A program made the position numbers and the translations under genes. A DNA stretch of 64,000 nucleotides from Bacillota bacterium (GTDB taxonomy: Bacteria; Bacillota; Clostridia; Peptostreptococcales; Anaerovoracaceae): the NCBI GenBank assembly GCA_017431785.1, contig JAFRKJ010000071.1, positions 124,001 through 188,000 of the forward strand, given 5' to 3'. This document shows, in pieces, positions 1 to 64,000 of the stretch. Positions within the stretch are counted from its first letter, which is position 1. Each line of letters opens with the position of its first letter. A model generated the notes under the pieces. That model worked only from the letters and a program-made list of their open reading frames with translations, was not told the origin of the DNA and did no database searches.

Positions 1-1113
1 ACGGACAGATCCTATCAGTGTGACCAAATCCAAATCAGGATATTTGTCCATTAACTCCAATTTAATAGCATGTGCGTTATTCTCATAAATATCGAATATG
101 ATAAGTTGTTTGAGCCCCGGTGCCTTAGCTACCTGCCTGCAGAGTTCTGAACCAATGCTGCCGCCACCTCCAGTGATCAATACTACCTTTCCCTCTAAAG
201 ATTCTCGGACTTCCCTAGAGTTCATCTTGACCGGCTCACGTCCAAGAAGATCTTCAACGTCAACTTTCCTGAGAGAGCTTACTGTAACATCGCCTAGTGC
301 AAGTTGATACATACCAGGCAGATTCATGATTTCACAATCAGTTTGTCTACAGATATCAATAATCCTCTTGCGCTCTCTTGCGGATACGCTTGGCAGTGCG
401 ATATATATCTTATTGATAGACATATCCCTTACAGTCTCGATGATAGAATCTCTTCCTCCGACAACTGGAATGCCATCAATATCCCTTCCCCACTTGTTCT
501 TGTTATCATCAATAAAACAAACTACTTGCTCTTCAATTTGTGGCGATCTCCTTAAATCCGCCAAAAGTTCCCTGCCGGCTGCGCCAGCGCCAACCAAAGC
601 TATTCTGTTTAAGTTTTCTTTCTGCTTAGACGATCTAAGCAACAGTATATAGCGATAGGAGAAACGAACACCTGTAGTAAGCATGAACTGGATCATTGCT
701 CCCATTACATAATACGAAATTGGCATTCTACCGAGAGTATAGCCTGAGTCATGTACTATAACATTGAGCACAATCGTTACACCGACAATGTGAATAATTG
801 TTGTAATGACTGTTGCCAGCGTGACCCTTTCCAGTTCCTTAAAGCTGGCAAATCTCCAGATACTGTTATATAGACGCAGTCTCCAGAATACTACGATGGC
901 AATAGCAGCGTAAACAGGCGCGAAATAGGCCCATGGCTGAAAATAAACAGTTGGGATCCTGGAGAATTGAAAATCAAATCTGATAAGAAGTGCCAGAAAG
1001 TAGGACAATGTGACTGCTACCACATCATAGGCAACCAGATAGAACGATACCATCTGCCAATGCTGGACCTTTTTCACTAAATTGTTAAGTTGTATTCTTT
1101 CGTCCTTACTCAA
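1..1113 (-). CDS. NDP-sugar 4,6-dehydratase, polysaccharide biosynthesis (PglF/CapD/WbpM-like), N-terminal part only
   Basis: This is a membrane-anchored nucleotide-sugar dehydratase of the PglF/CapD/WbpM type. The family makes the 4-keto-6-deoxy intermediate that a DegT aminotransferase then aminates for a surface glycan. About 371 codons lie in the window and the C-terminal catalytic half is cut off by the left edge. The N-terminus has several hydrophobic helices (VSFYLVAYDVVAV, YFAPVYAAIAIVV). A first Rossmann segment follows (ALVGAGAAGREL), then the start of the short-chain dehydrogenase core (VVLITGGGGSIGSEL). I chose a TTG start because GAGAGG lies seven bases upstream; an ATG about 17 codons further in is possible. 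It is the last gene of the operon visible here and a paralog of the truncated gene at 1412-1915. Confidence 0.85.
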   Translation of the reverse strand, partial: MSKDERIQLNNLVKKVQHWQMVSFYLVAYDVVAVTLSYFLALLIRFDFQFSRIPTVYFQPWAYFAPVYAAIAIVVFWRLRLYNSIWRFASFKELERVTLATVITTIIHIVGVTIVLNVIVHDSGYTLGRMPISYYVMGAMIQFMLTTGVRFSYRYILLLRSSKQKENLNRIALVGAGAAGRELLADLRRSPQIEEQVVCFIDDNKNKWGRDIDGIPVVGGRDSIIETVRDMSINKIYIALPSVSARERKRIIDICRQTDCEIMNLPGMYQLALGDVTVSSLRKVDVEDLLGREPVKMNSREVRESLEGKVVLITGGGGSIGSELCRQVAKAPGLKQLIIFDIYENNAHAIKLELMDKYPDLDLVTLIGSVR

Positions 1114-1120
1114 ATTTCTA

Positions 1121-1145
1121 CCTCTCGAAAGGCCTTTCCTTTCGA
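1121..1145 (-). promoter_or_regulatory. Inverted repeat overlapping the ribosome binding site of the dehydratase gene
   Basis: TCGAAAGG and CCTTTCGA (1125-1145, 5-base loop) form a perfect 8-bp hairpin on the minus-strand transcript. Its 3' arm runs into the GAGAGG Shine-Dalgarno sequence (1121-1126). Folding could mask the ribosome binding site. The function is inferred from position only. Confidence 0.4.
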
Positions 1146-1297
1146 ATGACTATATGACTGGTTCTAATCCTGTTATCTCTATTCCCTACCGCCCGAAATG
1201 TAATATGAAAACAACCCATCGGGTTTGCTCCCCACAGGTTGCCTCTTTACCTCCTTATACGGTTTGTACTCAATTATTGTTGGGTCAAAACTGAGTT

Positions 1298-1415
1298 TTG
1301 AGAAAACCGTTTCGACCTTTCGCGCTTCACACTGATACGGCCTTTTTAAGTACATTTCGAGTTTAGAGTTTTTTAGGCAACTCGTGAACAGCTTGAAATT
1401 TCAACGGTTTCTCAA
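1298..1415. repeat. 118-bp segment bounded by inverted repeats, at the truncation point of the paralogous dehydratase
   Basis: The gap 1114-1411 has no gene. Its right part is bracketed by TTGAGAAAACCGTT (1298-1311) and AACGGTTTCTCAA (1403-1415), which are inverted with a single one-base gap. The right arm covers the stop codon of the truncated ORF at 1412-1915. A second palindrome, TCAAAACT-G-AGTTTTGA, spans 1285-1301. A TATAAT hexamer lies just inside the truncated ORF on the minus strand. The segment could be a small inserted element or a structured leader for the downstream full-length gene. No target duplication was identified. Confidence 0.45.
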
Positions 1416-1915
1416 GTTGTCCCAATTATACTATGCATGCCAATCAGCATGACATGATTCAACTCATCGCCTTTCTTCTCCGCACGAAGAAGCAATATAA
1501 AACGATACGCAAATCTTATTGCAACCGTAAAAACGAATTGGAGGAATGTCCCCATCATATAATAAGAAATTGGCATTCTCTGAAGAAAGATTGTAATTAC
1601 AATAATGTGAATCGCACAGGTAATTACTGTTGCAACAGATATTCTCTCCAGTTCAGTGAATGACGCAAAACGCCAGAGGCTTTTATATAATCTAAGTGCC
1701 CAAAAAACAACAACACAAAAAAACGCATAGAAAGGTGCGATTTTTATCCATGGTTCCAAATACAACTCAGGGATTACTGAAAATCTGAAATCAAACCGTA
1801 AGAGCAATGCTATAAAGAACGCTCCAGACACTGCAATCAAGTCGTAGATAATCAAGTAACCCACAATTAGTTGTGAGTTCCTCATATGAAGTTTTGAACT
1901 GATTTTATCTGTCAT
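1412..1915 (-). pseudogene. Truncated N-terminal copy of the PglF/CapD-like dehydratase
   Basis: The 167-residue product aligns along most of its length with the N-terminus of the gene at 1-1113. Shared stretches include LLRFDFRFSVIPELY against LIRFDFQFSRIPTVY, LRLYKSLWRFASFTELERIS, and RMPISYYMMG followed by RFAYRFILLLR. Homology stops at VMLIG, where the paralog reads ALVGAGAAG. About nine unrelated residues and a stop follow. Only the membrane anchor remains; both Rossmann domains are gone, so it cannot be a dehydratase. It could still act as a small membrane partner. The start lies 2 bp after the aminotransferase stop, so it is co-transcribed and looks like the remnant of the original operon gene. 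Confidence 0.8.
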
Positions 1916-1917
1916 CT

Positions 1918-3153
1918 CTATTCAAAACACTGTCTGATAACTCCAATGACCGTATCTACTTGTTCCATGGTCATCTTATTATCACTTGGTAGGCATAATC
2001 CTCTATCGAAGATGTCTGCTCCAATATCTTCTTTATCTTTCTTAATAAAAATATTTGATCTATACATTGGCTGCATATGCATTGGCTTCCAGATTGGGCG
2101 TCCCTCTGCATTAATGGATGCTATAGCTTCTAAGATTTCTGATGGACATGTCTTTCCAACTTCAGATTCATAAGAAACATCCTTTTCTCTACGAACTTGA
2201 TATGCCATTGCATTCTTATCAATAATCATGCAGCTCAGCCAATAGTTGGCTTCGCAATCATCCGGAATCGGGTTCATAGAAACAGGTAAATCCTTTAATC
2301 CGCCTCTATATTTGTCCCAAATCGTCCGTTTCTGTTCAATATGTTCCTGCAAATGTTCATACTGTCCACGAATTACGCCTGCAATAACATTGCTCATTCT
2401 ATAGTTATATCCAAGTTCTTCATGCTGATACCAAGCGGCTGCTTCGCGGGACTGCGTTGACCACTTCTTAACCTTTTCCGCATCATTAGGGTCGTTTGTT
2501 AAAAATGCTCCACCAGAAGACCCTGTGATAATCTTATTACCGTTGAATGAAATGATTGCATAGTCTCCAAAAGAACCAGTTTGCTTGCCTTTATAAGTAG
2601 CTCCCAATGATTCTGCGGCATCTTCGATAATTAATGCACCATACTTGTCCGCTATTTCTCTGATCTTATCTATCTTGGCAGGAGTACCATAGAGATGCGC
2701 TAACACAATAAGTTTCACATCCGGATATGATTCAAACGCCTTTTCGAGAGTCTCTGGATCCATATTCCAAGTTTCGTATTCGCTGTCAATAAAGACCGCT
2801 TCTCCACCCTCATAGACAACCGGATTAACAGTTGCATCAAAAGTCATATCAGAACAGAACACCTTCTTTCCTTCCAATGTCCCGTGACCCACCTTTGGTT
2901 GACCATATAGCCTTTCTCCAGCCAATCTCACAGCAAGGTGTAATGCAGCTGTACCTGAGCTCAACCCAACAGCATAATCAACACCAACGGTTTTGCACGT
3001 AATTCTCTCTACTTCATTGATGTTTGCCCCCACTGTTGACATCCAGTTTGTTTCATATGCTTCTTGCATATATTTGAGTTCCTCTCCATGCATTGTTGGA
3101 GAAGACAGCCATATTTTATTTTTAAAAGGGGTAATTCCCTTAATCGTTTTCAT
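1918..3153 (-). CDS. DegT/DnrJ/EryC1/StrS-family PLP aminotransferase for nucleotide sugars
   Basis: This fold-type I PLP enzyme probably aminates a 4-keto nucleotide sugar, the step after the neighbouring dehydratase. PglE-like UDP-4-amino-sugar synthesis is the best guess. The 411 residues match the family length. The predicted Schiff-base lysine is K207 in SFNGNKIIT. The ring-nitrogen aspartate is D178 in IIEDAAES, and SSGTAALHLA near residue 65 is the phosphate/sugar-binding stretch. The C-terminus has the usual GLCLPS motif. It sits between cpsB and the truncated dehydratase with gaps of 8 and 2 bp. The exact sugar cannot be read from the sequence; other DegT substrates remain possible. 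Confidence 0.9.
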   Translation of the reverse strand: MKTIKGITPFKNKIWLSSPTMHGEELKYMQEAYETNWMSTVGANINEVERITCKTVGVDYAVGLSSGTAALHLAVRLAGERLYGQPKVGHGTLEGKKVFCSDMTFDATVNPVVYEGGEAVFIDSEYETWNMDPETLEKAFESYPDVKLIVLAHLYGTPAKIDKIREIADKYGALIIEDAAESLGATYKGKQTGSFGDYAIISFNGNKIITGSSGGAFLTNDPNDAEKVKKWSTQSREAAAWYQHEELGYNYRMSNVIAGVIRGQYEHLQEHIEQKRTIWDKYRGGLKDLPVSMNPIPDDCEANYWLSCMIIDKNAMAYQVRREKDVSYESEVGKTCPSEILEAIASINAEGRPIWKPMHMQPMYRSNIFIKKDKEDIGADIFDRGLCLPSDNKMTMEQVDTVIGVIRQCFE

Positions 3154-3161
3154 TTCTTTTA

Positions 3162-3890
3162 TTATTCGTTAACCCTAAACAGTATTGCTGTATACTTATC
3201 TATTTCTTCTAATCTCTTAGCACCTATCTTCTTCTCGATCACCGCTCTAGCCTCTTCCAGATTCGGCTTTCGCTCATCCATGTTATGACAGTCTGTCCCG
3301 AGGATGCAGTTGCCGCGCTCTTCTAACAGCTGCAGACACAGTTTATGCTCTTTGTTCTGCCTCAGGAATGATCCTGCATGGATGAATGACTCCGCATTCA
3401 TCTGCAGTGTGAGCGGCATGTTCAGAATCTGATCCCATACTGTCTTATCCTTCTGGAACCGCAAGTAACGTTCTACATGAGCCAAGACAACTTTCAATCC
3501 GCGTTTTGTAAGGATGGTCCCGATTGCCTTTGCCATTTCCCCGGTCCACTGGTCGAAGGGCATCTCCAGCAGCAGGATGTCCGTGCCTTCCAGGCATAGC
3601 TCCGGTAGGAGTTCCGCCTGTTCCATGCCTCTGAAGTAGAGGACTTCTGCTCCTGGTGTGATCTGCGGCAGATCTGATCTATCTGTCAGAACCTTCCTGA
3701 CTTCTTTCAGTGCGCGGTTTCTCCGCTCCAAGAAGAAATCCACCGATCTCCTATGGGCATAGAAATGCGGGGTAGCACAGATATGGGACACGCCCTGATC
3801 ACGCTCTGCTTCGAGCATCCTGATCGTCATATCCATGTCTCTGCTGCCATCATCAATTCCCGGCAAAATGTGTGTGTGAAAATCTATCAA
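3162..3890 (-). CDS. CpsB/CapC-type protein-tyrosine phosphatase (PHP fold)
   Basis: A manganese-dependent phosphatase of the PHP superfamily that removes phosphate from the CpsD-type kinase encoded two genes upstream, so helping to cycle polysaccharide assembly. Metal-binding motifs are intact: DFHTHILPGIDDGS at the N-terminus, CATPHF, LAHVERY and TDCHN near the end. I start at the TTG giving LIDFHTHILPG, because AAGGA lies eight bases upstream and the family begins at exactly this residue. A longer frame back to 3935 would add residues encoded by a strong hairpin and is unlikely. The length, 242 residues, is close to the usual 250. Confidence 0.9.
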   Translation of the reverse strand: MIDFHTHILPGIDDGSRDMDMTIRMLEAERDQGVSHICATPHFYAHRRSVDFFLERRNRALKEVRKVLTDRSDLPQITPGAEVLYFRGMEQAELLPELCLEGTDILLLEMPFDQWTGEMAKAIGTILTKRGLKVVLAHVERYLRFQKDKTVWDQILNMPLTLQMNAESFIHAGSFLRQNKEHKLCLQLLEERGNCILGTDCHNMDERKPNLEEARAVIEKKIGAKRLEEIDKYTAILFRVNE

Positions 3891-3922
3891 AATAAACGTT
3901 CCTTTTTCTTTTACTGACACGT

Positions 3923-3954
3923 ATCGCGGAGACAACTATCGCTGTCTCCGCGAT
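3923..3954 (-). repeat. Strong intercistronic hairpin between the Fn3-protein gene and cpsB
   Basis: ATCGCGGAGACA and TGTCTCCGCGAT form a perfect 12-bp stem with an 8-base loop. There is no T-tract on either strand, so it is not a standard terminator. In the minus-strand transcript it lies between the secreted-protein gene and cpsB. It may set transcript stability or partial readthrough within the operon. Confidence 0.55.
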
Positions 3955-3996
3955 ATCAGTTGTACAACTGCTCATCATTGAGCTTAAGAGCATGGC

Positions 3997-4626
3997 TTAC
4001 TTCACGGTAGCCGTCTTTGCTCCACTGCGGCATCCAAGATAGCCGTTTCTGACAGGACGAATCTTGAAATACCATTTGCCTTTGGTCAGCTTGTAGATGG
4101 TTACCTTATTCTTGGTTCCACCCTTGACATATTTAGTCTTCCAGGTCTTGCCGTCCTTTGAATACAGAATCTGGTATCCTGTAGCCTTCTTGGCTCTCGC
4201 CCATGTGACGGTAGCTTTCTTTGAGCCTCTCTTCACCGAACGGATGTATGTGTACTTCATCCATCTCATGTTCGTGGTGCTAGCCTTCGTGGTGGATGCC
4301 TTGCCTAAGGTCTTGCCATTCTTAGCAAGGGCCTTGACTGTGATCTTGTAACATGTACCAGCCTTAATACCTGTAATGGTGCAGCTAGTGCCCTTCACGC
4401 CTTTCTTTTTCAGCACACCGTTTACGTAAACGTTGTACTTAATGGCGTTGGTAACCTTAGCCCACTTGACGGTGCAGGATCTCTTAGAAAATACCTGACT
4501 TGAAGTAACACTCTTGGTTACTCCTACCTGGCTGCTTGTTCCAGCGAAAACACACGCTCCTGAAGAGATGATAAGCGCTGCAGCAACTACGAATACTACC
4601 ATCTTCTTTAAGATTTTCTTGCCCAT
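3997..4626 (-). CDS. Secreted protein with two fibronectin type III-like repeats
   Basis: A 209-residue exported protein of unknown role. Residues 1-28 form a signal peptide: KKILKK, a hydrophobic core, then an Ala-rich cleavage region ending near VFAG. The mature part contains two Fn3-like modules. The first has VKWAKVTNAIKYNVYVNG and the second has VTWARAKKATGYQILYSKDG. Both show the W-x-x-A-x-x-A/Y pattern common in clostridial surface proteins. The mature protein is very lysine-rich. There is no sortase or choline anchor. AGGAGG lies well placed before the ATG. Its position between the kinase and phosphatase genes of a glycan operon suggests a cell-surface or glycan-binding role, which is inference. 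Confidence 0.75.
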   Translation of the reverse strand: MGKKILKKMVVFVVAAALIISSGACVFAGTSSQVGVTKSVTSSQVFSKRSCTVKWAKVTNAIKYNVYVNGVLKKKGVKGTSCTITGIKAGTCYKITVKALAKNGKTLGKASTTKASTTNMRWMKYTYIRSVKRGSKKATVTWARAKKATGYQILYSKDGKTWKTKYVKGGTKNKVTIYKLTKGKWYFKIRPVRNGYLGCRSGAKTATVK

Positions 4627-4665
4627 TGGTCCGTTCCTCCTTTCCTCTAAAGATGTTTATAGCCA

Positions 4666-4683
4666 GCGGCTCCCGGGAGCCGC
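4666..4683. repeat. 18-bp perfect palindrome between cpsD and the Fn3-protein gene
   Basis: GCGGCTCCC followed directly by GGGAGCCGC is a perfect 9+9 palindrome with no T-tract after it. It is a second intercistronic GC-rich element of this operon and may serve as an mRNA-processing or stability site. Confidence 0.45.
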
Positions 4684-4697
4684 GGAACTATCTAACG

Positions 4698-5477
4698 TTA
4701 CTTGCGGTGCTTTTTCTTTTCTCCGCCTCCGTAGTAATAATCGGAATAGTACTTGCCATAATGGCCGTACTTGCCATATCTCCCGTATTTACCATACTTG
4801 CCGTAGCCGCCCTTGCTCTCATCGACTCTGTTGAGGACGATGCCCAGAAGCGGACAGCCGGCTCTCTCCAGCTGGTGTACTGATTCTCTGACGACACCCT
4901 TCGGGGTGGCTGCGCTGCGCACACAGAGAATCGCTCCATCACACATGTTGCCGATTCTCTCGCCGTCAGATACGATGCCCAGCGGCGGCGCATCGACGAA
5001 GACATATCTGTATCTCTTAGCCAGCGCATCGAGGAGCTCTTCGAACTTGTTCGTCTCCAGCAGCATGGACGGGTTGATGACATTCTCCACATTCGGCATG
5101 ATATCGCCGAAACCATACTTGGTGTGCATGAGCACTTCGTTCAGTTCTGCATTGCCTGCCAGATAATGAGAAGTACCCTTCATCTCCTTGCCGTCTTCCC
5201 GCTTCATGTCGTACTTGGTGACCATGTTGGAGTTGCGCATATCCGCATCTACGAGGATCGCCTTCTCTCCGGCCTGAGCCATCTGATTCCAGAGGTTCAG
5301 GGTCAGGAAGGACTTGCCTTCGTTCGGCTCGGAACTGATGATCATGATCCTGCGCACATCGCTGCCCAGAAATGAGATGTTGATCCTCAATCTGTTGATG
5401 GCTTCTTCTATTGAATACGGCAGCTGTGGGGTCAGACCGAATTGCATATTGTTATCTTTGTAATAGTAGTTATCCAC
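4698..5477 (-). CDS. CpsD/CapB-type bacterial tyrosine kinase (BY-kinase)
   Basis: A cytoplasmic autophosphorylating kinase that works with the membrane activator encoded just upstream to control polysaccharide chain length and export. It has Walker A SSEPNEGKS (K55), Walker A' ILVDADMR (D77, D79) and Walker B YVFVDAPPL near residue 168. The C-terminal tail is an unusually regular run of Gly-Lys/Arg/His-Tyr units with eleven tyrosines, then a basic end. Family members normally carry a looser tyrosine cluster there. I read a GTG start with GGAGG seven bases upstream; it overlaps the cpsC-like stop by 8 bp, so the two are translationally coupled. Confidence 0.92.
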   Translation of the reverse strand: MDNYYYKDNNMQFGLTPQLPYSIEEAINRLRINISFLGSDVRRIMIISSEPNEGKSFLTLNLWNQMAQAGEKAILVDADMRNSNMVTKYDMKREDGKEMKGTSHYLAGNAELNEVLMHTKYGFGDIMPNVENVINPSMLLETNKFEELLDALAKRYRYVFVDAPPLGIVSDGERIGNMCDGAILCVRSAATPKGVVRESVHQLERAGCPLLGIVLNRVDESKGGYGKYGKYGRYGKYGHYGKYYSDYYYGGGEKKKHRK

Positions 5478-6240
5478 GGCGTTTCCTCCTGCCTTTGCGT
5501 TTGACTTTGTCGCTATCGGATGCGAGGCCTTCGATCTTGCCCTCCGGTATTGTGGTGAGCGGCATGACGCCGAACTCTCTCTCTATATCCTCCGCCGATC
5601 TGAAGGTGTCATCTCTCAGGAACTGGACGGTGAAGATGGCCAGCATCAAGAGGGTCGCGAGCAGCGCGCCAATCACGGTGTTCTTCGTCAGGCTCGGGGA
5701 GCTCTTGTTAACCGGCACGATGGCGTATTCTGCAATATGCGGCGCTGGTGTTTCCATGAGCTTCGGCAGCTCGCTGACACCTTTATCCGCCAGTGAGTTG
5801 GCAATCACCATGGCCTCTTTTGGATCCGGACTTGTGATATCGATCTGGATGATTCTGGTCTCATTCACAACGGAGAGGCCCATCATACTAACGAGCTGAT
5901 TGTAGCTGTATTGGAGGTTCTGCTCCTGGATGACGCCTTCGACGATCGGTCTGGTCTTCAGCAGTTCCACGTAGTCGCCGGACAGGGACTGACCGATGTT
6001 CAGGTCTGTCAGGTCGACGACGGACTGAGAAGAAGAGTTGACCATGTACATCTTGGCGGTAGCCGTGTATTTCGGTGTGATGATGAAAGCGGTAATGAGC
6101 CCGGCAATCAATGCGCCGATGATGAAGGCGCACACGATCCACCAGATTTTGCTCATGAAGTATCCGAAGAGTTCGAGCAAGTCGATTTCCATCTCTTCGT
6201 TTCTTGTGTCTTTCAGTTCGATATCCGTATTCTGATTCAT
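5470..6240 (-). CDS. CpsC/Wzz-type polysaccharide co-polymerase, activator of the tyrosine kinase
   Basis: An inner-membrane chain-length determinant. Two transmembrane helices flank an extracytoplasmic domain: one near residues 32-54 (WWIVCAFIIGALIAGLITAF) and one near residues 197-220. The short cytoplasmic C-terminus ends in KRKGRRKRRG and in Gram-positives activates the separate kinase. A proline-rich segment before the second helix (ETPAPHIAEYAIVPVNKSSPS) is typical of Wzz proteins. The 256 residues match the split CpsC/CpsD arrangement of Firmicutes. Its start lies 2 bp after the stop of the LCP gene and its end overlaps the kinase start. Confidence 0.9.
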   Translation of the reverse strand: MNQNTDIELKDTRNEEMEIDLLELFGYFMSKIWWIVCAFIIGALIAGLITAFIITPKYTATAKMYMVNSSSQSVVDLTDLNIGQSLSGDYVELLKTRPIVEGVIQEQNLQYSYNQLVSMMGLSVVNETRIIQIDITSPDPKEAMVIANSLADKGVSELPKLMETPAPHIAEYAIVPVNKSSPSLTKNTVIGALLATLLMLAIFTVQFLRDDTFRSAEDIEREFGVMPLTTIPEGKIEGLASDSDKVKRKGRRKRRG

Positions 6241-6242
6241 GG

Positions 6243-7280
6243 TTATTGCTGTTCCTTGATATTCATAATCTTCTTATAGCAAGCGAGGATGGACTCATCG
6301 TCCACATAGAATTCCTCGTGGTAGTCTTCTTTCTTCAGGCCTTCTTCCAAGGTGTCGCCCATCTTGGTCGTGCCGGTGAAGTGCATGATGCCGAGTGCCT
6401 CGTACTCCAGGAGCTGGTTGGTCAGTCTGGAGAAGTCCTTCCCGGATCCAGTGGTGTGGATCTTGCCATCCAGTTCACTGTACAGGTCGTTGATGTAGTT
6501 CGGGTTCTCCCGCAGCTGGTTCATGACCAGGTTGTAGGCTTTCTGCATGTACTGGGTTTGGCGGGCCATACGCTCGGCGTTGGTGCCTTTGCCGACGTTC
6601 ATGCGGGCTCTGACGAACTTCTCGGCCTGTTCGTCATCCAGCAGAACATGGGCTCCCTTGACGAAGGCCGGGTCTATGTTGGTCATATCCGTTTCGATGT
6701 CGACTTCTACACCGCCGATGGCATGGTTAACGGCTCCGATCTCCGTCATCTCCAAAGAGTAGATGTTCTCGATGTACAAGTCTCCCAGGAGGGTCGTCAC
6801 TGCTTCTGCTGTATATTCATTTCGCTCGTCCGCATCTCTGCCGTACCAGTGGGAGATGCAGAGCTGCATCTTCTGGAGGTCTTCGGCGTTGCCTGTTTCA
6901 TCGGGCACTGCCATTTCAACCATGCTGTTCCGGTCCATCTGCAGGAAGGCGAACTTCTTCGTCGTGTTGTCCACCAGGAGGAGGGTTATGAAGTCTGCCA
7001 GCTCTCCGCTGTACATCTCGCCCTCATCGATGCCGCCGGAATCAGTACCGATGATCAGGTACGTGTCCAGGTTATCCTTGGTAACGTACAGTTTGTCATT
7101 CAGACCGAACTCTGTGGTCTCGATCTTGCCGTCGCCCCACTCGCCGGTGTCGCCGAACTGGACGTCCTTAATTCCCAGCTTCTCTGCGAACTGAAGTCCT
7201 GCGATGAACAGGGCCAGCAGCGCGGCTGCAATGATGAGCGCTATGATGATTTTTCTTTTTCCCCTGCGGTTTCTTCTCAT
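6243..7280 (-). CDS. LytR-CpsA-Psr (LCP) family glycopolymer ligase
   Basis: LCP enzymes sit on the outer face of the membrane and transfer lipid-linked polysaccharide or teichoic acid to peptidoglycan. After a basic N-terminus a single transmembrane helix covers about residues 11-30. The LCP core shows IIGTDSGG, the polyprenyl-phosphate arginine in QMDRNSMVEM, GGVEVDIETDM, and the late block RARMNVGKGTNAERMARQTQ. It is the first gene of the operon, about 150 bases after the predicted promoter. AGAGGAG lies 22 bases before the ATG, too far for a normal ribosome site. No alternative in-frame start codon was found, so the start is less certain than the family. Confidence 0.88.
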   Translation of the reverse strand: MRRNRRGKRKIIIALIIAAALLALFIAGLQFAEKLGIKDVQFGDTGEWGDGKIETTEFGLNDKLYVTKDNLDTYLIIGTDSGGIDEGEMYSGELADFITLLLVDNTTKKFAFLQMDRNSMVEMAVPDETGNAEDLQKMQLCISHWYGRDADERNEYTAEAVTTLLGDLYIENIYSLEMTEIGAVNHAIGGVEVDIETDMTNIDPAFVKGAHVLLDDEQAEKFVRARMNVGKGTNAERMARQTQYMQKAYNLVMNQLRENPNYINDLYSELDGKIHTTGSGKDFSRLTNQLLEYEALGIMHFTGTTKMGDTLEEGLKKEDYHEEFYVDDESILACYKKIMNIKEQQ

Positions 7281-7433
7281 TCTGTCAGTGTCGAATTGCT
7301 TCTCCTCTGGATTATTGGTACCTTAAAATGGCGCACGTATAAAATGGCACGATACCCCCCCATTTACATGAGGTTCGTTCGAGCCTTCCTTTGATGCGAT
7401 TTCTTACATATATAGGTGTGTTTTGTATACAAG
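7281..7433 (-). promoter_or_regulatory. Long 5' leader of the polysaccharide operon with a direct repeat
   Basis: If transcription starts about seven bases after the -10 box, the leader is roughly 145 nt. On the plus strand it contains two near-identical blocks, AAAATGGCGCACG (7325-7337) and AAAATGGCACG (7341-7351). They are flanked by GGTACC and GATACC. No known riboswitch was recognised. The repeat is a candidate protein-binding or attenuation site. Confidence 0.35.
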
Positions 7434-7462
7434 ATTGTATCTTTAAAACTGACATGTGTCAA
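7434..7462 (-). promoter_or_regulatory. Sigma-A-type promoter of the polysaccharide operon
   Basis: Read on the minus strand, a perfect TTGACA (7457-7462) and TACAAT (7434-7439) are separated by exactly 17 bp. An inverted repeat GTACAAA/TTTGTAC (7466-7472, 7498-7504) lies directly upstream and could be an operator shared with the divergent XRE gene. Confidence 0.75.
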
Positions 7463-7465
7463 TTC

Positions 7466-7504
7466 GTACAAACATATTTGTAATAATTCGCACATTATTT
7501 GTAC
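7466..7504. repeat. GTACAAA-N25-TTTGTAC inverted repeat between divergent genes
   Basis: Perfect 7-bp arms lie directly upstream of the -35 box of the polysaccharide promoter, in an AT-rich stretch. The adjacent gene encodes an XRE regulator, so this is a plausible operator. No binding data can be inferred from sequence. The rest of 7505-7639 holds no gene; a TATAAT at about 7580 may serve the XRE gene but lacks a clear -35. Confidence 0.4.
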
Positions 7505-7639
7505 AATTCCGCCTTTTAAAACGTCAACTTAAAATATCCTTTTGATAATGCAAGTAAGGGAACCCTGGTGTAGAATAATTATAATCAATTAGAACTGCAC
7601 AGTATGAATGTGCGAATGTTTAGGGATGTATGGGGAGTA

Positions 7640-7668
7640 TATTGGGCGGTCCTATCACCCCCCCAATA
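7640..7668 (+). promoter_or_regulatory. Hairpin before the weak ribosome site of the XRE gene
   Basis: TATTGGG (7640-7646) pairs with CCCAATA (7662-7668), two bases before the weak AGAGA ribosome site. In the transcript it could limit translation of the regulator. This is inferred from position. Confidence 0.35.
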
Positions 7669-7676
7669 AGAGAGAA

Positions 7677-7961
7677 ATGACTTCAGAAAGAATCAAAACA
7701 TTACGGGAGCGCAAGGGTCTGACACAATCCACTTTGGCTAGAATGATCGGCATCACCCGTTCTAGTGTGAATGCCTGGGAGATGGGTATTTCTACACCAT
7801 CGACAAAGTATCTGGTTGACCTAGCTAAGATTTTTCATGTGTCCACTGACTATCTGTTGGGTTTGGAAGCAACCTCGTCCATCAATACGGACGGATTAAG
7901 TGAAGAAGACATCCTCGCTGTACACATGCTTGTGGAACAGCTAAGAAAAAAGAACCAATAA
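7677..7961 (+). CDS. XRE-family helix-turn-helix regulator
   Basis: A 94-residue DNA-binding protein. The N-terminal Cro/cI HTH covers about residues 5-58 (IKTLRERKGLTQSTLARMIG, then RSSVNAWEMG). The DYLLGLE end of the domain is typical of SinR-like small regulators. A short helical tail (EEDILAVHMLVEQLRKK) may dimerise. I start at the ATG giving MTSERIK, where family members begin. An upstream in-frame ATG at 7608 would add 23 residues encoded by the hairpin region. It is divergent from the polysaccharide operon and is its most likely local regulator, although this is only positional inference. Confidence 0.88.
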   Translation: MTSERIKTLRERKGLTQSTLARMIGITRSSVNAWEMGISTPSTKYLVDLAKIFHVSTDYLLGLEATSSINTDGLSEEDILAVHMLVEQLRKKNQ

Positions 7962-7963
7962 AA

Positions 7964-7988
7964 AAGATGCGGCTGCGCGCCGCATCTT
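7964..7988. terminator. Bidirectional Rho-independent terminator
   Basis: AAGATGCGG and CCGCATCTT form a perfect 9-bp stem with a 7-base loop. It is preceded by an A-run and followed by TCTCATTTCT. It lies between the convergent ends of the XRE gene and the YARHG gene. Confidence 0.8.
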
Positions 7989-8004
7989 CTCATTTCTATA
8001 TCTG

Positions 8005-9285
8005 TCAGTCATCGTCGTCATCTGACGGCTTTGACGGTTTGCTGCTCTGGGCAGCCTTCTCAGCAGCTTCTTTGGCTGCTTTTTCTTCTGCCGCCTTCTT
8101 CTCAGCGGCACGGAGTTCATCCCGGTATCCTGTCAGCAGAGCAAGGTTCTCCTTCTCGTAGTCGTTAAGCCATGCGTTGTCGAACTTGTCCGGCTCATAC
8201 ATCGGTGTATACCATTCGAATTCTCGGAAGAGTTTGTCGTAATACTCATTACCGAAGATCCATCCGTGGCGGGCGTAGATTTCATTGATCGCCTGCTGGA
8301 CGGTATCCGGATTCCCGTTGGTGCTGTAAACGACGTCTGCTCTGCTCAATTCCTCGCTGTCGCTCTGCGGCAGGATGAAGTCATCGTAATACGCGTGGTA
8401 GGCGTGCGGATCGTAAGCCAGATCCTTTCCGATCTCCAGACCCTTGACTTCATAGGTCGTCGGTTTCGCTGTTAGTTTCAACTCCGCTTCCTCTGCCAGA
8501 TTCTCATCGTATGTGATCGTGATATTTACAACATCGCCATTAGACAATTTATCTGTTTTGTCCGGTGTGTATTTGACGGTATCGAGGACCTTGGAGAAAG
8601 CTTCCTTGTCGACATCGAATTCGACCGTGTCCAGCCAGGCATCTTCCTTGGCGGCGTCAATCTGCGGCATGAGGGCCATCTCGCCATATCCATCATAGCC
8701 GATGACATTCGGTTCATTCATGAGTGAATTCAGATCCGCTTCATAGGTTTTGTCGCCACCAAAAAGGAAATATGCTGCGACTGCGATGGCAGCGGCAAGC
8801 AATACCAATGCAACGACGATCACTGCGCTCGGGATGCGCTTCTTCGGCGCTGCTGCCGTTGCCTTTGCATCGTCGTCCTCTTCATCATAATCATCGTAGT
8901 CGTCGAAGTCATCGGACGCGTCGTACTGCTCTGTTTCCTCGTCGTCCTCTTCGTCGGCATCCTCATCGTTGGAGTAGAATGTATACTCGGAAGCGATTTC
9001 ATCTGCCTTCATGAAGTCGCGAGCCCACTTGAGGTGGTTTTCATCCGGCAGCGCATCGAGGGCATCAAAACCATACTCCGGCTTCTTGCCTGTCTCCGGG
9101 TCCAGTTCCGCGTCAGGATTGTTGTAGAATCCCCACTCCGAGTAGGAGCGGATTGCTTCGGTGGCGACGTCGGTCCCGATTTTGGACATGGTGAAAACAG
9201 GCGGTACGTGTATCGCCTTGGTGCCGCAATAGCCGCAATAATTCAGATCGTTATCAATTTCGCTGCCACAATGAATGCATTTCAT
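8005..9285 (-). CDS. Zinc-ribbon, single-pass membrane protein with YARHG domain
   Basis: The N-terminal MKCIHCGSEIDNDLNYCGYCG is a four-cysteine zinc ribbon. A strongly acidic stretch of about 45 residues follows (D/E/Y-rich, near 105-150). Then comes one transmembrane helix (AVIVVALVLLAAAIAVAAYF). The extracellular part carries a YARHG domain (INEIYARHGWIFGNEYYD), which is found in many clostridial surface proteins and is of unknown function. The end is an Ala/Glu/Lys coiled segment finishing in a run of Asp. A role in sensing or binding at the cell wall is plausible but not shown. It lies after sigH with a terminator between. Confidence 0.8.
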   Translation of the reverse strand: MKCIHCGSEIDNDLNYCGYCGTKAIHVPPVFTMSKIGTDVATEAIRSYSEWGFYNNPDAELDPETGKKPEYGFDALDALPDENHLKWARDFMKADEIASEYTFYSNDEDADEEDDEETEQYDASDDFDDYDDYDEEDDDAKATAAAPKKRIPSAVIVVALVLLAAAIAVAAYFLFGGDKTYEADLNSLMNEPNVIGYDGYGEMALMPQIDAAKEDAWLDTVEFDVDKEAFSKVLDTVKYTPDKTDKLSNGDVVNITITYDENLAEEAELKLTAKPTTYEVKGLEIGKDLAYDPHAYHAYYDDFILPQSDSEELSRADVVYSTNGNPDTVQQAINEIYARHGWIFGNEYYDKLFREFEWYTPMYEPDKFDNAWLNDYEKENLALLTGYRDELRAAEKKAAEEKAAKEAAEKAAQSSKPSKPSDDDDD

Positions 9286-9397
9286 GACGTGCTACCCCTA
9301 ATGATTAATGATGATTCTTTCCCGAATATGATTTTATCATGGGGATGCGTCAAATATGGCTAGCTTAAGGAATTTAAAGATAACTAAAGAGAAGCCA
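9286..9397. other. Gap between sigH and the YARHG gene
   Basis: About 110 bases with no convincing ORF. On the minus strand it must hold the promoter of the YARHG gene. I see an AT-rich stretch but no clear -35/-10 pair. Confidence 0.3.
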
Positions 9398-9425
9398 TAA
9401 AAAAGAAGCAGCCTTTGGCTACTTC
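9398..9425 (-). terminator. Rho-independent terminator overlapping the sigH stop codon
   Basis: On the minus strand GAAGTAGCC and GGCTGCTTC pair (one T-G wobble, AAA loop) and run into TTTTTT. The 5' arm includes the TAG stop codon of sigH, so terminator and coding end are fused. Confidence 0.75.
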
Positions 9426-10060
9426 CACAGATAGGTGTTGACTTTTTTTCTCGTGCGCTGGAGCGCATTATCGACGGATTTGCTGCTTTTGCCCAGTCGC
9501 TCGGCGATTTGGCTGGAGGTGAATCCCTTGATGTACTCGCTTAAGACCTTCATCTCAAGATCGCTGAATACATTATCGCCGTTGTTGAGAATGTAGTAGG
9601 CGACGTCTTTGATGATGAGCATCTCGTCAGGGCTGTCCGCTGGATTGGTGCTCAGGGTATCACCAAGTGTGATCTCCTGCTGATCCGCGCCGGAAGACGC
9701 ATCGGCACTGACGGGTTTGTTCAAAGATACGGACGTGTTCAAAGGTTTATGCTTGATCCGGTCCGCGGAACGGATGGCGCTGATGATCTGGTTGGTGACG
9801 CATCTCTCTGCGTAGGTCCCGAAGCTGGCGTTCTTATCGGCATCATAACTGCGCACGGCTTTGAGCAGTCCAATCATTCCTTCCTGGACCACATCCTCCG
9901 CGTCTGCGCCCGCCATGAAATAGACCCTTGCCTTTTTGTAGACGATCCCTGAGTAATTTCTGATCAGGGTCTCCTCGGCAAGCGCGTCCCCAGCCTGGGC
10001 TTCCGCCGCAAGCTGTATCTCCGGGTTTTCGATTGAGTTGATGAGTTCTTTTTTCAGCAT
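9419..10060 (-). CDS. sigH: RNA polymerase sigma factor SigH (Spo0H-type, sigma-70 family)
   Basis: An alternative sigma factor which in Bacillus and clostridia directs transition-phase, competence and early sporulation genes. At 213 residues it is close to the Bacillus protein. Region 2 has GADAEDVVQEGMIGLLKA and FGTYAERCVTNQIISAIRSA. Region 4 ends with YIKGFTSSQIAERLGKSSKS and VDNALQRTRKKV, a typical helix-turn-helix. The gene order cysS...mrnC...rlmB...sigH is conserved in clostridia. The ATG at 10060 gives the family start. No Shine-Dalgarno sequence is visible before it. The frame stays open upstream into rlmB, but those residues are not sigma-like. Confidence 0.92.
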   Translation of the reverse strand: MLKKELINSIENPEIQLAAEAQAGDALAEETLIRNYSGIVYKKARVYFMAGADAEDVVQEGMIGLLKAVRSYDADKNASFGTYAERCVTNQIISAIRSADRIKHKPLNTSVSLNKPVSADASSGADQQEITLGDTLSTNPADSPDEMLIIKDVAYYILNNGDNVFSDLEMKVLSEYIKGFTSSQIAERLGKSSKSVDNALQRTRKKVNTYLWK

Positions 10061-10106
10061 GTTTTGTGTTGGTGCGTTTGGGTGGTGTGCTCGGGTTGGT
10101 GCTGCG

Positions 10107-10853
10107 TCAGAGGCGCTGCTTGACCACTTCGTACATGGCGATGGCCGCTGCATTGGATGCGTTGAGGGAGTTCACATGTCCCTTCATCGGAATGCTGATG
10201 ACGAAGTCGCACTTCTCTCGAACCAGACGGTTGATGCCGAACCCTTCACTGCCGATGACGATGGCGCACGGCCCGGTCATATCCTGATCGTACAGGAGAG
10301 TGTCGCCCATGTCGCAGGCGTAGATCCAGACGCCCTGGTTCTTCAGTTCATCGATGGTCCTGCCGATGTTGGTCACTCTGGCGCAGAGCATATGTTCCGC
10401 CGCACCTGCGCTCGTCTTGAGCACGGTTTCGTTGACCGACACGCTGCGGCGCTTCGGAATGATGATTCCATGGGCTCCGGCGCATTCCGCTGTACGCATA
10501 ATGGCACCCAGATTGTGCGGATCCTCCAGTCCATCCAGGATGATGATGAACGGTTTCTCGTCGCGCTGCGCAGCGAGCTGTAGGATGTCATCCACCTCAC
10601 AATAGGAATAGTCTGATGCCGTGGCAATGACGCCCTGGCAGTTGACTTTCGCTCCATCCAGCAGTTTGTCCATAAAGGCTTTGTCGCTGTGGTAGACAGG
10701 AATCTTCGCTTCCTTTGCCTTTGCGATAATCTGTTTAACGGAGCCCGATTGATGGGCTCCGGCTTCCAGTTTCTGAATATTGATTTTTTCGATTTCGCGG
10801 CCGGACTTGAGAGCTTCCAGCACCGCGTTTCTTCCTGCTATGATTTCGGACAT
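10107..10853 (-). CDS. rlmB: 23S rRNA (guanosine-2251) 2'-O-methyltransferase (TrmH/SpoU family)
   Basis: Methylates the ribose of G2251 in the peptidyltransferase loop, using SAM through a trefoil-knot SPOUT fold. The N-terminal substrate-binding domain starts IIAGRNAVLEALKSGREI. The catalytic domain shows the three SpoU motifs: LEDPHNLGAIMRTAECAGAHG, VIGSEGFGINRL and ISIPMKGHVNSLNASNAAAI. The length of 248 is normal. It lies 24 bp after folA and 46 bp before sigH in a conserved clostridial cluster. RlmB and the tRNA methylase TrmH are related; the N-terminal L30e-like domain favours RlmB. Confidence 0.93.
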   Translation of the reverse strand: MSEIIAGRNAVLEALKSGREIEKINIQKLEAGAHQSGSVKQIIAKAKEAKIPVYHSDKAFMDKLLDGAKVNCQGVIATASDYSYCEVDDILQLAAQRDEKPFIIILDGLEDPHNLGAIMRTAECAGAHGIIIPKRRSVSVNETVLKTSAGAAEHMLCARVTNIGRTIDELKNQGVWIYACDMGDTLLYDQDMTGPCAIVIGSEGFGINRLVREKCDFVISIPMKGHVNSLNASNAAAIAMYEVVKQRL

Positions 10854-10877
10854 GTTGATCTCCGTCTGCTGCTTACC

Positions 10878-11417
10878 TTATTCGCCGCGCTCGTATTTTC
10901 TGAAGGTATACTTGATGCCGGTTGTTTCATCCGTCTGCACGTCTGATTCCCAGGTGACCACGAAACCCTTCTCCTCCAGGTTCGGGAAGAATCTGTCGGC
11001 ATCGAAAGCTTCGTCGATTCTCGTCACATAGAAGGCGTCACAGTCCTCAAAGAAGAGCTCGTAAATGGATGCGCCGCCGCAAATGAAGACTGCCTCTGAC
11101 GGATCCTCTCCTCGTTCTGCGGCTGCCGCTTCATACTCTGCCGCCAGCGCGAGGACTTCGTCCTTCGTGTGGCAGATGTCACAGGCGAACCCTTCTCTTG
11201 GTTCCACACTGTAGCTTAGATCATCGCTGAGCACGATGTGGTTTCTCTTCGGCAATGGCCTTGATCCCGGAAGAGATTCCAGTGTTCTCTGTCCGAAGAT
11301 GACACACTTGCCCAGTGTTTTTTTCTTATAGTATTTGAGGTCGCCCGGCAGATGGACCAGAAGGTCGTTGTTTTTGCCGATGCCCCAGTTTCTGTCTGTT
11401 GCTACAATCGCGTTCAC
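10878..11417 (-). CDS. folA: Dihydrofolate reductase
   Basis: Reduces dihydrofolate to tetrahydrofolate with NADPH and works directly with ThyA, which makes dihydrofolate. The protein begins VNAIVATDRNWGIGKNNDLL, the standard DHFR start with the Met20-type loop. VIFGQRTLESLP and VFICGGASIYELF are the cofactor-binding motifs. I use the GTG at 11417 because AAGGAG sits six bases before it. The frame is open back to 11462, but that extension would be translated from a tRNA-like remnant. The result is 179 residues, slightly longer than average through an insertion near residues 90-105 (EYEAAAAERGEDPSEA). Confidence 0.93.
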   Translation of the reverse strand: MNAIVATDRNWGIGKNNDLLVHLPGDLKYYKKKTLGKCVIFGQRTLESLPGSRPLPKRNHIVLSDDLSYSVEPREGFACDICHTKDEVLALAAEYEAAAAERGEDPSEAVFICGGASIYELFFEDCDAFYVTRIDEAFDADRFFPNLEEKGFVVTWESDVQTDETTGIKYTFRKYERGE

Positions 11418-11443
11418 GTTTGTCTCCTTATCTATTCCACAGA

Positions 11444-11476
11444 GCGCATGACTGGCAGTCATGAGGTCAGGGGTTC
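11444..11476 (+). pseudogene. 33-bp fragment of tRNA-Ala(GGC), anticodon arm to T-loop
   Basis: This plus-strand stretch is identical over 33 bases to 18856-18888, inside the intact tRNA-Ala(GGC). It covers the anticodon arm (CATGA-CTGGCAG-TCATG), variable loop and the 5' half of the T-arm. The acceptor and D-arm are missing, so it is not a functional tRNA. It lies antisense to the folA/thyA transcript, in the gap right after the thyA stop. There it still forms hairpins (GTCAGGG...CCCTGAC and the anticodon stem). A scar of tRNA-directed recombination is the simplest explanation. Confidence 0.85.
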
Positions 11477-11484
11477 ATCCCTGA

Positions 11485-12357
11485 CTATACCGCGATCGGG
11501 ATGTTCTTGATCTGCGGATTCTTCTTGTAGTCTTTGATGATGATATCGTCGGTTGTGAAATCGTAGAAATCTTTGATCTCCGGATTCAGGCTGAACTTCG
11601 GCGCCGGATACTGCGGGCGCTCGATCATCTCGCGGATGATGTCCACATGCCTGTCGTAGATGTGGGCGTCGGATATCACGTGCACCAGTTCTCCCGGAAG
11701 CATATCGTTGACCTGCGCCAGCATGTAGATCAGCACCGCATACTGCACCACATTCCAGTTGTTCGCCGCCAGGATGTCCTGGGAGCGCTGGTTCAGGATA
11801 CCGTTCAGAACGAAACGGCCGCTGCCGCCTTTGCCCTCGGCGCCGCCGCCTTCTTCGCGGGTGACGTTGAAGGTCATGCTGTACGCGCACGGCTCCAGTC
11901 CCATCTCGCGGAGATCCGCGAAGTTATACATGTTGGTCATGATACGTCTGGAATAGGGCGTGTTCTTCAGCTGCCAGAGCACGTTGTCCACCTGGTCCAT
12001 CTCGCCCTGGGCGAAGTTGTACTTCTGGGCCATCTGGTAGCCGTAGGCTTTGCCGATCGTTCCTTCTTCGTTGGCCCATTCATCCCAGATACCGCTCTTC
12101 AGATCCGCTGTTTTGTTGGACTTCTTCTGCCAGATCCACAGCATCTCATCGACTGCGCTCTTGATGTAGGTCGGGCGCAGTGTCAGGGCCGGAAACTCTT
12201 CCTGCAGGTTGTACCTGTTGACCACGCCGAACTGCTTGATGGTGTGGGCCGGCGTTCCGTCTTCCCATCTGGCGCGGACTGTCTGTCCCTCCGTGGAGAA
12301 TCCGTTATCCAGGATGTCCCTGCACATATTTACAAATAAAACATCTGCTTTACTCAT
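11485..12357 (-). CDS. thyA: Thymidylate synthase (ThyA type)
   Basis: Methylates dUMP to dTMP with methylene-tetrahydrofolate, giving dihydrofolate for the adjacent FolA. The catalytic cysteine lies in GLEPCAYSMTFNV, a divergent form of the usual PPCH motif. The nucleotide-binding stretches NQRSQDILAANNWNVVQYA and HVISDAHIYDRHVDI are clear. The 290-residue length is normal, with a glycine-rich insertion (GGGAEGKGGSG) in the middle. In many clostridia this position holds thyX, so thyA may be a replacement. AAAGG precedes the ATG. The stop is followed directly by the tRNA-like fragment. Confidence 0.9.
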   Translation of the reverse strand: MSKADVLFVNMCRDILDNGFSTEGQTVRARWEDGTPAHTIKQFGVVNRYNLQEEFPALTLRPTYIKSAVDEMLWIWQKKSNKTADLKSGIWDEWANEEGTIGKAYGYQMAQKYNFAQGEMDQVDNVLWQLKNTPYSRRIMTNMYNFADLREMGLEPCAYSMTFNVTREEGGGAEGKGGSGRFVLNGILNQRSQDILAANNWNVVQYAVLIYMLAQVNDMLPGELVHVISDAHIYDRHVDIIREMIERPQYPAPKFSLNPEIKDFYDFTTDDIIIKDYKKNPQIKNIPIAV

Positions 12358-12390
12358 GTTGCTGCCTTTCGTAGTGCGCTGCCTTTGCAG

Positions 12391-12648
12391 CTATATTCCT
12401 GTGGTCCAGAATCCGTGGCCCAGCAGGAAGTACTTTATGAACATACCAATCAGAGCCAGGACGATGATCACGATGCAGCCCAGTTCGAAGGAGTTGAGAT
12501 TGCGAAGACCTTTCTCTTCTTTCTCCCCTGCTTCTTCACGGCGCCTGCGGTTGTCTTTTTCCCACTCGCGTCCTGTCTGATAGTAATCTGTGAGCCAGTC
12601 CTTGGACTTGTTTCTCACTTCTCTTTTTTTCTTATACTTGTTTGCCAT
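12391..12648 (-). CDS. Small single-pass membrane protein, unknown function
   Basis: An 85-residue protein with a highly charged, lysine/arginine/glutamate-rich cytoplasmic half (about residues 1-52). One C-terminal transmembrane helix follows (ELGCIVIIVLALIGMFIKYF), then a short GFWTTGI tail. I do not recognise the family. It overlaps the mrnC stop by 17 bp and ends 33 bp before thyA, so it is probably translated from the same transcript. A tail-anchored topology is likely. No function can be assigned. Confidence 0.65.
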   Translation of the reverse strand: MANKYKKKREVRNKSKDWLTDYYQTGREWEKDNRRRREEAGEKEEKGLRNLNSFELGCIVIIVLALIGMFIKYFLLGHGFWTTGI

Positions 12649-13027
12649 CTGTAATCTCCACCGCCTTATACATGGCCCAAGTCAATCTGTCTTCTTCCCC
12701 GGCCAGGTACAGATACCCGATAAACGCTTCAAATCCCGTGGCCCATTTGTAGGTCAGCGGATCGGCGTTCTTCGCCTTGGATCTGAATTTGTGATTCCGC
12801 GCCCGCTTCACGAGGCTCTTCTCATCTTCTGAGAGTTTCTCGAACATGCCCCGGATCGCTGCCGCCTGTGCATGGGCGTTCACATATCCCGTGACGGTCC
12901 TGTGCAGACCGGAGGCTTTGTGCCTGCCGCTCTCCAGCACCAGTTCGCGAACGAAAAGCTCATACACGGCATCGCCCACATAGGCGAGCACGTCTGTATT
13001 CAGCTGTTTTACTTCTGCTAGATCCAT
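12632..13027 (-). CDS. mrnC: Mini-ribonuclease III
   Basis: A dimeric RNase III-like endonuclease lacking the double-stranded RNA-binding domain. It trims the ends of 23S rRNA precursor. The catalytic signature is AYVGDAVYELFVRE near residues 15-28, and the second conserved block is KWATGFEAFIGYLYLAG. The 131 residues are the expected size. Its place right after cysS is the classic Firmicute arrangement (YazC). It starts 10 bp after the cysS stop. Confidence 0.92.
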   Translation of the reverse strand: MDLAEVKQLNTDVLAYVGDAVYELFVRELVLESGRHKASGLHRTVTGYVNAHAQAAAIRGMFEKLSEDEKSLVKRARNHKFRSKAKNADPLTYKWATGFEAFIGYLYLAGEEDRLTWAMYKAVEITDGKQV

Positions 13028-13037
13028 GAGCGACCTG

Positions 13038-14456
13038 TTACTTTCTGATGACCTGCACTCCCTGCGGAGTATCTTTCAGTGTAATGCCCTGTGCTGCCAG
13101 CTGATCTCTGATCTCATCTGCGCGGGCGTAGTTCTTCGCCTTACGTGCCTCCTGGCGTTCATCGATCAGTGCCTGGATCTCAGGCTCGATTTCCACTTTC
13201 TCTTCCACTTCCTGCTGGAGCAGTCCGAGGACGGTAGCCAGTTCCATGAGCACATCCATTGCTGCCTTTGCGAAAGCTTTCGTGGCGTTCGGACCTGCTG
13301 CAGTATTGATCGCCGTTACGAGTTCGAAGACTGCTGAAATGGCGTCGGCTGTGTTGAGGTCATCATCCATCGCCTCGATGAACTTCTGTCTGTACTGATC
13401 GAATCCTTCCACTGCCTCTGCTTCTGCTGCTGTCATGTCGCCGTCCGCGCCGTTGGCCATCAGGTGCTTGAGGTTTGACTTGGCGTTGCGCATTCTCTTC
13501 AGACCATTCTGGGACTGCTGCAGGATCTCAGGGTTGAAATCGATCGGTCCTCTGTACTGTCCGCTCAGGATCAGGAAACGCAGGACTTCTCCGTCGTACT
13601 GTGAGAGCAGATCGCGCACGGTCTTGAAGTTGCCGAGAGACTTGCTCATCTTCACGCCGTCAATATTGATGTATCCATTGTGCATCCAGTAGTTGGCGAA
13701 CTGCTTGCCGTTGTGCGCCTCTGACTGGGCGATTTCATTTTCATGATGCGGGAACTGAAGGTCTTCGCCGCCTGCGTGGATGTCCAGGGTGTCTCCCAGG
13801 TACTTCTTGGACATAGCGGAGCACTCGATGTGCCAGCCAGGTCTGCCCATGCCCCAAGGGGATTCCCAGGCGATTTCAGAGTCTTCCTTACGGGCCTTCC
13901 AAAGTGCGAAGTCCAGCGGATCTTCCTTCTTCTCATCATCGGCGGAGCTGGTTCTCTCGCTGGCACCGAGACGCAGTTCATCGACGTTCTTGCCTGACAG
14001 CTTGCCGTAACCATCGAACATTCTCGTTCTGTAGTAAACGTCGCCGTCTACTTCGTAAGCGTAGCCTTTGTCGATGAGATCCTGCACGAATTTGATGATG
14101 TCGTCCATGGTCTCCGTAACTTTCGGATGAACGGTCGCCTTCCTGACATTCAGTGCAGCCGCATCCTTGTAGTACTCTTCGATGTACTTCTCAGAAATCT
14201 CTCCGGCGCTGACGCCTTCCTCCTTCGCACGGTTGATGATCTTGTCGTCCACATCTGTAAAGTTCTGCACGAACTTCACCTTGTAACCTCTGTACTCCAG
14301 ATACTTTCTCATGGTATCGAATACGACGAAAGGTCTGGCGTTTCCGATGTGGAAGTAGTTGTATACGGTAGGACCGCAGACATACATTTTGACTTTGCCT
14401 TCCTCCTGCGGTACGAACTCTTCTTTTCTTCTTGTCAGTGTGTTGTAAATTCTCAT
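13038..14456 (-). CDS. cysS: Cysteine--tRNA ligase
   Basis: A class I aminoacyl-tRNA synthetase charging tRNA-Cys. C27 in YVCGPTVYN and the later WHIECSAM and HAGGEDLQFPHHENE motifs bind the catalytic zinc that selects cysteine. The HIGH motif is FHIGNARP and KMSKS is intact (GVKMSKSLGNF). The anticodon-binding C-terminal helix bundle ends in GVQVIRK. I start at MRIYNTL, where GGGAGG lies five bases upstream; a longer frame starting six codons earlier would put that ribosome site inside the gene. The length is 472 residues. Confidence 0.95.
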   Translation of the reverse strand: MRIYNTLTRRKEEFVPQEEGKVKMYVCGPTVYNYFHIGNARPFVVFDTMRKYLEYRGYKVKFVQNFTDVDDKIINRAKEEGVSAGEISEKYIEEYYKDAAALNVRKATVHPKVTETMDDIIKFVQDLIDKGYAYEVDGDVYYRTRMFDGYGKLSGKNVDELRLGASERTSSADDEKKEDPLDFALWKARKEDSEIAWESPWGMGRPGWHIECSAMSKKYLGDTLDIHAGGEDLQFPHHENEIAQSEAHNGKQFANYWMHNGYINIDGVKMSKSLGNFKTVRDLLSQYDGEVLRFLILSGQYRGPIDFNPEILQQSQNGLKRMRNAKSNLKHLMANGADGDMTAAEAEAVEGFDQYRQKFIEAMDDDLNTADAISAVFELVTAINTAAGPNATKAFAKAAMDVLMELATVLGLLQQEVEEKVEIEPEIQALIDERQEARKAKNYARADEIRDQLAAQGITLKDTPQGVQVIRK

Positions 14457-14516
14457 TCTGTCCTCCCAAGCCATGTTGCTTTGGCTTTTATTGTTTGTAG
14501 TCTCTATCTTCTTGCT

Positions 14517-15341
14517 TTATCTTTCGTTTGCTGTCTTGTCTGCTTCCGCCAGATCTTTCCCGTGGAAATCTGATCCTCTGGTGATGTGAAGGTGATACTT
14601 CTCCGCCATTTCGACGAAGCGCATGGACTGCTCGAAGTTCTGATCAGGGTGGAAACACTCGAGTCCTTTGAGCCCCTGCTTCTTGAGTCTTCCGATGATC
14701 ATGTCCATGTTCTTGAAGAACTCTTCGCTTCCCGGGCGGCCTACGCCGCGGGTCTGGATCGGATGGGCGAGCACCGGCATGCCACCGGCCTGCTTGATCA
14801 CATCTATGGCTTCACGGGCAAGGGGCTTGACTTTCCTGATGGCGCGGCACTTCTTGCTGCCCAGGATGTCCTTCCCAAAAGCCTGCCGCGGATCGTCTAT
14901 GTAGCCTTTGCTTACCATTGCCCGGGCTATGATCGGTTTGCCGATGAACTCGTTCTTGCCGTATTCAATGTCATCCTTCGTCAGCTCGTAACCCATTTCG
15001 CTCAGGGCTTTGAAGAGCTGCTCGTTTCTCTCCTTGCGCCGCTCCACCATGGCGCTGAGAAACTCTTTCAGTTCTTTGTTCTCCTCGTCGATGTAGTAGC
15101 CGAGCATGTGAAGGCCTGTCCCTTCCTCTGTGACTACCGCGATCTCGATGCCGGGAACAAAACGGATGCCGACCGCTTCTGCCGCGATTCTGGCCTCCGC
15201 GATTCCATTGGTGTTGTCGTGGTCCGTAATGGCTATGATGTCGTACTCCAGTTCGGCGGCGCGTCTGATGATCTGTGTCGGCGTCGCTTCCCCGTCCGAT
15301 GCTGTTGTATGGATATGGAAATCTACTTTATAATCATTCAA
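14517..15341 (-). CDS. PHP-domain phosphoesterase (nucleoside bisphosphate phosphatase / TrpH-like)
   Basis: A metal-dependent phosphoesterase of the PHP superfamily, related to E. coli YciV/RnaAM, which acts on 3',5'-nucleoside bisphosphates and short RNA. N-terminal metal ligands are in VDFHIHTTASDGEATP and AITDHDNTNG, followed by GIEIAV. Later ligands are AHPIQTRG and TRGSDFHGKD at the C-terminus. The 274 residues are typical. Its start overlaps the end of xpt by 8 bp, so the two are translationally coupled. The true substrate is uncertain; a nucleotide-recycling role fits its partner. Confidence 0.82.
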   Translation of the reverse strand: MNDYKVDFHIHTTASDGEATPTQIIRRAAELEYDIIAITDHDNTNGIAEARIAAEAVGIRFVPGIEIAVVTEEGTGLHMLGYYIDEENKELKEFLSAMVERRKERNEQLFKALSEMGYELTKDDIEYGKNEFIGKPIIARAMVSKGYIDDPRQAFGKDILGSKKCRAIRKVKPLAREAIDVIKQAGGMPVLAHPIQTRGVGRPGSEEFFKNMDMIIGRLKKQGLKGLECFHPDQNFEQSMRFVEMAEKYHLHITRGSDFHGKDLAEADKTANER

Positions 15342-15906
15342 AAGTCAAAACTCCATCTTCTATCTTCTCTATGACTGCAAGGGATTCTACTCTATACCCC
15401 ATGCTGCGCAGTCTCTCGGAACCTCCCTGGAAGCCCTTCTCGATGACTGCGCCGACTCCGACGACCTCCGCGCCCGCTTCTGTTGCAATCTGCGCGAGTG
15501 CTGCTGCCGCTTCACCGCTGGCCATGAAATCGTCGATGATGAGCACCTTGTCTCCTTCTTTGAGGAACTTCTTGGCGACCTTCAGCTTGGAGATCGTACC
15601 CTTGGTGAAGGACTTCGCTTCGGCTTCGTAGAAGCCTTCGTTCATGGTGCTCGGTGCTGCTTTCTTCGCAAAGACAACAGGCGGATATCCGAACAGCGGC
15701 GCTGCCATACACGCAATGGCGATTCCGCTGGCTTCTACGGTGAGGATCTTGTCCACTTCGATATCGTCGAATCTTCTCTTGAACTCCTCGCCGATTTCCT
15801 CCAGGAATTTCACGTCGATCTGGTGGTTGAGAAAACCATCAACTTTCACGATCTCAGTCCCAATCGCTTCGCCTTCTGTCAGGATTTTTTCTTTTAGTGA
15901 TTCCAT
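15334..15906 (-). CDS. xpt: Xanthine phosphoribosyltransferase
   Basis: Salvages xanthine to XMP using PRPP. The PRPP-binding loop is KVLIIDDFMASGEAAAALAQ. The N-terminus (MESLKEKILTEGEAI, then VDGFLNHQIDVKFL) and the C-terminal VIEKGFQGGSERLRSMGYRV match Firmicute Xpt closely. The length of 190 is exact for the family. There is no purine riboswitch in the 81-bp gap upstream, unlike Bacillus xpt. It is probably expressed from the DivIVA-gene promoter or a local one not recognised here. Confidence 0.93.
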   Translation of the reverse strand: MESLKEKILTEGEAIGTEIVKVDGFLNHQIDVKFLEEIGEEFKRRFDDIEVDKILTVEASGIAIACMAAPLFGYPPVVFAKKAAPSTMNEGFYEAEAKSFTKGTISKLKVAKKFLKEGDKVLIIDDFMASGEAAAALAQIATEAGAEVVGVGAVIEKGFQGGSERLRSMGYRVESLAVIEKIEDGVLTFE

Positions 15907-15987
15907 GCTGCTGCCTCCAGTGGATTAATAAAGTACGCGACACAACTGCGCCGCGTACTCAGAATCTATTTCTCTGTCTTTGCTGTC

Positions 15988-17220
15988 TTACTGTTCATTT
16001 TTGAAAAGTGCTTCGAGGCTGTCGAATGAGATTTCCTCTGCCGGCGCAGCTTCTGCAACTTTCTCTGCGCCTTCGTCGATCAGGTCATCGAATGAGATCT
16101 CATCGAGCATTGCGTCTACATCTTCAGCGGCTCCAGCTGCTTTCTCGCCGAGGTCCTCAGTTGGAAGATCATCTGCCAGAGCATCCATGCTTGCCAGCAG
16201 TTCTTCCACAGTTGCCTCATGCTCTGCTGCAGGCGCTGCTTCTGCTGCTGGTGCTTCTACCGGTGCATCGGAGAGCGCTTCTTCGATTGCTGCAACTTCA
16301 TTCTCTGCCTTCGGAGCGTCTGCGAAAAGTTCATCCTTGAAGAATGCATCTGCAAAGAGGTCTTCCGCTGGTGCTTCTGCTGCTGGTTCTGCCGGTGCTT
16401 CGACTGGCTCTTCTGCAGGGGCTTCTACCGGTTCCTCAGGAAGCTCTTCAATGACTGGCTCCTCAAATGCTAACGGCTCTTCTACAGGAGCTGCTTCAAC
16501 AGGTTCTTCCGGAAGTTCGATCTCAGCGAACTCTTCTACTTCGATGTCTGCTGTTGGTACTTCAACGGCTGTTTCGTCTTCGTCAACTTCCCAGTCTACG
16601 GAAGGTGCTATCTCTTCGGTCTGTGCCTTCAGGCTGTCCAGTCTTGCAGATGTTCTGAGAATGTCGGTTCTGATCTCAGCGAATTCGTCTTCCATCGCTG
16701 CAACCTGCTGTCTGTACTTGTTCTTTGTTGCTTCGAGTTTCTCTTTCTCAGCTTCCAGCTCAACCTTCATGGCAGCCTTCTCGGCGTCTGCAACTTCCTT
16801 GCTTGCCTTCAGATCAGCCAGGACGGAGTCTCTCTCCTTCTCGCTGTCGATGCGGAACTGTTCCATCTGCTCTTCCTGCTCCTGGATCTTTTCCTTACCG
16901 TTTCTGAGAATTTCATCGACTTCTGTCTTGGCCTGATTGATAATCTCATTGCTGCTCTTCTTCGCTTCGAGGATCAGGCTGACGTACAATTCATTGTTCT
17001 CGTCGTATTTCTGATATCTCTTAGTCAGTTCTGATATCTCAGCCTCATAGTTGTTCTCGAGCTCATCAATGTGCTCTTCGTAAAGGTTGCAAAGTTCCTG
17101 AATGCAACCGTAGACATCATCCTTGTCAAATCCACCATCAGAATCTTTCTTGATGTTCATTCCCTTCAGAAGTCCGATAACGGTCTCACGTCTTTTGTCT
17201 TTTAAAGCACTCTTATCCAT
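15988..17220 (-). CDS. DivIVA-like coiled-coil protein with long acidic Ala/Glu/Pro tail
   Basis: The first 230 residues are largely coiled coil. They include YDENNELYVSLILEAKKSSN and EIINQAKTEVDEIL, a pattern seen in DivIVA/GpsB-type proteins that mark division sites or cell poles. From about residue 205 the sequence becomes an acidic, low-complexity repeat of A, E, P, V and L, ending with recurring DLI/FDSLE segments. The N-terminal motif of DivIVA proper is not clear, so classification is tentative. It is divergent from a second Ala/Glu/Pro-rich protein at 17438, which suggests a shared role at the envelope. It has its own promoter. Confidence 0.65.
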   Translation of the reverse strand: MDKSALKDKRRETVIGLLKGMNIKKDSDGGFDKDDVYGCIQELCNLYEEHIDELENNYEAEISELTKRYQKYDENNELYVSLILEAKKSSNEIINQAKTEVDEILRNGKEKIQEQEEQMEQFRIDSEKERDSVLADLKASKEVADAEKAAMKVELEAEKEKLEATKNKYRQQVAAMEDEFAEIRTDILRTSARLDSLKAQTEEIAPSVDWEVDEDETAVEVPTADIEVEEFAEIELPEEPVEAAPVEEPLAFEEPVIEELPEEPVEAPAEEPVEAPAEPAAEAPAEDLFADAFFKDELFADAPKAENEVAAIEEALSDAPVEAPAAEAAPAAEHEATVEELLASMDALADDLPTEDLGEKAAGAAEDVDAMLDEISFDDLIDEGAEKVAEAAPAEEISFDSLEALFKNEQ

Positions 17221-17287
17221 ATTGTTTGTTCCTCTTTAAACTGCAAAATAAACTGTATAATTACAAATAATCGCATTTTGATACATT

Positions 17288-17316
17288 ATTATAACATTAC
17301 AATATGGATTTGTCTT
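17288..17316 (-). promoter_or_regulatory. Promoter of the DivIVA-like gene
   Basis: On the minus strand a perfect TATAAT (17288-17293) is preceded at exactly 17 bp by AAGACA (17311-17316), a 4/6 match to TTGACA. The AT-rich 217-bp gap also serves the divergent plus-strand gene. A TATAGA hexamer at about 17395-17400 is a weak candidate -10 for that gene. Confidence 0.6.
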
Positions 17317-17437
17317 GTAAAATTTGCATTTTTTGTTTTCTTTTGTTATCATAGCTTCGGTGCATTTTTTAGTTTTTGAAGAATTACTGACTTATTATAG
17401 ATAAAGCTCCTGACTACCAAATCAAAGCGGAGGATTT

Positions 17438-18721
17438 ATGGAGTCGATCAAATTTAATGCGAAAGGACACAGCGTCGAGTTTTCCAAACGGACGCTGACG
17501 ATAGATCACGAGGTATACTCTTATACGGGAATCAGCCAGGTCAAGCACTCCTCGGCGTACAAGGCCTTCCTGTTCCGCTACAAGGGCGAATGGGTAAAGC
17601 TGTTCTACGAGGATCCGCAGCAGGGCAAGACCATCGCGGCACTCTTTAAGAGAATCAATGCGATGAATGCCCGCCGTGCGATGCAGGCTCGCGCAACCCA
17701 GTCCATCGACACAGCTGCTATCGCAGCAGCGTTGGCTGGCGAGGATGTGACTGCGGAGAAGAAACCGGTGGTTGACGTCGCGAAGGTGGTTGAGTCTGAG
17801 AAGCCACTTGAGGCGGAGGCTGTTGTTGAGAAGCCGATTGGGGCTGTTGCTGAGAAGCCGGTTGGGGCTGTCGAGCCTAGGGCTGAGGCGGAGGCTGTTG
17901 AGCCGAAGGTTGAGGCTGAGGTTGAGAAGCCAGCTGAGGTTGTTGCTGAGAAGCCAGCTGAGGTTGAGGCGAAGGCGGAAGAAAAGCCGGCTGAGAAGCC
18001 TACCAAGAAACCGGCTAAGGAGAAAAAGCCGAAGTTCTGGTCCAGAAAAAAGAAGGCTGCGGAAGCAGAGAAAAAGCCTGCTGAGAAGCCGGTTGAGGAG
18101 CCTAAGGCTGAGGCTGAAGCAGAGAAACCTGTAGAGGTTGAGAAACCTGCTGAGCCTGCAGTGGCGGAAGCAGTCGCAGAGGAGCCAAAGGTTGAACCTG
18201 TTGCTGTAGAGGTTCCGGAAGAACCTGCAACAGTTGAGGCACCGACGATTGAGGTTCCTGAAGAGGAACTTCCTGAAGTAGCAGAACCGAAGCTCGAACT
18301 TCCTGAGGCGGAAGAAGCGGCAGCGGAAGTTGCGGCAGAGGTTGCTGAAGTCGCAGAAACTGCTGAGGCAACTGTAGAGGAAGCACCGGCAGAAGTAGCT
18401 GAAGCCGCAGAAACTGCTGAGGCAGAAAAACCGACAGAGACTGCTGTTGAGGCGGAAAAGCCGGAAGAAGCCGCTAAGGCTGAGGAACCTGCTGCTGAAA
18501 CAGCGGAGGATGCAGCGAAGGCAGAAGAAGCGGCCCTCAAGAAGAGCAGACTGAAAAAAGCTCTTACAATTTTCGCTATTATTATTGCATTATTCGTAAT
18601 TGCAGGTATAATATACTTCTTCACGATTGGCACTACCAATGACTCATCTCAGACGATCAATACTGATGAAACATACCAGTATAACGACATCGATGAGCTC
18701 ATAGAGGAGATGCAAGAATAG
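17438..18721 (+). CDS. Tail-anchored membrane protein with long Ala/Glu/Pro/Val/Lys repeat region
   Basis: Residues 1-90 form a compact domain (IKFNAKGHSVEFSKRTLTID, then YTGISQVKHSSAYKAFLFRY) that resembles a small beta-rich binding domain. I cannot name it. Residues 100-370 are low complexity, built from short EKPxE, AEAE and VAEVAE units, with a basic patch near KKPKFWSRKKKA. One transmembrane helix follows (LTIFAIIIALFVIAGIIYFF) and about 35 extracellular residues end in DIDELIEEMQE. GCGGAGG sits four bases before the ATG. It is divergent from the DivIVA-like gene and upstream of two tRNA genes with no terminator between. Confidence 0.7.
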   Translation: MESIKFNAKGHSVEFSKRTLTIDHEVYSYTGISQVKHSSAYKAFLFRYKGEWVKLFYEDPQQGKTIAALFKRINAMNARRAMQARATQSIDTAAIAAALAGEDVTAEKKPVVDVAKVVESEKPLEAEAVVEKPIGAVAEKPVGAVEPRAEAEAVEPKVEAEVEKPAEVVAEKPAEVEAKAEEKPAEKPTKKPAKEKKPKFWSRKKKAAEAEKKPAEKPVEEPKAEAEAEKPVEVEKPAEPAVAEAVAEEPKVEPVAVEVPEEPATVEAPTIEVPEEELPEVAEPKLELPEAEEAAAEVAAEVAEVAETAEATVEEAPAEVAEAAETAEAEKPTETAVEAEKPEEAAKAEEPAAETAEDAAKAEEAALKKSRLKKALTIFAIIIALFVIAGIIYFFTIGTTNDSSQTINTDETYQYNDIDELIEEMQE

Positions 18722-18753
18722 TCGTGAAGCGCAGGAGTTGATCTCCTATGCGA

Positions 18754-18829
18754 GCCACTGTAGCTCATTCGGCAGAGCAGCGCATTCGTAACGCGCAGGT
18801 GGCCGGTTCGATCCCGGCCAGTGGCTCCA
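18754..18829 (+). tRNA. tRNA-Thr (anticodon CGT)
   Basis: A full cloverleaf of 76 nt: acceptor GCCACTG/CAGTGGC, D-arm GCTC/GAGC, anticodon loop TTCGTAA, T-arm GCCGG/CCGGC. The 3' CCA is encoded. The anticodon CGT reads the threonine codon ACG. There is one A-C mismatch at the base of the anticodon loop. Confidence 0.93.
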
Positions 18830-18832
18830 TCT

Positions 18833-18908
18833 GGGGCATTGGCGCAGCTGGGAGCGCGCATGACTGGCAGTCATGAGGTCAGGGGTTCGAGCCCCCTATG
18901 CTCCACCA
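18833..18908 (+). tRNA. tRNA-Ala (anticodon GGC)
   Basis: A full cloverleaf of 76 nt with encoded CCA. The acceptor GGGGCAT/ATGCTCC includes the G3-U70 pair that marks alanine tRNAs. The anticodon loop is CTGGCAG, so the anticodon GGC reads GCC and GCU. It lies three bases after tRNA-Thr and ends in a strong terminator. Its middle part is duplicated at 11444-11476. Confidence 0.95.
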
Positions 18909-18913
18909 GAAGG

Positions 18914-18940
18914 ACCCGTTGGAATACCAACGGGTTTTTT
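18914..18940 (+). terminator. Rho-independent terminator of the tRNA transcript
   Basis: ACCCGTTGG and CCAACGGGT form a perfect 9-bp stem with an AATA loop, followed by TTTTTT. It lies six bases after the tRNA-Ala CCA end. Confidence 0.9.
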
Positions 18941-18942
18941 CT

Positions 18943-18970
18943 TTGACTGTTTGAGACGCCATGATAAAAT
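18943..18970 (+). promoter_or_regulatory. Promoter of the prolyl-tRNA deacylase gene
   Basis: TTGACT (18943-18948) and TAAAAT (18965-18970), both 5/6 matches, are separated by 16 bp. They lie about 30 bases before the start codon and directly after the tRNA terminator. Confidence 0.6.
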
Positions 18971-19000
18971 GGGTAAAAAATACAAACGAGGAAATGAAAC

Positions 19001-19540
19001 ATGGAACTGATCGTTAAACAAGGAAGGCCGGAGGATTTCGATAAGCGGCCGGAAAAAGAACAGCGCATCTATGAGTTTTTGGACGAACTGGGAATTGACT
19101 ATGTGTACCTTGATCACCAAGAGGAATTCTCAATGGGTGATGCGGCTGAGGCGGATGAGGCCATCGGCGTGGTCGGCGCGAAGAACGTATTCCTCAGGGA
19201 TAAAAAGCGCCGCAATTACTTTCTCATTCTAGTAAACGGAACGAAGAGAATCGACCTGAAGCAGATCAGTGAATTGACTGGTGTTAAAAAGCTGACTTTC
19301 TGTCATGAAGATGATCTGGATGATGTGCTCGGTCTGACGCCTGGTGCTGTAACTCCCCTTGGATTGTTGAATGATCCGGAGGGACGTGTGCAACTGATTA
19401 TCGATGAGTCCCTTCGGGACGAAGAACTCTTTGCCATGCACCCTTGCGTCAACACCGTTACCATTCGAATGTCCAATCAGGACTTTATGAACATTGTCAT
19501 TCCGGCAATGGGCCATGAGCCGATCTTTGTTGCACTTTAG
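19001..19540 (+). CDS. Prolyl-tRNA deacylase (YbaK/ProX family)
   Basis: A free-standing editing enzyme that hydrolyses tRNA-Pro mischarged with alanine or related amino acids. It is a homolog of the ProRS editing domain. Conserved blocks are NVFLRDKKRRNYFLILV, DLKQISELTGVKKLTF and the signature LGLTPGAVTPLGLLND. A later VQLIIDESLRDEELFAMHPC segment is also typical. The length of 179 fits the clostridial ProX/PrdX type, which often accompanies proline or alanine metabolism. It is monocistronic, with its own promoter and terminator, next to tRNA-Ala(GGC). Confidence 0.88.
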   Translation: MELIVKQGRPEDFDKRPEKEQRIYEFLDELGIDYVYLDHQEEFSMGDAAEADEAIGVVGAKNVFLRDKKRRNYFLILVNGTKRIDLKQISELTGVKKLTFCHEDDLDDVLGLTPGAVTPLGLLNDPEGRVQLIIDESLRDEELFAMHPCVNTVTIRMSNQDFMNIVIPAMGHEPIFVAL

Positions 19541-19567
19541 CAGAACTATTAATACTAATATTTTATA

Positions 19568-19596
19568 CAGAGAGGCTGTTGGCCTCTCTGTTTTTT
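19568..19596 (+). terminator. Rho-independent terminator after the prolyl-tRNA deacylase gene
   Basis: CAGAGAGGC and GCCTCTCTG form a perfect 9-bp stem with a TGTTG loop and end in TTTTTT. It lies 28 bases after the stop codon. Confidence 0.9.
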
Positions 19597-19622
19597 CGGG
19601 TCGCCCTCTCCTGGGCGACCCG
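19597..19622. repeat. Perfect 10-bp GC-rich hairpin
   Basis: CGGGTCGCCC and GGGCGACCCG flank the loop TCTCCT. It abuts the preceding terminator and has no T-tract, so it is a separate palindrome. It is the first of three GC-rich hairpins in a row within the 19541-20207 gap. Confidence 0.7.
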
Positions 19623-19713
19623 AGTCTGTTTCACCGCTCGCTTTCGCCTGATAGCTGGCCGCACGGCCGACAGTTACCGCCGGCGGCCAGCGGCGAGCTC
19701 GCGGGAACAGACT
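19623..19713. repeat. 91-bp imperfect palindrome (long hairpin or cruciform)
   Basis: The arms pair in four blocks: AGTCTGTT with AACAGACT, CCGC with GCGG, TCGC with GCGA, and GCTGGCCGC with GCGGCCAGC. This gives about 25 paired bases with small bulges and an internal side loop. It starts at the base after the previous hairpin. I do not recognise a known non-coding RNA. Confidence 0.65.
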
Positions 19714-19755
19714 GGAGAATATGGCTGGACTGGTGTGCGTGGCGTATGGATAACA

Positions 19756-19800
19756 TGCTGCAGGGCTGTGGACAGCAAAGCTGCCCACAGCCCTGCAGCA
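19756..19800. repeat. 45-bp near-perfect hairpin
   Basis: TGCTGCAGGGCTGTGG (19756-19771) pairs perfectly with its complement at 19785-19800. After one A-C mismatch, CAGC and GCTG close an AAA loop. The total is 20 base pairs. Flanking GGATAAC/GTTACCC can extend it. It has no T-tract. It is strikingly regular for intergenic DNA and may be a repeat element or a structured RNA. Confidence 0.7.
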
Positions 19801-19854
19801 GTTACCCACAAGCCACGTGGAAATAAAAAAGCGCCGGGTTAATGACAATCAGGT

Positions 19855-20093
19855 TTACTGATAATGAATGAATTGAAACTAAATCAGTAAGCACTTACTG
19901 AAATAGATCATTATCTTGATTGTTCAGTATGGAACACCCAACTCTTTACTGAAAAGAATATTTGTTGAGTTTATTCAGTAAGAAGAAACAACAAACAAAG
20001 AATAGAGCATATTAATCTTACTGATTTTGCATGGTTTGATTCTGTATCGGTAACAGATTACTGATAATTATAAATTGCGTCTAAAAACGGTAA
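19855..20093. repeat. Array of five 36-bp dyad units, TTACTGA-N22-TCRGTAA
   Basis: Five units start at 19855, 19895, 19946, 20018 and 20058. Each begins with TTACTGA. Each ends, starting exactly 29 bases later, with TCAGTAA, TCAGTAT, TCAGTAA, TCGGTAA or ACGGTAA respectively. The 22-base interiors differ but share a central TTG near unit position 19-23. Units 1 and 2 abut to make the palindrome TCAGTAAGCACTTACTGA (19884-19901). The array is AT-rich and lies 64-300 bp upstream of the promoter of the nuclease-like gene. It looks like a set of protein-binding sites. Type I or II CRISPR features are absent. Confidence 0.8.
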
Positions 20094-20156
20094 GAACAAT
20101 TCGAGTTGTTGTTTCTATGTTTGTTGCTTTTGCATGAAGAACTTCTATTAAATTCC

Positions 20157-20185
20157 TTGACTGGTAATTATTTCCTTTGTATGAT
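20157..20185 (+). promoter_or_regulatory. Promoter of the nuclease-like gene
   Basis: TTGACT (20157-20162) and TATGAT (20180-20185) are separated by exactly 17 bp. Each matches the consensus at five of six positions. The ribosome site AAAGGAGGG begins six bases later, so the leader is very short. Confidence 0.7.
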
Positions 20186-20207
20186 AGGGCAAAGGAGGGT
20201 TACGGGA

Positions 20208-21122
20208 ATGGATGATTCGAAAAATGTGTGGACGGCGCGGAAATCTGTCATTAATTGCTCGGGGTTGGCGCAGCTAAATTTTCTGAAGATGCTTTCGGGG
20301 TCGATTCGGGAGTTGGTTGTAGCAGAGCAGACGCAAATCGATTTGATGAAGCAGGAGCTTGCCCTTCTCAGAGAGGCAAGTCTGAATCTGCATTGCAGCG
20401 GGGAAAACAGGAATTTCTACAGTTATGATAGGTCACGCGGAAAAGCCGTTGGAATTACAGGTGATTTGGATCTGGTGTACGAGCTGGCGAGGCGAGCTTT
20501 TCTGGAGAATCGGATACGAGCGATGGAGGATAATGCGCGTCGGCTTTTAAAGGTGGTGGAGTGTTCGGAGGGTCTGGTGCATGAGCGCATGCTACAGAAA
20601 CGATTGGGCAGGTTTCAGCAGGCGGGATTGGATCTCAGCCGGATTTTGTTTACAAAGGAGCAGAACGAGTGGATTGATGCGCCTTATTCACCAAACCCGT
20701 ATTATCCGGAAAACCGGCAGTATCCGACAGACGGTGGGATGCTGATGCGATCGAAGTCTGAGACGACAATAGGAAACTCGCTGGAAGCAATTGGCTGGCC
20801 CTACCGGTATGATGATCTGGTGATGATTCGTGGCGGACATGGTGGAGAGATGCCGCATCGAAGTAGTTATTACTCGGATTTTAAGGTGCCGAATGTGATT
20901 GGCGGGATTACCGTGCATGAACATTTCGGGGCGTTTCAAATTGATCAGTACTCGGATAATGCTTTGGTACGGCTGAATGACTATAGGAATTTCAGGGTTT
21001 ATGAGCTGCCCAATCAGGCGGTGCGGCCAGAGGAATTTACCTGGTCGTTGGAGGCCGACTTGCGGGAGAAGTCGTTGATGCGGCAGATGATCCGGCGGAT
21101 GTTGCTGCCGTGCGGAGTGTGA
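20208..21122 (+). CDS. Putative PD-(D/E)XK-like protein of unknown function
   Basis: A 304-residue protein. The N-terminal 150 residues are helical (ELVVAEQTQIDLMKQELALL, then RAFLENRIRAMEDNARRLLK). The C-terminal domain carries RSKSETTIGNSLEAIGWPYR, YYSDFKVP, and VHEHFGAFQIDQY. From memory this resembles an uncharacterised clostridial family with RSKSE, YPDF and EHFG motifs, whose spacing suggests a PD-(D/E)XK nuclease core. Here P of the PDF motif is S. Nuclease activity is inference. AAAGGAGGG precedes the ATG at eight bases; upstream starts lack this. Codon use (many CGG, TTG, GGG) differs from neighbours, which hints at horizontal transfer. Confidence 0.7.
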   Translation: MDDSKNVWTARKSVINCSGLAQLNFLKMLSGSIRELVVAEQTQIDLMKQELALLREASLNLHCSGENRNFYSYDRSRGKAVGITGDLDLVYELARRAFLENRIRAMEDNARRLLKVVECSEGLVHERMLQKRLGRFQQAGLDLSRILFTKEQNEWIDAPYSPNPYYPENRQYPTDGGMLMRSKSETTIGNSLEAIGWPYRYDDLVMIRGGHGGEMPHRSSYYSDFKVPNVIGGITVHEHFGAFQIDQYSDNALVRLNDYRNFRVYELPNQAVRPEEFTWSLEADLREKSLMRQMIRRMLLPCGV

Positions 21123-21198
21123 ACAGCGAAGGTTGCCGCGCGGGGTGTGAGCGGCGGTTGCTGCTGGAGTGTGAGAGGTTGCTGCTGGAGTGAGAGAG
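21101..21198. repeat. Degenerate tandem repeat spanning the 3' end of the nuclease-like gene
   Basis: Four units begin with GTTGC at 21101, 21132, 21157 and 21178. The last two are 21 bp and nearly identical (GTTGCTGCTGGAGTG core). The first two are longer, at 31 and 25 bp, and more diverged. The first unit encodes the protein's C-terminus and stop, so the repeat probably arose by duplication of the gene end. Confidence 0.65.
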
Positions 21199-21224
21199 AG
21201 GGATAGAAGATGGGAAATAAAAGA

Positions 21225-21246
21225 GCAGCACGCCTATGCGTGCCGC
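21225..21246 (-). terminator. Terminator of the amidohydrolase operon
   Basis: On the minus strand GCGGCACGC and GCGTGCTGC pair (one wobble, ATAG loop) and are followed by TCTTTTATTT. It closes the catabolic operon 39 bases after the amidohydrolase stop. Confidence 0.75.
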
Positions 21247-21284
21247 TTATTTATTGTGTCGCTTTGAAATGTCGAGGTGATGAC

Positions 21285-22892
21285 TTATGCCTGGTAGGTG
21301 ACTTCTCCATTCATCACGGTCATGCAGACTTTGACGTTGCGGAGTTCGTATGGGTCGACTTCGTAGAGGTTCTGGTCGAGGATGATGAAGTCGGCGTATT
21401 TGCCCGGTTCGATGGTGCCGAGTTTGTCGTCCATGCGGACTTGGTAGACGGCGGTTTCGGTGAAGCCTTTGATGAGTTCGTCCATCGGCAGGCGCTCTGA
21501 TTCCGGTTGGAGGATCGGGGAATTCGGATCGCCCAGCATCTGGCGGGTGGTTGCGGTTTCGATGGAGTTGAGCGGCTGCGGGCCGTACTCATCACCAGGG
21601 AAGTCGCTGCCCAGACTCATCTTGGCGCCGCATTTGATAATGCTGTACATCGGGAACATGCGGTCTGCGCGTTTGCCGATGAGTTCATAAGCTGTCGGGT
21701 CTCCATAGTGCCATACGCCGGTGGTGTTAGCGATGACATCGTACTCGGCGAACTTCGGGATATCCTCTTCAAGCACGCACTGGGTGTGGGCGATGGTGAT
21801 GATCGTATCGTCGTAACCAGCATCGCGGATTGCCTTTGCAGCAAGCAGATTCTCGTGGACGGTGTTGTCACCAATTCCATGGAGATGTACGTCGAAACCT
21901 TCTGACGCAGCCTTCACACAGATGTTGCGCAGGTCTTCACCGTAGATCAAAGGCATGACGAGTTCGTCGTGGCCTTCGAAAGGTTCCGTCATGCTGGCGC
22001 TGCAGGCTTCGACGATACCGTCGTTGATGATTTTGAAGGTGTTGTAACGCACCATGTCGGTGTCGTATTTGTCACGCATGTGGTTGAGATACCCTTCCCA
22101 AACGTCGGCTTCTTCCAGGCAGTTGATGTGGTTACTGCCGAAGATGCGCTGCTTCATTTGGCCGCTGGCAATCATCTCATCGAGCAGTTCTTCTGCCGGC
22201 TCTTTCAGATAAGGAATGAATCCGCAGTCGTCGATGGATGTGATGCCGTAGCTTGCAAAGTCATCGAAGATCTTCAGGAGGGTCTCCTTCGCTTCTTCGA
22301 TAACGAAAGGCTGCAGGCCGAGAACGACCTGAGTGATCGGACCACTTTCGATCAGATGGCCGGTCGGATAGCCCGTCTCGTCGCGCTTGAAGAACTGGGT
22401 TCCGGGGATTGGATCCGGTGTGTTCTCGTCAATGCCGCAGGCTTTGAGCGCTGCTGTGTTTACAAAAGCTTCGTGGCCGGATGCGCCAACGAGGATGACC
22501 GGTTTGTCCGGACAGATCGCGTCGAGCATGTGCCGGTTCGGACCTTCCGTGCCGAACGAGGCTTCGGAATAACCGATGCCGAAGTACTTTTCTTTTTCCG
22601 GATGTGCTTCAATGTATGCTCTGGCGGTTTCGATCACGCCGGCGGCATCGGATTCAAAGTCGATGTTGATCTGTGACATCTGGAATGCCGAGGTGAATGG
22701 GTGCGCATGAGCGTCAGTGAACCCCGCCATGAGCATTTTACCGTCGAGGTCGACCAGGTCGTAGCCGGTGAAACGGCTCGGGTCGAACTCGTCGCCGACT
22801 TCCTCGATTTTGTTGCCGTTGATCACGACGTAATCTTTGAAGCCCTTATCTGCGCTAACTAGAACTTTTCCATTGTAATAAACTGCTTTCAT
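21285..22892 (-). CDS. Metal-dependent amidohydrolase, YtcJ/LAF-like (Amidohydro_3)
   Basis: A TIM-barrel hydrolase that probably cleaves an amide or formamide bond. The N-terminal beta-sandwich (VYYNGKVLVSADKGF) leads to the metal motif GFTDAHAHPF. Later ligands lie in VHLHGIGDNTVHENLL and TIAHTQCVLEED. The C-terminal LGSDFPGDEYGPQPL and GTIEPGKYADFIILD complete the Amidohydro_3 pattern. The 535 residues are normal. It is the last gene of a catabolic operon with a secernin-like hydrolase and an acid-sugar enzyme, 65 bp downstream of the fusion gene. The substrate cannot be read from the sequence. Confidence 0.85.
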   Translation of the reverse strand: MKAVYYNGKVLVSADKGFKDYVVINGNKIEEVGDEFDPSRFTGYDLVDLDGKMLMAGFTDAHAHPFTSAFQMSQINIDFESDAAGVIETARAYIEAHPEKEKYFGIGYSEASFGTEGPNRHMLDAICPDKPVILVGASGHEAFVNTAALKACGIDENTPDPIPGTQFFKRDETGYPTGHLIESGPITQVVLGLQPFVIEEAKETLLKIFDDFASYGITSIDDCGFIPYLKEPAEELLDEMIASGQMKQRIFGSNHINCLEEADVWEGYLNHMRDKYDTDMVRYNTFKIINDGIVEACSASMTEPFEGHDELVMPLIYGEDLRNICVKAASEGFDVHLHGIGDNTVHENLLAAKAIRDAGYDDTIITIAHTQCVLEEDIPKFAEYDVIANTTGVWHYGDPTAYELIGKRADRMFPMYSIIKCGAKMSLGSDFPGDEYGPQPLNSIETATTRQMLGDPNSPILQPESERLPMDELIKGFTETAVYQVRMDDKLGTIEPGKYADFIILDQNLYEVDPYELRNVKVCMTVMNGEVTYQA

Positions 22893-22957
22893 GATGATTC
22901 CTCTGTTGTTATGATCCTTCTATTGCTTTGATCTCTATTGCTATGATTTCTTGCTGC

Positions 22958-25312
22958 TTACAGCAGCTCTTCTATGATCTCTTTCAGTGTGTCGTCGTTT
23001 CCGACATTGCCCGGGAAGATGATGTAGGCGATATCTTTGAAGCGATTGTCTTCCCTGCTCTTCCATACTGGCACGCCCGGTTTGATCTGACCGGCGACGG
23101 TTGCGCTCTTGATGCCCATGGCCTTCGTCGCAATATCGCTGGAGGTGATGCCGCCCTTGGCGATGATGAAGTCCGGGCGCTCCTGGAGTTTTTCGACGAT
23201 GGTCTTGACGCCTTCTGAAATCTTGACGGATCGGGCGAGGATTTCTTCCTTCGAGTCGTCGTCGAAGCAAAGGCGTTCTCTCTTCGTGTAGATCAGAGCT
23301 GTCTTTCCCTGACGCATGGCTTCGTCTGCCTTGGCCGCCGCCTTGTTGATCTCGCGCGGGAAGTATACGTCGCAGCCGACGGTGTGCGAATTGAATTCGA
23401 TGCACTCTACCTGCGGAATGGCTCTGGCGGCTTCGATCTGGCGGGTGGTCTTCTCCGTGTAGGAGCCGACCATGACGACGCCTCTGGTCTCGGCTTTGCC
23501 CGGGCACATGTCAGCTTTGGTGAGCAGAGGCTGGTCCGGCACGTCACCCAGAACTTTGACGATGGAGGCAGCGGTGCGGCCGATGAAGACCTTGCCGTTT
23601 CTGATTGCCTTCTTTAAGGCCTCTGCAAAGACTGCCAGGTCAGCGTAGTTCTCGGCGTTGACGATAACCTTGCCGAAGTCGTGCACCTGCATCAGTTTCG
23701 CTTCAATGCCGGCAACATCGCCGCTGCGGATCTCATCGAGCCCGATGGAGATCACATCGGAGGCTTTGTAGGCGCCGCCGGTTTTTTCTTCGATGTATTC
23801 TTTGAGGTTGGATTTCGTGTATCCGAACACTTCGTCGCGGGCAAACTCTGTTTCCGCTGCTGGAATCAGCTGGTCGCCATCCTTAACGTAGTGAATGTCA
23901 TCAATGGTGAACCTGCCGCCTTCCAGGAAGAACGGGCAAAGGAATTCGCCGTCGACTTTGACGTCGGCTCCCTCTTCCAGGCAGTCGCGGATGACTTCCG
24001 TTTCGATCGGATAGTGGCCGCGCAGGGTGGAGTCGCTCCTGCTGATGACCATGAAGTCCCTGCCTGTACGCTTGGACGCCTCGATCAGGTTCTTCATGAT
24101 TTCTTTATGGACCGCGATGGTCGTCTCTTTCGACATGGCGCGTGAGTTGGTCAGTACATAAAAGAGACCTTTTTCATCCTGCAGTCCTTTTTCGAGTTCC
24201 TCTGTCTCCCATGTGGTAAAGACGGTGATGTCGTGGACCGTCTGGGTTCCCGTCGGGTCATCGTCGAGAACGACGATCGTCTTGCCGATGTCCGCGGTTT
24301 CAGACGCGGCTTCGCCGCAGGCCGCGATGGCATCACAGTCAGCGGTTGCCTTCGTGGCTTGTGGTGCGGTGACTTTGCAGTCTGCCAGGGCTTCAAAGTA
24401 CTTCACGAGTCCTGCGTGGTCGTCATTCAGATTGCCGTGTACATCCATCCACTGCATGATCTGGGACAGCTGTGCGGCGAGAGGCATTGGCACTTTCAGT
24501 TCCTTCGCCGTCGCCATGACGTTGTTGATGTCTTTCTGGTTGATGGAAATCTTGCCGCCCGGTTTGAAGTTGCGCTCGATCATCATCGGTGCTTTTGCAT
24601 CAAGGACGGCGCTGCCCGCCAGTCCGCCTCTGATGGCTTCGTAGACTTTGCGCGGATCCGCGCCTGCTTTTGAGGCTAATACAAAAGCTTCGCCGACGGT
24701 CGCGATGGTCATGTTGACGATGGCCTGGTTGGCAAGTTTGGCGATGCTGCCGCAGCCGGAGTCTCCGACCAGGGTCCAGCTATCGCCCATGATTTCAAAG
24801 AACGGCACGAGTGCGTCGAAGTCTGACTGGCTTCCGCCGGCCATGATTGCCAGGGTTCCGTCGATGGCTTTTGGCTCTCCTCCACTGACCGGGGCGTCGA
24901 CAAAACCGATGCCGAGTTCTGCGAGTTTCGCTTCACAAAATCTGGAATCCACTGGAGTGACGGAGCTCATGTCGCAGACAACGCGGCGCGCGCCCGAATT
25001 CGGGCATGCGGCGGTTGGCTGTGTGCTGTCTGCCGGCTGTGCAGTGCCGCATGTGGCTGCCGGTTTGAGCTGCAGCCCGTTCGCTCCGAACAGCACGTCT
25101 TTCACGATCTCACCGTTTGGAAGAATCGTGATGATGATGTCGCATTCACGGCCGATCGCAGCAAGGTCTGCTGCTTTTGCACCTGCGTCGGTAAGAACGC
25201 TGACTGCGGCTGGATCGATATCGTTGACGTACAGATCAACGCCGCCCTTGATAAGATTCAGCGCCATGGGACGTCCCATGATTCCGAGACCTATAAATCC
25301 AACTTTGTTCAT
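22958..25312 (-). CDS. Fusion of beta-hydroxyacid dehydrogenase (GarR/LtnD-like) and four-carbon acid sugar kinase (DUF1537, OtnK-like)
   Basis: A 784-residue bifunctional enzyme. The N-terminal part, to about 325, is a 3-hydroxyisobutyrate dehydrogenase-family enzyme. It has NAD(P) motif GFIGLGIMGRPM, substrate motif DAPVSGGEPKA and catalytic lysine in GSIAKLANQAIVN. The C-terminal part, from about 355, is a DUF1537 kinase with LDDDPTGTQTVHD, TNSRAMS, SRSDSTLRGHYP and a late KGGITSSDIA ATP-site block. The dehydrogenase resembles tartronate semialdehyde reductase or threonate dehydrogenase. An odd Cys/Ala/Pro/Thr-rich insertion of about 25 residues sits near residue 85. AAGGAG precedes the ATG. 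The neighbouring glycerate kinase suits a route to 2-phosphoglycerate. Confidence 0.88.
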   Translation of the reverse strand: MNKVGFIGLGIMGRPMALNLIKGGVDLYVNDIDPAAVSVLTDAGAKAADLAAIGRECDIIITILPNGEIVKDVLFGANGLQLKPAATCGTAQPADSTQPTAACPNSGARRVVCDMSSVTPVDSRFCEAKLAELGIGFVDAPVSGGEPKAIDGTLAIMAGGSQSDFDALVPFFEIMGDSWTLVGDSGCGSIAKLANQAIVNMTIATVGEAFVLASKAGADPRKVYEAIRGGLAGSAVLDAKAPMMIERNFKPGGKISINQKDINNVMATAKELKVPMPLAAQLSQIMQWMDVHGNLNDDHAGLVKYFEALADCKVTAPQATKATADCDAIAACGEAASETADIGKTIVVLDDDPTGTQTVHDITVFTTWETEELEKGLQDEKGLFYVLTNSRAMSKETTIAVHKEIMKNLIEASKRTGRDFMVISRSDSTLRGHYPIETEVIRDCLEEGADVKVDGEFLCPFFLEGGRFTIDDIHYVKDGDQLIPAAETEFARDEVFGYTKSNLKEYIEEKTGGAYKASDVISIGLDEIRSGDVAGIEAKLMQVHDFGKVIVNAENYADLAVFAEALKKAIRNGKVFIGRTAASIVKVLGDVPDQPLLTKADMCPGKAETRGVVMVGSYTEKTTRQIEAARAIPQVECIEFNSHTVGCDVYFPREINKAAAKADEAMRQGKTALIYTKRERLCFDDDSKEEILARSVKISEGVKTIVEKLQERPDFIIAKGGITSSDIATKAMGIKSATVAGQIKPGVPVWKSREDNRFKDIAYIIFPGNVGNDDTLKEIIEELL

Positions 25313-25373
25313 AGTTTCTCCTTCTATGACAAAAGCAGCATGCAACTACATGCTACTTTCGTCATATTTGCTA

Positions 25374-26762
25374 TTATCTGATTATGTTTTTATCGTACGG
25401 CATACCGCACTGGTCGCAGACACCTGTGAAGTAGTCCAGGGCCAGACGGTCGATGTCGACGGTGCGGAGTTCCGCTTTGATTCTTTCGATCTGGGCTCTT
25501 GCCAGGTCGTAGCTCTCCTTGACGGCTCTTGCGGAGAACTCGTCGAGTACAGAAACGTCGCCGTTGTATGTCTTGACGATGTGTGCTTCTTCCTCGATGA
25601 AGGCTTTCTCCATTGCCGCGAAGTCCGCCTTGACGCGCGGAGCCTGATCCTCAAAGCACAGGGAGAGATATCTCTCCAGCTCGATGAAGGTCCACCAGTT
25701 CTCTGACGGATCGTACATGTTGCCTGCACCGCTCATGGCAGGAGGCAGCTTGCCTGTGTTGAAGATCGGTCTGAAGATGGAGCAGCAAGGAGGAGCCATG
25801 GAAGTCCATGCGGTGAAGCGCAGTTCTTCCGGCGCGTCCTTTCTCAGCTCAGCGACCATGCTGGCCGAGGTGATGCATCCGTCCAGTCCGCCCGGATGGC
25901 AGCATACGGTTCCGATCTTAGGAATCGCAGGACTGAAGATGGTCTGCAGCGCAGGCACATCTTCATAGTGGTCTCTCAGGTTGTTCATCATCATAGGGAC
26001 TGTGTACTTATCATGACGGTTCATGAGTTCCACGATACGTCCGTATCTGACGAAACCTTCGTCTTCGTCCCACATATGATCAGAAGGTGACCATGCGCGT
26101 GCCGGGTTGAACGGTTTGCCTTCCGCCCACCAGCCGTTTTCGACTGCGTTCTTGACTGCGTCTTTGCTGATCATGTCATATTCCTGGATGGAATAGCAGT
26201 TTCCGATGGCGCCGGTCTTCTCGATTTTTTTGCAGACCCAATCTCTCTGATGGGATTCAAACTGGTATGCCTCGTTTGGGTCAGCAATAATCAGATTCGT
26301 ATTGAAGTATGGGATTCTGACGGTCGGGTCGCCGCCTGTTCCGTATGTCTCGAGGAGATCGACAACGCAGTCGATCGCCTCGCGGGCTGTCTTTGTACGC
26401 TCCAGAGTCAGTCTCAGGATGTCCATGCCGATGAGACCCCATCTGCGTTCCGGGATCTCCTTGCCGGAAACCTGCTCGTTGCCGATGACCAGACCCCACT
26501 CATTGATGCCGTGTTCGCAGCCAAAGAACGTGTCCAGCTTGGAGCCGATGACGCCATATGTATGTGCCACCTGCGGAACCTTGATGAAGCTGGTCTGTAC
26601 CATCTCGCCGGGCTCGTGGTCTGCCGGCGGGAAGTATACGAGAGGCTGGGCTTCATTCAGAGGCCTGTCGCTGTTCTTGGCATAGATGATGTTGCCTGTA
26701 GCTGACGCAGGAGCTGCTGCGATCATGGAATCGCAGGATCTTGCGTGATTGTTTCTTTTCAT
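25374..26762 (-). CDS. Secernin-like Ntn hydrolase (peptidase family C69)
   Basis: An N-terminal-nucleophile amide hydrolase related to clostridial and lactobacillar dipeptidases and to secernin. The proposed nucleophile is C10 in the motif RSCDSMIAAAPAS, exposed by autocatalytic removal of nine residues. The following GNIIYAKNSDRP is the family signature. NEWGLVIGNEQV and GAIGNCYSI match the conserved core. The 462-residue length is normal for C69. No signal peptide is visible, so it is cytoplasmic. It lies 6 bp after the permease, which suggests that an imported amide or peptide conjugate is its substrate. Confidence 0.85.
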   Translation of the reverse strand: MKRNNHARSCDSMIAAAPASATGNIIYAKNSDRPLNEAQPLVYFPPADHEPGEMVQTSFIKVPQVAHTYGVIGSKLDTFFGCEHGINEWGLVIGNEQVSGKEIPERRWGLIGMDILRLTLERTKTAREAIDCVVDLLETYGTGGDPTVRIPYFNTNLIIADPNEAYQFESHQRDWVCKKIEKTGAIGNCYSIQEYDMISKDAVKNAVENGWWAEGKPFNPARAWSPSDHMWDEDEGFVRYGRIVELMNRHDKYTVPMMMNNLRDHYEDVPALQTIFSPAIPKIGTVCCHPGGLDGCITSASMVAELRKDAPEELRFTAWTSMAPPCCSIFRPIFNTGKLPPAMSGAGNMYDPSENWWTFIELERYLSLCFEDQAPRVKADFAAMEKAFIEEEAHIVKTYNGDVSVLDEFSARAVKESYDLARAQIERIKAELRTVDIDRLALDYFTGVCDQCGMPYDKNIIR

Positions 26763-26768
26763 GTTAGC

Positions 26769-28370
26769 TTAACCTCTTGAGTAGTTCTCTTCTTTTTCTA
26801 CCTTGTTGCCGATCAGCAGGAATACCAGTCCGATGATCAGGCATACGATACCGCCAATGAGTGTTACGTTCATGAATGTATCGAAGATAGTCTCACTTCC
26901 GTAGAAATCGATGTAGTATGCAGGATCATCATACCAAGGCAGGAATACTCTGCCGATGAGGAACAGCACACCGATAAGAGCGAATGAGAATGCGATTCTT
27001 CTCGTATCGCCAACAGCGAATTTTGTTTTGAGGTTGATTGGATTCTTTTCCGGATCCTTCTTGAACAGACCGCCGAACATAGGCTTGAAGATCATGTATG
27101 CAACCGGACCTGAGCACATAGCCAGAAGTCCGCCTACGAAGTAGTCTGTTCCGTTGATGTAAAGTGCGATAAATGCAACTGCGATAGGGATAGCGCAGAA
27201 GATCATATTTCCGGTATCTCCGCCCAGCTTGATCTTGAAAGGTCTAGGAAGATCCGGCTCTTTCTTTCTCAGCACAATCTGTGAGATCAGGATCAGTGAG
27301 TAGAAGCCCATGTTCAGAAGTGCAACTGCAGTTACGAGCGCATCGAACTTCAGAGCGCAGAGCACGATGGATACCAGTGAAAGACCGATGATTGTAACGT
27401 ATGGAGTTCCGAATCTCTTGCCAACCTTGCTCAGGAACTTCGGGAAGAGGTTGTCTTCTGCAACGATCCAGAAGTTTCTGGCGCCTGTTGCCAAGTATAC
27501 GTTAAACATGGAGATATTTGACGCAAAGGCAACGGTTACGAACAGTACTGCAAATGCAGGCGCATACTGCAGTGCAACGTTGATGTAGGATACACCGTCG
27601 GATCCCCATGATTCCCACTGACCAACACTGCCGACACCGGCGATCGTCGGGATAACATATGTTCCGATGATGAGCGGCAGCGCCAGGATGATTCCTTTCG
27701 GGATGATCTGCGGATTCTCGAGCTCGCCTGCCAGGGATGACATGGTCTCATAACCAGCGTACATCCACATGCCGATGGCGATGGAAGCACCGATGCTGCT
27801 TACGACAGTCTGTCCTTCTGCAACGACCGGCTCGAACGGGCTGTAGTTCATGTGTGTGAATCCGATGACGGCGATTCCCGCGAAAGCAACAACAATGAAC
27901 GCGGAAATGATCGTGCTGACAACAGCAACCTCTTTGACGCCGACCAGGTTGATAATCATGAAGATCAGGATGATGACTACCTTGAACATATAGCCTGTGA
28001 CTGCTGACATGTGCAGATAAGAGGCAACGTAATCTCCTGCAAGTACTACGAATACTGCATTGTTGATGAAGATACCAACGTTCTTAAGCCAGCCCACCTG
28101 GAAGCCCCAGTACTCACCGAGACCTCTCTGAACCCATTTGTAGTATCCGCATTCTTCCGGGATCGCAGAACCCAGCTCACTTGATGAAAGTGCGATTGGG
28201 AATGCCCAGAACAGTGGGAGTACAAACAGCATGATGATTGTCATTCCCGGACCGGATGATGATACCATGTCTTCGATACCATAGGCTCCGGCTGCTGTCA
28301 TCGCGTAGATCATTCCGATGACACCGAAAATGCCGATTTTGTTTTTCTTCAAACCATTATTTTCACTCAT
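26769..28370 (-). CDS. APC-superfamily amino acid permease
   Basis: A secondary transporter of the amino acid-polyamine-organocation superfamily with about 12-14 hydrophobic helices over 533 residues. The first helix motif KIGIFGVIGMIYAMTAAGAY, SSSELGSAIPEECGYYKWVQ and the conserved GAYETMSSLAGE-like segment (YAGYETMSSLAGELENPQ) are typical of glutamate/GABA-antiporter relatives. Two further C-terminal helices follow a hydrophilic loop. It starts 2 bp after the glycerate kinase and is followed after 6 bp by the hydrolase, so the three are one operon. The transported compound is unknown. Confidence 0.88.
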   Translation of the reverse strand: MSENNGLKKNKIGIFGVIGMIYAMTAAGAYGIEDMVSSSGPGMTIIMLFVLPLFWAFPIALSSSELGSAIPEECGYYKWVQRGLGEYWGFQVGWLKNVGIFINNAVFVVLAGDYVASYLHMSAVTGYMFKVVIILIFMIINLVGVKEVAVVSTIISAFIVVAFAGIAVIGFTHMNYSPFEPVVAEGQTVVSSIGASIAIGMWMYAGYETMSSLAGELENPQIIPKGIILALPLIIGTYVIPTIAGVGSVGQWESWGSDGVSYINVALQYAPAFAVLFVTVAFASNISMFNVYLATGARNFWIVAEDNLFPKFLSKVGKRFGTPYVTIIGLSLVSIVLCALKFDALVTAVALLNMGFYSLILISQIVLRKKEPDLPRPFKIKLGGDTGNMIFCAIPIAVAFIALYINGTDYFVGGLLAMCSGPVAYMIFKPMFGGLFKKDPEKNPINLKTKFAVGDTRRIAFSFALIGVLFLIGRVFLPWYDDPAYYIDFYGSETIFDTFMNVTLIGGIVCLIIGLVFLLIGNKVEKEENYSRG

Positions 28371-28372
28371 TG

Positions 28373-29542
28373 TTAATCATTGGTGTGAAAACACCCTCCT
28401 CCTTTCTGTTGTTCAAATAATGATAATGTTACATTTATTTCTTCAAGGACTTTGTCCATCGTAGAAGCGAGGTCGTTTCTGCAGGTCCGCTTGATCTCCT
28501 CAAAGTTTTCGGAGCTTGCAGTTTCGTATACGGCTGTGATGCCGACTTCCGAAAGGTCATGTGTGCCGTTCTTGTTTCTGCCGGTGATGACGATGACCGG
28601 AACATTGTGTCTCTTCGCTCTGGAAGCGACGCCGTAGACAGCTTTGCCGCTCATGCTCTGCATGTCGAAGCTGCCTTCTCCCGTGAAGACGCAGTCAGCA
28701 TCTTCGAGCTGTTCGTCGAACTTGACCATATCCATGATGTATTCGATGCCGGGTTTCAGTTCTGCGCCCATAAACGCGACTGCACCTGCGCCCATGGCAC
28801 CAGCTGCGCCGCCGCCCGGGATCGTGGAAACATCGATGCCCAGATCTTCCTGAATACGGGCTGCGAAGGTTCTGAGATTGTCATCGAGGAGTTTCACCTG
28901 TTCCTCGTTCGCGCCCTTCTGCGGTGCGTATACGTAAGCTGCCCCGTCCGGTCCGTACATGACTTTGTTGGTGTCGCACATACAGCAGATGCGGATACCT
29001 TCCAGGCGCTTATCGATTTCCGTTCTTGTTGCCTTTGCAACTTTATCCAAAGTGCTGCCGGTCGGTACGAATTGCGTGCCGTTATAATCGTAGAATTTCA
29101 TGCCCAGAGCCGCTGCCATACCGCAGCCGGCGTCCGAAGTACAGCTCCCGCCCAGCCCGATGAGGATGGTTTTGGTGCCGTTATTGATGGCATGGGCGAT
29201 GAGCTGTCCGACGCCGTAAGTGGATGCTTCGAGAGTATCCCTGCGTGTGTTGCTGATCATGCCGGCCACTGCTGCCATCTCAATGACAGCCGTATCACCG
29301 AAGCGTCCATAAAAGCCTTCGATGGTTTTTCCGTAGGCATCGCTTACCTTTATATTTACTTTTTCGCCCTTCTCCGCTCTGAGGAAACAATCGACTGTGC
29401 CTTCTCCGCCGTCTGCGATTGGAATCGTGATGATTTCGCAGTCCGGATCGTGCTTTTTGACGGCTTCGGCCATGATTTCGCTGACCTCTACCGATGTCAT
29501 CGTCCCCTTAAAGGAGTCGGGAATAATAATAGATTTCTTCAT
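28373..29542 (-). CDS. Glycerate kinase (GarK/GlxK family)
   Basis: Phosphorylates D-glycerate with ATP, usually to 2-phosphoglycerate in this family. The N-terminus SIIIPDSFKGTMTSVEVSEI and the block IPIADGGEGTVDCF are diagnostic. GLGGSCTSDAGCGMAAALG and VFTGEGSFDMQSMSGKAVYG are the other conserved motifs. The 389 residues are normal, with a short Cys/His tail. It is the first gene of the operon and divergent from the CdaR regulator, the same pairing as in enterobacterial glycerate and glucarate loci. It joins the dehydrogenase-kinase fusion in a carboxylate catabolic route. Confidence 0.92.
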   Translation of the reverse strand: MKKSIIIPDSFKGTMTSVEVSEIMAEAVKKHDPDCEIITIPIADGGEGTVDCFLRAEKGEKVNIKVSDAYGKTIEGFYGRFGDTAVIEMAAVAGMISNTRRDTLEASTYGVGQLIAHAINNGTKTILIGLGGSCTSDAGCGMAAALGMKFYDYNGTQFVPTGSTLDKVAKATRTEIDKRLEGIRICCMCDTNKVMYGPDGAAYVYAPQKGANEEQVKLLDDNLRTFAARIQEDLGIDVSTIPGGGAAGAMGAGAVAFMGAELKPGIEYIMDMVKFDEQLEDADCVFTGEGSFDMQSMSGKAVYGVASRAKRHNVPVIVITGRNKNGTHDLSEVGITAVYETASSENFEEIKRTCRNDLASTMDKVLEEINVTLSLFEQQKGGGCFHTND

Positions 29543-29662
29543 AATTACACTTCTTTGCTTTGCTTGAATATAGTATACTGTTATAGAGCACTTAAAGATA
29601 TGTGTCTTCTAACTGAATTGACGGGTATTTTTTAGTACATGTAATAAATGGAGGGCAAAACA
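29543..29662. promoter_or_regulatory. Divergent control region of the catabolic operon and its CdaR regulator
   Basis: This 120-bp gap must hold both promoters. On the minus strand TATACT at about 29570-29575 is a plausible -10 for the glycerate kinase operon. On the plus strand TTGACG near 29619 is a candidate -35 for the regulator gene, but its -10 is poor. I could not define a CdaR operator. Confidence 0.35.
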
Positions 29663-30775
29663 ATGAAACTGAGCACCGAAACGGTCCGCGCTCTGATCAA
29701 CGAACTGCATTCTGTCATAGAATACAATCTCAACATCATGGATGAGGAGGGCATTATTATCTCCAGCACAGACCCCAGCAGAATTGGGCAGTTTCATGAG
29801 GCTGCACTCCTGATCATCAATGAGAACCTTCCTTCCCTTCTGGTTCACTATGACAATGAATACAGTGGCTGCAAGGAAGGCACCAACGTCCCTCTCATCG
29901 TTGATGATGAAATTATAGGCGTTGTCGGAATCACCGGCGATGTGAACGAGACATCAAAGTACGCGAATATTATCAAAAAGACAGCGGAGATTTTGCTCAA
30001 AGACTATGCGGCGCTTTCGGAGCAGACGCGGTTGGACGAAGCGCGCATGTCCTTTCTCAACAGCTGGCTCAACGGCGACATCTCAGACAGCAGCCGTGTA
30101 AAGAGAAAACTGGAACAGTATGGATGTGCCTCTTTTTCTACATTCCAGGTAGTCGTCATTGACAATATCAACGGCCACGATGTTGTCCGTTCTTTTCTGC
30201 GCGAGAAGGTAAAGCACGCCCGCACGGTCACGACGTGGAACAATTCCTACGGAACGATTATCGGAATGTTCCGCTCGTCCGAGGAAATCAAACGTTTTCT
30301 TGAGGACCTGCTTGCGGATATGCCTGACCGGGATGACTATTTCTTCGCCGTCGGCGACACTGTGGAAGACGAAAACCTGCTCAACAGATCTTACAACCAC
30401 GCCTTCTCCCTGCTGCAGTTCGTAAAGACCCGCAGCAGATCCCTTGGTCTTAAGTACAGCGGTATTCAGCTCTATGAGGATCATATTCTGGATATCATCA
30501 TGAACCAGATTCCTGCGGATACAAAAAAAGCTTTCACTGCATTCGTCTTCGATGATGTGGATCGTCATACGATCATGGATATTGTTCCGTTCATTCTCTC
30601 CTACTGCGAATGCAACGGTTCCATCAACGAAATCGCGCGAAAGCTCTTTATTCATAAAAATACGGTTCAGTACAAAATCAAACGCATCCGGGATCTGACT
30701 GGTCTGGATCTCCGTGTGAACCATGATATGATCCGCCTATACGCTGCTGCACAGTGGTTCCTCCTCACCCAGTGA
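29663..30775 (+). CDS. CdaR-type sugar-diacid/glycerate-responsive regulator
   Basis: A transcription factor with an N-terminal diacid-recognition domain (STETVRALINELHSVIEYNL, then ISSTDPSRIGQFH and GVVGITGDVNE) and a C-terminal PucR-type helix-turn-helix (INEIARKLFIHKNTVQYKIK, then RIRDLTGLDLR). E. coli CdaR responds to glucarate, galactarate or glycerate and activates operons with garK and garR, which matches the divergent genes here. I start at the ATG with GGAGGG seven bases upstream, five codons inside the longest frame. The product is 370 residues. Confidence 0.9.
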   Translation: MKLSTETVRALINELHSVIEYNLNIMDEEGIIISSTDPSRIGQFHEAALLIINENLPSLLVHYDNEYSGCKEGTNVPLIVDDEIIGVVGITGDVNETSKYANIIKKTAEILLKDYAALSEQTRLDEARMSFLNSWLNGDISDSSRVKRKLEQYGCASFSTFQVVVIDNINGHDVVRSFLREKVKHARTVTTWNNSYGTIIGMFRSSEEIKRFLEDLLADMPDRDDYFFAVGDTVEDENLLNRSYNHAFSLLQFVKTRSRSLGLKYSGIQLYEDHILDIIMNQIPADTKKAFTAFVFDDVDRHTIMDIVPFILSYCECNGSINEIARKLFIHKNTVQYKIKRIRDLTGLDLRVNHDMIRLYAAAQWFLLTQ

Positions 30776-30790
30776 GTCGCTTTCCTTCTT

Positions 30791-33700
30791 CTATACCAGC
30801 TTATACCTGCAATTCCGGAAGCTCGTGTCGAAAAGACAGATACTCTTGTAGGAACAGTACGTACATGAAGTTTTCGTCCATCCGCCCGACGAGGACTTCT
30901 CTTTTTTCGGTGCAATATCGATACGGCCGGACTGGATATCCCGACAGATGCTTCTGACATTGTCCATCGTAATATTGCAAAGCTCATCAAACTCATCCGG
31001 TGCGAGGAGGGCTCCGCTCTTCGGTGTCTTCAGCTCACCAGACGCCAGCTGCTGCAAAGGCAGTACTCTGCTCGTCTCCTTCGGCGCGATGGTTCCATCC
31101 ATGGCTTTCAGAATCTGTTCATCGCCGACCATGATACCCTCCAGCCTACAGGCCTTCGCGATCCTGTCGTCAATGTTGTCGCCCAGGTCTTTGTTTCCGG
31201 AGATCGAATCTGCATTGTCATCCAGATCTTTGATCTTGAAGTAGAATACGCCTGCCGGTTTCAGATCTTCGCCGGCGCTGCTGTTTGCAGTTCCTGCTGC
31301 GTTCATGTAAACCATGAGCTGAAGCTTGTACCCTTCCCTGATTTGATCGAGGTTGATCTCATCGCTTCCGGTCTTATAGTCGATGACGCGGATCGCTTCG
31401 GCGGGTTCGGCAGTATCGGCAGATTCATCGGTGCCGTCGGTGCCGGAATCGTCAGTGTCGCTGCCGTCTGCCGGCGGTACGTCCATCACATCCAGTCGGT
31501 CGATGATACCGGAGAGCACGGCTTTCCTGCCGCTCTCGAGCTCGATTTCGATCGGCTTAAGTCTGGCGGCTCCATAGCCGAACGGCTCTTCGAAATACAT
31601 CCGCGTTACGTTGCTTTTGCGCACCTGACCGATCATAGCCCATGCGATATCGGAACAGGTGCTGATGATCTGTTCCAGCTGCAGGCGGGCTTCGTTATCG
31701 CTCAGGTATACGCCTTCTCTATAGCTATTCGTCTCTTCTCTGATGATCTGATCGATCTGATTTCTGCATTCATCTTCTGTGATCGTCATCCAAGGGGACT
31801 GCGGATCTGTCACCGCATAGTGACCTGCTGCCGCCTCCTCCGCAAGCTTTGAGGAAAGCTTCTGGAGTGCCATGTGGAAGACGTCGCCTCTGGACTTTCC
31901 GGATGTTTCATAGCTGTCCGGCTCATCCGCTCTGAGGCCCTTCTCGATGAAGTACCGGAACGGGCAGCTGCTGTACACTTCCAGCCTGCTGGCGCTGACG
32001 TTGATGGAATCACGATCGCCGAAGTAGAGACTGTCCGCAAAGTCTTCCTCAAGCCGTTCCGCTCTGTTGTCGAAATCCAGTCCCTGCTGGATCTTCCGCA
32101 CGCTGTCGGAATCTTTCGTGCGGTACCAGTTCATGGCAGCGAGCCACGCCTCGTCGATGCGTCCGTTCTCGATGAATCCCTGCATGGCGTCCGCCATATA
32201 TGCGAGGGAGCCTTTGCGAGAAGCGATTTTCTCGGTGACTTCTTCCTTCCCCAGATCACCGAGCACCTGAACGCCGTCCATATCTGCGAGGACCGAGAAG
32301 ACGCTTGACGGCGTGATGCTTCTGCCGTCCTGATCTGCCATGCTGCACATCACGATCAGCATATCAGATGGCAGCGAGAACATTCTGTAAATGGCAAGCT
32401 GCTCCTCCTGTCTGCGCACATCGTCCTTCTTGGCAATGCTGTATTTGAGCTGCTCCAGCCGTTCCAGTTCGCGCTCTGTCAGGAGGCCGCTGTCGCCGCT
32501 GCTCATCGGCAGTACGCCTTCGTTCGCTGCCGTAACAATGAGGACAGGGCACTTGCTGATTCTCGTTCTCTGCAGCGTGCCGAGCAGTACACTGTCTGTG
32601 CTCGTCGGTACAAGACCGATTTCCATTTCCCTTAAGCCTTCTGTCAGGATATCCTTCAGCTGTTTATTGCTGATGGTATCTTCACCGATGACTCTGATCA
32701 CCTGCGTGAAAATTCCGCAGATCATATTCCAACTCTGCGCCGCTTCCGCTGCGCCCTCTGTCAGACCGAGTTCCTTCTGTCTGGTGATCAGCTCCTGGAT
32801 CCGCTCCAGGATATTGAATTTTTCTTCCAGAAATCTGGTGACGCCGCGGATCTTTTCTTCCGCTGTGTTTCTGCGCCCGATCTCGTTCCGCGCCTCTTCC
32901 ACGACACTGACGATGTAGTTGCGCATCTCATTGAGCCGTTCCAGATCCTCATCGTAGCGGCCTCCGCCGAAGCTGCCTTTGCCCGTCCAGGTGAACGCTT
33001 GCTTCCACTTGTTTCCGCGGATCTTCGCTTCATTCACATAGTTGTTCAGCAGCTCTTCATCCCTGCGGCTGAACCCCATGAGGCCTGCGCTGACCATTTC
33101 CATGACCGCGCTTCCGCTGAAACCATCGGAAATCACATCCAGGAACGACAGCAAAAACCGGACAACCGGCTGATGCAGCACCTTCCGCTTCCGATCTGCA
33201 AAGGCAGGAATACCCCACCGTTCAAAGGTCCGCAGCAAAACGCCGCCGCGCACATCCATATCGTTGCAGATGACGGCGATGTCTTTGTATCGGTAGCCTT
33301 GATCCCGGACGAGCTGCGTGATGCATGCGGCCGCTCTGTCTGCTTCCGCATAGATGTTCGACGCCTTGACGAGTGTGATATTTTCTGCCGGATTATCGTT
33401 CCAGATACTTTCTCTGCGGAGCGCTGCGGCATATTCCGGCGTCCCTGCAATCGGTTCTTTCTTCCACGGTACGCCTGCTGCGTCCGCTGTATTTGTGAGG
33501 CTGTTGATCACCATACCGGTCAGGCTGAAGAGGCCTTCTCCGCCGCCTGTCGTCAGCACTCTGGCGTCCTGCGGCGCCGCACCTGATGCACCTGCAGCTC
33601 CTGCCGCGGCCGCACCGGTCGCGCCTGCGGCATCTTCCCAGGTCATCACAACATTGACCTCACGCGCTGCTGCGAGAAGCCGCTGGATGACTTCCATATT

Positions 33701-34321
33701 GACCGGGGTGAATGTATCAAATCCTGTGATCCAGATGACAGATTTCCTGATCATCTCGGACTCCTCCATCAGTTTGCCGTAGAATCTGATGTAGTCCTCT
33801 GAGTCTGTAAATCTGTCCAGAATGGAATCTTCGTAGGCTTTGTAAATCGTATTGATATCCGAGAGCTTCAGCTGCAGGTAGCTGTCCGTCTCTCCTGCCG
33901 CCTGTTCGATATCTGATGCAGACACGCCATACCGCTTCATCTCGGAGATGAGCTGGTTGGTGTTTGAAACGAAGGTGCTCTTGCCCTTCATGGTTTTGTA
34001 CACACTCAGCTCCCCGTCGTCCGCAAGTCTGTCGATCAGAACGGACAACAGCATCTGACGTCCGTATTTGTCGATGAGTTCCGGTTCTCTGCTGCCGGTT
34101 TCACTGATGACCTTGTGCCCGAGAGAAGAAAAATCGGCCACCATAAGATCGAGCAACGCACTGCGCCCATCCTTGCCTTGGAAGTAATCCAGGGCGTCAC
34201 GTTCCATCTGGAGAGACGCCTGGTCCGGGACAATGATGATCGTCTGCTCGTCCGGATCAATGTGGTTGAATATGAACTTTTCCTTGTCGCAGGCTTCACC
34301 TGCATAGTATATGTTCAGCAT
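30791..34321 (-). CDS. AddB-like helicase-exonuclease subunit (PD-(D/E)XK, iron-sulfur)
   Basis: A 1176-residue relative of AddB, which with AddA resects double-strand breaks. The C-terminal nuclease motif is IRVIDYKTGSD. The 4Fe-4S cysteines are YSSCPFRYFIEKG and the late CTYCSYKSIC. Helicase-like motifs include IIIVPDQASLQMERDAL and VLIVTAANEGVLPMSSGDSG. The N-terminal Walker A of AddB (GxxGxGK) is degenerate here: YYAGEACDKEKF. No addA gene follows; the next gene downstream is convergent. An Ala/Gly-rich insertion sits near residue 250. I start at MLNIYYAG because a good promoter ends six bases before it. Confidence 0.85.
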   Translation of the reverse strand: MLNIYYAGEACDKEKFIFNHIDPDEQTIIIVPDQASLQMERDALDYFQGKDGRSALLDLMVADFSSLGHKVISETGSREPELIDKYGRQMLLSVLIDRLADDGELSVYKTMKGKSTFVSNTNQLISEMKRYGVSASDIEQAAGETDSYLQLKLSDINTIYKAYEDSILDRFTDSEDYIRFYGKLMEESEMIRKSVIWITGFDTFTPVNMEVIQRLLAAAREVNVVMTWEDAAGATGAAAAGAAGASGAAPQDARVLTTGGGEGLFSLTGMVINSLTNTADAAGVPWKKEPIAGTPEYAAALRRESIWNDNPAENITLVKASNIYAEADRAAACITQLVRDQGYRYKDIAVICNDMDVRGGVLLRTFERWGIPAFADRKRKVLHQPVVRFLLSFLDVISDGFSGSAVMEMVSAGLMGFSRRDEELLNNYVNEAKIRGNKWKQAFTWTGKGSFGGGRYDEDLERLNEMRNYIVSVVEEARNEIGRRNTAEEKIRGVTRFLEEKFNILERIQELITRQKELGLTEGAAEAAQSWNMICGIFTQVIRVIGEDTISNKQLKDILTEGLREMEIGLVPTSTDSVLLGTLQRTRISKCPVLIVTAANEGVLPMSSGDSGLLTERELERLEQLKYSIAKKDDVRRQEEQLAIYRMFSLPSDMLIVMCSMADQDGRSITPSSVFSVLADMDGVQVLGDLGKEEVTEKIASRKGSLAYMADAMQGFIENGRIDEAWLAAMNWYRTKDSDSVRKIQQGLDFDNRAERLEEDFADSLYFGDRDSINVSASRLEVYSSCPFRYFIEKGLRADEPDSYETSGKSRGDVFHMALQKLSSKLAEEAAAGHYAVTDPQSPWMTITEDECRNQIDQIIREETNSYREGVYLSDNEARLQLEQIISTCSDIAWAMIGQVRKSNVTRMYFEEPFGYGAARLKPIEIELESGRKAVLSGIIDRLDVMDVPPADGSDTDDSGTDGTDESADTAEPAEAIRVIDYKTGSDEINLDQIREGYKLQLMVYMNAAGTANSSAGEDLKPAGVFYFKIKDLDDNADSISGNKDLGDNIDDRIAKACRLEGIMVGDEQILKAMDGTIAPKETSRVLPLQQLASGELKTPKSGALLAPDEFDELCNITMDNVRSICRDIQSGRIDIAPKKEKSSSGGWTKTSCTYCSYKSICLFDTSFRNCRYKLV

Positions 34322-34327
34322 ACGTAA

Positions 34328-34370
34328 ATTATAACCCGCAGAAGGTGCCCTCTCAAGCACGTCCTGCGGG
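34328..34370 (-). promoter_or_regulatory. Promoter for a probably leaderless addB-like mRNA, with overlapping inverted repeat
   Basis: On the minus strand TTGAGA (34351-34356) and perfect TATAAT (34328-34333) are 17 bp apart. Only six bases separate TATAAT from the ATG, so transcription should start at or next to the start codon. An inverted repeat CCCGCAG/CTGCGGG (34335-34341, 34364-34370) with inner GTGC/GCAC brackets the -35 and could be an operator. Confidence 0.65.
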
Positions 34371-34411
34371 TGATTTCTTTTTTGATTATTGTTTTTGTTG
34401 TCTTTGCACCG

Positions 34412-35398
34412 TCATCGGTCTTCTCGGAAGTATGGCAGTCCGAGACTTTCCGGCGGCTGATGCTCACGCTTGCGTCTCATGCTGGTGATGATCAGTACGA
34501 TGATCGTTACAACGTACGGCAGCATCTTGTAGAGTTCCTTTGTAGCCATTCCCGCACCCGGAATGAACAGGTTCAGGATGTAGAGTCCGCCGAAGAGTAT
34601 GGATCCGAAGATCGCAATGTTCGGCTTCCACAGCGTGAAGATAACGAGGGCGATCGCCAGCCATCCTCTGTCACCGAAGGCGTCGTTTGACCATACACCG
34701 TTGGCGTAGTCCATAACGTAGAACAGTCCGCCGAGTCCTGCGATCATGCAGCCGATGCAGATCGCGAAGTACTTATATTTCGTAACATCGATTCCGGCAG
34801 CGTCCGCCGTCGCAGGGTTTTCACCTACTGCACGAAGCTGCAGTCCGATGCGGGTCTTCGTCAGGATGAACGCTGTGACGATTGCAATGGCAACTGCCAG
34901 GTATGTCATGAATCCATAGGAAAGGAAAATCTTTCCGAAGGCGCCGCAGTCATTTGCAAACGGCAGTGCTTTTCTGAAGCACTTGCTTGTAGCAGAAAGT
35001 GCGATGGACGGAACGGAGGCTCCAGTCAGCTTCATCAGTGATCCGCCGAAGAAGTTTCCGAATCCGATTCCGAAGGTGGTCATCGCCAGACCTACTACGT
35101 TCTGATTTGCTCTCAGCGATACGGTCATGAATGCGAAGAGCAGTCCCATGATCAGTGAGCCCGCGAGGCAAGCCAGGAATGGTATCAGGATCGCTATGAT
35201 CGGAACAACATGACCTCCGCAGCTCTGCTCGTAAATGAAGGAGCCGATGACGCCGCAGATCGCGCCGACATACATGACGCCCGGAATACCCAGGTTGAGG
35301 CTTCCTGCCTTCTCTGAAATTGTTTCGCCAGTACATCCGAAGAGGAGAGGCATTCCCTGCAGTATGGCTCTAGGAATAAAAGCAACTAGACTGAACAT
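34412..35398 (-). CDS. Nucleoside ABC transporter permease (NupQ/YufQ-like)
   Basis: One of two membrane subunits of a BmpA-type nucleoside importer, branched-chain-type permease fold with about nine helices. Typical motifs are TIPLLFGCTGETISEKAGSL-like (LLFGCTGETISEKAGSLNLG), VGLAMTTFGIGFGNFFGG and LRAVGENPATADAAGIDV, the loop that contacts the ATPase. The 328 residues match YufQ of Bacillus, part of the guanosine uptake system. Its start overlaps the stop of the other permease by one base. A 3' terminator is not obvious. Confidence 0.9.
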   Translation of the reverse strand: MFSLVAFIPRAILQGMPLLFGCTGETISEKAGSLNLGIPGVMYVGAICGVIGSFIYEQSCGGHVVPIIAILIPFLACLAGSLIMGLLFAFMTVSLRANQNVVGLAMTTFGIGFGNFFGGSLMKLTGASVPSIALSATSKCFRKALPFANDCGAFGKIFLSYGFMTYLAVAIAIVTAFILTKTRIGLQLRAVGENPATADAAGIDVTKYKYFAICIGCMIAGLGGLFYVMDYANGVWSNDAFGDRGWLAIALVIFTLWKPNIAIFGSILFGGLYILNLFIPGAGMATKELYKMLPYVVTIIVLIITSMRRKREHQPPESLGLPYFREDR

Positions 35399-36510
35399 TA
35401 TGCTTCCTCCTTTCCTGATGACTTTCTGAAGTGAAGTTTGTAGTTTATGAAGAACTCAACTCCTATGATGAAGAAGATGATGATTCCTGTCAGGATATCT
35501 CCGAAGGCTTCATTCAGTCCGAAGGACGTGGCGATTTCACTTGCGCCCTGTCCCATGAACACGATGAGCAAGCTGCACAGAATCATGACGATAACATTGA
35601 ACTGTGCCAGCCAGGATACCATGATGCCTGTGAATCCCATGCCTCCGGCGAGGGTCGTTGTAATGGTGTGGTCGGAACCGGATACGATCAGCCAGCCTGC
35701 GAATCCGCAGATGCCGCCGGAGAGGATCAGTGTACGGATAATAACTTTATCGACGCTGATACCTACGTAAGTGGCTGTTCTCTGGCTCTCACCTACGACT
35801 GAGATCTCATAGCCGTGCTTACTGTATTTCAGATAAACATGCATGCCTATGGTGACGATCACAACGAAGCCGACGACCAGCGCGTAGCTGTTGGACCCGA
35901 GATACGGCAGCCATCCTGCCTGCGTCGCCTGATTGATGATACCGACGTGACCGGATCCCTTCGGCATCTCCCATTTGATGATGAAGTAAGCGACCAGCTG
36001 GATTGCTACGTAGTTCATCATCAGGGTGAACAGTGTCTCGTTGGTTCCCCACTTCGCCTTGAAGACGGCCGGGATGAACGCCCAGATTCCGCCGACGACG
36101 ATCGCCGCGAAGAACATTACCAGGAGCAGCAGTCCGCTCGGAAGCTTGTCTCCCAGGTAAATCATGCAAAAGGCTGTCGCCCACGCTCCCATGAGAACCT
36201 GTCCTTCACCGCCCAGGTTCCAGAACTTCATTCTGTAGGCTGGCGTCAGGGCAATGGAAATCAGCAACAGGAGTGAAAGCTCTTTGAGTGTGACCCAAAT
36301 TTTCCTGCTCGTTCCGAATGCGCCCATGAACATGGTGGAATAGATGTCGAACGGATTCATGTGGACTACCAGCATGATGATGATTCCGTCGACAACCAGT
36401 GCCGCTATAATCGCAAGTGCTCGGTATGTCCAGCTGTGCTTTCTGTCCAGATCCGCACGTCTGGAGAGCTTGACGAGGGGCTCTTTGATATGTTTATGCT
36501 TCTCTTTCAT
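35398..36510 (-). CDS. Nucleoside ABC transporter permease (NupP/YufP-like)
   Basis: Second membrane subunit of the importer. After a basic N-terminus (KHKHIKEPLVKLSRRADL) there are about nine to ten helices. FWNLGGEGQVLMGAWATAF and VGESQRTATYVGISVDKVI are conserved, the latter being the ATPase-coupling loop. I start at MKEKHKHI, where GAGGAGG lies close upstream; the longer frame would be read from the end of the ATPase gene. The start then overlaps the ATPase stop by 17 bp. The product is 370 residues. Confidence 0.9.
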   Translation of the reverse strand: MKEKHKHIKEPLVKLSRRADLDRKHSWTYRALAIIAALVVDGIIIMLVVHMNPFDIYSTMFMGAFGTSRKIWVTLKELSLLLLISIALTPAYRMKFWNLGGEGQVLMGAWATAFCMIYLGDKLPSGLLLLVMFFAAIVVGGIWAFIPAVFKAKWGTNETLFTLMMNYVAIQLVAYFIIKWEMPKGSGHVGIINQATQAGWLPYLGSNSYALVVGFVVIVTIGMHVYLKYSKHGYEISVVGESQRTATYVGISVDKVIIRTLILSGGICGFAGWLIVSGSDHTITTTLAGGMGFTGIMVSWLAQFNVIVMILCSLLIVFMGQGASEIATSFGLNEAFGDILTGIIIFFIIGVEFFINYKLHFRKSSGKEEA

Positions 36511-38110
36511 TTCCCGCCTCCTCATCTTCATCGTTTTCAAGAAGTTTCGCGACATTGATCTTAGCAATGTGATCGCCGCTGTACTTGGTCATCATAACGC
36601 CAAGCTCTTCTTTTGTCGTCGTGCGTGCATCGACGATTCCGCTGACTTTGCCTTCGCACAGAACGAGAATTCTGTCGCAAAGTTCAACGAGAACGTCCAG
36701 GTCTTCTCCTACGTATACAACGCCGACGCCCTTTTGTTTTTCCTCGGAGAGGATGTTGTAAATCGTATACGAGGTATTGATATCCAATCCTCTGACTGCG
36801 TAAGCTGTCATAAGGACTCTCGGTGCCAGGGAGATTTCTCTTCCGACCAGCACCTTCTGAACATTTCCTCCGGACAGTTTTCTGACCGGTGTATAGATGT
36901 TCGGTGTGGAGACCTCGAGTCTGTCTTTGATTTCCTCTGCCAGTTCACGAGGTTCTTTCTCTCTTGTGAAGATTCCTCTGCCTTCGTTGTAGGAACGCAG
37001 AAGCATGTTTCCTACCATGCCCATGTTTCCGACGAGGCCCATGCCCAGTCTGTCTTCCGGTACAAAGGCAAGAGAGATTCCCAGGTTCTTGATGTCGTTT
37101 ACATCCTTGCCCAGGAGCTGGATCTCATCGTTGTTGTCGATGGCCCGGTACATGATGCTGCTTCCCGGTTCCGCCTTCTGAAGACCGGCGATGGCTTCGA
37201 GCAGTTCCTTCTGCCCGGCGCCTGCGATCCCGGCGATGCCGAGGATCTCGCCTGCTCTGATGTTGAAGGAAACATCATCAAGGGCCTTGATTCCGTATTT
37301 ATTTAAGCAAGTCAGATGCTCGATCCTGACGAGGTCTTTCACGTTTACAGGATCTGTTCTGTCTATGTTGAGTTCGACTTTTTTGCCCACCATCATCTCT
37401 GTGAGAGAGCTTTCTGTTGCATCCTTCGTTGCAACTTCACCGATGTACTCGCCTTTGCGCAGAACGGCGACTCTGTCGGACAGCTCCAGTACTTCCTGCA
37501 GCTTGTGGGTGATGATGACGATGGTCCTGCCGTGATCCTTCATGGCTCTGAGGACGAAGAACAGCTTCTCGGTTTCCTGCGGCGTGAGTACTGCCGTAGG
37601 CTCATCGAGAATGAGAATCTGCGCGCCTCTGTAAAGCACCTTGATGATCTCGACTGTCTGCTTCTCCGATACAGACATTTCATATATCTTCTTGTTCAGA
37701 TCGATTTCGAAGCCGTATCTGTCGACCGTTTCCTGAATGTCCTTCAGGATGGCCTTCTTGTCCAGCTTCATCTTGCCCTGCATGCCGAGGATGATGTTCT
37801 CAGCCGCGCTGAACACATCAACCAGCTTGAAGTGCTGATGGATCATTCCGATCTGATAATCAAAAGCATCCTGAGGGGATCTGATCACGGCTTCTTCGCC
37901 GTCGACAAAAATCTGTCCGCCGTCAGGAGCATAAATGCCTGCAAGCATATTCATAAGGGTCGTCTTACCGCTTCCGTTTTCGCCCAGAAGTGAGAGGATT
38001 TCCCCTTTATAAATATCCATGCTTACGTTGTTATTCGCTTTGATCGAACCGAATGTCTTGGTGACATTCCGCAGAGATATTGCTACTTCTCTGTTTTCAG
38101 GAGAGCTCAA
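36494..38110 (-). CDS. Nucleoside ABC transporter ATP-binding protein, duplicated NBD (NupO/YufO-like)
   Basis: A 538-residue ATPase with two nucleotide-binding domains. The first has Walker A LLGENGSGKTTLMN, signature MSVSEKQTVEIIK and Walker B ILILDEPTAVLTPQE. The second has AGIAGAGQKELLE in place of Walker A and signature LSGGNVQKVLVGRE. Its Walker B region reads PRVLMTAYAVRGLDINTS, lacking the usual acidic residue, as is common in this family, so only one site should hydrolyse ATP fully. It lies 85 bp after the lipoprotein gene, with an attenuating hairpin in between. Confidence 0.92.
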   Translation of the reverse strand: MSSPENREVAISLRNVTKTFGSIKANNNVSMDIYKGEILSLLGENGSGKTTLMNMLAGIYAPDGGQIFVDGEEAVIRSPQDAFDYQIGMIHQHFKLVDVFSAAENIILGMQGKMKLDKKAILKDIQETVDRYGFEIDLNKKIYEMSVSEKQTVEIIKVLYRGAQILILDEPTAVLTPQETEKLFFVLRAMKDHGRTIVIITHKLQEVLELSDRVAVLRKGEYIGEVATKDATESSLTEMMVGKKVELNIDRTDPVNVKDLVRIEHLTCLNKYGIKALDDVSFNIRAGEILGIAGIAGAGQKELLEAIAGLQKAEPGSSIMYRAIDNNDEIQLLGKDVNDIKNLGISLAFVPEDRLGMGLVGNMGMVGNMLLRSYNEGRGIFTREKEPRELAEEIKDRLEVSTPNIYTPVRKLSGGNVQKVLVGREISLAPRVLMTAYAVRGLDINTSYTIYNILSEEKQKGVGVVYVGEDLDVLVELCDRILVLCEGKVSGIVDARTTTKEELGVMMTKYSGDHIAKINVAKLLENDEDEEAGNEREA

Positions 38111-38150
38111 TGGCGCTCCTCCTTTCTGTTGTGTCTAAATAAGAAATCAG

Positions 38151-38172
38151 GAAAACCCCGGGTGTTCCGGGG
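38151..38172 (-). terminator. Intra-operon attenuator between the BMP lipoprotein and ATPase genes
   Basis: On the minus strand CCCCGG and CCGGGG pair around AACAC and are followed by TTTTCC. Such partial terminators often keep the binding protein more abundant than the membrane parts. Confidence 0.7.
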
Positions 38173-38195
38173 CTTTCCCATAGTATATTGATTGC

Positions 38196-39407
38196 TTAGA
38201 ATTTTGTATCGAGGAGCTCGATGCCGTCGATCTGAAGATCGAAGTAAGGAGCGGAACGGAACTTGGATTCCATGAATGCGCCGTCTTCGATAACGTTCGT
38301 GTCGCCCTTGAACTCAGGATCAGTATCTACGTCAGCGTCGTACTCTGTAACTTCCTTGCCATCAACTGTGAATGTGGAAGTGTCGAATACCTGCAGTGAT
38401 CCGTCGATCAGCTTAGCCTTTGCTTCTTCGATTGCTTCTGCAGTTCCTTCTGCAGCAACGTTTTCGTTGATCTCAGTGAGCTGTACGGAACCTGTCTCGA
38501 GGTCACCAGTCCAGTCAGCTTCGATTGCTTCGCCGTTCTGAGCAGCCTGGATTGCATATTTATAGTAAGGTACCCAGTCGATTCTGGATGAAACGATGAA
38601 TGTTTCAGGGCAGGACTCGATTGTGCTGCCGTTGTATGATACGTCAGGAACACCTGCGTTTTCGCATGCAGTTGGAGCTCCCATGGAGTCAGCATGCTGT
38701 GAAAGAAGTACGCAGCCGCCGTCGATCAGCTTCGTTGCACCCTCTTTTTCGAGAGTCTCGTCATACCATGAACCTGTGAATGTTACGTCCATTGTAGCGG
38801 ATTCGCAAACGGAACGTGCGCCCAGGAAGAAGGAAGTGTAGCCTGAAACTACTTCAGCGTATGTGAATGCGCCTACATAACCGATCTTAGCCTGGTCAGC
38901 AGTGATGTCGCCCTTTTCGATCATCTCGTTCAGCTTCATTCCTGCTGCGATACCAGCGAGGTAACGACCCTGATAGATGGATGCGAATGCATTGTGATAG
39001 TTGTCAAGGCCTTCCGTGTGAGCCTTAGTTCCTGTTGAGTGGCAGAACTGCACTTCAGGGAATTCCTTTGCTGCCTGAATCATGTAGTCTTCATGACCGA
39101 ATGAGTCAGCAAAGATGATGCCGCAGCCGGAGTCAACCAGCTCAGCAGCTGCATCGTAGCATTCCTGTCCTTCCGGAACGTTTGTCTTGATGATTGCTTC
39201 AACTCCCAGCTCTTCACATGCTGCGTTAGCCGCGTCGATGAAGTTCTTGTCATAAGTTGAGTTTTCATCATGCAGGCAGATGAATCCAGCCTTGAATGCT
39301 GCATCGCCTGAGCCTTCTTCACTGTCTGATCCGCCGCATCCTGTGAAAGTCAGGGTGAATGCAAAAACCATAGTGAGGGCAAGAACCAGTGATAATACTT
39401 TCTTCAT
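38196..39407 (-). CDS. BMP-family substrate-binding lipoprotein (BmpA/NupN-like)
   Basis: The extracellular binding protein of the nucleoside importer. A lipoprotein signal peptide ends at TFTGC, so the lipidated cysteine is C24. The mature protein follows with FKAGFICLHDENSTYDKNFI and GIIFADSFGHEDYMIQAAKE, typical of the BMP/PnrA family that binds purine nucleosides. I start at MKKVLSL, three bases after GAGGAGGAG-rich sequence. The longer frame back to 39476 runs through the riboswitch expression platform and is not plausible. Upstream lies a guanine riboswitch, supporting purine transport. The length is 403 residues. Confidence 0.92.
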   Translation of the reverse strand: MKKVLSLVLALTMVFAFTLTFTGCGGSDSEEGSGDAAFKAGFICLHDENSTYDKNFIDAANAACEELGVEAIIKTNVPEGQECYDAAAELVDSGCGIIFADSFGHEDYMIQAAKEFPEVQFCHSTGTKAHTEGLDNYHNAFASIYQGRYLAGIAAGMKLNEMIEKGDITADQAKIGYVGAFTYAEVVSGYTSFFLGARSVCESATMDVTFTGSWYDETLEKEGATKLIDGGCVLLSQHADSMGAPTACENAGVPDVSYNGSTIESCPETFIVSSRIDWVPYYKYAIQAAQNGEAIEADWTGDLETGSVQLTEINENVAAEGTAEAIEEAKAKLIDGSLQVFDTSTFTVDGKEVTEYDADVDTDPEFKGDTNVIEDGAFMESKFRSAPYFDLQIDGIELLDTKF

Positions 39408-39441
39408 TTTCTCCTCCTCGTAAAATGAATAAACCTTTGAG

Positions 39442-39470
39442 AAACAACAAAGACAGGTACAAGACCTGCC
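39442..39470 (-). terminator. Expression-platform terminator of the guanine riboswitch
   Basis: On the minus strand GGCAGGT and ACCTGTC pair (one G-U) around a 5-base loop, then TTTGTTGTTT. It sits 20 bases after the aptamer and before the bmpA ribosome site, so purine binding should favour termination. Confidence 0.7.
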
Positions 39471-39490
39471 CGCCAATTTCTACGTACTCC

Positions 39491-39555
39491 CCAATAGTCG
39501 TAACTCAGGCGTTACGGTAGAGACGCACTACACCATTTCTTCGTGCTTATATTGG
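39491..39555 (-). promoter_or_regulatory. Guanine-type purine riboswitch aptamer
   Basis: On the minus strand P1 is CCAATA/TATTGG. J1/2 is TAA. P2 (GCAC/GTGC with some mismatches) carries loop GAAATGG. J2/3 reads TCTCTACC, P3 is GTAAC/GTTAC with CC in its loop, and J3/1 is GACTAT. The C in GAC at the specificity position indicates guanine or hypoxanthine rather than adenine. U51 in J2/3 argues against the deoxyguanosine variant. It controls the bmpA-nupOPQ operon. Confidence 0.9.
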
Positions 39556-39884
39556 CATGTATTGAATTAGTATGGCTTGTGGAATGCAGTTTGCCTGTAC
39601 ACAACATATTGTGCTTTTTGAGCTGTTTCTCATGATGTGATTTCAGCTGTTTTGCAGTCCCTTAACCACAGTTTGAGTGTACCAATTCAGGGGTTCAGTG
39701 TCAATGAGTTTTACCCTCTGGAGGGCTCATTTAAAGGTCATTTTGTGCATATTTTTAAATACATTGCCAATGGTTTCCAAATCGTTACAACACTTTCCAA
39801 ATCATGCAAATCATTTCCAAAATAGGGGTAATTTACATCGGTGTCAAAGTCGCCGTAAAATGCAGAAAATGCCTGTCGGCATCC
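39556..39884. other. Non-coding gap between the riboswitch and the apt-like promoter
   Basis: No convincing ORF. The left end must hold the minus-strand promoter of the bmp operon, but I see no clear -35/-10 pair. TGTACACAAC...GTTGTGTACA-like symmetry near 39597 is incomplete. The remainder is AT-rich with three TTTCCAAATC-like words (39775-39815) and nothing I can name. Confidence 0.3.
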
Positions 39885-39913
39885 TTGCAAGTTGCGCGCT
39901 GCAGGGGTAAAAT
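39885..39913 (+). promoter_or_regulatory. Promoter of the phosphoribosyltransferase gene
   Basis: TTGCAA (39885-39890) and TAAAAT (39908-39913) are separated by exactly 17 bp. Transcription from here would place the 25-bp repeats in the leader. Confidence 0.5.
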
Positions 39914-39925
39914 GAGTCATGTGTT

Positions 39926-39990
39926 AATGCTTTTGCATGAAGCAGATGCTGATGCTTTTGTATGAAGCAGGTATTGATGCTTTTGTATAT
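39926..39990 (+). repeat. Tandem 25-bp repeats (2.6 copies) in the leader of the phosphoribosyltransferase gene
   Basis: ATGCTTTTG recurs at 39927, 39952 and 39977, an exact 25-bp period. The first two copies continue YATGAAGCAG. Each full unit can fold as TGCTT-TTGYATG-AAGCA. The third copy is cut short by the ribosome site. The 15-base core TGCTTTTGCATGAAG also occurs at 20125-20139, upstream of the nuclease-like gene. Confidence 0.75.
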
Positions 39991-40001
39991 GGAGGTCAAT
40001 G

Positions 40002-40553
40002 ATGAATTACGAAGTAGATATCGCCGGATACAAGAAATCGCTCAAACTGTTCAAGGTCTCAGACGACCTGCAGATCGCAGCTTTTATTCTCTACGGAGAC
40101 GTGGCAGTCACGCAGCATGCTGCTAAAGAACTGCTCGCGCGCGCTCCTGAATTTGACATCATGCTGACATCAGCATCAAAGAGCATTCCGCTCATCTATG
40201 AGATGGCGCGTCAGGCGGGAATGAACGATTACATCGTTGCGCTGAAATCCCAGAAAGTTTACATGGGCGAACCGCTCAGCGCGGACGTGAATTCCATCAC
40301 GACATTCCAGCGTCAGAAGATATATATCGGTGAGGATGATGTCGAGAAAATGCGCGGCAAACGCGTGCTGATCGTAGACGATGTCATCAGTACCGGCCAG
40401 TCTCTCGCCGCTCTTGAGAAAATTGCGGAAGGCGCCGGCGGAAACATCGTCGGCAAGATGGCTGTCCTGGCGGAAGGCGATGCTTACGACAGAACCGACA
40501 TTACAGTGCTCGGCAAACTGCCGCTGTTCGACGCCGAAGGAAACGTGCTGTAA
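40002..40553 (+). CDS. Phosphoribosyltransferase, adenine PRT-like
   Basis: A type I phosphoribosyltransferase of 183 residues. The PRPP loop is RVLIVDDVISTGQSLAALEK, close to that of Apt and PurR-type proteins. The N-terminus (VDIAGYKKSLKLFKVSDDLQ) and MLTSASKSIPLIYEMARQAG resemble clostridial Apt-like proteins rather than Hpt or PyrR. Adenine salvage is the best guess; base specificity is uncertain. There are two adjacent ATGs; the second has GGAGG at six bases, the first at only three. It lies opposite the purine-sensing nucleoside uptake operon. Its stop codon abuts the stop of the convergent HAD gene. Confidence 0.78.
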   Translation: MNYEVDIAGYKKSLKLFKVSDDLQIAAFILYGDVAVTQHAAKELLARAPEFDIMLTSASKSIPLIYEMARQAGMNDYIVALKSQKVYMGEPLSADVNSITTFQRQKIYIGEDDVEKMRGKRVLIVDDVISTGQSLAALEKIAEGAGGNIVGKMAVLAEGDAYDRTDITVLGKLPLFDAEGNVL

Positions 40554-41201
40554 TTAGATGATCTCCAGCAGATCCGCTGGCTTATGAATAATGAAATCAG
40601 GGGCTTCGCCAGGTGCGAAGTCCTCTTTTGTTTTGCCGGCGAGGGTTGCGCTCCAGCCTACGAGCACACATGGTACGCCCGCGTTATGAGCGCAGAGAAT
40701 ATCGAGGCGCGAGTCACCTACCATAATGGAAGTCTCAGGTTTTGAATCTAATCTCGCCATCGTATTCAGAACGATATCCGGAGCCGGCTTTCCATTTTCG
40801 GCATCTTCCACCGCGACAACCGTATCGAAGTACTGTCCCAGATCGTACTTTTCAAGTCCCTGATTCAAAGTGAACCGCAGGCGGGATGATGCGATGGCGG
40901 TCTTGTAACCGCGGGCTTTGACTTCCTGCAGCATTTCAGTGATGCCCGGGAACAGCTTGATCATGTCGAGAAACCGTTCTCTGTGCCAGTCGCGGTAAAT
41001 CTTGACAGATTCCTCTACGCTGACCTCCGGGAAAGATGTCTCCATGCTGTACTCGAGGGGCTCTCCGAACGTTGAGAGAATGTAGTCAAGGTCGCCCTCT
41101 TCCCCTCTTAAGGTTTTATATACATGCTGCCACGAACCGATGATGACATCGTTCGTATCCATGATGGTTCCATCAAAATCAAATATTACTGTGTCGATCA
41201 T
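40554..41201 (-). CDS. HAD-family phosphatase (PpaX/Gph-like)
   Basis: A haloacid-dehalogenase phosphatase of 215 residues, similar to pyrophosphatase PpaX or phosphoglycolate phosphatase. Motif I is IFDFDGTIMDTND, motif II is AIASSRLR, and motif III/IV is PDIVLNTMARL followed by IMVGDSRLDI. The helical cap lies between residues 15 and 80. I start at MIDTVIFDFDG with GGAGG seven bases upstream; the longer frame to 41243 is unsupported. Its stop is directly adjacent to that of the convergent phosphoribosyltransferase gene, with no terminator between. The substrate is not predictable from sequence. Confidence 0.85.
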   Translation of the reverse strand: MIDTVIFDFDGTIMDTNDVIIGSWQHVYKTLRGEEGDLDYILSTFGEPLEYSMETSFPEVSVEESVKIYRDWHRERFLDMIKLFPGITEMLQEVKARGYKTAIASSRLRFTLNQGLEKYDLGQYFDTVVAVEDAENGKPAPDIVLNTMARLDSKPETSIMVGDSRLDILCAHNAGVPCVLVGWSATLAGKTKEDFAPGEAPDFIIHKPADLLEII

Positions 41202-41245
41202 TTCGTTTCCTCCGTGTCTCATTATAGCACGAAATAAATGCAACG

Positions 41246-41282
41246 AAAAACCCGGCGATAAAGGGTGCGCGCCGGGTTTTTC
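41246..41282 (-). terminator. Terminator downstream of the oadB-like gene
   Basis: AAAAACCCGGCG and CGCCGGGTTTTT form a strong stem with a 12-base loop and T-runs on both sides, so it works on either strand. A second AT-rich hairpin (41294-41332) lies between it and the oadB-like stop. Confidence 0.8.
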
Positions 41283-41367
41283 TAGTGTATAAAAATGATT
41301 TTAGAGATTTTCTCTCTTAAGATTTCTAAATCATATCTGCCGTGTGCAGAATCAAATCCGCCGGGGA

Positions 41368-42534
41368 TCAATATCCGCCGTACATGCAGAGCATGACGCC
41401 GGCTGCTACACCGGAGCCGATTACGCCTGCAACGTTAGGTCCCATAGCATGCATCAGCAGGAAGTTCGTAGGGTTCGCTTTCTGTCCCTGTACCTGTGAT
41501 ACACGGGCTGCCATTGGTACGGCTGATACACCTGCCGATCCAATGAGCGGATTGATCGGCGTCTTGGACACCACATTCATCAGCTTGGCGATCAGTACGC
41601 CGCCTGCAGTACCGAAGCAGAATGCCAGAACACCGAGGATAACGATCTTGATCGTTGCCCATGTGATGAAGGTCTCACCTGTTGCGGATGCGCCTACGCA
41701 GGTTCCGAGCAGGATAACAAGTACGTTCGAAAGGGCATTTGATGAAGTGTCGGACAGACGAGCTGTTCTTCCACTTTCCTTGAACAGGTTACCCATCATC
41801 AGCATACCGATCAGCGGTGCTACGGAAGGAAGCAGCAGTGCGATTACGATCGTTACAGCGATTGGGAAGAGGATCTTCTCACGCTGTGATACGGTACGCA
41901 GCTGTTCCATCTTGAGCTGCCGTTCATGCTCTGTCGTAAGCACCTTCATGATAGGCGGCTGTATGATAGGAACAAGAGCCATATACGAGTATGCAGCTAC
42001 CGCGATCGGCCCTACCAGATGGTCTGCCAGTTTCGTTGTAAGGTATATAGCTGTAGGGCCGTCTGCTCCGCCGATGATACCGATGGAGCCGGCTTCCTGA
42101 GCTGTAAATCCGAGAGCAATTGCTGAGAAGAATGCGAAGAAGATTCCCAGCTGAGCAGCTGCACCCATAAGCAGTGATTTAGGGTTCGCAATGAGCGGAC
42201 CGAAGTCTGTCATCGCGCCTACGCCGAGGAATATCAGCGACGGCAATACAGGTTTCAGCATATAGAATATGGAGAAGATACCTGCATCCGATAACTCATT
42301 GGAGTTGGTCACCCCTTGGTGAACTACGTCATTGATGAAGATTCCTGTCATCGGCAGGTTTGACAAAAGCATACCGAATGCGATCGGTACCAGCAGCAGC
42401 GGTTCGAATCCGTGTCTGATTGCCAGATACAGGAAGAACAGTGCCGCGAGGATCATGATACCGTTCTGGTAACCGAAGTTTGCGATACCTGTGTATTCCC
42501 AGAACCTAAGTAATGTTTCGCCTATTGCGCCCAT
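41368..42534 (-). CDS. Na+-translocating decarboxylase beta subunit (OadB/GcdB/MmdB-like)
   Basis: The integral membrane carboxybiotin decarboxylase that couples release of CO2 to sodium export in oxaloacetate, glutaconyl-CoA or methylmalonyl-CoA decarboxylases. About nine helices in 388 residues. Key motifs are intact: IGIIGGADGPTAIYLTTKLA, with the essential Asp, and NPLIGSAGVSAVPMAARVSQ. No alpha, gamma or biotin-carrier subunit is encoded nearby, so partners must lie elsewhere in the genome. AAAGGAG precedes the ATG. It has its own promoter and terminator. Confidence 0.93.
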   Translation of the reverse strand: MGAIGETLLRFWEYTGIANFGYQNGIMILAALFFLYLAIRHGFEPLLLVPIAFGMLLSNLPMTGIFINDVVHQGVTNSNELSDAGIFSIFYMLKPVLPSLIFLGVGAMTDFGPLIANPKSLLMGAAAQLGIFFAFFSAIALGFTAQEAGSIGIIGGADGPTAIYLTTKLADHLVGPIAVAAYSYMALVPIIQPPIMKVLTTEHERQLKMEQLRTVSQREKILFPIAVTIVIALLLPSVAPLIGMLMMGNLFKESGRTARLSDTSSNALSNVLVILLGTCVGASATGETFITWATIKIVILGVLAFCFGTAGGVLIAKLMNVVSKTPINPLIGSAGVSAVPMAARVSQVQGQKANPTNFLLMHAMGPNVAGVIGSGVAAGVMLCMYGGY

Positions 42535-42621
42535 AAAAATGCTCTCCTTTGTTCATGCTAATGATGTGTGTCACTTTCAAATGCAACACGACAAAGCGAT
42601 GCTTCCCGCATCACCGATAAA

Positions 42622-42650
42622 ATATTATCACACTGCCCATTTTGATACAA
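42622..42650 (-). promoter_or_regulatory. Promoter of the oadB-like gene
   Basis: On the minus strand TTGTAT (42645-42650) and TAATAT (42622-42627) are 17 bp apart, with a TGA extension before the -10. The remaining gap to the CLC stop (42764) holds no gene. Confidence 0.55.
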
Positions 42651-42763
42651 GTTGTATTTTGCCCTTTGCCGGTGAAATACTGTATACAAATCGTGCATCA
42701 GCCGCGACTCCTCGTCCACAGGAACAGACTCACAACAACCTCCGAACGGACTGAGGATCAGAC

Positions 42764-44014
42764 TCAGAACAAACGCGGTTTGAGAATCTGTTTTTCGGCG
42801 CGTTGTTCGCTGTAGATCCCCCCTGTGCCGGACAGGAAGTGCGCCATGCAGGCGGTGATAAAAAAGTACAACGCCATCTCAGGACTCAGGCTGATGGCCT
42901 CCAGTCCGTAGAGGAAGATGGCGACCGGGCAGTTGGTCACCGATGCCAGCGCTCCGACGATTCCAAGGGCAGCCGCCAGTGCCGGATCCAGACCGATCAG
43001 ATACCCCGCAGCGAAACAGCCTGTCGCTCCGATGAATATGGTCGGTGCGATTTCTCCGCCCCGGATGCCGCATCCGAGAGTGAACGCCGTGAGCATCAGC
43101 TTCCAGAGAAAGGCCAGCGTTGCACTGTGCCCGTCCAGTGCTGCATCGACATAGGAAAATCCGATTCCGTTGCAGTTCGTATGCCCCAAGATCTGTGTGA
43201 GCGCGATGACGAGAACCGTCCCGGTAATCACACGGAGATACTTGTTGTTCAGCATCTCAAAACCATTGACGGTGATTTTGCGCACGAAACAATAGATCCT
43301 TCCGATCAGCATTGCTGCAAAGGCAACCACGAGCGCTTTCAAAAGAACTGTCGTACTGATACTCACCGTAATAAGGTCGTGGAAATCAACATAATAGATG
43401 CCCACCGCGTGTGCGATTCCCCACGTGATAAATGCGGAGATGAGGGTCGGAACAATTAAGACCCATTTCTTATAGCTGAGGACCAGCACCTCAACGCCAA
43501 AGACTGCACCCGCGATTGGCGCGTTCAGAATCCCGCAGAATCCCGCCGCAATGCCGCAGGCGAGCAAAAGCTCCGGTGCCGGCGCGAACCTGCGCAGCGA
43601 TGAAAACTTCCTGCCGACGAGGACGAATGCCCTCCCGATCAGGACTGCCAGGCATCCCCCGATCTGAAGCGCCGAGCCGACTCGCCCGACGGATCCCCCT
43701 GTCAGATAGGCGAGGCATGTGCTGATGGCGATCAATGGCGCCAGCCAGAAAGACACTGGTTTGCCATCCTGCATATGCCGGTACAAGGCATTCATGGTGA
43801 GGTCGTCTTCTTTCCTGAAGTCATCGTACAAATAGACCACTGCGATGCCGGCAAGCGGCAGCAGGAAGATCAACTTCTCATGGGTGTGGAACACGTTGTC
43901 GCACAAGGTGGTCAGCCAACTGAAAAAGACGGCGGCTCCGCCGCAGACGATTCCGCAGCAAACCCCCGTCAAAATATACGTGATGATTGTTTTTCTTCTT
44001 CCAGCAAGTTCCAC
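42764..44014 (-). CDS. CLC-family anion channel/antiporter
   Basis: A 416-residue membrane protein with the helical pattern of CLC chloride or fluoride transporters. The selectivity-filter regions are divergent. The GREGP block reads SVGRVGSALQIGG, and the gating glutamate position is V. The late block reads GIRGGEIAPTIFIGATGCFA (usually GGLFxPSLxxGA). The first filter motif (GSGIP) is not recognisable. It may belong to the fluoride-exporting or another divergent subgroup. The reading begins with GTG (MELAGRRKTIIT); no strong ribosome site is visible. It follows prfB by 22 bp, so probably shares its transcript. Confidence 0.8.
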   Translation of the reverse strand: MELAGRRKTIITYILTGVCCGIVCGGAAVFFSWLTTLCDNVFHTHEKLIFLLPLAGIAVVYLYDDFRKEDDLTMNALYRHMQDGKPVSFWLAPLIAISTCLAYLTGGSVGRVGSALQIGGCLAVLIGRAFVLVGRKFSSLRRFAPAPELLLACGIAAGFCGILNAPIAGAVFGVEVLVLSYKKWVLIVPTLISAFITWGIAHAVGIYYVDFHDLITVSISTTVLLKALVVAFAAMLIGRIYCFVRKITVNGFEMLNNKYLRVITGTVLVIALTQILGHTNCNGIGFSYVDAALDGHSATLAFLWKLMLTAFTLGCGIRGGEIAPTIFIGATGCFAAGYLIGLDPALAAALGIVGALASVTNCPVAIFLYGLEAISLSPEMALYFFITACMAHFLSGTGGIYSEQRAEKQILKPRLF

Positions 44015-44036
44015 GTTCGTACTTCGCTTTCAGTGT

Positions 44037-45134
44037 TTATTTCGCCTTCAGTTTCTCGTTGATAAAGTAATCCAGCTCTCCGTCCATGACAGCCTGCACG
44101 TTGCCTACTTCCGCACCGGTCCGGTGGTCTTTGACCATGGTGTACGGCTGGAATACATAGGAACGGATCTGGCTGCCCCAGGTGATCTGGTTGTAATCGC
44201 CCTTCAGCTCATCAAGAGATTCCTTCTCTTCTTTTTCCTTGAGTTCGATGAGCTTTGACATGAGCATCTTCATGGCGAACTCACGGTTCTGGATCTGGGA
44301 CCGCTCGTTCTGGCAGGTCACGACGATATGCGTCGGCAGGTGCGTGATACGGACTGCGGAATCCGTCATGTTGACGTGCTGTCCGCCCGCTCCGCTGGAC
44401 CGGTACGTATCGATACGCAGATCTTCCGGATTGATTTCAACGGTCGTATCGTATTCGATCTCCGGCGTCACGTCCAGAGACGCGAAGGAAGTATGTCTGC
44501 GCGCGGAAGAATCGAATGGGGAAATGCGCACCAGTCTGTGCACGCCCTTCTCATTCTTCAGGTAACCGTAGGCGTAGTCTCCTTCCACGAAAACCGTCGC
44601 GCTCTTGATGCCCGCTTCCGTATCATCGTTCATATCCATGATCTTCGCCTTGAAGCCGCGCTTCTCGCACCATCTCAGATACATACGCAAAAGCATCTCG
44701 GCCCAGTCCATCGCTTCCGTTCCGCCGCTTCCTGCGTGGATCGAAATGATGGCGTTGTTCTCGTCGTACTTTTCGTTGAGCAGCGTCTTCAGTTTCAGAT
44801 TCTCGAGATCTTCCACGAGAGCCGCCTTTTCTGCCTTTGCTTCCTCGGCCGTCTCTGCGTCGTCTGCTTCTTCTGCCATCTCGATCATGATTTTGAGGTC
44901 TTCCAGCCGTCCGCTCAGGCCTTCGTATTCAGACACGCGGTCTTCCAGAGACTTCTTCTCCTTCATGATCTTCTGGGCGCGGTTCTGATCATCCCAGAAT
45001 CCCTGCTCTGTCGTCTTCTTCTCAAGCTCAGCTGCTTTTGCACGAAGCTCCTCCGGGTGGAGCGCTTCCTCCGCCTCGCTGAGCATATGATCCAGTTCCG
45101 GTATTTCCTGCTTTAACTCATCCAGTAAAATCAT
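44037..45134 (-). CDS. prfB: Peptide chain release factor 2
   Basis: Terminates translation at UGA and UAA. The GGQ motif is SSGAGGQHVNMTDSAVRI and the stop-recognition tripeptide is SPF (LVRISPFDSSARR), which marks RF2 rather than RF1. The 365 residues form one uninterrupted frame from MILLDELKQEIPELD. In most bacteria an in-frame UGA and programmed +1 frameshift occur near codon 25; none is present here. It lies 56 bp after secA, the usual Firmicute order. Confidence 0.95.
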   Translation of the reverse strand: MILLDELKQEIPELDHMLSEAEEALHPEELRAKAAELEKKTTEQGFWDDQNRAQKIMKEKKSLEDRVSEYEGLSGRLEDLKIMIEMAEEADDAETAEEAKAEKAALVEDLENLKLKTLLNEKYDENNAIISIHAGSGGTEAMDWAEMLLRMYLRWCEKRGFKAKIMDMNDDTEAGIKSATVFVEGDYAYGYLKNEKGVHRLVRISPFDSSARRHTSFASLDVTPEIEYDTTVEINPEDLRIDTYRSSGAGGQHVNMTDSAVRITHLPTHIVVTCQNERSQIQNREFAMKMLMSKLIELKEKEEKESLDELKGDYNQITWGSQIRSYVFQPYTMVKDHRTGAEVGNVQAVMDGELDYFINEKLKAK

Positions 45135-45190
45135 CTATATCTCCCATGTGCTGCATTCGCAGCAGTCGTTACACACTCCTGTTGCCGCAA

Positions 45191-48010
45191 TTACGCGTTT
45201 CTGCCGCAACAGTGCTTGTATTTCTTTCCGCTTCCGCAAGGGCACGGATCGTTACGGCCGACCTTCGGCGTCTCACGGCGCACGGTCTCCTGCTTGTGTT
45301 CTCTCTTCGGAACAGCTGCCTGTGCAGGCGCGCTGCCCATATCGACATTGCCGCCGGCTGCCTTCTGACGGGCTGCCGCTTCACGCATCTCGCTGTCGTC
45401 GAACTCATCCTTGTGTTCCTGTCCGCTGCCGATGACATCGCGACGTTCGCTGGATGTGGTGACGGTTACGTTGTAACAGTATCTGACGAACTCTTCCTGA
45501 ATGGCGGAAACCATGAGTTCGAACATTGCAAATCCTTCATGCGCGTAAGCCGCTGCCGGATCCTGGCCGCCCAGTCCTCTCAGACCGATTCCGCTCTTGA
45601 GCTGATCCATGGCGTCGATATGATCCATCCACTTACTGTCTACGACACGGAGGAGGATCATACGCTCAACTTCACGCAGTCTGTCGACGCCGATCTCTTC
45701 TTCCTTGGCATCGTACATATCGCTGAATTCACCGTAGAGACCATTCTTCAGGGATTCTTCATCCATGTCAGCCAGGTCTTCCGCGTCGAACTCGAGCGGC
45801 TCGAACTTGCCTGTGATCTTGGCCAGTGACTCATTCATCGTATCGAAGTCCCACTCTTCCGGATACTTGGAAGCGATGACGATCGGATCGACTGCTTCGT
45901 CGATGAACTTGCGCACCATCATATCCAGGTCTTCACGCAGGTCTTCGCCGAAGAGCACCTTCTTACGCTCTCCGTAGATGATCTCACGCTGCTTGTTCAT
46001 GACATTGTCGTACTGGAGGACGTACTTTCTGATTCCGAAGTTTCTGCCCTCGACTTTCTTCTGGGCGTTCTCGATCTGCTTCGAAACCATACCGGATTCG
46101 ATTGCTTCGTCCTCTTCGACGCCCAGCTTCCTGACGATGTTCTGCATTCTCTCTCCGCCGAAGAGTCTCATGAGTTCGTCTTCCATGGAGACACAGAACT
46201 GGGTCACACCAGGGTCTCCCTGACGACCGGAACGACCTCTCAGCTGGTTGTCGATACGCCTTGATTCATGACGCTCTGTACCGATAATGCAAAGGCCTCC
46301 CAGCTCGCGTACTCTCTCCTGTTCCGGCGCGCGCTCGGCTTTGTACTTCTCGAGCAGCTGCTGGAATGTTTCTCTCGCTTCGAGAAGATCCGGGTCATCG
46401 CTCTGTACGAAGCTTGTTGCAAAGGCAATCTGTTCCTCATCGTACTCCAGTTCCTCCATCTTCTTGCGGGCCTGAAACTCAGGGTTGCCGCCCAGGATGA
46501 TGTCGGTACCACGGCCGGCCATGTTGGTCGCAATTGTGATCGCGCCTTCACGACCTGCTTCCGCAACGATCTGCGCTTCCTTCTCATGATGCTTCGCGTT
46601 CAGGACATTGAAGTCCTTCACGCCGCGCTTTCTCAGTGCGTCTGCGATGATCTCGGATTTTTCTATGGATATTGTACCGACGAGCACCGGCTGGCCTTTC
46701 TCATGGGCCTCGATGACTCTGTCGATAATGGCTTTGTACTTGCCCTGTTCCGTGGCATAGACTGCGTCGGCCAGATCCTGTCTGACAACTGGTTTGTTCG
46801 TCGGGATCACGACGACGTCCATGTTGTAGATGTCCGTGAACTCTGCTTCTTCTGTCTTCGCAGTACCTGTCATACCTGCGAGCTTCTGATACATTCTGAA
46901 GTAGTTCTGCAGAGTGATCGTCGCCAGTGTTTTGCTTTCGGATCTGACGAGCACATTTTCCTTGGCTTCGATGGCCTGGTGGAGTCCGTCGCTGTAGCGA
47001 CGTCCGAACATCATACGTCCTGTGAATTCATCGACGATGATGATCTCGCCGTCGCGGACAACGTAGTCGACATCACGCTTCATCATGTTGCGCGCTTTCA
47101 GCGCCTGCATGACGTGGTGGTTGATTTCCATGTTCTCCGGATCGGAGAAGTTCTCAATGCCGAAGTAGTCTTCACACTTCTGGACGCCCTCTTCGGTCAG
47201 GGAGATCTGATTGTCCTTCTCTTCTACGACGAAGTCTCCCGTCTCGACTTTGGTGTCTTTGTCCCTGGTTCCCTTGACGAGGGTCTTGACGAAGCTGTCG
47301 GCTCTGCGGTACATGTCCGTGGACTTGTCGCCGCGTCCTGAAATGATCAGCGGTGTTCTGGCTTCGTCGATCAGGATGGAGTCGACCTCGTCGACGATGG
47401 CGTAGTTGAGCTCACGCTGCATCATCTGTTCCTTGTAGGTGACCATGTTGTCCCTGAGGTAATCGAAGCCGTACTCGTTGTTTGTTCCATATGTGATATC
47501 AGCCTGATAGGCTGCTCTTCTCTCTTCTTCTGTAATTCCGTGGATGACGCATCCTACTGTAAGTCCGAGGAAGGTGTAGAGCTTGCCCATCCACTCCATG
47601 TCACGCTTGGCCAGGTAGTCGTTGACTGTGACCACGTGAACGCCTTTGCCTTCCAGTGCGTTCAGGTAAGCCGGCAAGGTCGCTACCAAAGTCTTACCTT
47701 CACCAGTCTTCATTTCGGAAATTCTGCCCTGGTGAAGGACGATTCCGCCGATGACCTGCACGTAGAAGTGCTTCATACCCAGACTTCTCCAGGCGCCTTC
47801 ACGGCAGACCGCAAAAGCTTCCGGCAGGATGTCGTCCAGGCTTTCTCCCCCTGCTATCCTCTCTTTGAATTCAGCGGTCTTGGCTCTGAGTTCTTCATCT
47901 GAGAGGGCTTCCATCTCCGCCTCATGCGCCATGACCTTGTCTGCAATTTTTGATACCTTCTTGACTTCCTTCTCATTCAGGTCGCCAAAGACTTTCTCCA
48001 TAAAACCCAT
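45191..48010 (-). CDS. secA: Protein translocase ATPase SecA
   Basis: The motor that drives unfolded preproteins through SecYEG. Walker A is [20 protein letters not shown], the DEAD-type Walker B is [17 protein letters not shown], and [17 protein letters not shown] is the second helicase domain motif. The C-terminal zinc-binding tail is [20 protein letters not shown], which binds SecB or the ribosome. The 939 residues suggest a full-length SecA1. It overlaps the stop of the CNNM gene by one base, so the two are coupled, and is followed by prfB. Confidence 0.97.
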
Positions 48011-49293
48011 TACTTGTCCTCTGTCCTTTCTGTATCATCCTCTTCTTCAATGACGTCTTCGCAGACGAGATTGATCTCTATCGATTTCCTTGCGTCAGCT
48101 TTTGTGACTCTGACTTTCAGTTTCTTTTTGTCTATTTCTGTTTCGAATTTATCGTCCTTCTTCGGCAGGTGATCCAGCATCATTGCAACCCACCCGTTTA
48201 CAGTGTTGACTTCCGGAATGTCCTCATCGATATCAAAGTAATCGAATACCTTTGCCAGATTCGCACTGCTGCGCACCCGGTAGCTTCCGTTCTGTAAAGG
48301 CATGATTTCCTTATTGACGATGACGTCGTACTCGTCATATATCTCGCCGACCAGTTCCTCGATGATATCTTCCATGGTCACCAGTCCTGATGTGCCGCCG
48401 TACTCATCGATGACGATGGCCATGTGGGTCTTGAGCTGCTGCATCTTGCGGAGCAGGTCGAAGATCTTCATGGTCTCTGCAACGAATACGACTGGGGTAA
48501 TATAATCTGAGATGTGCTTATCTGTTCCCACAACGTGGTAGTGGAAGTCCTTCTGATTGATGACGCCGGTGATTTTATCGATGTCTTCCTCGTAGACAGG
48601 AAGTCTGGTAAAGCCTGTCTCTTCGAAGAGTTTCGCCAGTTCTTCCTCACTGCAGTCGATCTCGATGGCGACCATCTCCGGTCTCGGTGTCATGACTTCT
48701 TCCGCCGTGAGTTCATCGAATTCGATCGCATTCTGGATGAGCTCGCTTCTCTCCATATCGATACCGCCGCCGGTTTCTGCTTCTTCCACCATGGTCAGAA
48801 TCTCATCATCGGTAATCGCTTCATCACCGTTGAGTCTGAACAATTTGGTGATGAACGACTTCCATCCTGTGAAGATGAAGTTGATCGGCGTGAGAATCAG
48901 CATGAAAAAGCTGATCAGCGGCGCAGAGAATTTCGCAAAGGCTTCCGGTCGTTCCTTAGCGATGTTCTTCGGCGTGATCTCACCGAAGATGAGCACGACA
49001 ACAGTGATCACGATGGTTGAGACCGCGGCGCCGTTATGGGCCATCAGTCCGACGAACAGCACTGTGGCAATGGCTGTCATCGTGATATTCACAACGTTGT
49101 TTCCAATGAGGATCGTTGTCAGTAGTTTGTCATACTTCTCCGCCAGATCGAGAACTTTCTGCGCTTTGTCATCGCCGTCGCCCGCCTGTGTCTTAAGCTT
49201 GATCTTGTTAATGGACGTGAAGGCGGTCTCTGTCGCAGAGAAGTATGCCGAGAACAATATTAAAATTACGATTGCAACTATCTGTCCCGCCAT
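48010..49293 (-). CDS. CNNM/HlyC-CorC family membrane protein with CBS domains
   Basis: A probable magnesium or cobalt efflux protein. The N-terminal DUF21/CNNM domain (about residues 1-180) has four hydrophobic segments, with [20 protein letters not shown] near residue 15. Two CBS domains follow ([20 protein letters not shown] and [20 protein letters not shown]). A C-terminal CorC/HlyC domain ends the protein. The 427 residues are typical. It starts 5 bp after the aspartate kinase stop, so it is in one transcript with lysC and secA. Older names such as hemolysin C do not imply haemolysis. Confidence 0.9.
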
Positions 49294-49298
49294 ATCTT

Positions 49299-50615
49299 TT
49301 ATTCAACAAAGGCTTTGTAGATTGCCTTGATTGCTGTTTCGAAATCCTTCTCTTCTACGCCGACGATGATGTTCATTTCGGAAGATCCCTGGTCGATCAT
49401 TCTGATGTTGACGCCCGCTTCTGCGAGGGAAGTGAACAGTCTTGCGGATGTACCCTTACGGGCAGACATGCCTGCACCTACTGTCGCAATCAGAGCCATG
49501 TCTTCCACGACTTCGATGCTGTCCGGCTTCAGCTGGTACTTGCACTCTTCGACAATCTCATCCAGCTTGCCGTTCAGAACTTTGTTGTCGATGACGACAG
49601 ACATGGTATCGATTCCTGTCGGAAGATGTTCGATGGTCATGTCGTGGTCTTCGATGATGCCGGCCAGTCTTCTGATGAATCCCTTTTCATTGGCCAGGTG
49701 GTTCTTGTAGATCGCGATGACTGTGAAGTTCTTTCTGCCTGCGATACCTGATATGATCTGGTTCTCATGAACCTCAAGATCAGCCGTGATCATCGTTCCC
49801 GGGTCCTGCGGTCTGTTGGTATTGCGGATGTTGATCGGAATGCCTGCGACCTTCGCCGGGAAGATGGCGTCTTCATGAAGTACGGATGCACCCATGTAGG
49901 ACAGCTCTCTGAGTTCCATATAAGAAATCTTCTCGATCGGTTTCGGATTGTTCACGATGCGCGGATCCGCCATGAGGAATCCTGATACGTCGGTCCAGTT
50001 TTCATAGACTTCTGCACCGACGCCTCTGGCAACCAGTGCACCTGTGATATCGGAGCCGCCGCGTGAGAATGTTTTGATTGCGCCGTCCTCCAGCTTCTCA
50101 CCGTAGAAGCCCGGGATAACTGCGCTCTTATGGTTCTGAAGGGTTTTGCTGATCAGATCATTCGTCAGATCCTCCATGAGTTTTCCCTTCTCGTTGAACT
50201 TGATGATTTCCTTGGCGTCCACAAAGTCGAAGCCCAGATAGGCTGCGATGATCTTTGCATTCAGGTATTCACCGCGGCTTGCGATGTAGTCCACGCTCGC
50301 GCCTTCTTCAATATCTCTTTTGATTGTTCCCAGTTCCGCTTTGATGTTCACATCGACGCCGAGATCCGCTTCCACTGCCATGAATCTGTCGTAGATGACC
50401 TGGAAGATCTGCTCATACGGAATCTTGTGTTCAATGTGCGTCTTGCACAGGTAGAGCAGGTCGGTGACTTTGCTGTCATCGGCATATCTCTTGCCCGGCG
50501 CGGACACGACAACGTATTTGATGGACTCGTCAGCGCTGACGATATCTCTCAGTTTTCTGATCTGTATTGCGTCGGCGACAGATGAGCCGCCGAACTTTGC
50601 AACCTTAATTCCCAT
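49299..50615 (-). CDS. lysC: Aspartate kinase
   Basis: Phosphorylates aspartate in the first step of lysine, threonine and methionine synthesis. The amino-acid-kinase N-terminus is VAKFGGSSVADA, and the substrate-binding block is FSRGGSDITGALVARGVGAE with NWTDVSGFLMADPRIV. Two ACT domains fill the C-terminal third (AIYKNHLANEKGFIRRLAGI, then LIATVGAGMSARKGTSARL). These mediate feedback control, usually by lysine or threonine. The length of 438 matches class III-type monofunctional enzymes. It follows metK with 19 bp between, linking methionine-related genes. Confidence 0.93.
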   Translation of the reverse strand: MGIKVAKFGGSSVADAIQIRKLRDIVSADESIKYVVVSAPGKRYADDSKVTDLLYLCKTHIEHKIPYEQIFQVIYDRFMAVEADLGVDVNIKAELGTIKRDIEEGASVDYIASRGEYLNAKIIAAYLGFDFVDAKEIIKFNEKGKLMEDLTNDLISKTLQNHKSAVIPGFYGEKLEDGAIKTFSRGGSDITGALVARGVGAEVYENWTDVSGFLMADPRIVNNPKPIEKISYMELRELSYMGASVLHEDAIFPAKVAGIPINIRNTNRPQDPGTMITADLEVHENQIISGIAGRKNFTVIAIYKNHLANEKGFIRRLAGIIEDHDMTIEHLPTGIDTMSVVIDNKVLNGKLDEIVEECKYQLKPDSIEVVEDMALIATVGAGMSARKGTSARLFTSLAEAGVNIRMIDQGSSEMNIIVGVEEKDFETAIKAIYKAFVE

Positions 50616-50634
50616 TGTGTTTTTAATTACTCCT

Positions 50635-51828
50635 TTATTTCATGTGTTTGATGATTGTTCCAACCATTCTGTCTGCGATCTCCTGCTTGAGTTCGTTGAC
50701 CTTATCCAGTCTTTCCCAAGGAACATCGATGTCTGTTCTGCCGAAGTGTCCGTATGCGGCCACCTGTCTGTAAATCGGTCTTCTCAGATCCAGGTCGCGG
50801 ATGATGGCTGCCGGTCTCAGATCGAAGTGCTTAACGACGATGTCTGCAAGATCTGCATCCGGGAAGATGCCTGTTCCGAAGGAATCCACCATGATGGATA
50901 CTGGTTTCGCGATGCCGATGGCATAGGCAACCTGTACTTCGCACTTTGTCGCAAGGCCTGCTGCGACCATGTTCTTGGCGACCCATCTTGCTGCGTATGT
51001 GGCGCTTCTGTCGACCTTTGTAGGGTCTTTGCCGCTGAATGCGCCGCCGCCGTGGTGGGCGTATCCGCCGTAAGTGTCGACGATGATTTTGCGTCCGGTC
51101 AGTCCGGAGTCACCCTGTGGTCCGCCGATGACGAACTTGCCGGTCGGATTGACGAAGTACTTCGTGTCGCTGTCCAGCAGCTCTGCCGGAATGATCGGCT
51201 TGATGACGTGCTTGATCAGATCCGCCTTGATCTGTTCCTGTGTGGCGTTCGGGTTGTGCTGTGTTGAGATGAGGACAGTGTCGACTCTCTTGACTTTGTC
51301 ATCATCGTATTCAACGGTAACCTGTGTCTTACCGTCTGGTCTCAGATAATCCAGCGTACCGTTCTTTCTGACTTCCGTCAGTCTTCTCGCCAGCTTATGT
51401 GCCAGAGAAATCGGCATCGGCATGAGCTCCGGCGTCTCGTTGCAGGCAAAGCCAAACATGAGGCCCTGGTCTCCTGCACCGATGTCATGTTCTGCATTCG
51501 TGCTCTCATTGACGCCGAGGGCGATGTCCGGCGACTGCTCATCGATCGATGTCATGATCGCGCATGAGTATCCATCAAAGCCGTACTTCGCTCTGTCGTA
51601 TCCTATATCGACGATCACCTGTCTGGCGATCTTAGGTATATCTACGTAACACTCTGTCGTGATCTCCCCCATGATCATGGCATATCCTGTGTTGACTGTG
51701 GTTTCTGCTGCAACTCTTCCCTGTGGATCCTCTTCCAGAATTGCGTCTACAATCGCATCGGAAATCTGATCGCAGATCTTATCCGGATGCCCTTCTGTTA
51801 CAGATTCTGATGTAAATAATCTCTTCAT
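50635..51828 (-). CDS. metK: S-adenosylmethionine synthetase
   Basis: Makes SAM from methionine and ATP. The ATP and metal motifs are [18 protein letters not shown] at the N-terminus, [18 protein letters not shown] in the middle and [19 protein letters not shown]-like ([19 protein letters not shown]) near residue 250. The length of 397 is standard. AAGGAG lies six bases before the ATG. No SAM riboswitch is present in the 80-bp gap upstream, which instead holds an extended -10 promoter facing the divergent unknown gene. Confidence 0.96.
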
Positions 51829-51865
51829 TTCTGTCTCCTTTTTCTATTCAAACGCATACACAATT

Positions 51866-51874
51866 ATTATAGCA
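51866..51874 (-). promoter_or_regulatory. Extended -10 promoter of metK
   Basis: On the minus strand TGC-TATAAT is a perfect extended -10. No good -35 is seen at 17 bp, as is common for this promoter class. It lies about 38 bases before the metK start. Confidence 0.6.
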
Positions 51875-51892
51875 CAAAAGCAACAGTAATTG

Positions 51893-51901
51893 TGTTATAC
51901 T
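51893..51901 (+). promoter_or_regulatory. Extended -10 promoter, probably giving a leaderless mRNA
   Basis: TGT-TATACT ends six bases before the ATG at 51908, the same geometry as the addB-like gene. No Shine-Dalgarno sequence is present, so transcription and translation may begin at the same base. Confidence 0.5.
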
Positions 51902-51907
51902 TCTAAT

Positions 51908-53095
51908 ATGTCAAATACAGATTCCAGCATATCAAAACCGGCGTTCACCCTCATCGAAGGAGGCCTGAACTGCAGCATACCGCAGGCGCACAAACGCTTC
52001 GTTTCCGCCTATGTCACCAACACCCGTCTCATGGGTGTGCTTGCTGTGTACGCCCACTGGGCGGTAAAAGACGGCGGGGATATCCACCAGTTCTTCTACA
52101 TCGACTGTGAAGAGACCGGACTGGAAACGTGCACCGTCTACCGGGGCGACTGGAATCAGGAGATGCAGATGGCCGAACAGGCCCTCGTCGGAGGCCTTGG
52201 CGCACAGAAACTCCCTCTGACAGCGAAGACATTCCGCTGGCTCATGGGCTACTGGAGACATTTCAATCGCAAACACAACATTCCGCTTCCGCCGAACAAG
52301 GACAATTATGAGTTCGTCTTCCAAAAGCCTGTGAAGCTCACACGGGAAGAAAAAGCCGACCTGATGCGCCGCATCTGCGGTGAGATCACGACAGATTACC
52401 AGGTCGTGAACTACTTCCTTATGAGATGTTTCGGCCGCGATTATGTCGGTGCCGCCTATCTGGCACAGGAAGATGTCCCTCTCGATACCTTCGACAGCTA
52501 CCGCAAGGCAACCTTCTGCAAAAACATCATCGACCGCGTGGGGCCTCACGTATACCTCAGCGAATCCCTGATCGAAATGGGTGGAAAGTACGAAACGATC
52601 ATCACAAAAACCACCGTCAGAGATCTGCAGGTGGTTGATTTTGAACACTGTTCTACGACTCCTGTGACAGAAACAGAGGCGGCGCTCATGCTGCGCAAAA
52701 GTGAATTTGCCACGGTCTATGAAGTGCTCATGGATGACGAGGACATCCAGGACAATTTAGGCGAGTTCGTCCTCAACACGAACACTGTCATGACACTCCA
52801 GCCCAACGGCCGGCTGCTCATGGCGTACAAACCGACGAACGATCATGTAAACGAGCGCGTATTCATGCTGAGCAACGACGTCAAGGGCGTCTATTTTCTG
52901 ACTAAAAACAAAGAGCTGATCGTCGTCGCCTACAATCAGCCTGACATTGTGGAAATGGAGATCGGTCTCGCTTCAAGTCCGCTCCGTAAGTATCTCGTTA
53001 TGACAGGCCAGTATGAACTGCTGGATCCTGTTCTCTTCGAGTTCATAAAAAGCGATTGCCCGGACTTCCGATCGTTTATCAGTCCGATGGAGTAA
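51908..53095 (+). CDS. Conserved-looking soluble protein of unknown function
   Basis: A 395-residue protein that I do not recognise. It has no signal peptide, no transmembrane helix and no nucleotide-binding motif. The N-terminal part is rich in aromatic residues (GVLAVYAHWAVKDGGDIHQF, then FYIDCEETGLETCTVYRGDW). The middle contains YWRHFNRKHNIPLPPNKDNY and LTREEKADLMRRICGEITTD. The C-terminal part looks beta-rich (GRLLMAYKPTND, VFMLSNDVKGVYFLT). Codon use matches neighbours, so it is probably an established gene. I start at MSNTDSS; six earlier codons from 51890 would overlap the -10 box. It is divergent from metK and ends in a terminator. Confidence 0.75.
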   Translation: MSNTDSSISKPAFTLIEGGLNCSIPQAHKRFVSAYVTNTRLMGVLAVYAHWAVKDGGDIHQFFYIDCEETGLETCTVYRGDWNQEMQMAEQALVGGLGAQKLPLTAKTFRWLMGYWRHFNRKHNIPLPPNKDNYEFVFQKPVKLTREEKADLMRRICGEITTDYQVVNYFLMRCFGRDYVGAAYLAQEDVPLDTFDSYRKATFCKNIIDRVGPHVYLSESLIEMGGKYETIITKTTVRDLQVVDFEHCSTTPVTETEAALMLRKSEFATVYEVLMDDEDIQDNLGEFVLNTNTVMTLQPNGRLLMAYKPTNDHVNERVFMLSNDVKGVYFLTKNKELIVVAYNQPDIVEMEIGLASSPLRKYLVMTGQYELLDPVLFEFIKSDCPDFRSFISPME

Positions 53096-53124
53096 TCCGG
53101 GCATTCTGTTCTGTTTTATCTGTT

Positions 53125-53155
53125 GGTTCAAATCCACTGATTTGAGCCACTTTTT
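53125..53155 (+). terminator. Terminator after the unknown gene
   Basis: GGTTCAAAT and ATTTGAGCC pair (one G-U) around CCACTG and are followed by ACTTTTTATTT. It overlaps the end of purL, which is convergent. Confidence 0.75.
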
Positions 53156-56100
53156 ATTTGAAATACTTCACTGCAGATTCGAACATCTTCATGTCATACC
53201 TTCCCGGTACGTTTTTGTAGAGTCCGTATCCTGTTCTCTCTGCGTGTCCCATCTTACCGAAGATGCGTCCGTCAGGAGATGTCATCCCTTCTACGGCATA
53301 AACCGATCCGTTCGGATTGAATCTGATGTCATCGGATGGCTTATCGTCAAAGTCTACATACTGGGTCGCGATCTGGCCATTGGCTGCCAGCTCTCTCAGG
53401 AGCTTTTCGTCTGCCAGGATTCTTCCTTCTCCGTGTGATACAGGTACTGTGTAGACATCGCCGACCTGCGTTGCCGCCAGCCAAGGTGACTTGTTGGATG
53501 CCACTCTGATTCTGACGAGGCGCGACTGGTGACGTCCGATTTCATTGAGCGTCAGCGTCGGGCAATTCTCGTCTGTATCCATAATCTTGCCGTATGGAAC
53601 GAGTCCCAGTTTGATGAGTGCCTGGAATCCATTGCAGATTCCGCACATGAGTCCGCCGCGGTTATCCAGTATGTCGGTGACTGCTTCTTTGACGGCAGGA
53701 TTTCTGAAGAATGCTGTGATGAACTTACCTGATCCGTCTGGTTCGTCTCCGCCGGAGAATCCGCCTGGAATAAATACCATCTGCGACTCCGCTAAAGCTG
53801 TCGCGAAATCTTCCACAGACTTGCTGATCGCCTCAGCTGTCATGTTCCGGATGACCATGATCTGCGGCTCTGCGCCGGCTGCTGCCATGGCTCTTGCGGA
53901 ATCATACTCGCAGTTCGTGCCAGGGAACGCCGGAATCAGAACCTTCGGTTTTCCTGTCAGGATCGCCGGTGCCTTTGCAGCGCCTTCTGCGCTGGCTGCC
54001 GGACCATTGTAATCCAGATCAGGGATATCCTGATGCTTCGTTTCGATGTTGCACGGATAGATCGGTTCCAGAACATCTTCGTAGATTCCCAGAAGCTCGC
54101 TGAGCTTCACAGCCTCATTGCCGAGGGTGATAGCGCCGTCGTCCGTCGTCTCACCGAGCAGACTGCAGTTGACGCCTTCCAGACCGGTGCAGCCGCAGAC
54201 ATCCGTGGCAACTTCCAGAATGAAGGAACCGTAGTTGTATCCGAAGAGTTCCTGCAGACCGGCTGCATCAGCAAAGGCGTCATCGAACTGGAATCCCACC
54301 ATGTTTCCGAAGCACATCTTCATGACTGCTTCGGCAATGCCGCCGTGACCCGGAACATATGCGGAGTAAATTCTGCCGTCTTCGCCCAGATCTTTTACGA
54401 CTTCAAATATCTTCTTGAGGGAAGCGATCTCCGGAAGCCCGTCGCTGTTCTGTTCAGGCTTGAGGAAGATGACCTTGTGGCCTTTGCCCTCGAATTCATT
54501 TGTCATAATGTCATTGACACCGGCTGTCGTGACTGCGAAGGAAACGAGCGTCGGAGGAACGTCGATATCCTCAAAGGAACCGCTCATGGAATCCTTGCCG
54601 CCGATCGCCGCTGCCTCGAGTCCCATCTGCGCTTCAAAAGCACCCAGGAGTGCTGCCAGAGGTTTGCCCCATCTTGCAGGGTCCTTACCCAGTTTCTCAA
54701 AGAATTCCTGGAAGCTCAGGTAGATGGCTTCACGGCCGCCGCCTGCTGCGATGAGTTTCGCATAGGAATCGACGACTGCCAGATACGCACCGTGGTATGG
54801 GCTCTTTTCGGAGATGAACGGATCATATCCCCACGCCATGATGGAGCAGGTGTCGGATACTGCGTTCTCCACGGAGATCTTCTGCACCATAGACTGGGCA
54901 GGTGTCATCTGATACTTGCCGCCGAACGGCATGATCACCGTGCCTGCTCCGATGGTCGAGTCGAACTTCTCAGAGAGGCCCTTCTGTGAGCAGACGTTGA
55001 TGTCTGCAGCCAATGCCTTGAGGCATCCGGTGAAAGATGCTGCCTGTCCGTCAGCCGTTCCCGGAAGTTCCTTCTCGAGGGCATCCTTTGATGCGGTTGC
55101 TGCTTTGACTTCTATATGTTTTTCCGCGCCGTTTGAGTCGAGGAATTTCCTTGAAATATCGACGATGGTGTTGCCCTTCCAGTGCATCACAAGACGAGGC
55201 TCTTCTGTAACGGTCGCAACAACGGTTGCTTCCAGATTCTCCGCATCTGCGATTTCAAAGAATCTGTCTTTATCTGCCGCCGCGATGACGACAGCCATTC
55301 TCTCCTGAGATTCACTGATGGCCAGTTCTGTTCCGTCGAGTCCTTCGTATTTCTTCGGGACGACATCCAGGTTGATATCCAGTCCGTCAGCCAGCTCGCC
55401 GATGGCAACAGAAACGCCGCCTGCACCGAAGTCGTTGCATCTCTTGATCATGCGGGATGCTTCTCCGTTTCGGAACAGTCTCTGGAGTTTTCTCTCTTCC
55501 GGTGCATTTCCCTTCTGGACTTCTGCGCCGCAGCTTTCCAGTGAGCTTACGTCGTGGGACTTGGAGGAACCGGTCGCGCCGCCGCAGCCGTCCCTTCCTG
55601 TTCTTCCGCCAAGGAGAATGATGATATCCCCGGGAGCCGGTCTTTCACGGACAACATTGGCAGCAGGCGCTGCACCTATGACTGCACCCAGCTCCATCCT
55701 CTTGGCAACGTATCCGTCGTGATAGATCTCCTGAACCAGTCCGGTTGAAACGCCGATCTGGTTTCCATAAGAGGAATATCCGTCCGCTGCTGATGTGACG
55801 ATTTTTCTCTGCGGCAGTTTGCCCTTCATGGTCTGATCAAGAGGCTTTCTCGGATCTGCCGCGCCGGTGATTCTCATGGCCGTGTATACGTAAGCACGTC
55901 CTGAGAGCGGGTCTCTGATGGCACCGCCGATGCAGGTGGCCGCTCCACCGAACGGTTCGATCTCCGTCGGGTGGTTGTGTGTTTCATTCTTGAAGAGCAA
56001 GAGCCAGTCTTCCTGCTGGCCGTCGATGGTGACTTTGACCTTGACGGTACATGCATTGATTTCCTCTGACTCGTCGAGACCGTCCATCTTTCCGGCGGCT

Positions 56101-56942
56101 TTTAATGCCTTTGCAGCAATGGTCCCCAGATCCATAAGGGTCACCGGCTGGGTCCTGCCGAGCTCCTCGCGGGTCTTCATGTAGTCGCCGTAAGCTGCCT
56201 TCAGGGTCTCATCTTCAAATTCGATCTTGTCGATGACTGTATTGAATGTTGTATGTCTGCAGTGATCGGACCAGTAGGTGTCGATCATCTTGATTTCTGT
56301 AATCGTCGGAACTCTTCCTTCGCTTCTGAAGTAGTCCTGGCAGACTTTGATGTCTCCCTCGTCCATGGCCAGTCCTCTGCCTGAGATGAACTGCTTCAGC
56401 GCTTCCGCATCCATGTCGTTGAACCCTTCGATGGATTCCACTGTCTGCGGCAGTTCGTATTCCACTTTGAGGGTTTCCGGCATATCCAGAGACGCCTGTC
56501 TCATCTCAACAGGGTTGATGACATAGCTGATGATGGCCTGCAGTTCTTCCTTGGAAACCTTGCCCTCAATCAGATAAACCTTGGCGCATGCCACGAGAGG
56601 CCTCTCCTGCTGGGAGATGATCTGGATGCACTGGGCAGCAGAATCCGCTCTCTGGTCGTACTGACCCGGCAGCGCTTCTACTGCGAAGACCGCGTCGCCC
56701 ATTTCGGCGAATGTAGCTTCATCGCCTTTCCATCTGTAGACATCATCCACCTGCGGTTCGGAGAACACGCTTCCGATGCATTCTTCAAAGAGTTCCTCGG
56801 AGATACCTTCTACATCGTATCTGTTGAAGATCCTGATTTTTTCTACTGAACTGATGCCGAGAAATGTTTTGATTTCAGAAAGCAGCGCCTTCGCTTCATT
56901 CGCTACCGCTTCTCTCTTCTCGACGAATACTCTGTAAACCAT
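53154..56942 (-). CDS. purL: Phosphoribosylformylglycinamidine synthase, single-chain
   Basis: Converts FGAR to FGAM with glutamine and ATP, fourth step of purine synthesis. At 1262 residues it is the large single-chain form that includes the PurQ-like glutaminase, rather than the PurSQL complex of Bacillus. The synthase half shows DTYWSDHCRHTTFNT and FKNETHNHPTEIEPFGGAAT. The C-terminal amidotransferase has FIPGGFSGGDEPDGSGKF, nucleophile cysteine in GLMCGICNGFQAL and VSHGEGRIL. It is the last gene of the purine operon and starts 1 bp after the purD stop. Confidence 0.95.
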   Translation of the reverse strand: MVYRVFVEKREAVANEAKALLSEIKTFLGISSVEKIRIFNRYDVEGISEELFEECIGSVFSEPQVDDVYRWKGDEATFAEMGDAVFAVEALPGQYDQRADSAAQCIQIISQQERPLVACAKVYLIEGKVSKEELQAIISYVINPVEMRQASLDMPETLKVEYELPQTVESIEGFNDMDAEALKQFISGRGLAMDEGDIKVCQDYFRSEGRVPTITEIKMIDTYWSDHCRHTTFNTVIDKIEFEDETLKAAYGDYMKTREELGRTQPVTLMDLGTIAAKALKAAGKMDGLDESEEINACTVKVKVTIDGQQEDWLLLFKNETHNHPTEIEPFGGAATCIGGAIRDPLSGRAYVYTAMRITGAADPRKPLDQTMKGKLPQRKIVTSAADGYSSYGNQIGVSTGLVQEIYHDGYVAKRMELGAVIGAAPAANVVRERPAPGDIIILLGGRTGRDGCGGATGSSKSHDVSSLESCGAEVQKGNAPEERKLQRLFRNGEASRMIKRCNDFGAGGVSVAIGELADGLDINLDVVPKKYEGLDGTELAISESQERMAVVIAAADKDRFFEIADAENLEATVVATVTEEPRLVMHWKGNTIVDISRKFLDSNGAEKHIEVKAATASKDALEKELPGTADGQAASFTGCLKALAADINVCSQKGLSEKFDSTIGAGTVIMPFGGKYQMTPAQSMVQKISVENAVSDTCSIMAWGYDPFISEKSPYHGAYLAVVDSYAKLIAAGGGREAIYLSFQEFFEKLGKDPARWGKPLAALLGAFEAQMGLEAAAIGGKDSMSGSFEDIDVPPTLVSFAVTTAGVNDIMTNEFEGKGHKVIFLKPEQNSDGLPEIASLKKIFEVVKDLGEDGRIYSAYVPGHGGIAEAVMKMCFGNMVGFQFDDAFADAAGLQELFGYNYGSFILEVATDVCGCTGLEGVNCSLLGETTDDGAITLGNEAVKLSELLGIYEDVLEPIYPCNIETKHQDIPDLDYNGPAASAEGAAKAPAILTGKPKVLIPAFPGTNCEYDSARAMAAAGAEPQIMVIRNMTAEAISKSVEDFATALAESQMVFIPGGFSGGDEPDGSGKFITAFFRNPAVKEAVTDILDNRGGLMCGICNGFQALIKLGLVPYGKIMDTDENCPTLTLNEIGRHQSRLVRIRVASNKSPWLAATQVGDVYTVPVSHGEGRILADEKLLRELAANGQIATQYVDFDDKPSDDIRFNPNGSVYAVEGMTSPDGRIFGKMGHAERTGYGLYKNVPGRYDMKMFESAVKYFK

Positions 56943-56943
56943 T

Positions 56944-58215
56944 TTACTTCCTCCCTGCTTTCAGTGCTCTGGCTCCGATGTCTTTTCTGTAATATGCGTT
57001 TTCAAAGTGTATTTTCGCAGCGTTCTCATACGCTGTATCAATGGCTTCCTGCAGTGTCGGCGCTACGCTTGTGACGCCCAGCACTCTGCCGCCCGATGTG
57101 AGGAGTCTGCCGTCCTCGAGCTTCGCGCCTGCGACGAACACCTCTGTGTTTCCTGTCAGCTCATCCATCGTGATCTCGCAGCCCTTCTTGTACGCCTGCG
57201 GATATCCGCCGGATGCAATGACGACGCAGCAGGCGTTATCCTTTGAGAATCTGACTTCTGTTTCCGCCAGCTTCTCGTCTGTCACTGCTTCCATAACCGT
57301 CAGCAGATCACTCTCAAGCAAAGGCAATACAACCTGCGCTTCCGGATCTCCGAATCGGCAGTTGTACTCGATCACCTTCGGCCCGTCTTCTGTGATCATG
57401 AGACCGAAGTAGAGGCAGCCTTTGAACGGTCTTCCTTCTGCATTCATGGCTTTGATGGTCGGCAGGAAGATCTCCTCCATGCAACGCGCTGCAACGTCTT
57501 CTGTATAGTAAGGGTTCGGTGCAACCGTGCCCATGCCGCCCGTATTGAGTCCCTTGTCTCCGTCCAGGGCTCTCTTGTGATCCTGGGAGGAGATCATCGG
57601 AACAACGGTATGTCCGTCTGTAAAAGAGAGGACGGATACTTCCGGGCCGGTCAGGAATTCTTCTATGACAACTCTCGATCCGCTCTCACCGAATTTCTTT
57701 TCTTCCATCATGCTGCGGACTGCTTCCTTGGCCTCTTCTCTTGTTTCGGCGATGATGACGCCTTTGCCCAGAGCGAGTCCATCCGCTTTGACGACTGCCG
57801 GTACCGGCGCATCGTCCAGATAGGCGAGGGCTTTCTCCATGTCTTCAAAGACTTCATAAGCAGCAGTAGGAATGCCGTACTTTTTCATGAGGTCCTTGGA
57901 AAAGACTTTGCTGGCTTCAATGACCGCCGCCTTCTTGTCAGGACCAAAGCATCTGATGCCTTCCGCCTCCAGGACATCGACCGCTCCCATAGCGAGAGGA
58001 TCATCCGGTGCAACCACTGCGTAATCGATGCCTTCGGAAACCGCGAATTCTCTGATGCCTTCCAGATCCTTGGCCCCGACGTCTACGCATGTTGCATCTG
58101 CTGCGATGCCTCCGTTACCCGGCAGCGCGTAGATGACATCCACCTTCGGGCTCTTCGCCAGTCCTTTGATTAGTGCGTGCTCGCGGCCGCCGCCGCCTAC
58201 TACCATTACTTTCAT
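56944..58215 (-). CDS. purD: Phosphoribosylamine--glycine ligase
   Basis: An ATP-grasp ligase joining glycine to phosphoribosylamine to form GAR. The N-terminal motif is VVGGGGREHALIKGLAKSP. The ATP-grasp core has VVKADGLALGKGVIIAETRE and the late block EYNCRFGDPEAQVVLPLLES is the metal and ATP site. The 423 residues are normal. The GGAGC ribosome site lies after the duplicated end of the formyltransferase gene. It is followed directly by purL. Confidence 0.96.
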   Translation of the reverse strand: MKVMVVGGGGREHALIKGLAKSPKVDVIYALPGNGGIAADATCVDVGAKDLEGIREFAVSEGIDYAVVAPDDPLAMGAVDVLEAEGIRCFGPDKKAAVIEASKVFSKDLMKKYGIPTAAYEVFEDMEKALAYLDDAPVPAVVKADGLALGKGVIIAETREEAKEAVRSMMEEKKFGESGSRVVIEEFLTGPEVSVLSFTDGHTVVPMISSQDHKRALDGDKGLNTGGMGTVAPNPYYTEDVAARCMEEIFLPTIKAMNAEGRPFKGCLYFGLMITEDGPKVIEYNCRFGDPEAQVVLPLLESDLLTVMEAVTDEKLAETEVRFSKDNACCVVIASGGYPQAYKKGCEITMDELTGNTEVFVAGAKLEDGRLLTSGGRVLGVTSVAPTLQEAIDTAYENAAKIHFENAYYRKDIGARALKAGRK

Positions 58216-58227
58216 TGCTTTTGCTCC

Positions 58228-58271
58228 TTAGTGGTGGAAGAGTCTCACCTTAGTGGTGGAAGAGTCTCACC
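58228..58271. repeat. 22-bp perfect tandem duplication at the stop codon of the formyltransferase gene
   Basis: The block TTAGTGGTGGAAGAGTCTCACC occurs twice with no spacer (58228-58249, 58250-58271), so the last seven codons and stop of the upstream gene are repeated in the intergenic space. The copies are identical, so the event is probably recent. Confidence 0.9.
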
Positions 58272-59434
58272 TTGTTGAAAATCATTACCATGTTGTATTT
58301 ATCCGCAGCTGCGATGACTTCGTCATCTCTGACAGATCCGCCCGCTTCAACGACGTAGGATACGCCGCTTGCCTTCGCTCTCTCAATACTGTCGCCGAAT
58401 GGGAAGAACGCGTCAGAAGCCAGCACGCCGCCGCTCTGGGCGTCGAGATAGGCTCTCTTCTCCTCCGCGGTCAGTCTCTCCGGCTGGCGGCTGAAGTACT
58501 TCTGCCAGTTTCCTTCCGCGCAGACATCTTCTTCGTACTCATTGATGTAACCATCGATGGCATTGTCTCTGACTGCTCTCGGAAGTTTCTCCTTGAACGG
58601 CAGATTCAGAACCTTGTCGTGCATTCTCAGATACCAGGTGTCGGCCTTGCTGCCGGCCAGTCTGGTGCAGTGGATCCTGGACTGCTGTCCGGCGCCGATG
58701 CCGATGCACTGTCCGTCCTTGGCGAAGCAGACGGAATTGGACTGAGTGTACTTGAGGGCGATCATCGCAATGATCAGGTCGTCTTTTACGCTCTCAGGCA
58801 GCTCTTTGTTCTCCGTCACGATGTTCTCCAGAAGGTCTCTGTCGATCTTGATATCATTATGTGTCTGTTCGAAATTGATGCCGAAGACCTGACGGGTTTC
58901 CTGTCCCTCCGCACTGTAGTCCGGATCGATTTCGATCACATTGTAGTTTCCGTTTTTCTTTTTGCTGAGCATCTCAAGCGCTTTCTCTGTGAAGCCCGGG
59001 GCGATGACGCCGTCGGACACTTCGCGCTTGATGATGCGTGCTGTTGCTTCATCGCACACATCTGAAAGGGCGATGAAATCTCCAAAGGAACAAAGTCTGT
59101 CTGTTCCTCTGGCTCTGGCGTAAGCGCATGCGATCTGTGATTCGTCCAGCCCTTTGATATCGTCCACGAAGTAAGCCTTTTTCATCTTATCGCTCAGCGG
59201 TCTTCCGATGGCCGCCGATGTCGGGCTGACATGTTTGAATGAGGTCGCTGCAGGCATGCCGGTAGCTTCCTTGAGTTCCTTGACCAGCTGCCATGCATTG
59301 AACGCATCGAGGAAATTGATGTATCCCGGTCTGCCGTTGCGTATTTTGATCGGCAGATCTGTGCCGTCAGCCATGTAGATTCTTGCTTCACTCTGATTCG
59401 GATTGCATCCGTATTTAAGCTTCAGTTCGTTCAT
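58250..59434 (-). CDS. Stand-alone AICAR formyltransferase (PurH C-terminal type)
   Basis: Formylates AICAR to FAICAR using 10-formyl-tetrahydrofolate. The sequence corresponds only to the transformylase part of PurH. It starts NELKLKYGCNPNQSEARIYM and contains SFKHVSPTSAAIG, KYTQSNSVCFAKDGQCIGIG and SDAFFPFGDSIERA. The IMP cyclohydrolase domain is absent, and a separate PurO-like gene lies 8 bp upstream to supply it. The 394 residues match clostridial stand-alone enzymes. Its 3' end carries a tandem duplication. Confidence 0.93.
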   Translation of the reverse strand: MNELKLKYGCNPNQSEARIYMADGTDLPIKIRNGRPGYINFLDAFNAWQLVKELKEATGMPAATSFKHVSPTSAAIGRPLSDKMKKAYFVDDIKGLDESQIACAYARARGTDRLCSFGDFIALSDVCDEATARIIKREVSDGVIAPGFTEKALEMLSKKKNGNYNVIEIDPDYSAEGQETRQVFGINFEQTHNDIKIDRDLLENIVTENKELPESVKDDLIIAMIALKYTQSNSVCFAKDGQCIGIGAGQQSRIHCTRLAGSKADTWYLRMHDKVLNLPFKEKLPRAVRDNAIDGYINEYEEDVCAEGNWQKYFSRQPERLTAEEKRAYLDAQSGGVLASDAFFPFGDSIERAKASGVSYVVEAGGSVRDDEVIAAADKYNMVMIFNKVRLFHH

Positions 59435-59442
59435 TTCGCTGC

Positions 59443-60156
59443 TTACCTTTCGTTTCTGTTTATGAGTCTCTCATCGTATGTACCCTCGCCCAGATTCGTA
59501 AATCTGACGTAGAGGGAGATTCTGTTGTCTTCATCGAGTGCATTCCAGATCTCATCGGTGAATGCATCGATGTCGTCCGGTATAGCGACCCTCTCCGGTT
59601 CACCCTGGAAGGTCGGAAGCGGAGATCCATCCTGCACATAGGTGTGGAGGAAGTGTCCCAGTCCCGGAAGTGCCGAGTAGGAGAACGTGAAACGATTGCA
59701 TGCCGTTCCCTCTGCATCGGCGCTCTTCAAAATGCTCATGTTGTAATCGCCGCTGGCCAGATCTGTGATGCTGCTGATTCTCGGCGTCAGATTCGGCGCG
59801 TCCGGTTCAAACTGTCTGCTCTCCAATGCCTTGGAAAAGGACAGCCCGTTGTCCAGTCCTTCATAAATCGTATCTGTCTGATCCCCGTTTGTAACGATCA
59901 GGCTGTCGCCGTATTCTCTGATGGCCGCATAGATGATGAGGCTTGGATCTTCGACTTTCGAAGCGTCGAAGGGCTCTGTGAAAACCTCTTCATCACGTAT
60001 CGTAAATACACGATTTCTGCTGTTTGCGCTTCTTCCCATGATGAAATAGGCTGTGGCAGCTTTGCCGGAAGGCGTCATGCCTGTGACGATTCCGCGTCCC
60101 ACATAGGAATTGCCTTTCACTCTGTCTGTGAATGTGTCGATCTTATATACATCCAT
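59443..60156 (-). CDS. purO: IMP cyclohydrolase, PurO type
   Basis: Closes the ring of FAICAR to give IMP, last step of the pathway. It is not homologous to PurH; the motifs YVGRGIVTGMTPSGKAATAY, IMGRSANSRNRVF and IVTNGDQTDTIYEGLDNG mark the IMP_cyclohyd family first known from archaea. The 237-residue product starts at MDVYKID, with AAAGGA a few bases upstream; a longer frame to 60192 is less likely. It pairs with the adjacent stand-alone AICAR formyltransferase. Confidence 0.9.
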   Translation of the reverse strand: MDVYKIDTFTDRVKGNSYVGRGIVTGMTPSGKAATAYFIMGRSANSRNRVFTIRDEEVFTEPFDASKVEDPSLIIYAAIREYGDSLIVTNGDQTDTIYEGLDNGLSFSKALESRQFEPDAPNLTPRISSITDLASGDYNMSILKSADAEGTACNRFTFSYSALPGLGHFLHTYVQDGSPLPTFQGEPERVAIPDDIDAFTDEIWNALDEDNRISLYVRFTNLGEGTYDERLINRNER

Positions 60157-60201
60157 CTGTTCTGTTCCTTTCTGTGTCACACTTTGTTTCACGCCTCTGC
60201 G

Positions 60202-60840
60202 TCATGCTTTGTTCCCGCCGATGATCTCAGCGCATATCTTCTCTGCCGCAGCCGGCAGTATGATCCATTCCGCTTCTTCCATCACGCGTTTCTGGAGCAC
60301 TTCCGGCGTATCGCCTTCTCTGACTTCGACAGCCTTCTGCATGATGATCTCACCGCCGTCGGGAATCTCGTTCACGTAGTGGACGGTCGCTCCTGTCACC
60401 TTAACGCCTTTGGCGAGAGCTGCCTCATGGACGAGAAGTCCGTAGTAGCCTTTGCCGCAGAACGATGGAATCAGGGATGGGTGGATATTGATGATTTTGT
60501 GGTCAAAGTGTCTGGTGAAGTCCTCGCTGAGGATGCTCATGAATCCGGCCATGACGATCAGGTCGATGTTTCTGTCATCGATCTCCTGGATGAGTTTCTT
60601 CTCGAACCCTTCCTGTCCGCCGCAGCTTTTTCTCGTGATCGCCAGGGCTTCGATGCCTGCATTTGCCGCTCTCTGCAATGCAAAAGCATCCTTCTTGTTG
60701 GAAATGACGAGGCAGATGCTTCCGCTCTTCAGCTTGCCGCTTTTCTCCGCGTCGATGAGCGCCTGCAGGTTTGTTCCTCCGCCTGATACCAGAACCGCGA
60801 TTCTTGCCTTTGCAGATCCGTCTGCTTTTGCCGTTGCCAT
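60202..60840 (-). CDS. purN: Phosphoribosylglycinamide formyltransferase
   Basis: Transfers a formyl group from 10-formyl-tetrahydrofolate to GAR. The N-terminal motif is IAVLVSGGGTNLQALIDA. The catalytic block is INIHPSLIPSFCGKGYYGLL, and the folate-loop TGATVHYVNEIPDGGEII is typical. There are 212 residues, with a short Lys/Ala-rich N-terminal extension. AGGAGG sits four bases before the ATG and includes the purM stop, so they are tightly coupled. Confidence 0.95.
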   Translation of the reverse strand: MATAKADGSAKARIAVLVSGGGTNLQALIDAEKSGKLKSGSICLVISNKKDAFALQRAANAGIEALAITRKSCGGQEGFEKKLIQEIDDRNIDLIVMAGFMSILSEDFTRHFDHKIINIHPSLIPSFCGKGYYGLLVHEAALAKGVKVTGATVHYVNEIPDGGEIIMQKAVEVREGDTPEVLQKRVMEEAEWIILPAAAEKICAEIIGGNKA

Positions 60841-60848
60841 AGCGCCTC

Positions 60849-61889
60849 CTAAATAAGTTCGATCTTGCTTTCGCCCTTCACGATCTCGCCGATGATGTAC
60901 GGCTCTTCGCCGGCATCCTTGAGAATCTGAAGTGCCTTCTCCGCATCCCCGCTTCTAACGACGATGCTCATGCCGACTCCCATGTTGAAGGTGTTGAACA
61001 TATCGCGTTCCGTGATGCCGCCGGTCTTCGCAATGAGGTCGAAAATCGGAAGCACTTTCACGGAAGCCTTGTCGATCTTCGCGCAAAGGCCATCCGGAAT
61101 GCTTCTCGGAATGTTCTCATAAAAACCGCCGCCTGTAATGTGCGAGATGCCTTTGACCTGCACCTCGTCGATCAGTTTCAGAACCGGCTTCACATAGATT
61201 CTGGTCGGCGTCAGGAGTGTTTCTCCGATGGACTTTCCGCCCAGTTCCGGAACCGGTGATTTGATGTCTGCGTTCTCTACATCAAATACCTTTCTGACGA
61301 GAGAGAATCCGTTTGAGTGCACGCCGCTTGAAGGCAGCGCAATCACAACGTCCCCCTCTTCCATGGTTTCGTTATCTATGATCTTGTCCTTGTCGACAAC
61401 GCCTGTGACATAGCCGGCAAGGTCGTATTCGTCTTCCGGATAGAATCCCGGCATCTCTGCTGTTTCTCCGCCGATCAGGGCTGCGCCTGACTGGATGCAT
61501 CCGTCGCAGACACCCTTGACGATCGCTTCCATTCTCTCCGGCACATTCTTGCCGCAGGCGATGTAGTCCAGGAAGAAGAGCGGTTTCGCACCGCCGCAGA
61601 TGATATCGTTGACACACATGGCAACACAGTCGATGCCTACTGTATCGTGCTTGTCCATTAAGAACGCAAGCCTGAGTTTGGTGCCGACACCATCCGTGCC
61701 GCTGACCAGAATCGGCTTTTTGATATTTGTAAGGTCGAGTTCAAACATGCCGCCGAATCCGCCGATGTCAGAGCATACGCCCTCCGTTCTGGTGGAGGCG
61801 ATGTGTTTTTTCATCAGTTCCACAGCTCTGTAACCTGCTGTGATGTCTACTCCGGCTGCAGCATAAGCATCTGATCTTGAGTTCTTCAT
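60849..61889 (-). CDS. purM: Phosphoribosylformylglycinamidine cyclo-ligase (AIR synthetase)
   Basis: ATP-dependent ring closure of FGAM to [40 protein letters not shown] and [19 protein letters not shown] (here [18 protein letters not shown]) are conserved substrate and ATP motifs. [14 protein letters not shown]-like [15 protein letters not shown] and [12 protein letters not shown] complete the pattern. The 346 residues are normal. It starts 3 bp after the purF-like stop. Confidence 0.96.
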
Positions 61890-61892
61890 GTG

Positions 61893-63317
61893 TTATTCCT
61901 TTCCATTCCAGCAGTATGTGCAAACTGAGTCTTTATCCAGTCCGATCGCTTCCAGAATACCGTCGATATTCTGATAGCCCAGGGAATCGAATCCGAGTTT
62001 TTCGCTGATGGCCTTGCGGAGGGCTTTGCCTCTTTCTGTTCTGCCATCACTGTACTCGTCGATATATTTCTCGCCTTCTTCTCCTTCGAGTTCAAGGATC
62101 GTCTTCCTGGCGATCAGATCACGTTCCGGAGTCTGCCTGGTGAAATTGAGATATTTGCAGGAATACATGATCGGAGGACATGCCGATCTCATATGCACTT
62201 CTTTCGCACCGTGCTCATAGAGGAAGTCCACTGTTTCTCTGAGCTGCGTGCCTCTGACGATGCTGTCATCTACCAGCAGAAGTTTCATGTCTTTGATCAG
62301 CGGAGTGACCGGAACCTGCTTCATCTTCGCGACTCTGCTGCGTTCTTCATGTGACATAGGCATGAAGCTGCGCGGCCATGTCGGCGTATACTTGACGAAT
62401 ACACGGCCGTAATCCTGGCGGCATTCATTGGAATATCCAATGGCATGTGCAATACCTGAATCCGGTACGCCGCAGACGTGATCCACTTCCGGAACGCCTC
62501 CGTGTTCCGCCTCATCTCTTGCCATAATATGTCCGTTGAGATTTCTCATTCTCTCAACATTGATGCCTTCATAGTCTGAATTCGGGTATCCGAAATAGGT
62601 CCAGAGGAACGCGCAAATGCACGTTTTCCCCGTTGCCGGCGACAGCACTTTGATGTCCTCCGCCGTAACTTCAACGATTTCCCCGGCGCCTAATTCATAT
62701 TCTGTTGTATAACCCAGTTTCTCATAGGCGAAGGATTCGAAGGAGATGCTGTGTCCATGTTCGTCCTTGCCGATGAGCATCGGCGTTCTGCCGTATTTGT
62801 CTCTGGCTGCAATGATGGTTCCGTCTTCCCTCAGGATCATGATGGAGGCAGAGCCTTCAATCGCGTCCTGTGCGAATTTGATTCCGCTGACGAAATCACT
62901 CTTCTGGTCGATCATGGATGCCAGAATCTCCGCGGAGTTGATGCGCCCGCCGCTCATCTCTTCGAAGTGCCCTCCGCTGAAGGCCAGGTACTGTTTCACC
63001 AGTGTATCCTGATTGTTGATTCTTCCCACAAAAACGAGTGCATAGGTTCCCAGATTGGAACGTATGATCAACGGCTGCGGGTCTGTATCACTAATCGTCC
63101 CGATTCCGGCAATGCCGTGCATCGAGCCGATCGCATTTTCAAATTTCGTTCTGAATGGTGAGTTCTCTATGTTGTGGATCTCTCTTTTGAATCCTGTCTC
63201 AGGATCATAGAGCGCCATGCCCCCTCTGCGTGTGCCCAGGTGAGAATGGTAATCCGTTCCATAAAAAACATCCATCGTGATGTCTCTTGTTGAGACTGCT
63301 CCGAAATATCCTCCCAT
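61893..63317 (-). CDS. purF: Amidophosphoribosyltransferase-like protein lacking the N-terminal cysteine nucleophile
   Basis: In position and fold this is PurF, which makes phosphoribosylamine from PRPP. The PRPP loop is MKLLLVDDSIVRGTQLRETV and the late cysteines include CICAFLWTYFGYP, VDHVCGVPDSG and CTYCWNG. The N-terminal glutaminase domain begins MGGYFGAVSTRD and DYHSHLGTRRGG. The usual first residue after processing is Cys in CGIxGI; here it is Gly. Glutamine hydrolysis by this chain is therefore unlikely. Ammonia or another subunit may supply nitrogen. I start at the ATG overlapping the fchA stop (TGATG); the longer frame reads into fchA. The length is 474 residues. Confidence 0.88.
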   Translation of the reverse strand: MGGYFGAVSTRDITMDVFYGTDYHSHLGTRRGGMALYDPETGFKREIHNIENSPFRTKFENAIGSMHGIAGIGTISDTDPQPLIIRSNLGTYALVFVGRINNQDTLVKQYLAFSGGHFEEMSGGRINSAEILASMIDQKSDFVSGIKFAQDAIEGSASIMILREDGTIIAARDKYGRTPMLIGKDEHGHSISFESFAYEKLGYTTEYELGAGEIVEVTAEDIKVLSPATGKTCICAFLWTYFGYPNSDYEGINVERMRNLNGHIMARDEAEHGGVPEVDHVCGVPDSGIAHAIGYSNECRQDYGRVFVKYTPTWPRSFMPMSHEERSRVAKMKQVPVTPLIKDMKLLLVDDSIVRGTQLRETVDFLYEHGAKEVHMRSACPPIMYSCKYLNFTRQTPERDLIARKTILELEGEEGEKYIDEYSDGRTERGKALRKAISEKLGFDSLGYQNIDGILEAIGLDKDSVCTYCWNGKE

Positions 63318-63976
63318 CAGATTGTTTCTCCTGTTTCTATGACTGTGTTGATTAATGTGTTCGTCGTATATCCGAATACTGCATCCGCCAGAGCGCCGTA
63401 GTAGATGATTCTCTGTGTGCATTCGCCGTTGATCTTCATAGCCAGGTCTCTATCCTTCATCATATTCGTGTTGATGTAGATGTTGAAGCTGGCTGCCTGC
63501 ATGGCTGCCTTGCACAGTACCGCGCTGGATGCGGAATCGGCAATGACAACTTTGTTGCCTTTGATTGCAAATTCCTGAGCAAGCTCGATCGCTCTTCCGC
63601 ATTTGATGATGATCTCCATCGGAACCTGGCAGGCTGTATGAAGCGCTTCCTGCTTCATCTGATCGATTTTTGCCTTTTCCTCCGGATCCTTGGATTTCAT
63701 TTTGTAGAGTTTGGCCAGCGGCTCGAAGTTGTCGATATCCTTCTGGACAAGTCTGACGAGATCCTCCTGGATCTTCGTGATCTCTGCAATGTTCTTTTCC
63801 ATTTCTGCGGCAACAGCGATGTACTTCTTCTTACCGACGGTAAGACGCGCCACCATAGCACTCAGCGACGCGCCAAGAGCACCTACCAGAGCGGCGACGC
63901 TGCCGCCGCCCGGGATAGGTTCTTTGCTTGCTACAGACTCTATAAATTCTTTACATGTTTTATCAGTGTAAGCCAT
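63317..63976 (-). CDS. fchA: Cyclodeaminase/cyclohydrolase family protein (FchA-like)
   Basis: A helical folate enzyme of the formimino-THF cyclodeaminase family that interconverts methenyl- and formyl-tetrahydrofolate. In clostridia FchA acts as methenyl-THF cyclohydrolase. The motif FIESVASKEPIPGGGSVAAL and the following VGALGASLSAMVARLTVG are typical. There are 219 residues. AAGGA lies seven bases before the ATG. Being first of the visible purine genes and overlapping purF by one base suits a role in supplying formyl-folate to PurN and the AICAR formyltransferase. Confidence 0.88.
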   Translation of the reverse strand: MAYTDKTCKEFIESVASKEPIPGGGSVAALVGALGASLSAMVARLTVGKKKYIAVAAEMEKNIAEITKIQEDLVRLVQKDIDNFEPLAKLYKMKSKDPEEKAKIDQMKQEALHTACQVPMEIIIKCGRAIELAQEFAIKGNKVVIADSASSAVLCKAAMQAASFNIYINTNMMKDRDLAMKINGECTQRIIYYGALADAVFGYTTNTLINTVIETGETI

Positions 63977-64000
63977 CTTATCTTCCTTATCTTTCTTTCA

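Follow-up and report, generated by a model that had tools for sequence, protein, structure and literature searches.

Helically phased arrays of inverted half-sites linked to a PD-(D/E)XK-like gene family, a candidate class of mobile repeat in Clostridia

The array at the locus

The window analysed here is a stretch of 64,000 nucleotides from a Bacillota bacterium of the family Anaerovoracaceae, and it belongs to a draft genome (hereafter G000) of 2.7 Mb in 96 contigs that is 81% complete. It contains an array of five dyads of the form TTACTGA-N22-TCRGTAA, in which pattern matching places the arms exactly 29 bases apart, start to start, in all five units, each at the position reported in the first-pass annotation (Table 1). 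The array is followed by a gene for a nuclease-like protein, and two tRNA genes lie upstream of it (18754-18905). Within the segment that is missing from a sister species, an 80-bp stretch (19738-19817) matches its own reverse complement at 84%, and a purine riboswitch match is found elsewhere in the window (39475-39574, minus strand).

Table 1. Positions of the array, the adjoining gene and related features in the window
Feature	Position	Strand	Description
Dyad 1	19855..19890		TTACTGA-N22-TCAGTAA, exact match
Dyad 2	19895..19930		TTACTGA-N22-TCAGTAT, one mismatch (last base off); step 40 from dyad 1
Dyad 3	19946..19981		TTACTGA-N22-TCAGTAA, exact; step 51
Dyad 4	20018..20053		TTACTGA-N22-TCGGTAA, one change; step 72
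Dyad 5	20058..20093		TTACTGA-N22-ACGGTAA, two changes; step 40
Five-dyad array	19855..20093		Steps 40-51-72-40, or 4-5-7-4 helical turns; layout recurs with other half-sites
Promoter-like sequence	20157..20185	+	TTGACT-N17-TATGAT, between array and gene; by eye
PD-(D/E)XK-like nuclease gene	20208..21122	+	ORF, 304 aa; presumed cognate protein
Segment missing in sister species G008	19594..21242		Lies between the same two genes; edges approximate

With up to three mismatches allowed, the window holds 17 dyad matches against 6.45 expected, a number reached in three of 100 shuffles; single dyads are not rare, and it is the array that exceeds chance. With up to one mismatch, the pattern matches 18 times on both strands of the whole draft genome, always inside the window array or a second array on another contig (C22:5971-6208), and the reversed control pattern matches seven times, so that the pattern stands above background frequency. 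When dinucleotide-shuffled sequence was scanned for arrays that share arms and spacing, none was returned. The genome count and these empty shuffled controls rule out a chance origin of the window array.

The C22 array has steps of 40-51-71-40 and interiors unrelated to those of the window, and the family search of the draft genome recognised no nuclease family gene on that contig. A further C22 array with the half-site TAC[AG]AG..CT[TC]GTA (about 5661-5893, steps 41-52-62-41) has a homologous copy at 15025. Between the window array and its C22 counterpart, 61 of 70 arm positions are identical versus 39 of 110 interior positions, and two other array pairs give 62/70 versus 40/115 and 65/70 versus 48/115. 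Thus, arms are kept while interiors decay in several array pairs, in line with the earlier proposal that selection acts on arms and spacing rather than on a copied repeat; the exception is the recent pair C22-B/C22-C, whose interiors are conserved like the arms (100/115 and 60/70). Because the dyad interiors of the window array are unrelated, recent tandem copying is ruled out as its source, although such copying does occur elsewhere, in units of 73 bp (L076) and 74 bp (L014) with shared interiors. In an empty-site comparison, the DNA flanking the C22 arrays had no match in the sister species G008 or in G042. In genome G004, an array of a different half-site lies behind the same gene as at C22. 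A possible hot spot is seen in two species, where arrays with different half-sites (L011, 5525-6365; L199, 1204-1491) lie downstream of the same glutamine-amidotransferase-like gene.

Inverted arms might instead mark a structured RNA or a REP-like element that acts as a single-strand hairpin. The window array does fold better than most shuffled sequences, with z-scores of -3.37 and -2.60 on the two strands and one and none of 200 shuffles folding as well, but the fold predicted for the plus strand joins arms across dyads and not the two arms of a dyad. Moreover, arms within dyads do not covary across 14 arrays (429 matches versus 427.2 expected, sd 3.4; 1753 of 5000 shuffles reach this value), and this independent variation makes base-paired hairpins unlikely. 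With no Rfam match at the window array, and with whole-turn spacing left unexplained, this reading is extremely improbable. A CRISPR array is excluded by the layout, since the repeats are 7-bp inverted half-sites at irregular steps.

The nuclease-like gene family and its arrays

At E up to 10, neither Pfam nor NCBIfam offers a match to the gene that adjoins the window array. Nevertheless, residues 162-283 of its product match the end of the PADLOC profile PDC-S68 (E 3e-9), which is matched C-terminally by all seven family members in the draft genome, the window gene included, and three of the seven also match HEAT_CxxC_PDDEXK (best E 3.4e-6). In an alignment of 97 proteins, E185 and D224 are invariant, and L59, W155, R181, S182, E238, H239, G241 and Y248 are likewise conserved at 90% or more of sequences; the family carries a conserved EHxG where ExK is usual. 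The conserved acidic residues fit a PD-(D/E)XK core, assigned by motif, and the earlier description of the gene as nuclease-like is supported. A search by sequence for a solved structural relative gave only one chance-level match (E 2.5), and no transposase family appears among the Pfam matches of the seven members at E up to 1.

The family is multicopy. Homologs occur in 46 of 49 genomes of the genus. The sample of the bacterial family has them in 139 of 247 genomes, from 50 of 92 genera, and a phylum-wide sample in 13 of 398 genomes. Among these 13, the genome's own entry and four from one other family of the class (f15) match most of the model, and the other eight, one of them from the same bacterial family, match its C-terminal part alone; in this sample the C-terminal domain is also found within long open frames. 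A number of the listed homologs carry internal stops. Phage and plasmid searches with the L013 paralog as query yielded one partial match each, and among viral contigs searched with alignment A2, 203 stretches match a pattern and none is a relative. By eye, promoters in the nuclease clade look alike (near TTGACTTCCATATTTTTCCATATTATAAT) despite differing half-sites, as seen in the window (20157-20185) and upstream of L058, L112, L103, L062 and L061, a resemblance that may mark a common regulator.

To assess linkage, 60 further loci, top-ranked among the matches listed, were fetched together with 19 control stretches of 15 kb. Arrays of at least two dyads lie within 550 bp of 61 of 99 distinct genes and arrays of at least three dyads beside 41 of 99, compared with 3 and 1 of 247 control segments under the union of the same nine parameter sets. 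Taken set by set, arrays are found in 25 to 65 of 214 gene flanks, in none of the shuffled flanks and in 0-3 of 247 control segments, where control segments are mostly coding and gene flanks partly intergenic, so that the shuffles alone correct for composition. The whole control scan gave two arrays in 285 kb. Both lie in L127, from genome G045, and the half-site of one recurs in an array beside a G045 family gene. No array was detected for the remaining 38 of the 99 distinct genes, some of whose flanks are truncated at contig ends; of the 61 array-bearing genes, 20 are weaker cases with two dyads only, several of which fall in a subgroup with a common TGGG-type arm. Such TGGG-type arms, not a private half-site, lie upstream of the gene at L018, L044, L049, L059, L070, L081, L090 and L099, and are also seen at L247; a short stretch with arms of this type also occupies the G036 gap syntenic to a G004 array. 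Arrays adjoin homologs in other genera of the bacterial family as well (L154, L155, L167, L171), and several such loci show none. Of the roles that the first-pass annotation had offered for the array, this linkage favours that of a target of the encoded protein.

Another of those roles, an operator through which the protein represses or activates its own promoter, is distinctly improbable. The window array does end about 65 bp before the promoter-like sequence, and 37 of 64 flanks that carry an array of at least two dyads lie upstream of the gene, but the other 27 are downstream (three genes have both), including that of L077, the gene whose product is most similar to the window protein among those compared (59%). 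Because arrays lie upstream, downstream or alone, the operator reading is weakened, and it leaves the dispersed solo arrays unexplained; with so many arrays lacking an adjoining nuclease, the data do not favour regulation of this gene as their main role. A transposon with arrays at both ends likewise fits only a few loci (L017/L038, L076, L107 and, weakly, L046). Cognate dyads are present on the other flank for 7 of 41 arrays (5 of 39 genes), versus 3 of 301 in a foreign-matrix control, and since they are seldom on both sides, most loci do not have the gene enclosed by two transposon ends. At L158, in another genus, similar short-spaced dyads flank the homolog on both sides (1071-1475 and 2517-2746).

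The spacing of dyads follows the double helix. The steps from dyad to dyad cluster at whole turns (n=131, R 0.725 at 10.4-10.5 bp), and with one value per distinct step per array of at least three dyads the clustering is tighter (n=82, R 0.82-0.83 at 10.4-10.5 bp), with a phase near zero (0.04 bp at 10.4). Therefore, all sites face one side of the double helix, and such phasing is characteristic of sites contacted on a single face of double-stranded DNA. In line with the earlier suggestions, this supports a protein that grips two half-sites within a multimer.

The layout itself is also conserved. The 4-5-7-4-turn plan of the window recurs, apart from L062 as mirror or near versions, with five other half-sites: TTCCCR at L062, whose protein is 45% identical and whose steps equal those of the window; TTACCCA at L096 (40-73-51-40); TTGTCCA at L109 (40-71-52-40); TTGTCTC at L154 in another genus (40-72-50-40); and GTACAAG (41-73-51-41 and mirror forms). 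When fitted to 23 arrays, picked mostly for similar-looking steps, the plan holds within 2 bp for all five dyads in nine (window, L062, L096, L109, L245, L237, L239, L242, L243) and for four dyads in four (C22-A, L058, L154, L236), and fails in ten; five of the 13 fitting arrays are solo arrays from one genome. L103 and L034 returned no array under the limits of this fit, and alternative plans exist elsewhere (52-73-52-52 and 62-63-43-63-63). Thus, the expectation that arm spacing would be kept in relatives holds for the spacing of related systems, whereas the half-site sequence differs.

Half-sites mostly differ between arrays. Among 41 arrays (820 pairs), both pairs with protein identity above 80% agree, six pairs at 60-80% agree partly, and pairs below 60% are on average hardly above background. 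The similarity of half-sites tracks protein identity weakly (Mantel r 0.233, exceeded in 0 of 2000 permutations, with just 2 of 820 pairs above 80% identity), and a few distant proteins have similar half-sites. A weak enrichment of A/T is seen at the dyad centre (0.66 versus 0.60 elsewhere in the interior), with the centre exceeding the remainder in 29 of 43 arrays. Several specificities per genome, the linkage of gene and array and the conserved acidic residues would also suit a nuclease toxin restrained by its own DNA, in which arrays serve as sponge or protection sites and the pair is kept together because loss is harmful. However, the internal stops in listed homologs and the persistence of arrays on a contig with no recognised gene speak against such a toxin, which we consider very unlikely.

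Solo arrays and empty sites

Arrays are also dispersed through some genomes, many of them with no nuclease gene beside them. The exact pattern TACRAG-N23-CTYGTA occurs 22 times in G004, seven times in G000 and 0-2 times in each of 47 other genomes (reversed control, 0-4 per genome), and TTGTCAC-N25-GTGACAA occurs 65 times in G045 and in none of the other 48 genomes, with a single control match, in G031; some of the 65 are assembly duplicates, because the same sequences recur on two contig pairs. Both G004 and G045 have a family gene adjoining an array of the abundant half-site, whereas the 81%-complete G000 has TACRAG arrays and no gene recognised as cognate. Sequence similarity identifies six G004 copies of about 260 bp, most pairs being 80-90% identical and L240 more diverged, and the other copies have little in common except arms and steps. 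Eleven G045 arrays restrict their steps to 52, 53, 73 or 84. By eye, a TGCAAARGCTG-like motif, possibly a further site, recurs in most long linkers of the 73-bp steps in G045, and a pairwise comparison in mixed orientation gave these linkers no excess of identity (0.35 versus 0.37 in interiors).

The placement of these solo arrays bears on the reading that a sequence-specific binder coats them to control or silence neighbouring genes, so that arrays are selected cis-regulatory modules spread by ordinary recombination. In G045 (L296-L304 and L127), every one of the ten solo arrays examined stops 14-64 bp short of a start codon, on its upstream side, and a ribosome-binding-site-like sequence precedes the codon. 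The distance is 48-52 bp in five of them, and the start at L298 was chosen by eye over a TTG 1 bp away. It is because of this placement that the regulatory rival remains. In addition, retention of geometry and arms while interiors decay is what such modules would show, and helical phasing suits cooperative binding. Nevertheless, the genes adjoining the G045 solo arrays, named by eye from printed proteins, look like unrelated metabolic and housekeeping genes, other arrays sit between convergent genes (L236, L011, L199), gain is species-specific in many places, and E185 and D224 are invariant. A regulon is unlikely, while being the foremost rival.

Syntenic sites in related genomes point to movement. 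In the sister species G008, with flanks 92% identical, 34 bp separate the two matches that are 1690 bp apart in the window, and therefore array and gene came or went as a unit, although the lack in G008 could be a deletion. The gaps that contain the G004 solo arrays L238 and L239 measure about 475-540 bp. At the L238 site, eight of nine sister gaps read are 77-190 bp, and the ninth (L256) is 348 bp, with a further match that puts it near 146; for L239, eight of ten are 77-186 bp, and those of G021 (504) and G036 (702) hold other DNA. Taking both arrays together, 16 of the 19 gaps read in sister species are short. Arrays of at least three dyads are absent from all 29 syntenic loci fetched; L267 gives one two-dyad match, 249 bp apart. 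Homology among five G004 copies begins near the outer half-site and extends some tens of bases beyond the other end, and neither precise boundaries nor target-site duplications could be defined. In a comparison for recent transfer, L014/L029 are 98-100% identical over the unit versus 89-99% in the flanks, and L017/L038 lack this contrast.

A candidate repeat-and-enzyme system

The explanation we prefer, evenly balanced in our judgement between right and wrong, is that these arrays are dispersed, non-coding and mobile, and that a cognate nuclease-like protein binds them in double-stranded form and moves or copies them. The repeat unit would typically comprise four to six dyads, five in the window, each made of two 6-8 bp half-sites about three helical turns apart (about four in some subfamilies), with successive dyads whole turns apart so that all sites lie on one side of the helix. 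Encoded beside one copy, the PD-(D/E)XK-like protein would bind the half-sites of its own family as dimers, the bound dimers may assemble into one large nucleoprotein complex, and the nuclease would then be used to copy or move arrays into new intergenic sites. That the cognate protein is the binder, an active nuclease and the driver of movement is what we infer from these patterns. The broader claim is more tentative, and we think it somewhat likelier to fail than to hold: a new class of mobile element in which a PD-(D/E)XK enzyme spreads helically phased dyad arrays, the architecture being conserved and the specificity replaced within tens of percent of protein divergence, with several enzyme-array families per genome.

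Several known systems offer partial parallels. Lambdoid repressor-type operators comprise several dyads in helical register with a half-site private to each paralog, and the arrays share both properties, but they occur downstream of their gene as well, and at many other intergenic positions. Like the arrays, MITEs derived from classical insertion sequences are short, non-coding, lineage-specific and intergenic; for the arrays, neither a DDE enzyme nor terminal inverted repeats with target duplication could be shown, and the internal dyad plan is kept while sequence diverges. The PADLOC candidate PDC-S68 (a profile of about 1200 positions with no description) and HEAT_CxxC_PDDEXK have a similar C-terminal domain, but they are long, whereas the proteins here have a short variable N-terminal part and adjoining arrays.

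The closest parallel is REPIN/RAYT. Passages of PMC2817692 describe dispersed non-coding palindromic repeats and a gene tied to its own repeat type, with repeat abundance linked to the presence of the gene and the two diverging together (PMC2817692). By that account, the dyad arrays are similar in being dispersed, non-coding, palindromic and associated with their own gene, and copies are abundant where the cognate gene is present, as in G045 and G004, but with G000 as the exception noted above. In contrast to RAYT, an IS200/IS605-type tyrosine enzyme, the protein is PD-(D/E)XK-like and has no HUH pair among the positions conserved at 90% or more in the 97 proteins; unlike REPINs, the arrays are dyads in helical phase without arm covariation; and whereas repeats are described as flanking a RAYT gene on both sides in every case, cognate dyads on a second flank are the minority case here. 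The best reading is that the arrays would work like REPIN/RAYT with an unrelated protein. The first-pass annotation knew of no described element with this pattern, and the titles and opening lines of abstracts returned by searches of the open-licence PMC literature likewise contain no description of one. A scattered repeat with kept spacing and a motif that changes from family to family is thus apparently undescribed.

If true, the proposal adds a repeat-and-enzyme class to gut Clostridia-type genomes, with the rare feature of a nucleoprotein layout that keeps to the helical turn even as the recognised word is replaced. If the protein is the binder, the many gene-array pairs would form a natural data set on change in DNA-binding specificity. 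Because the arrays are species-private, comparison of strains can test mobility directly.
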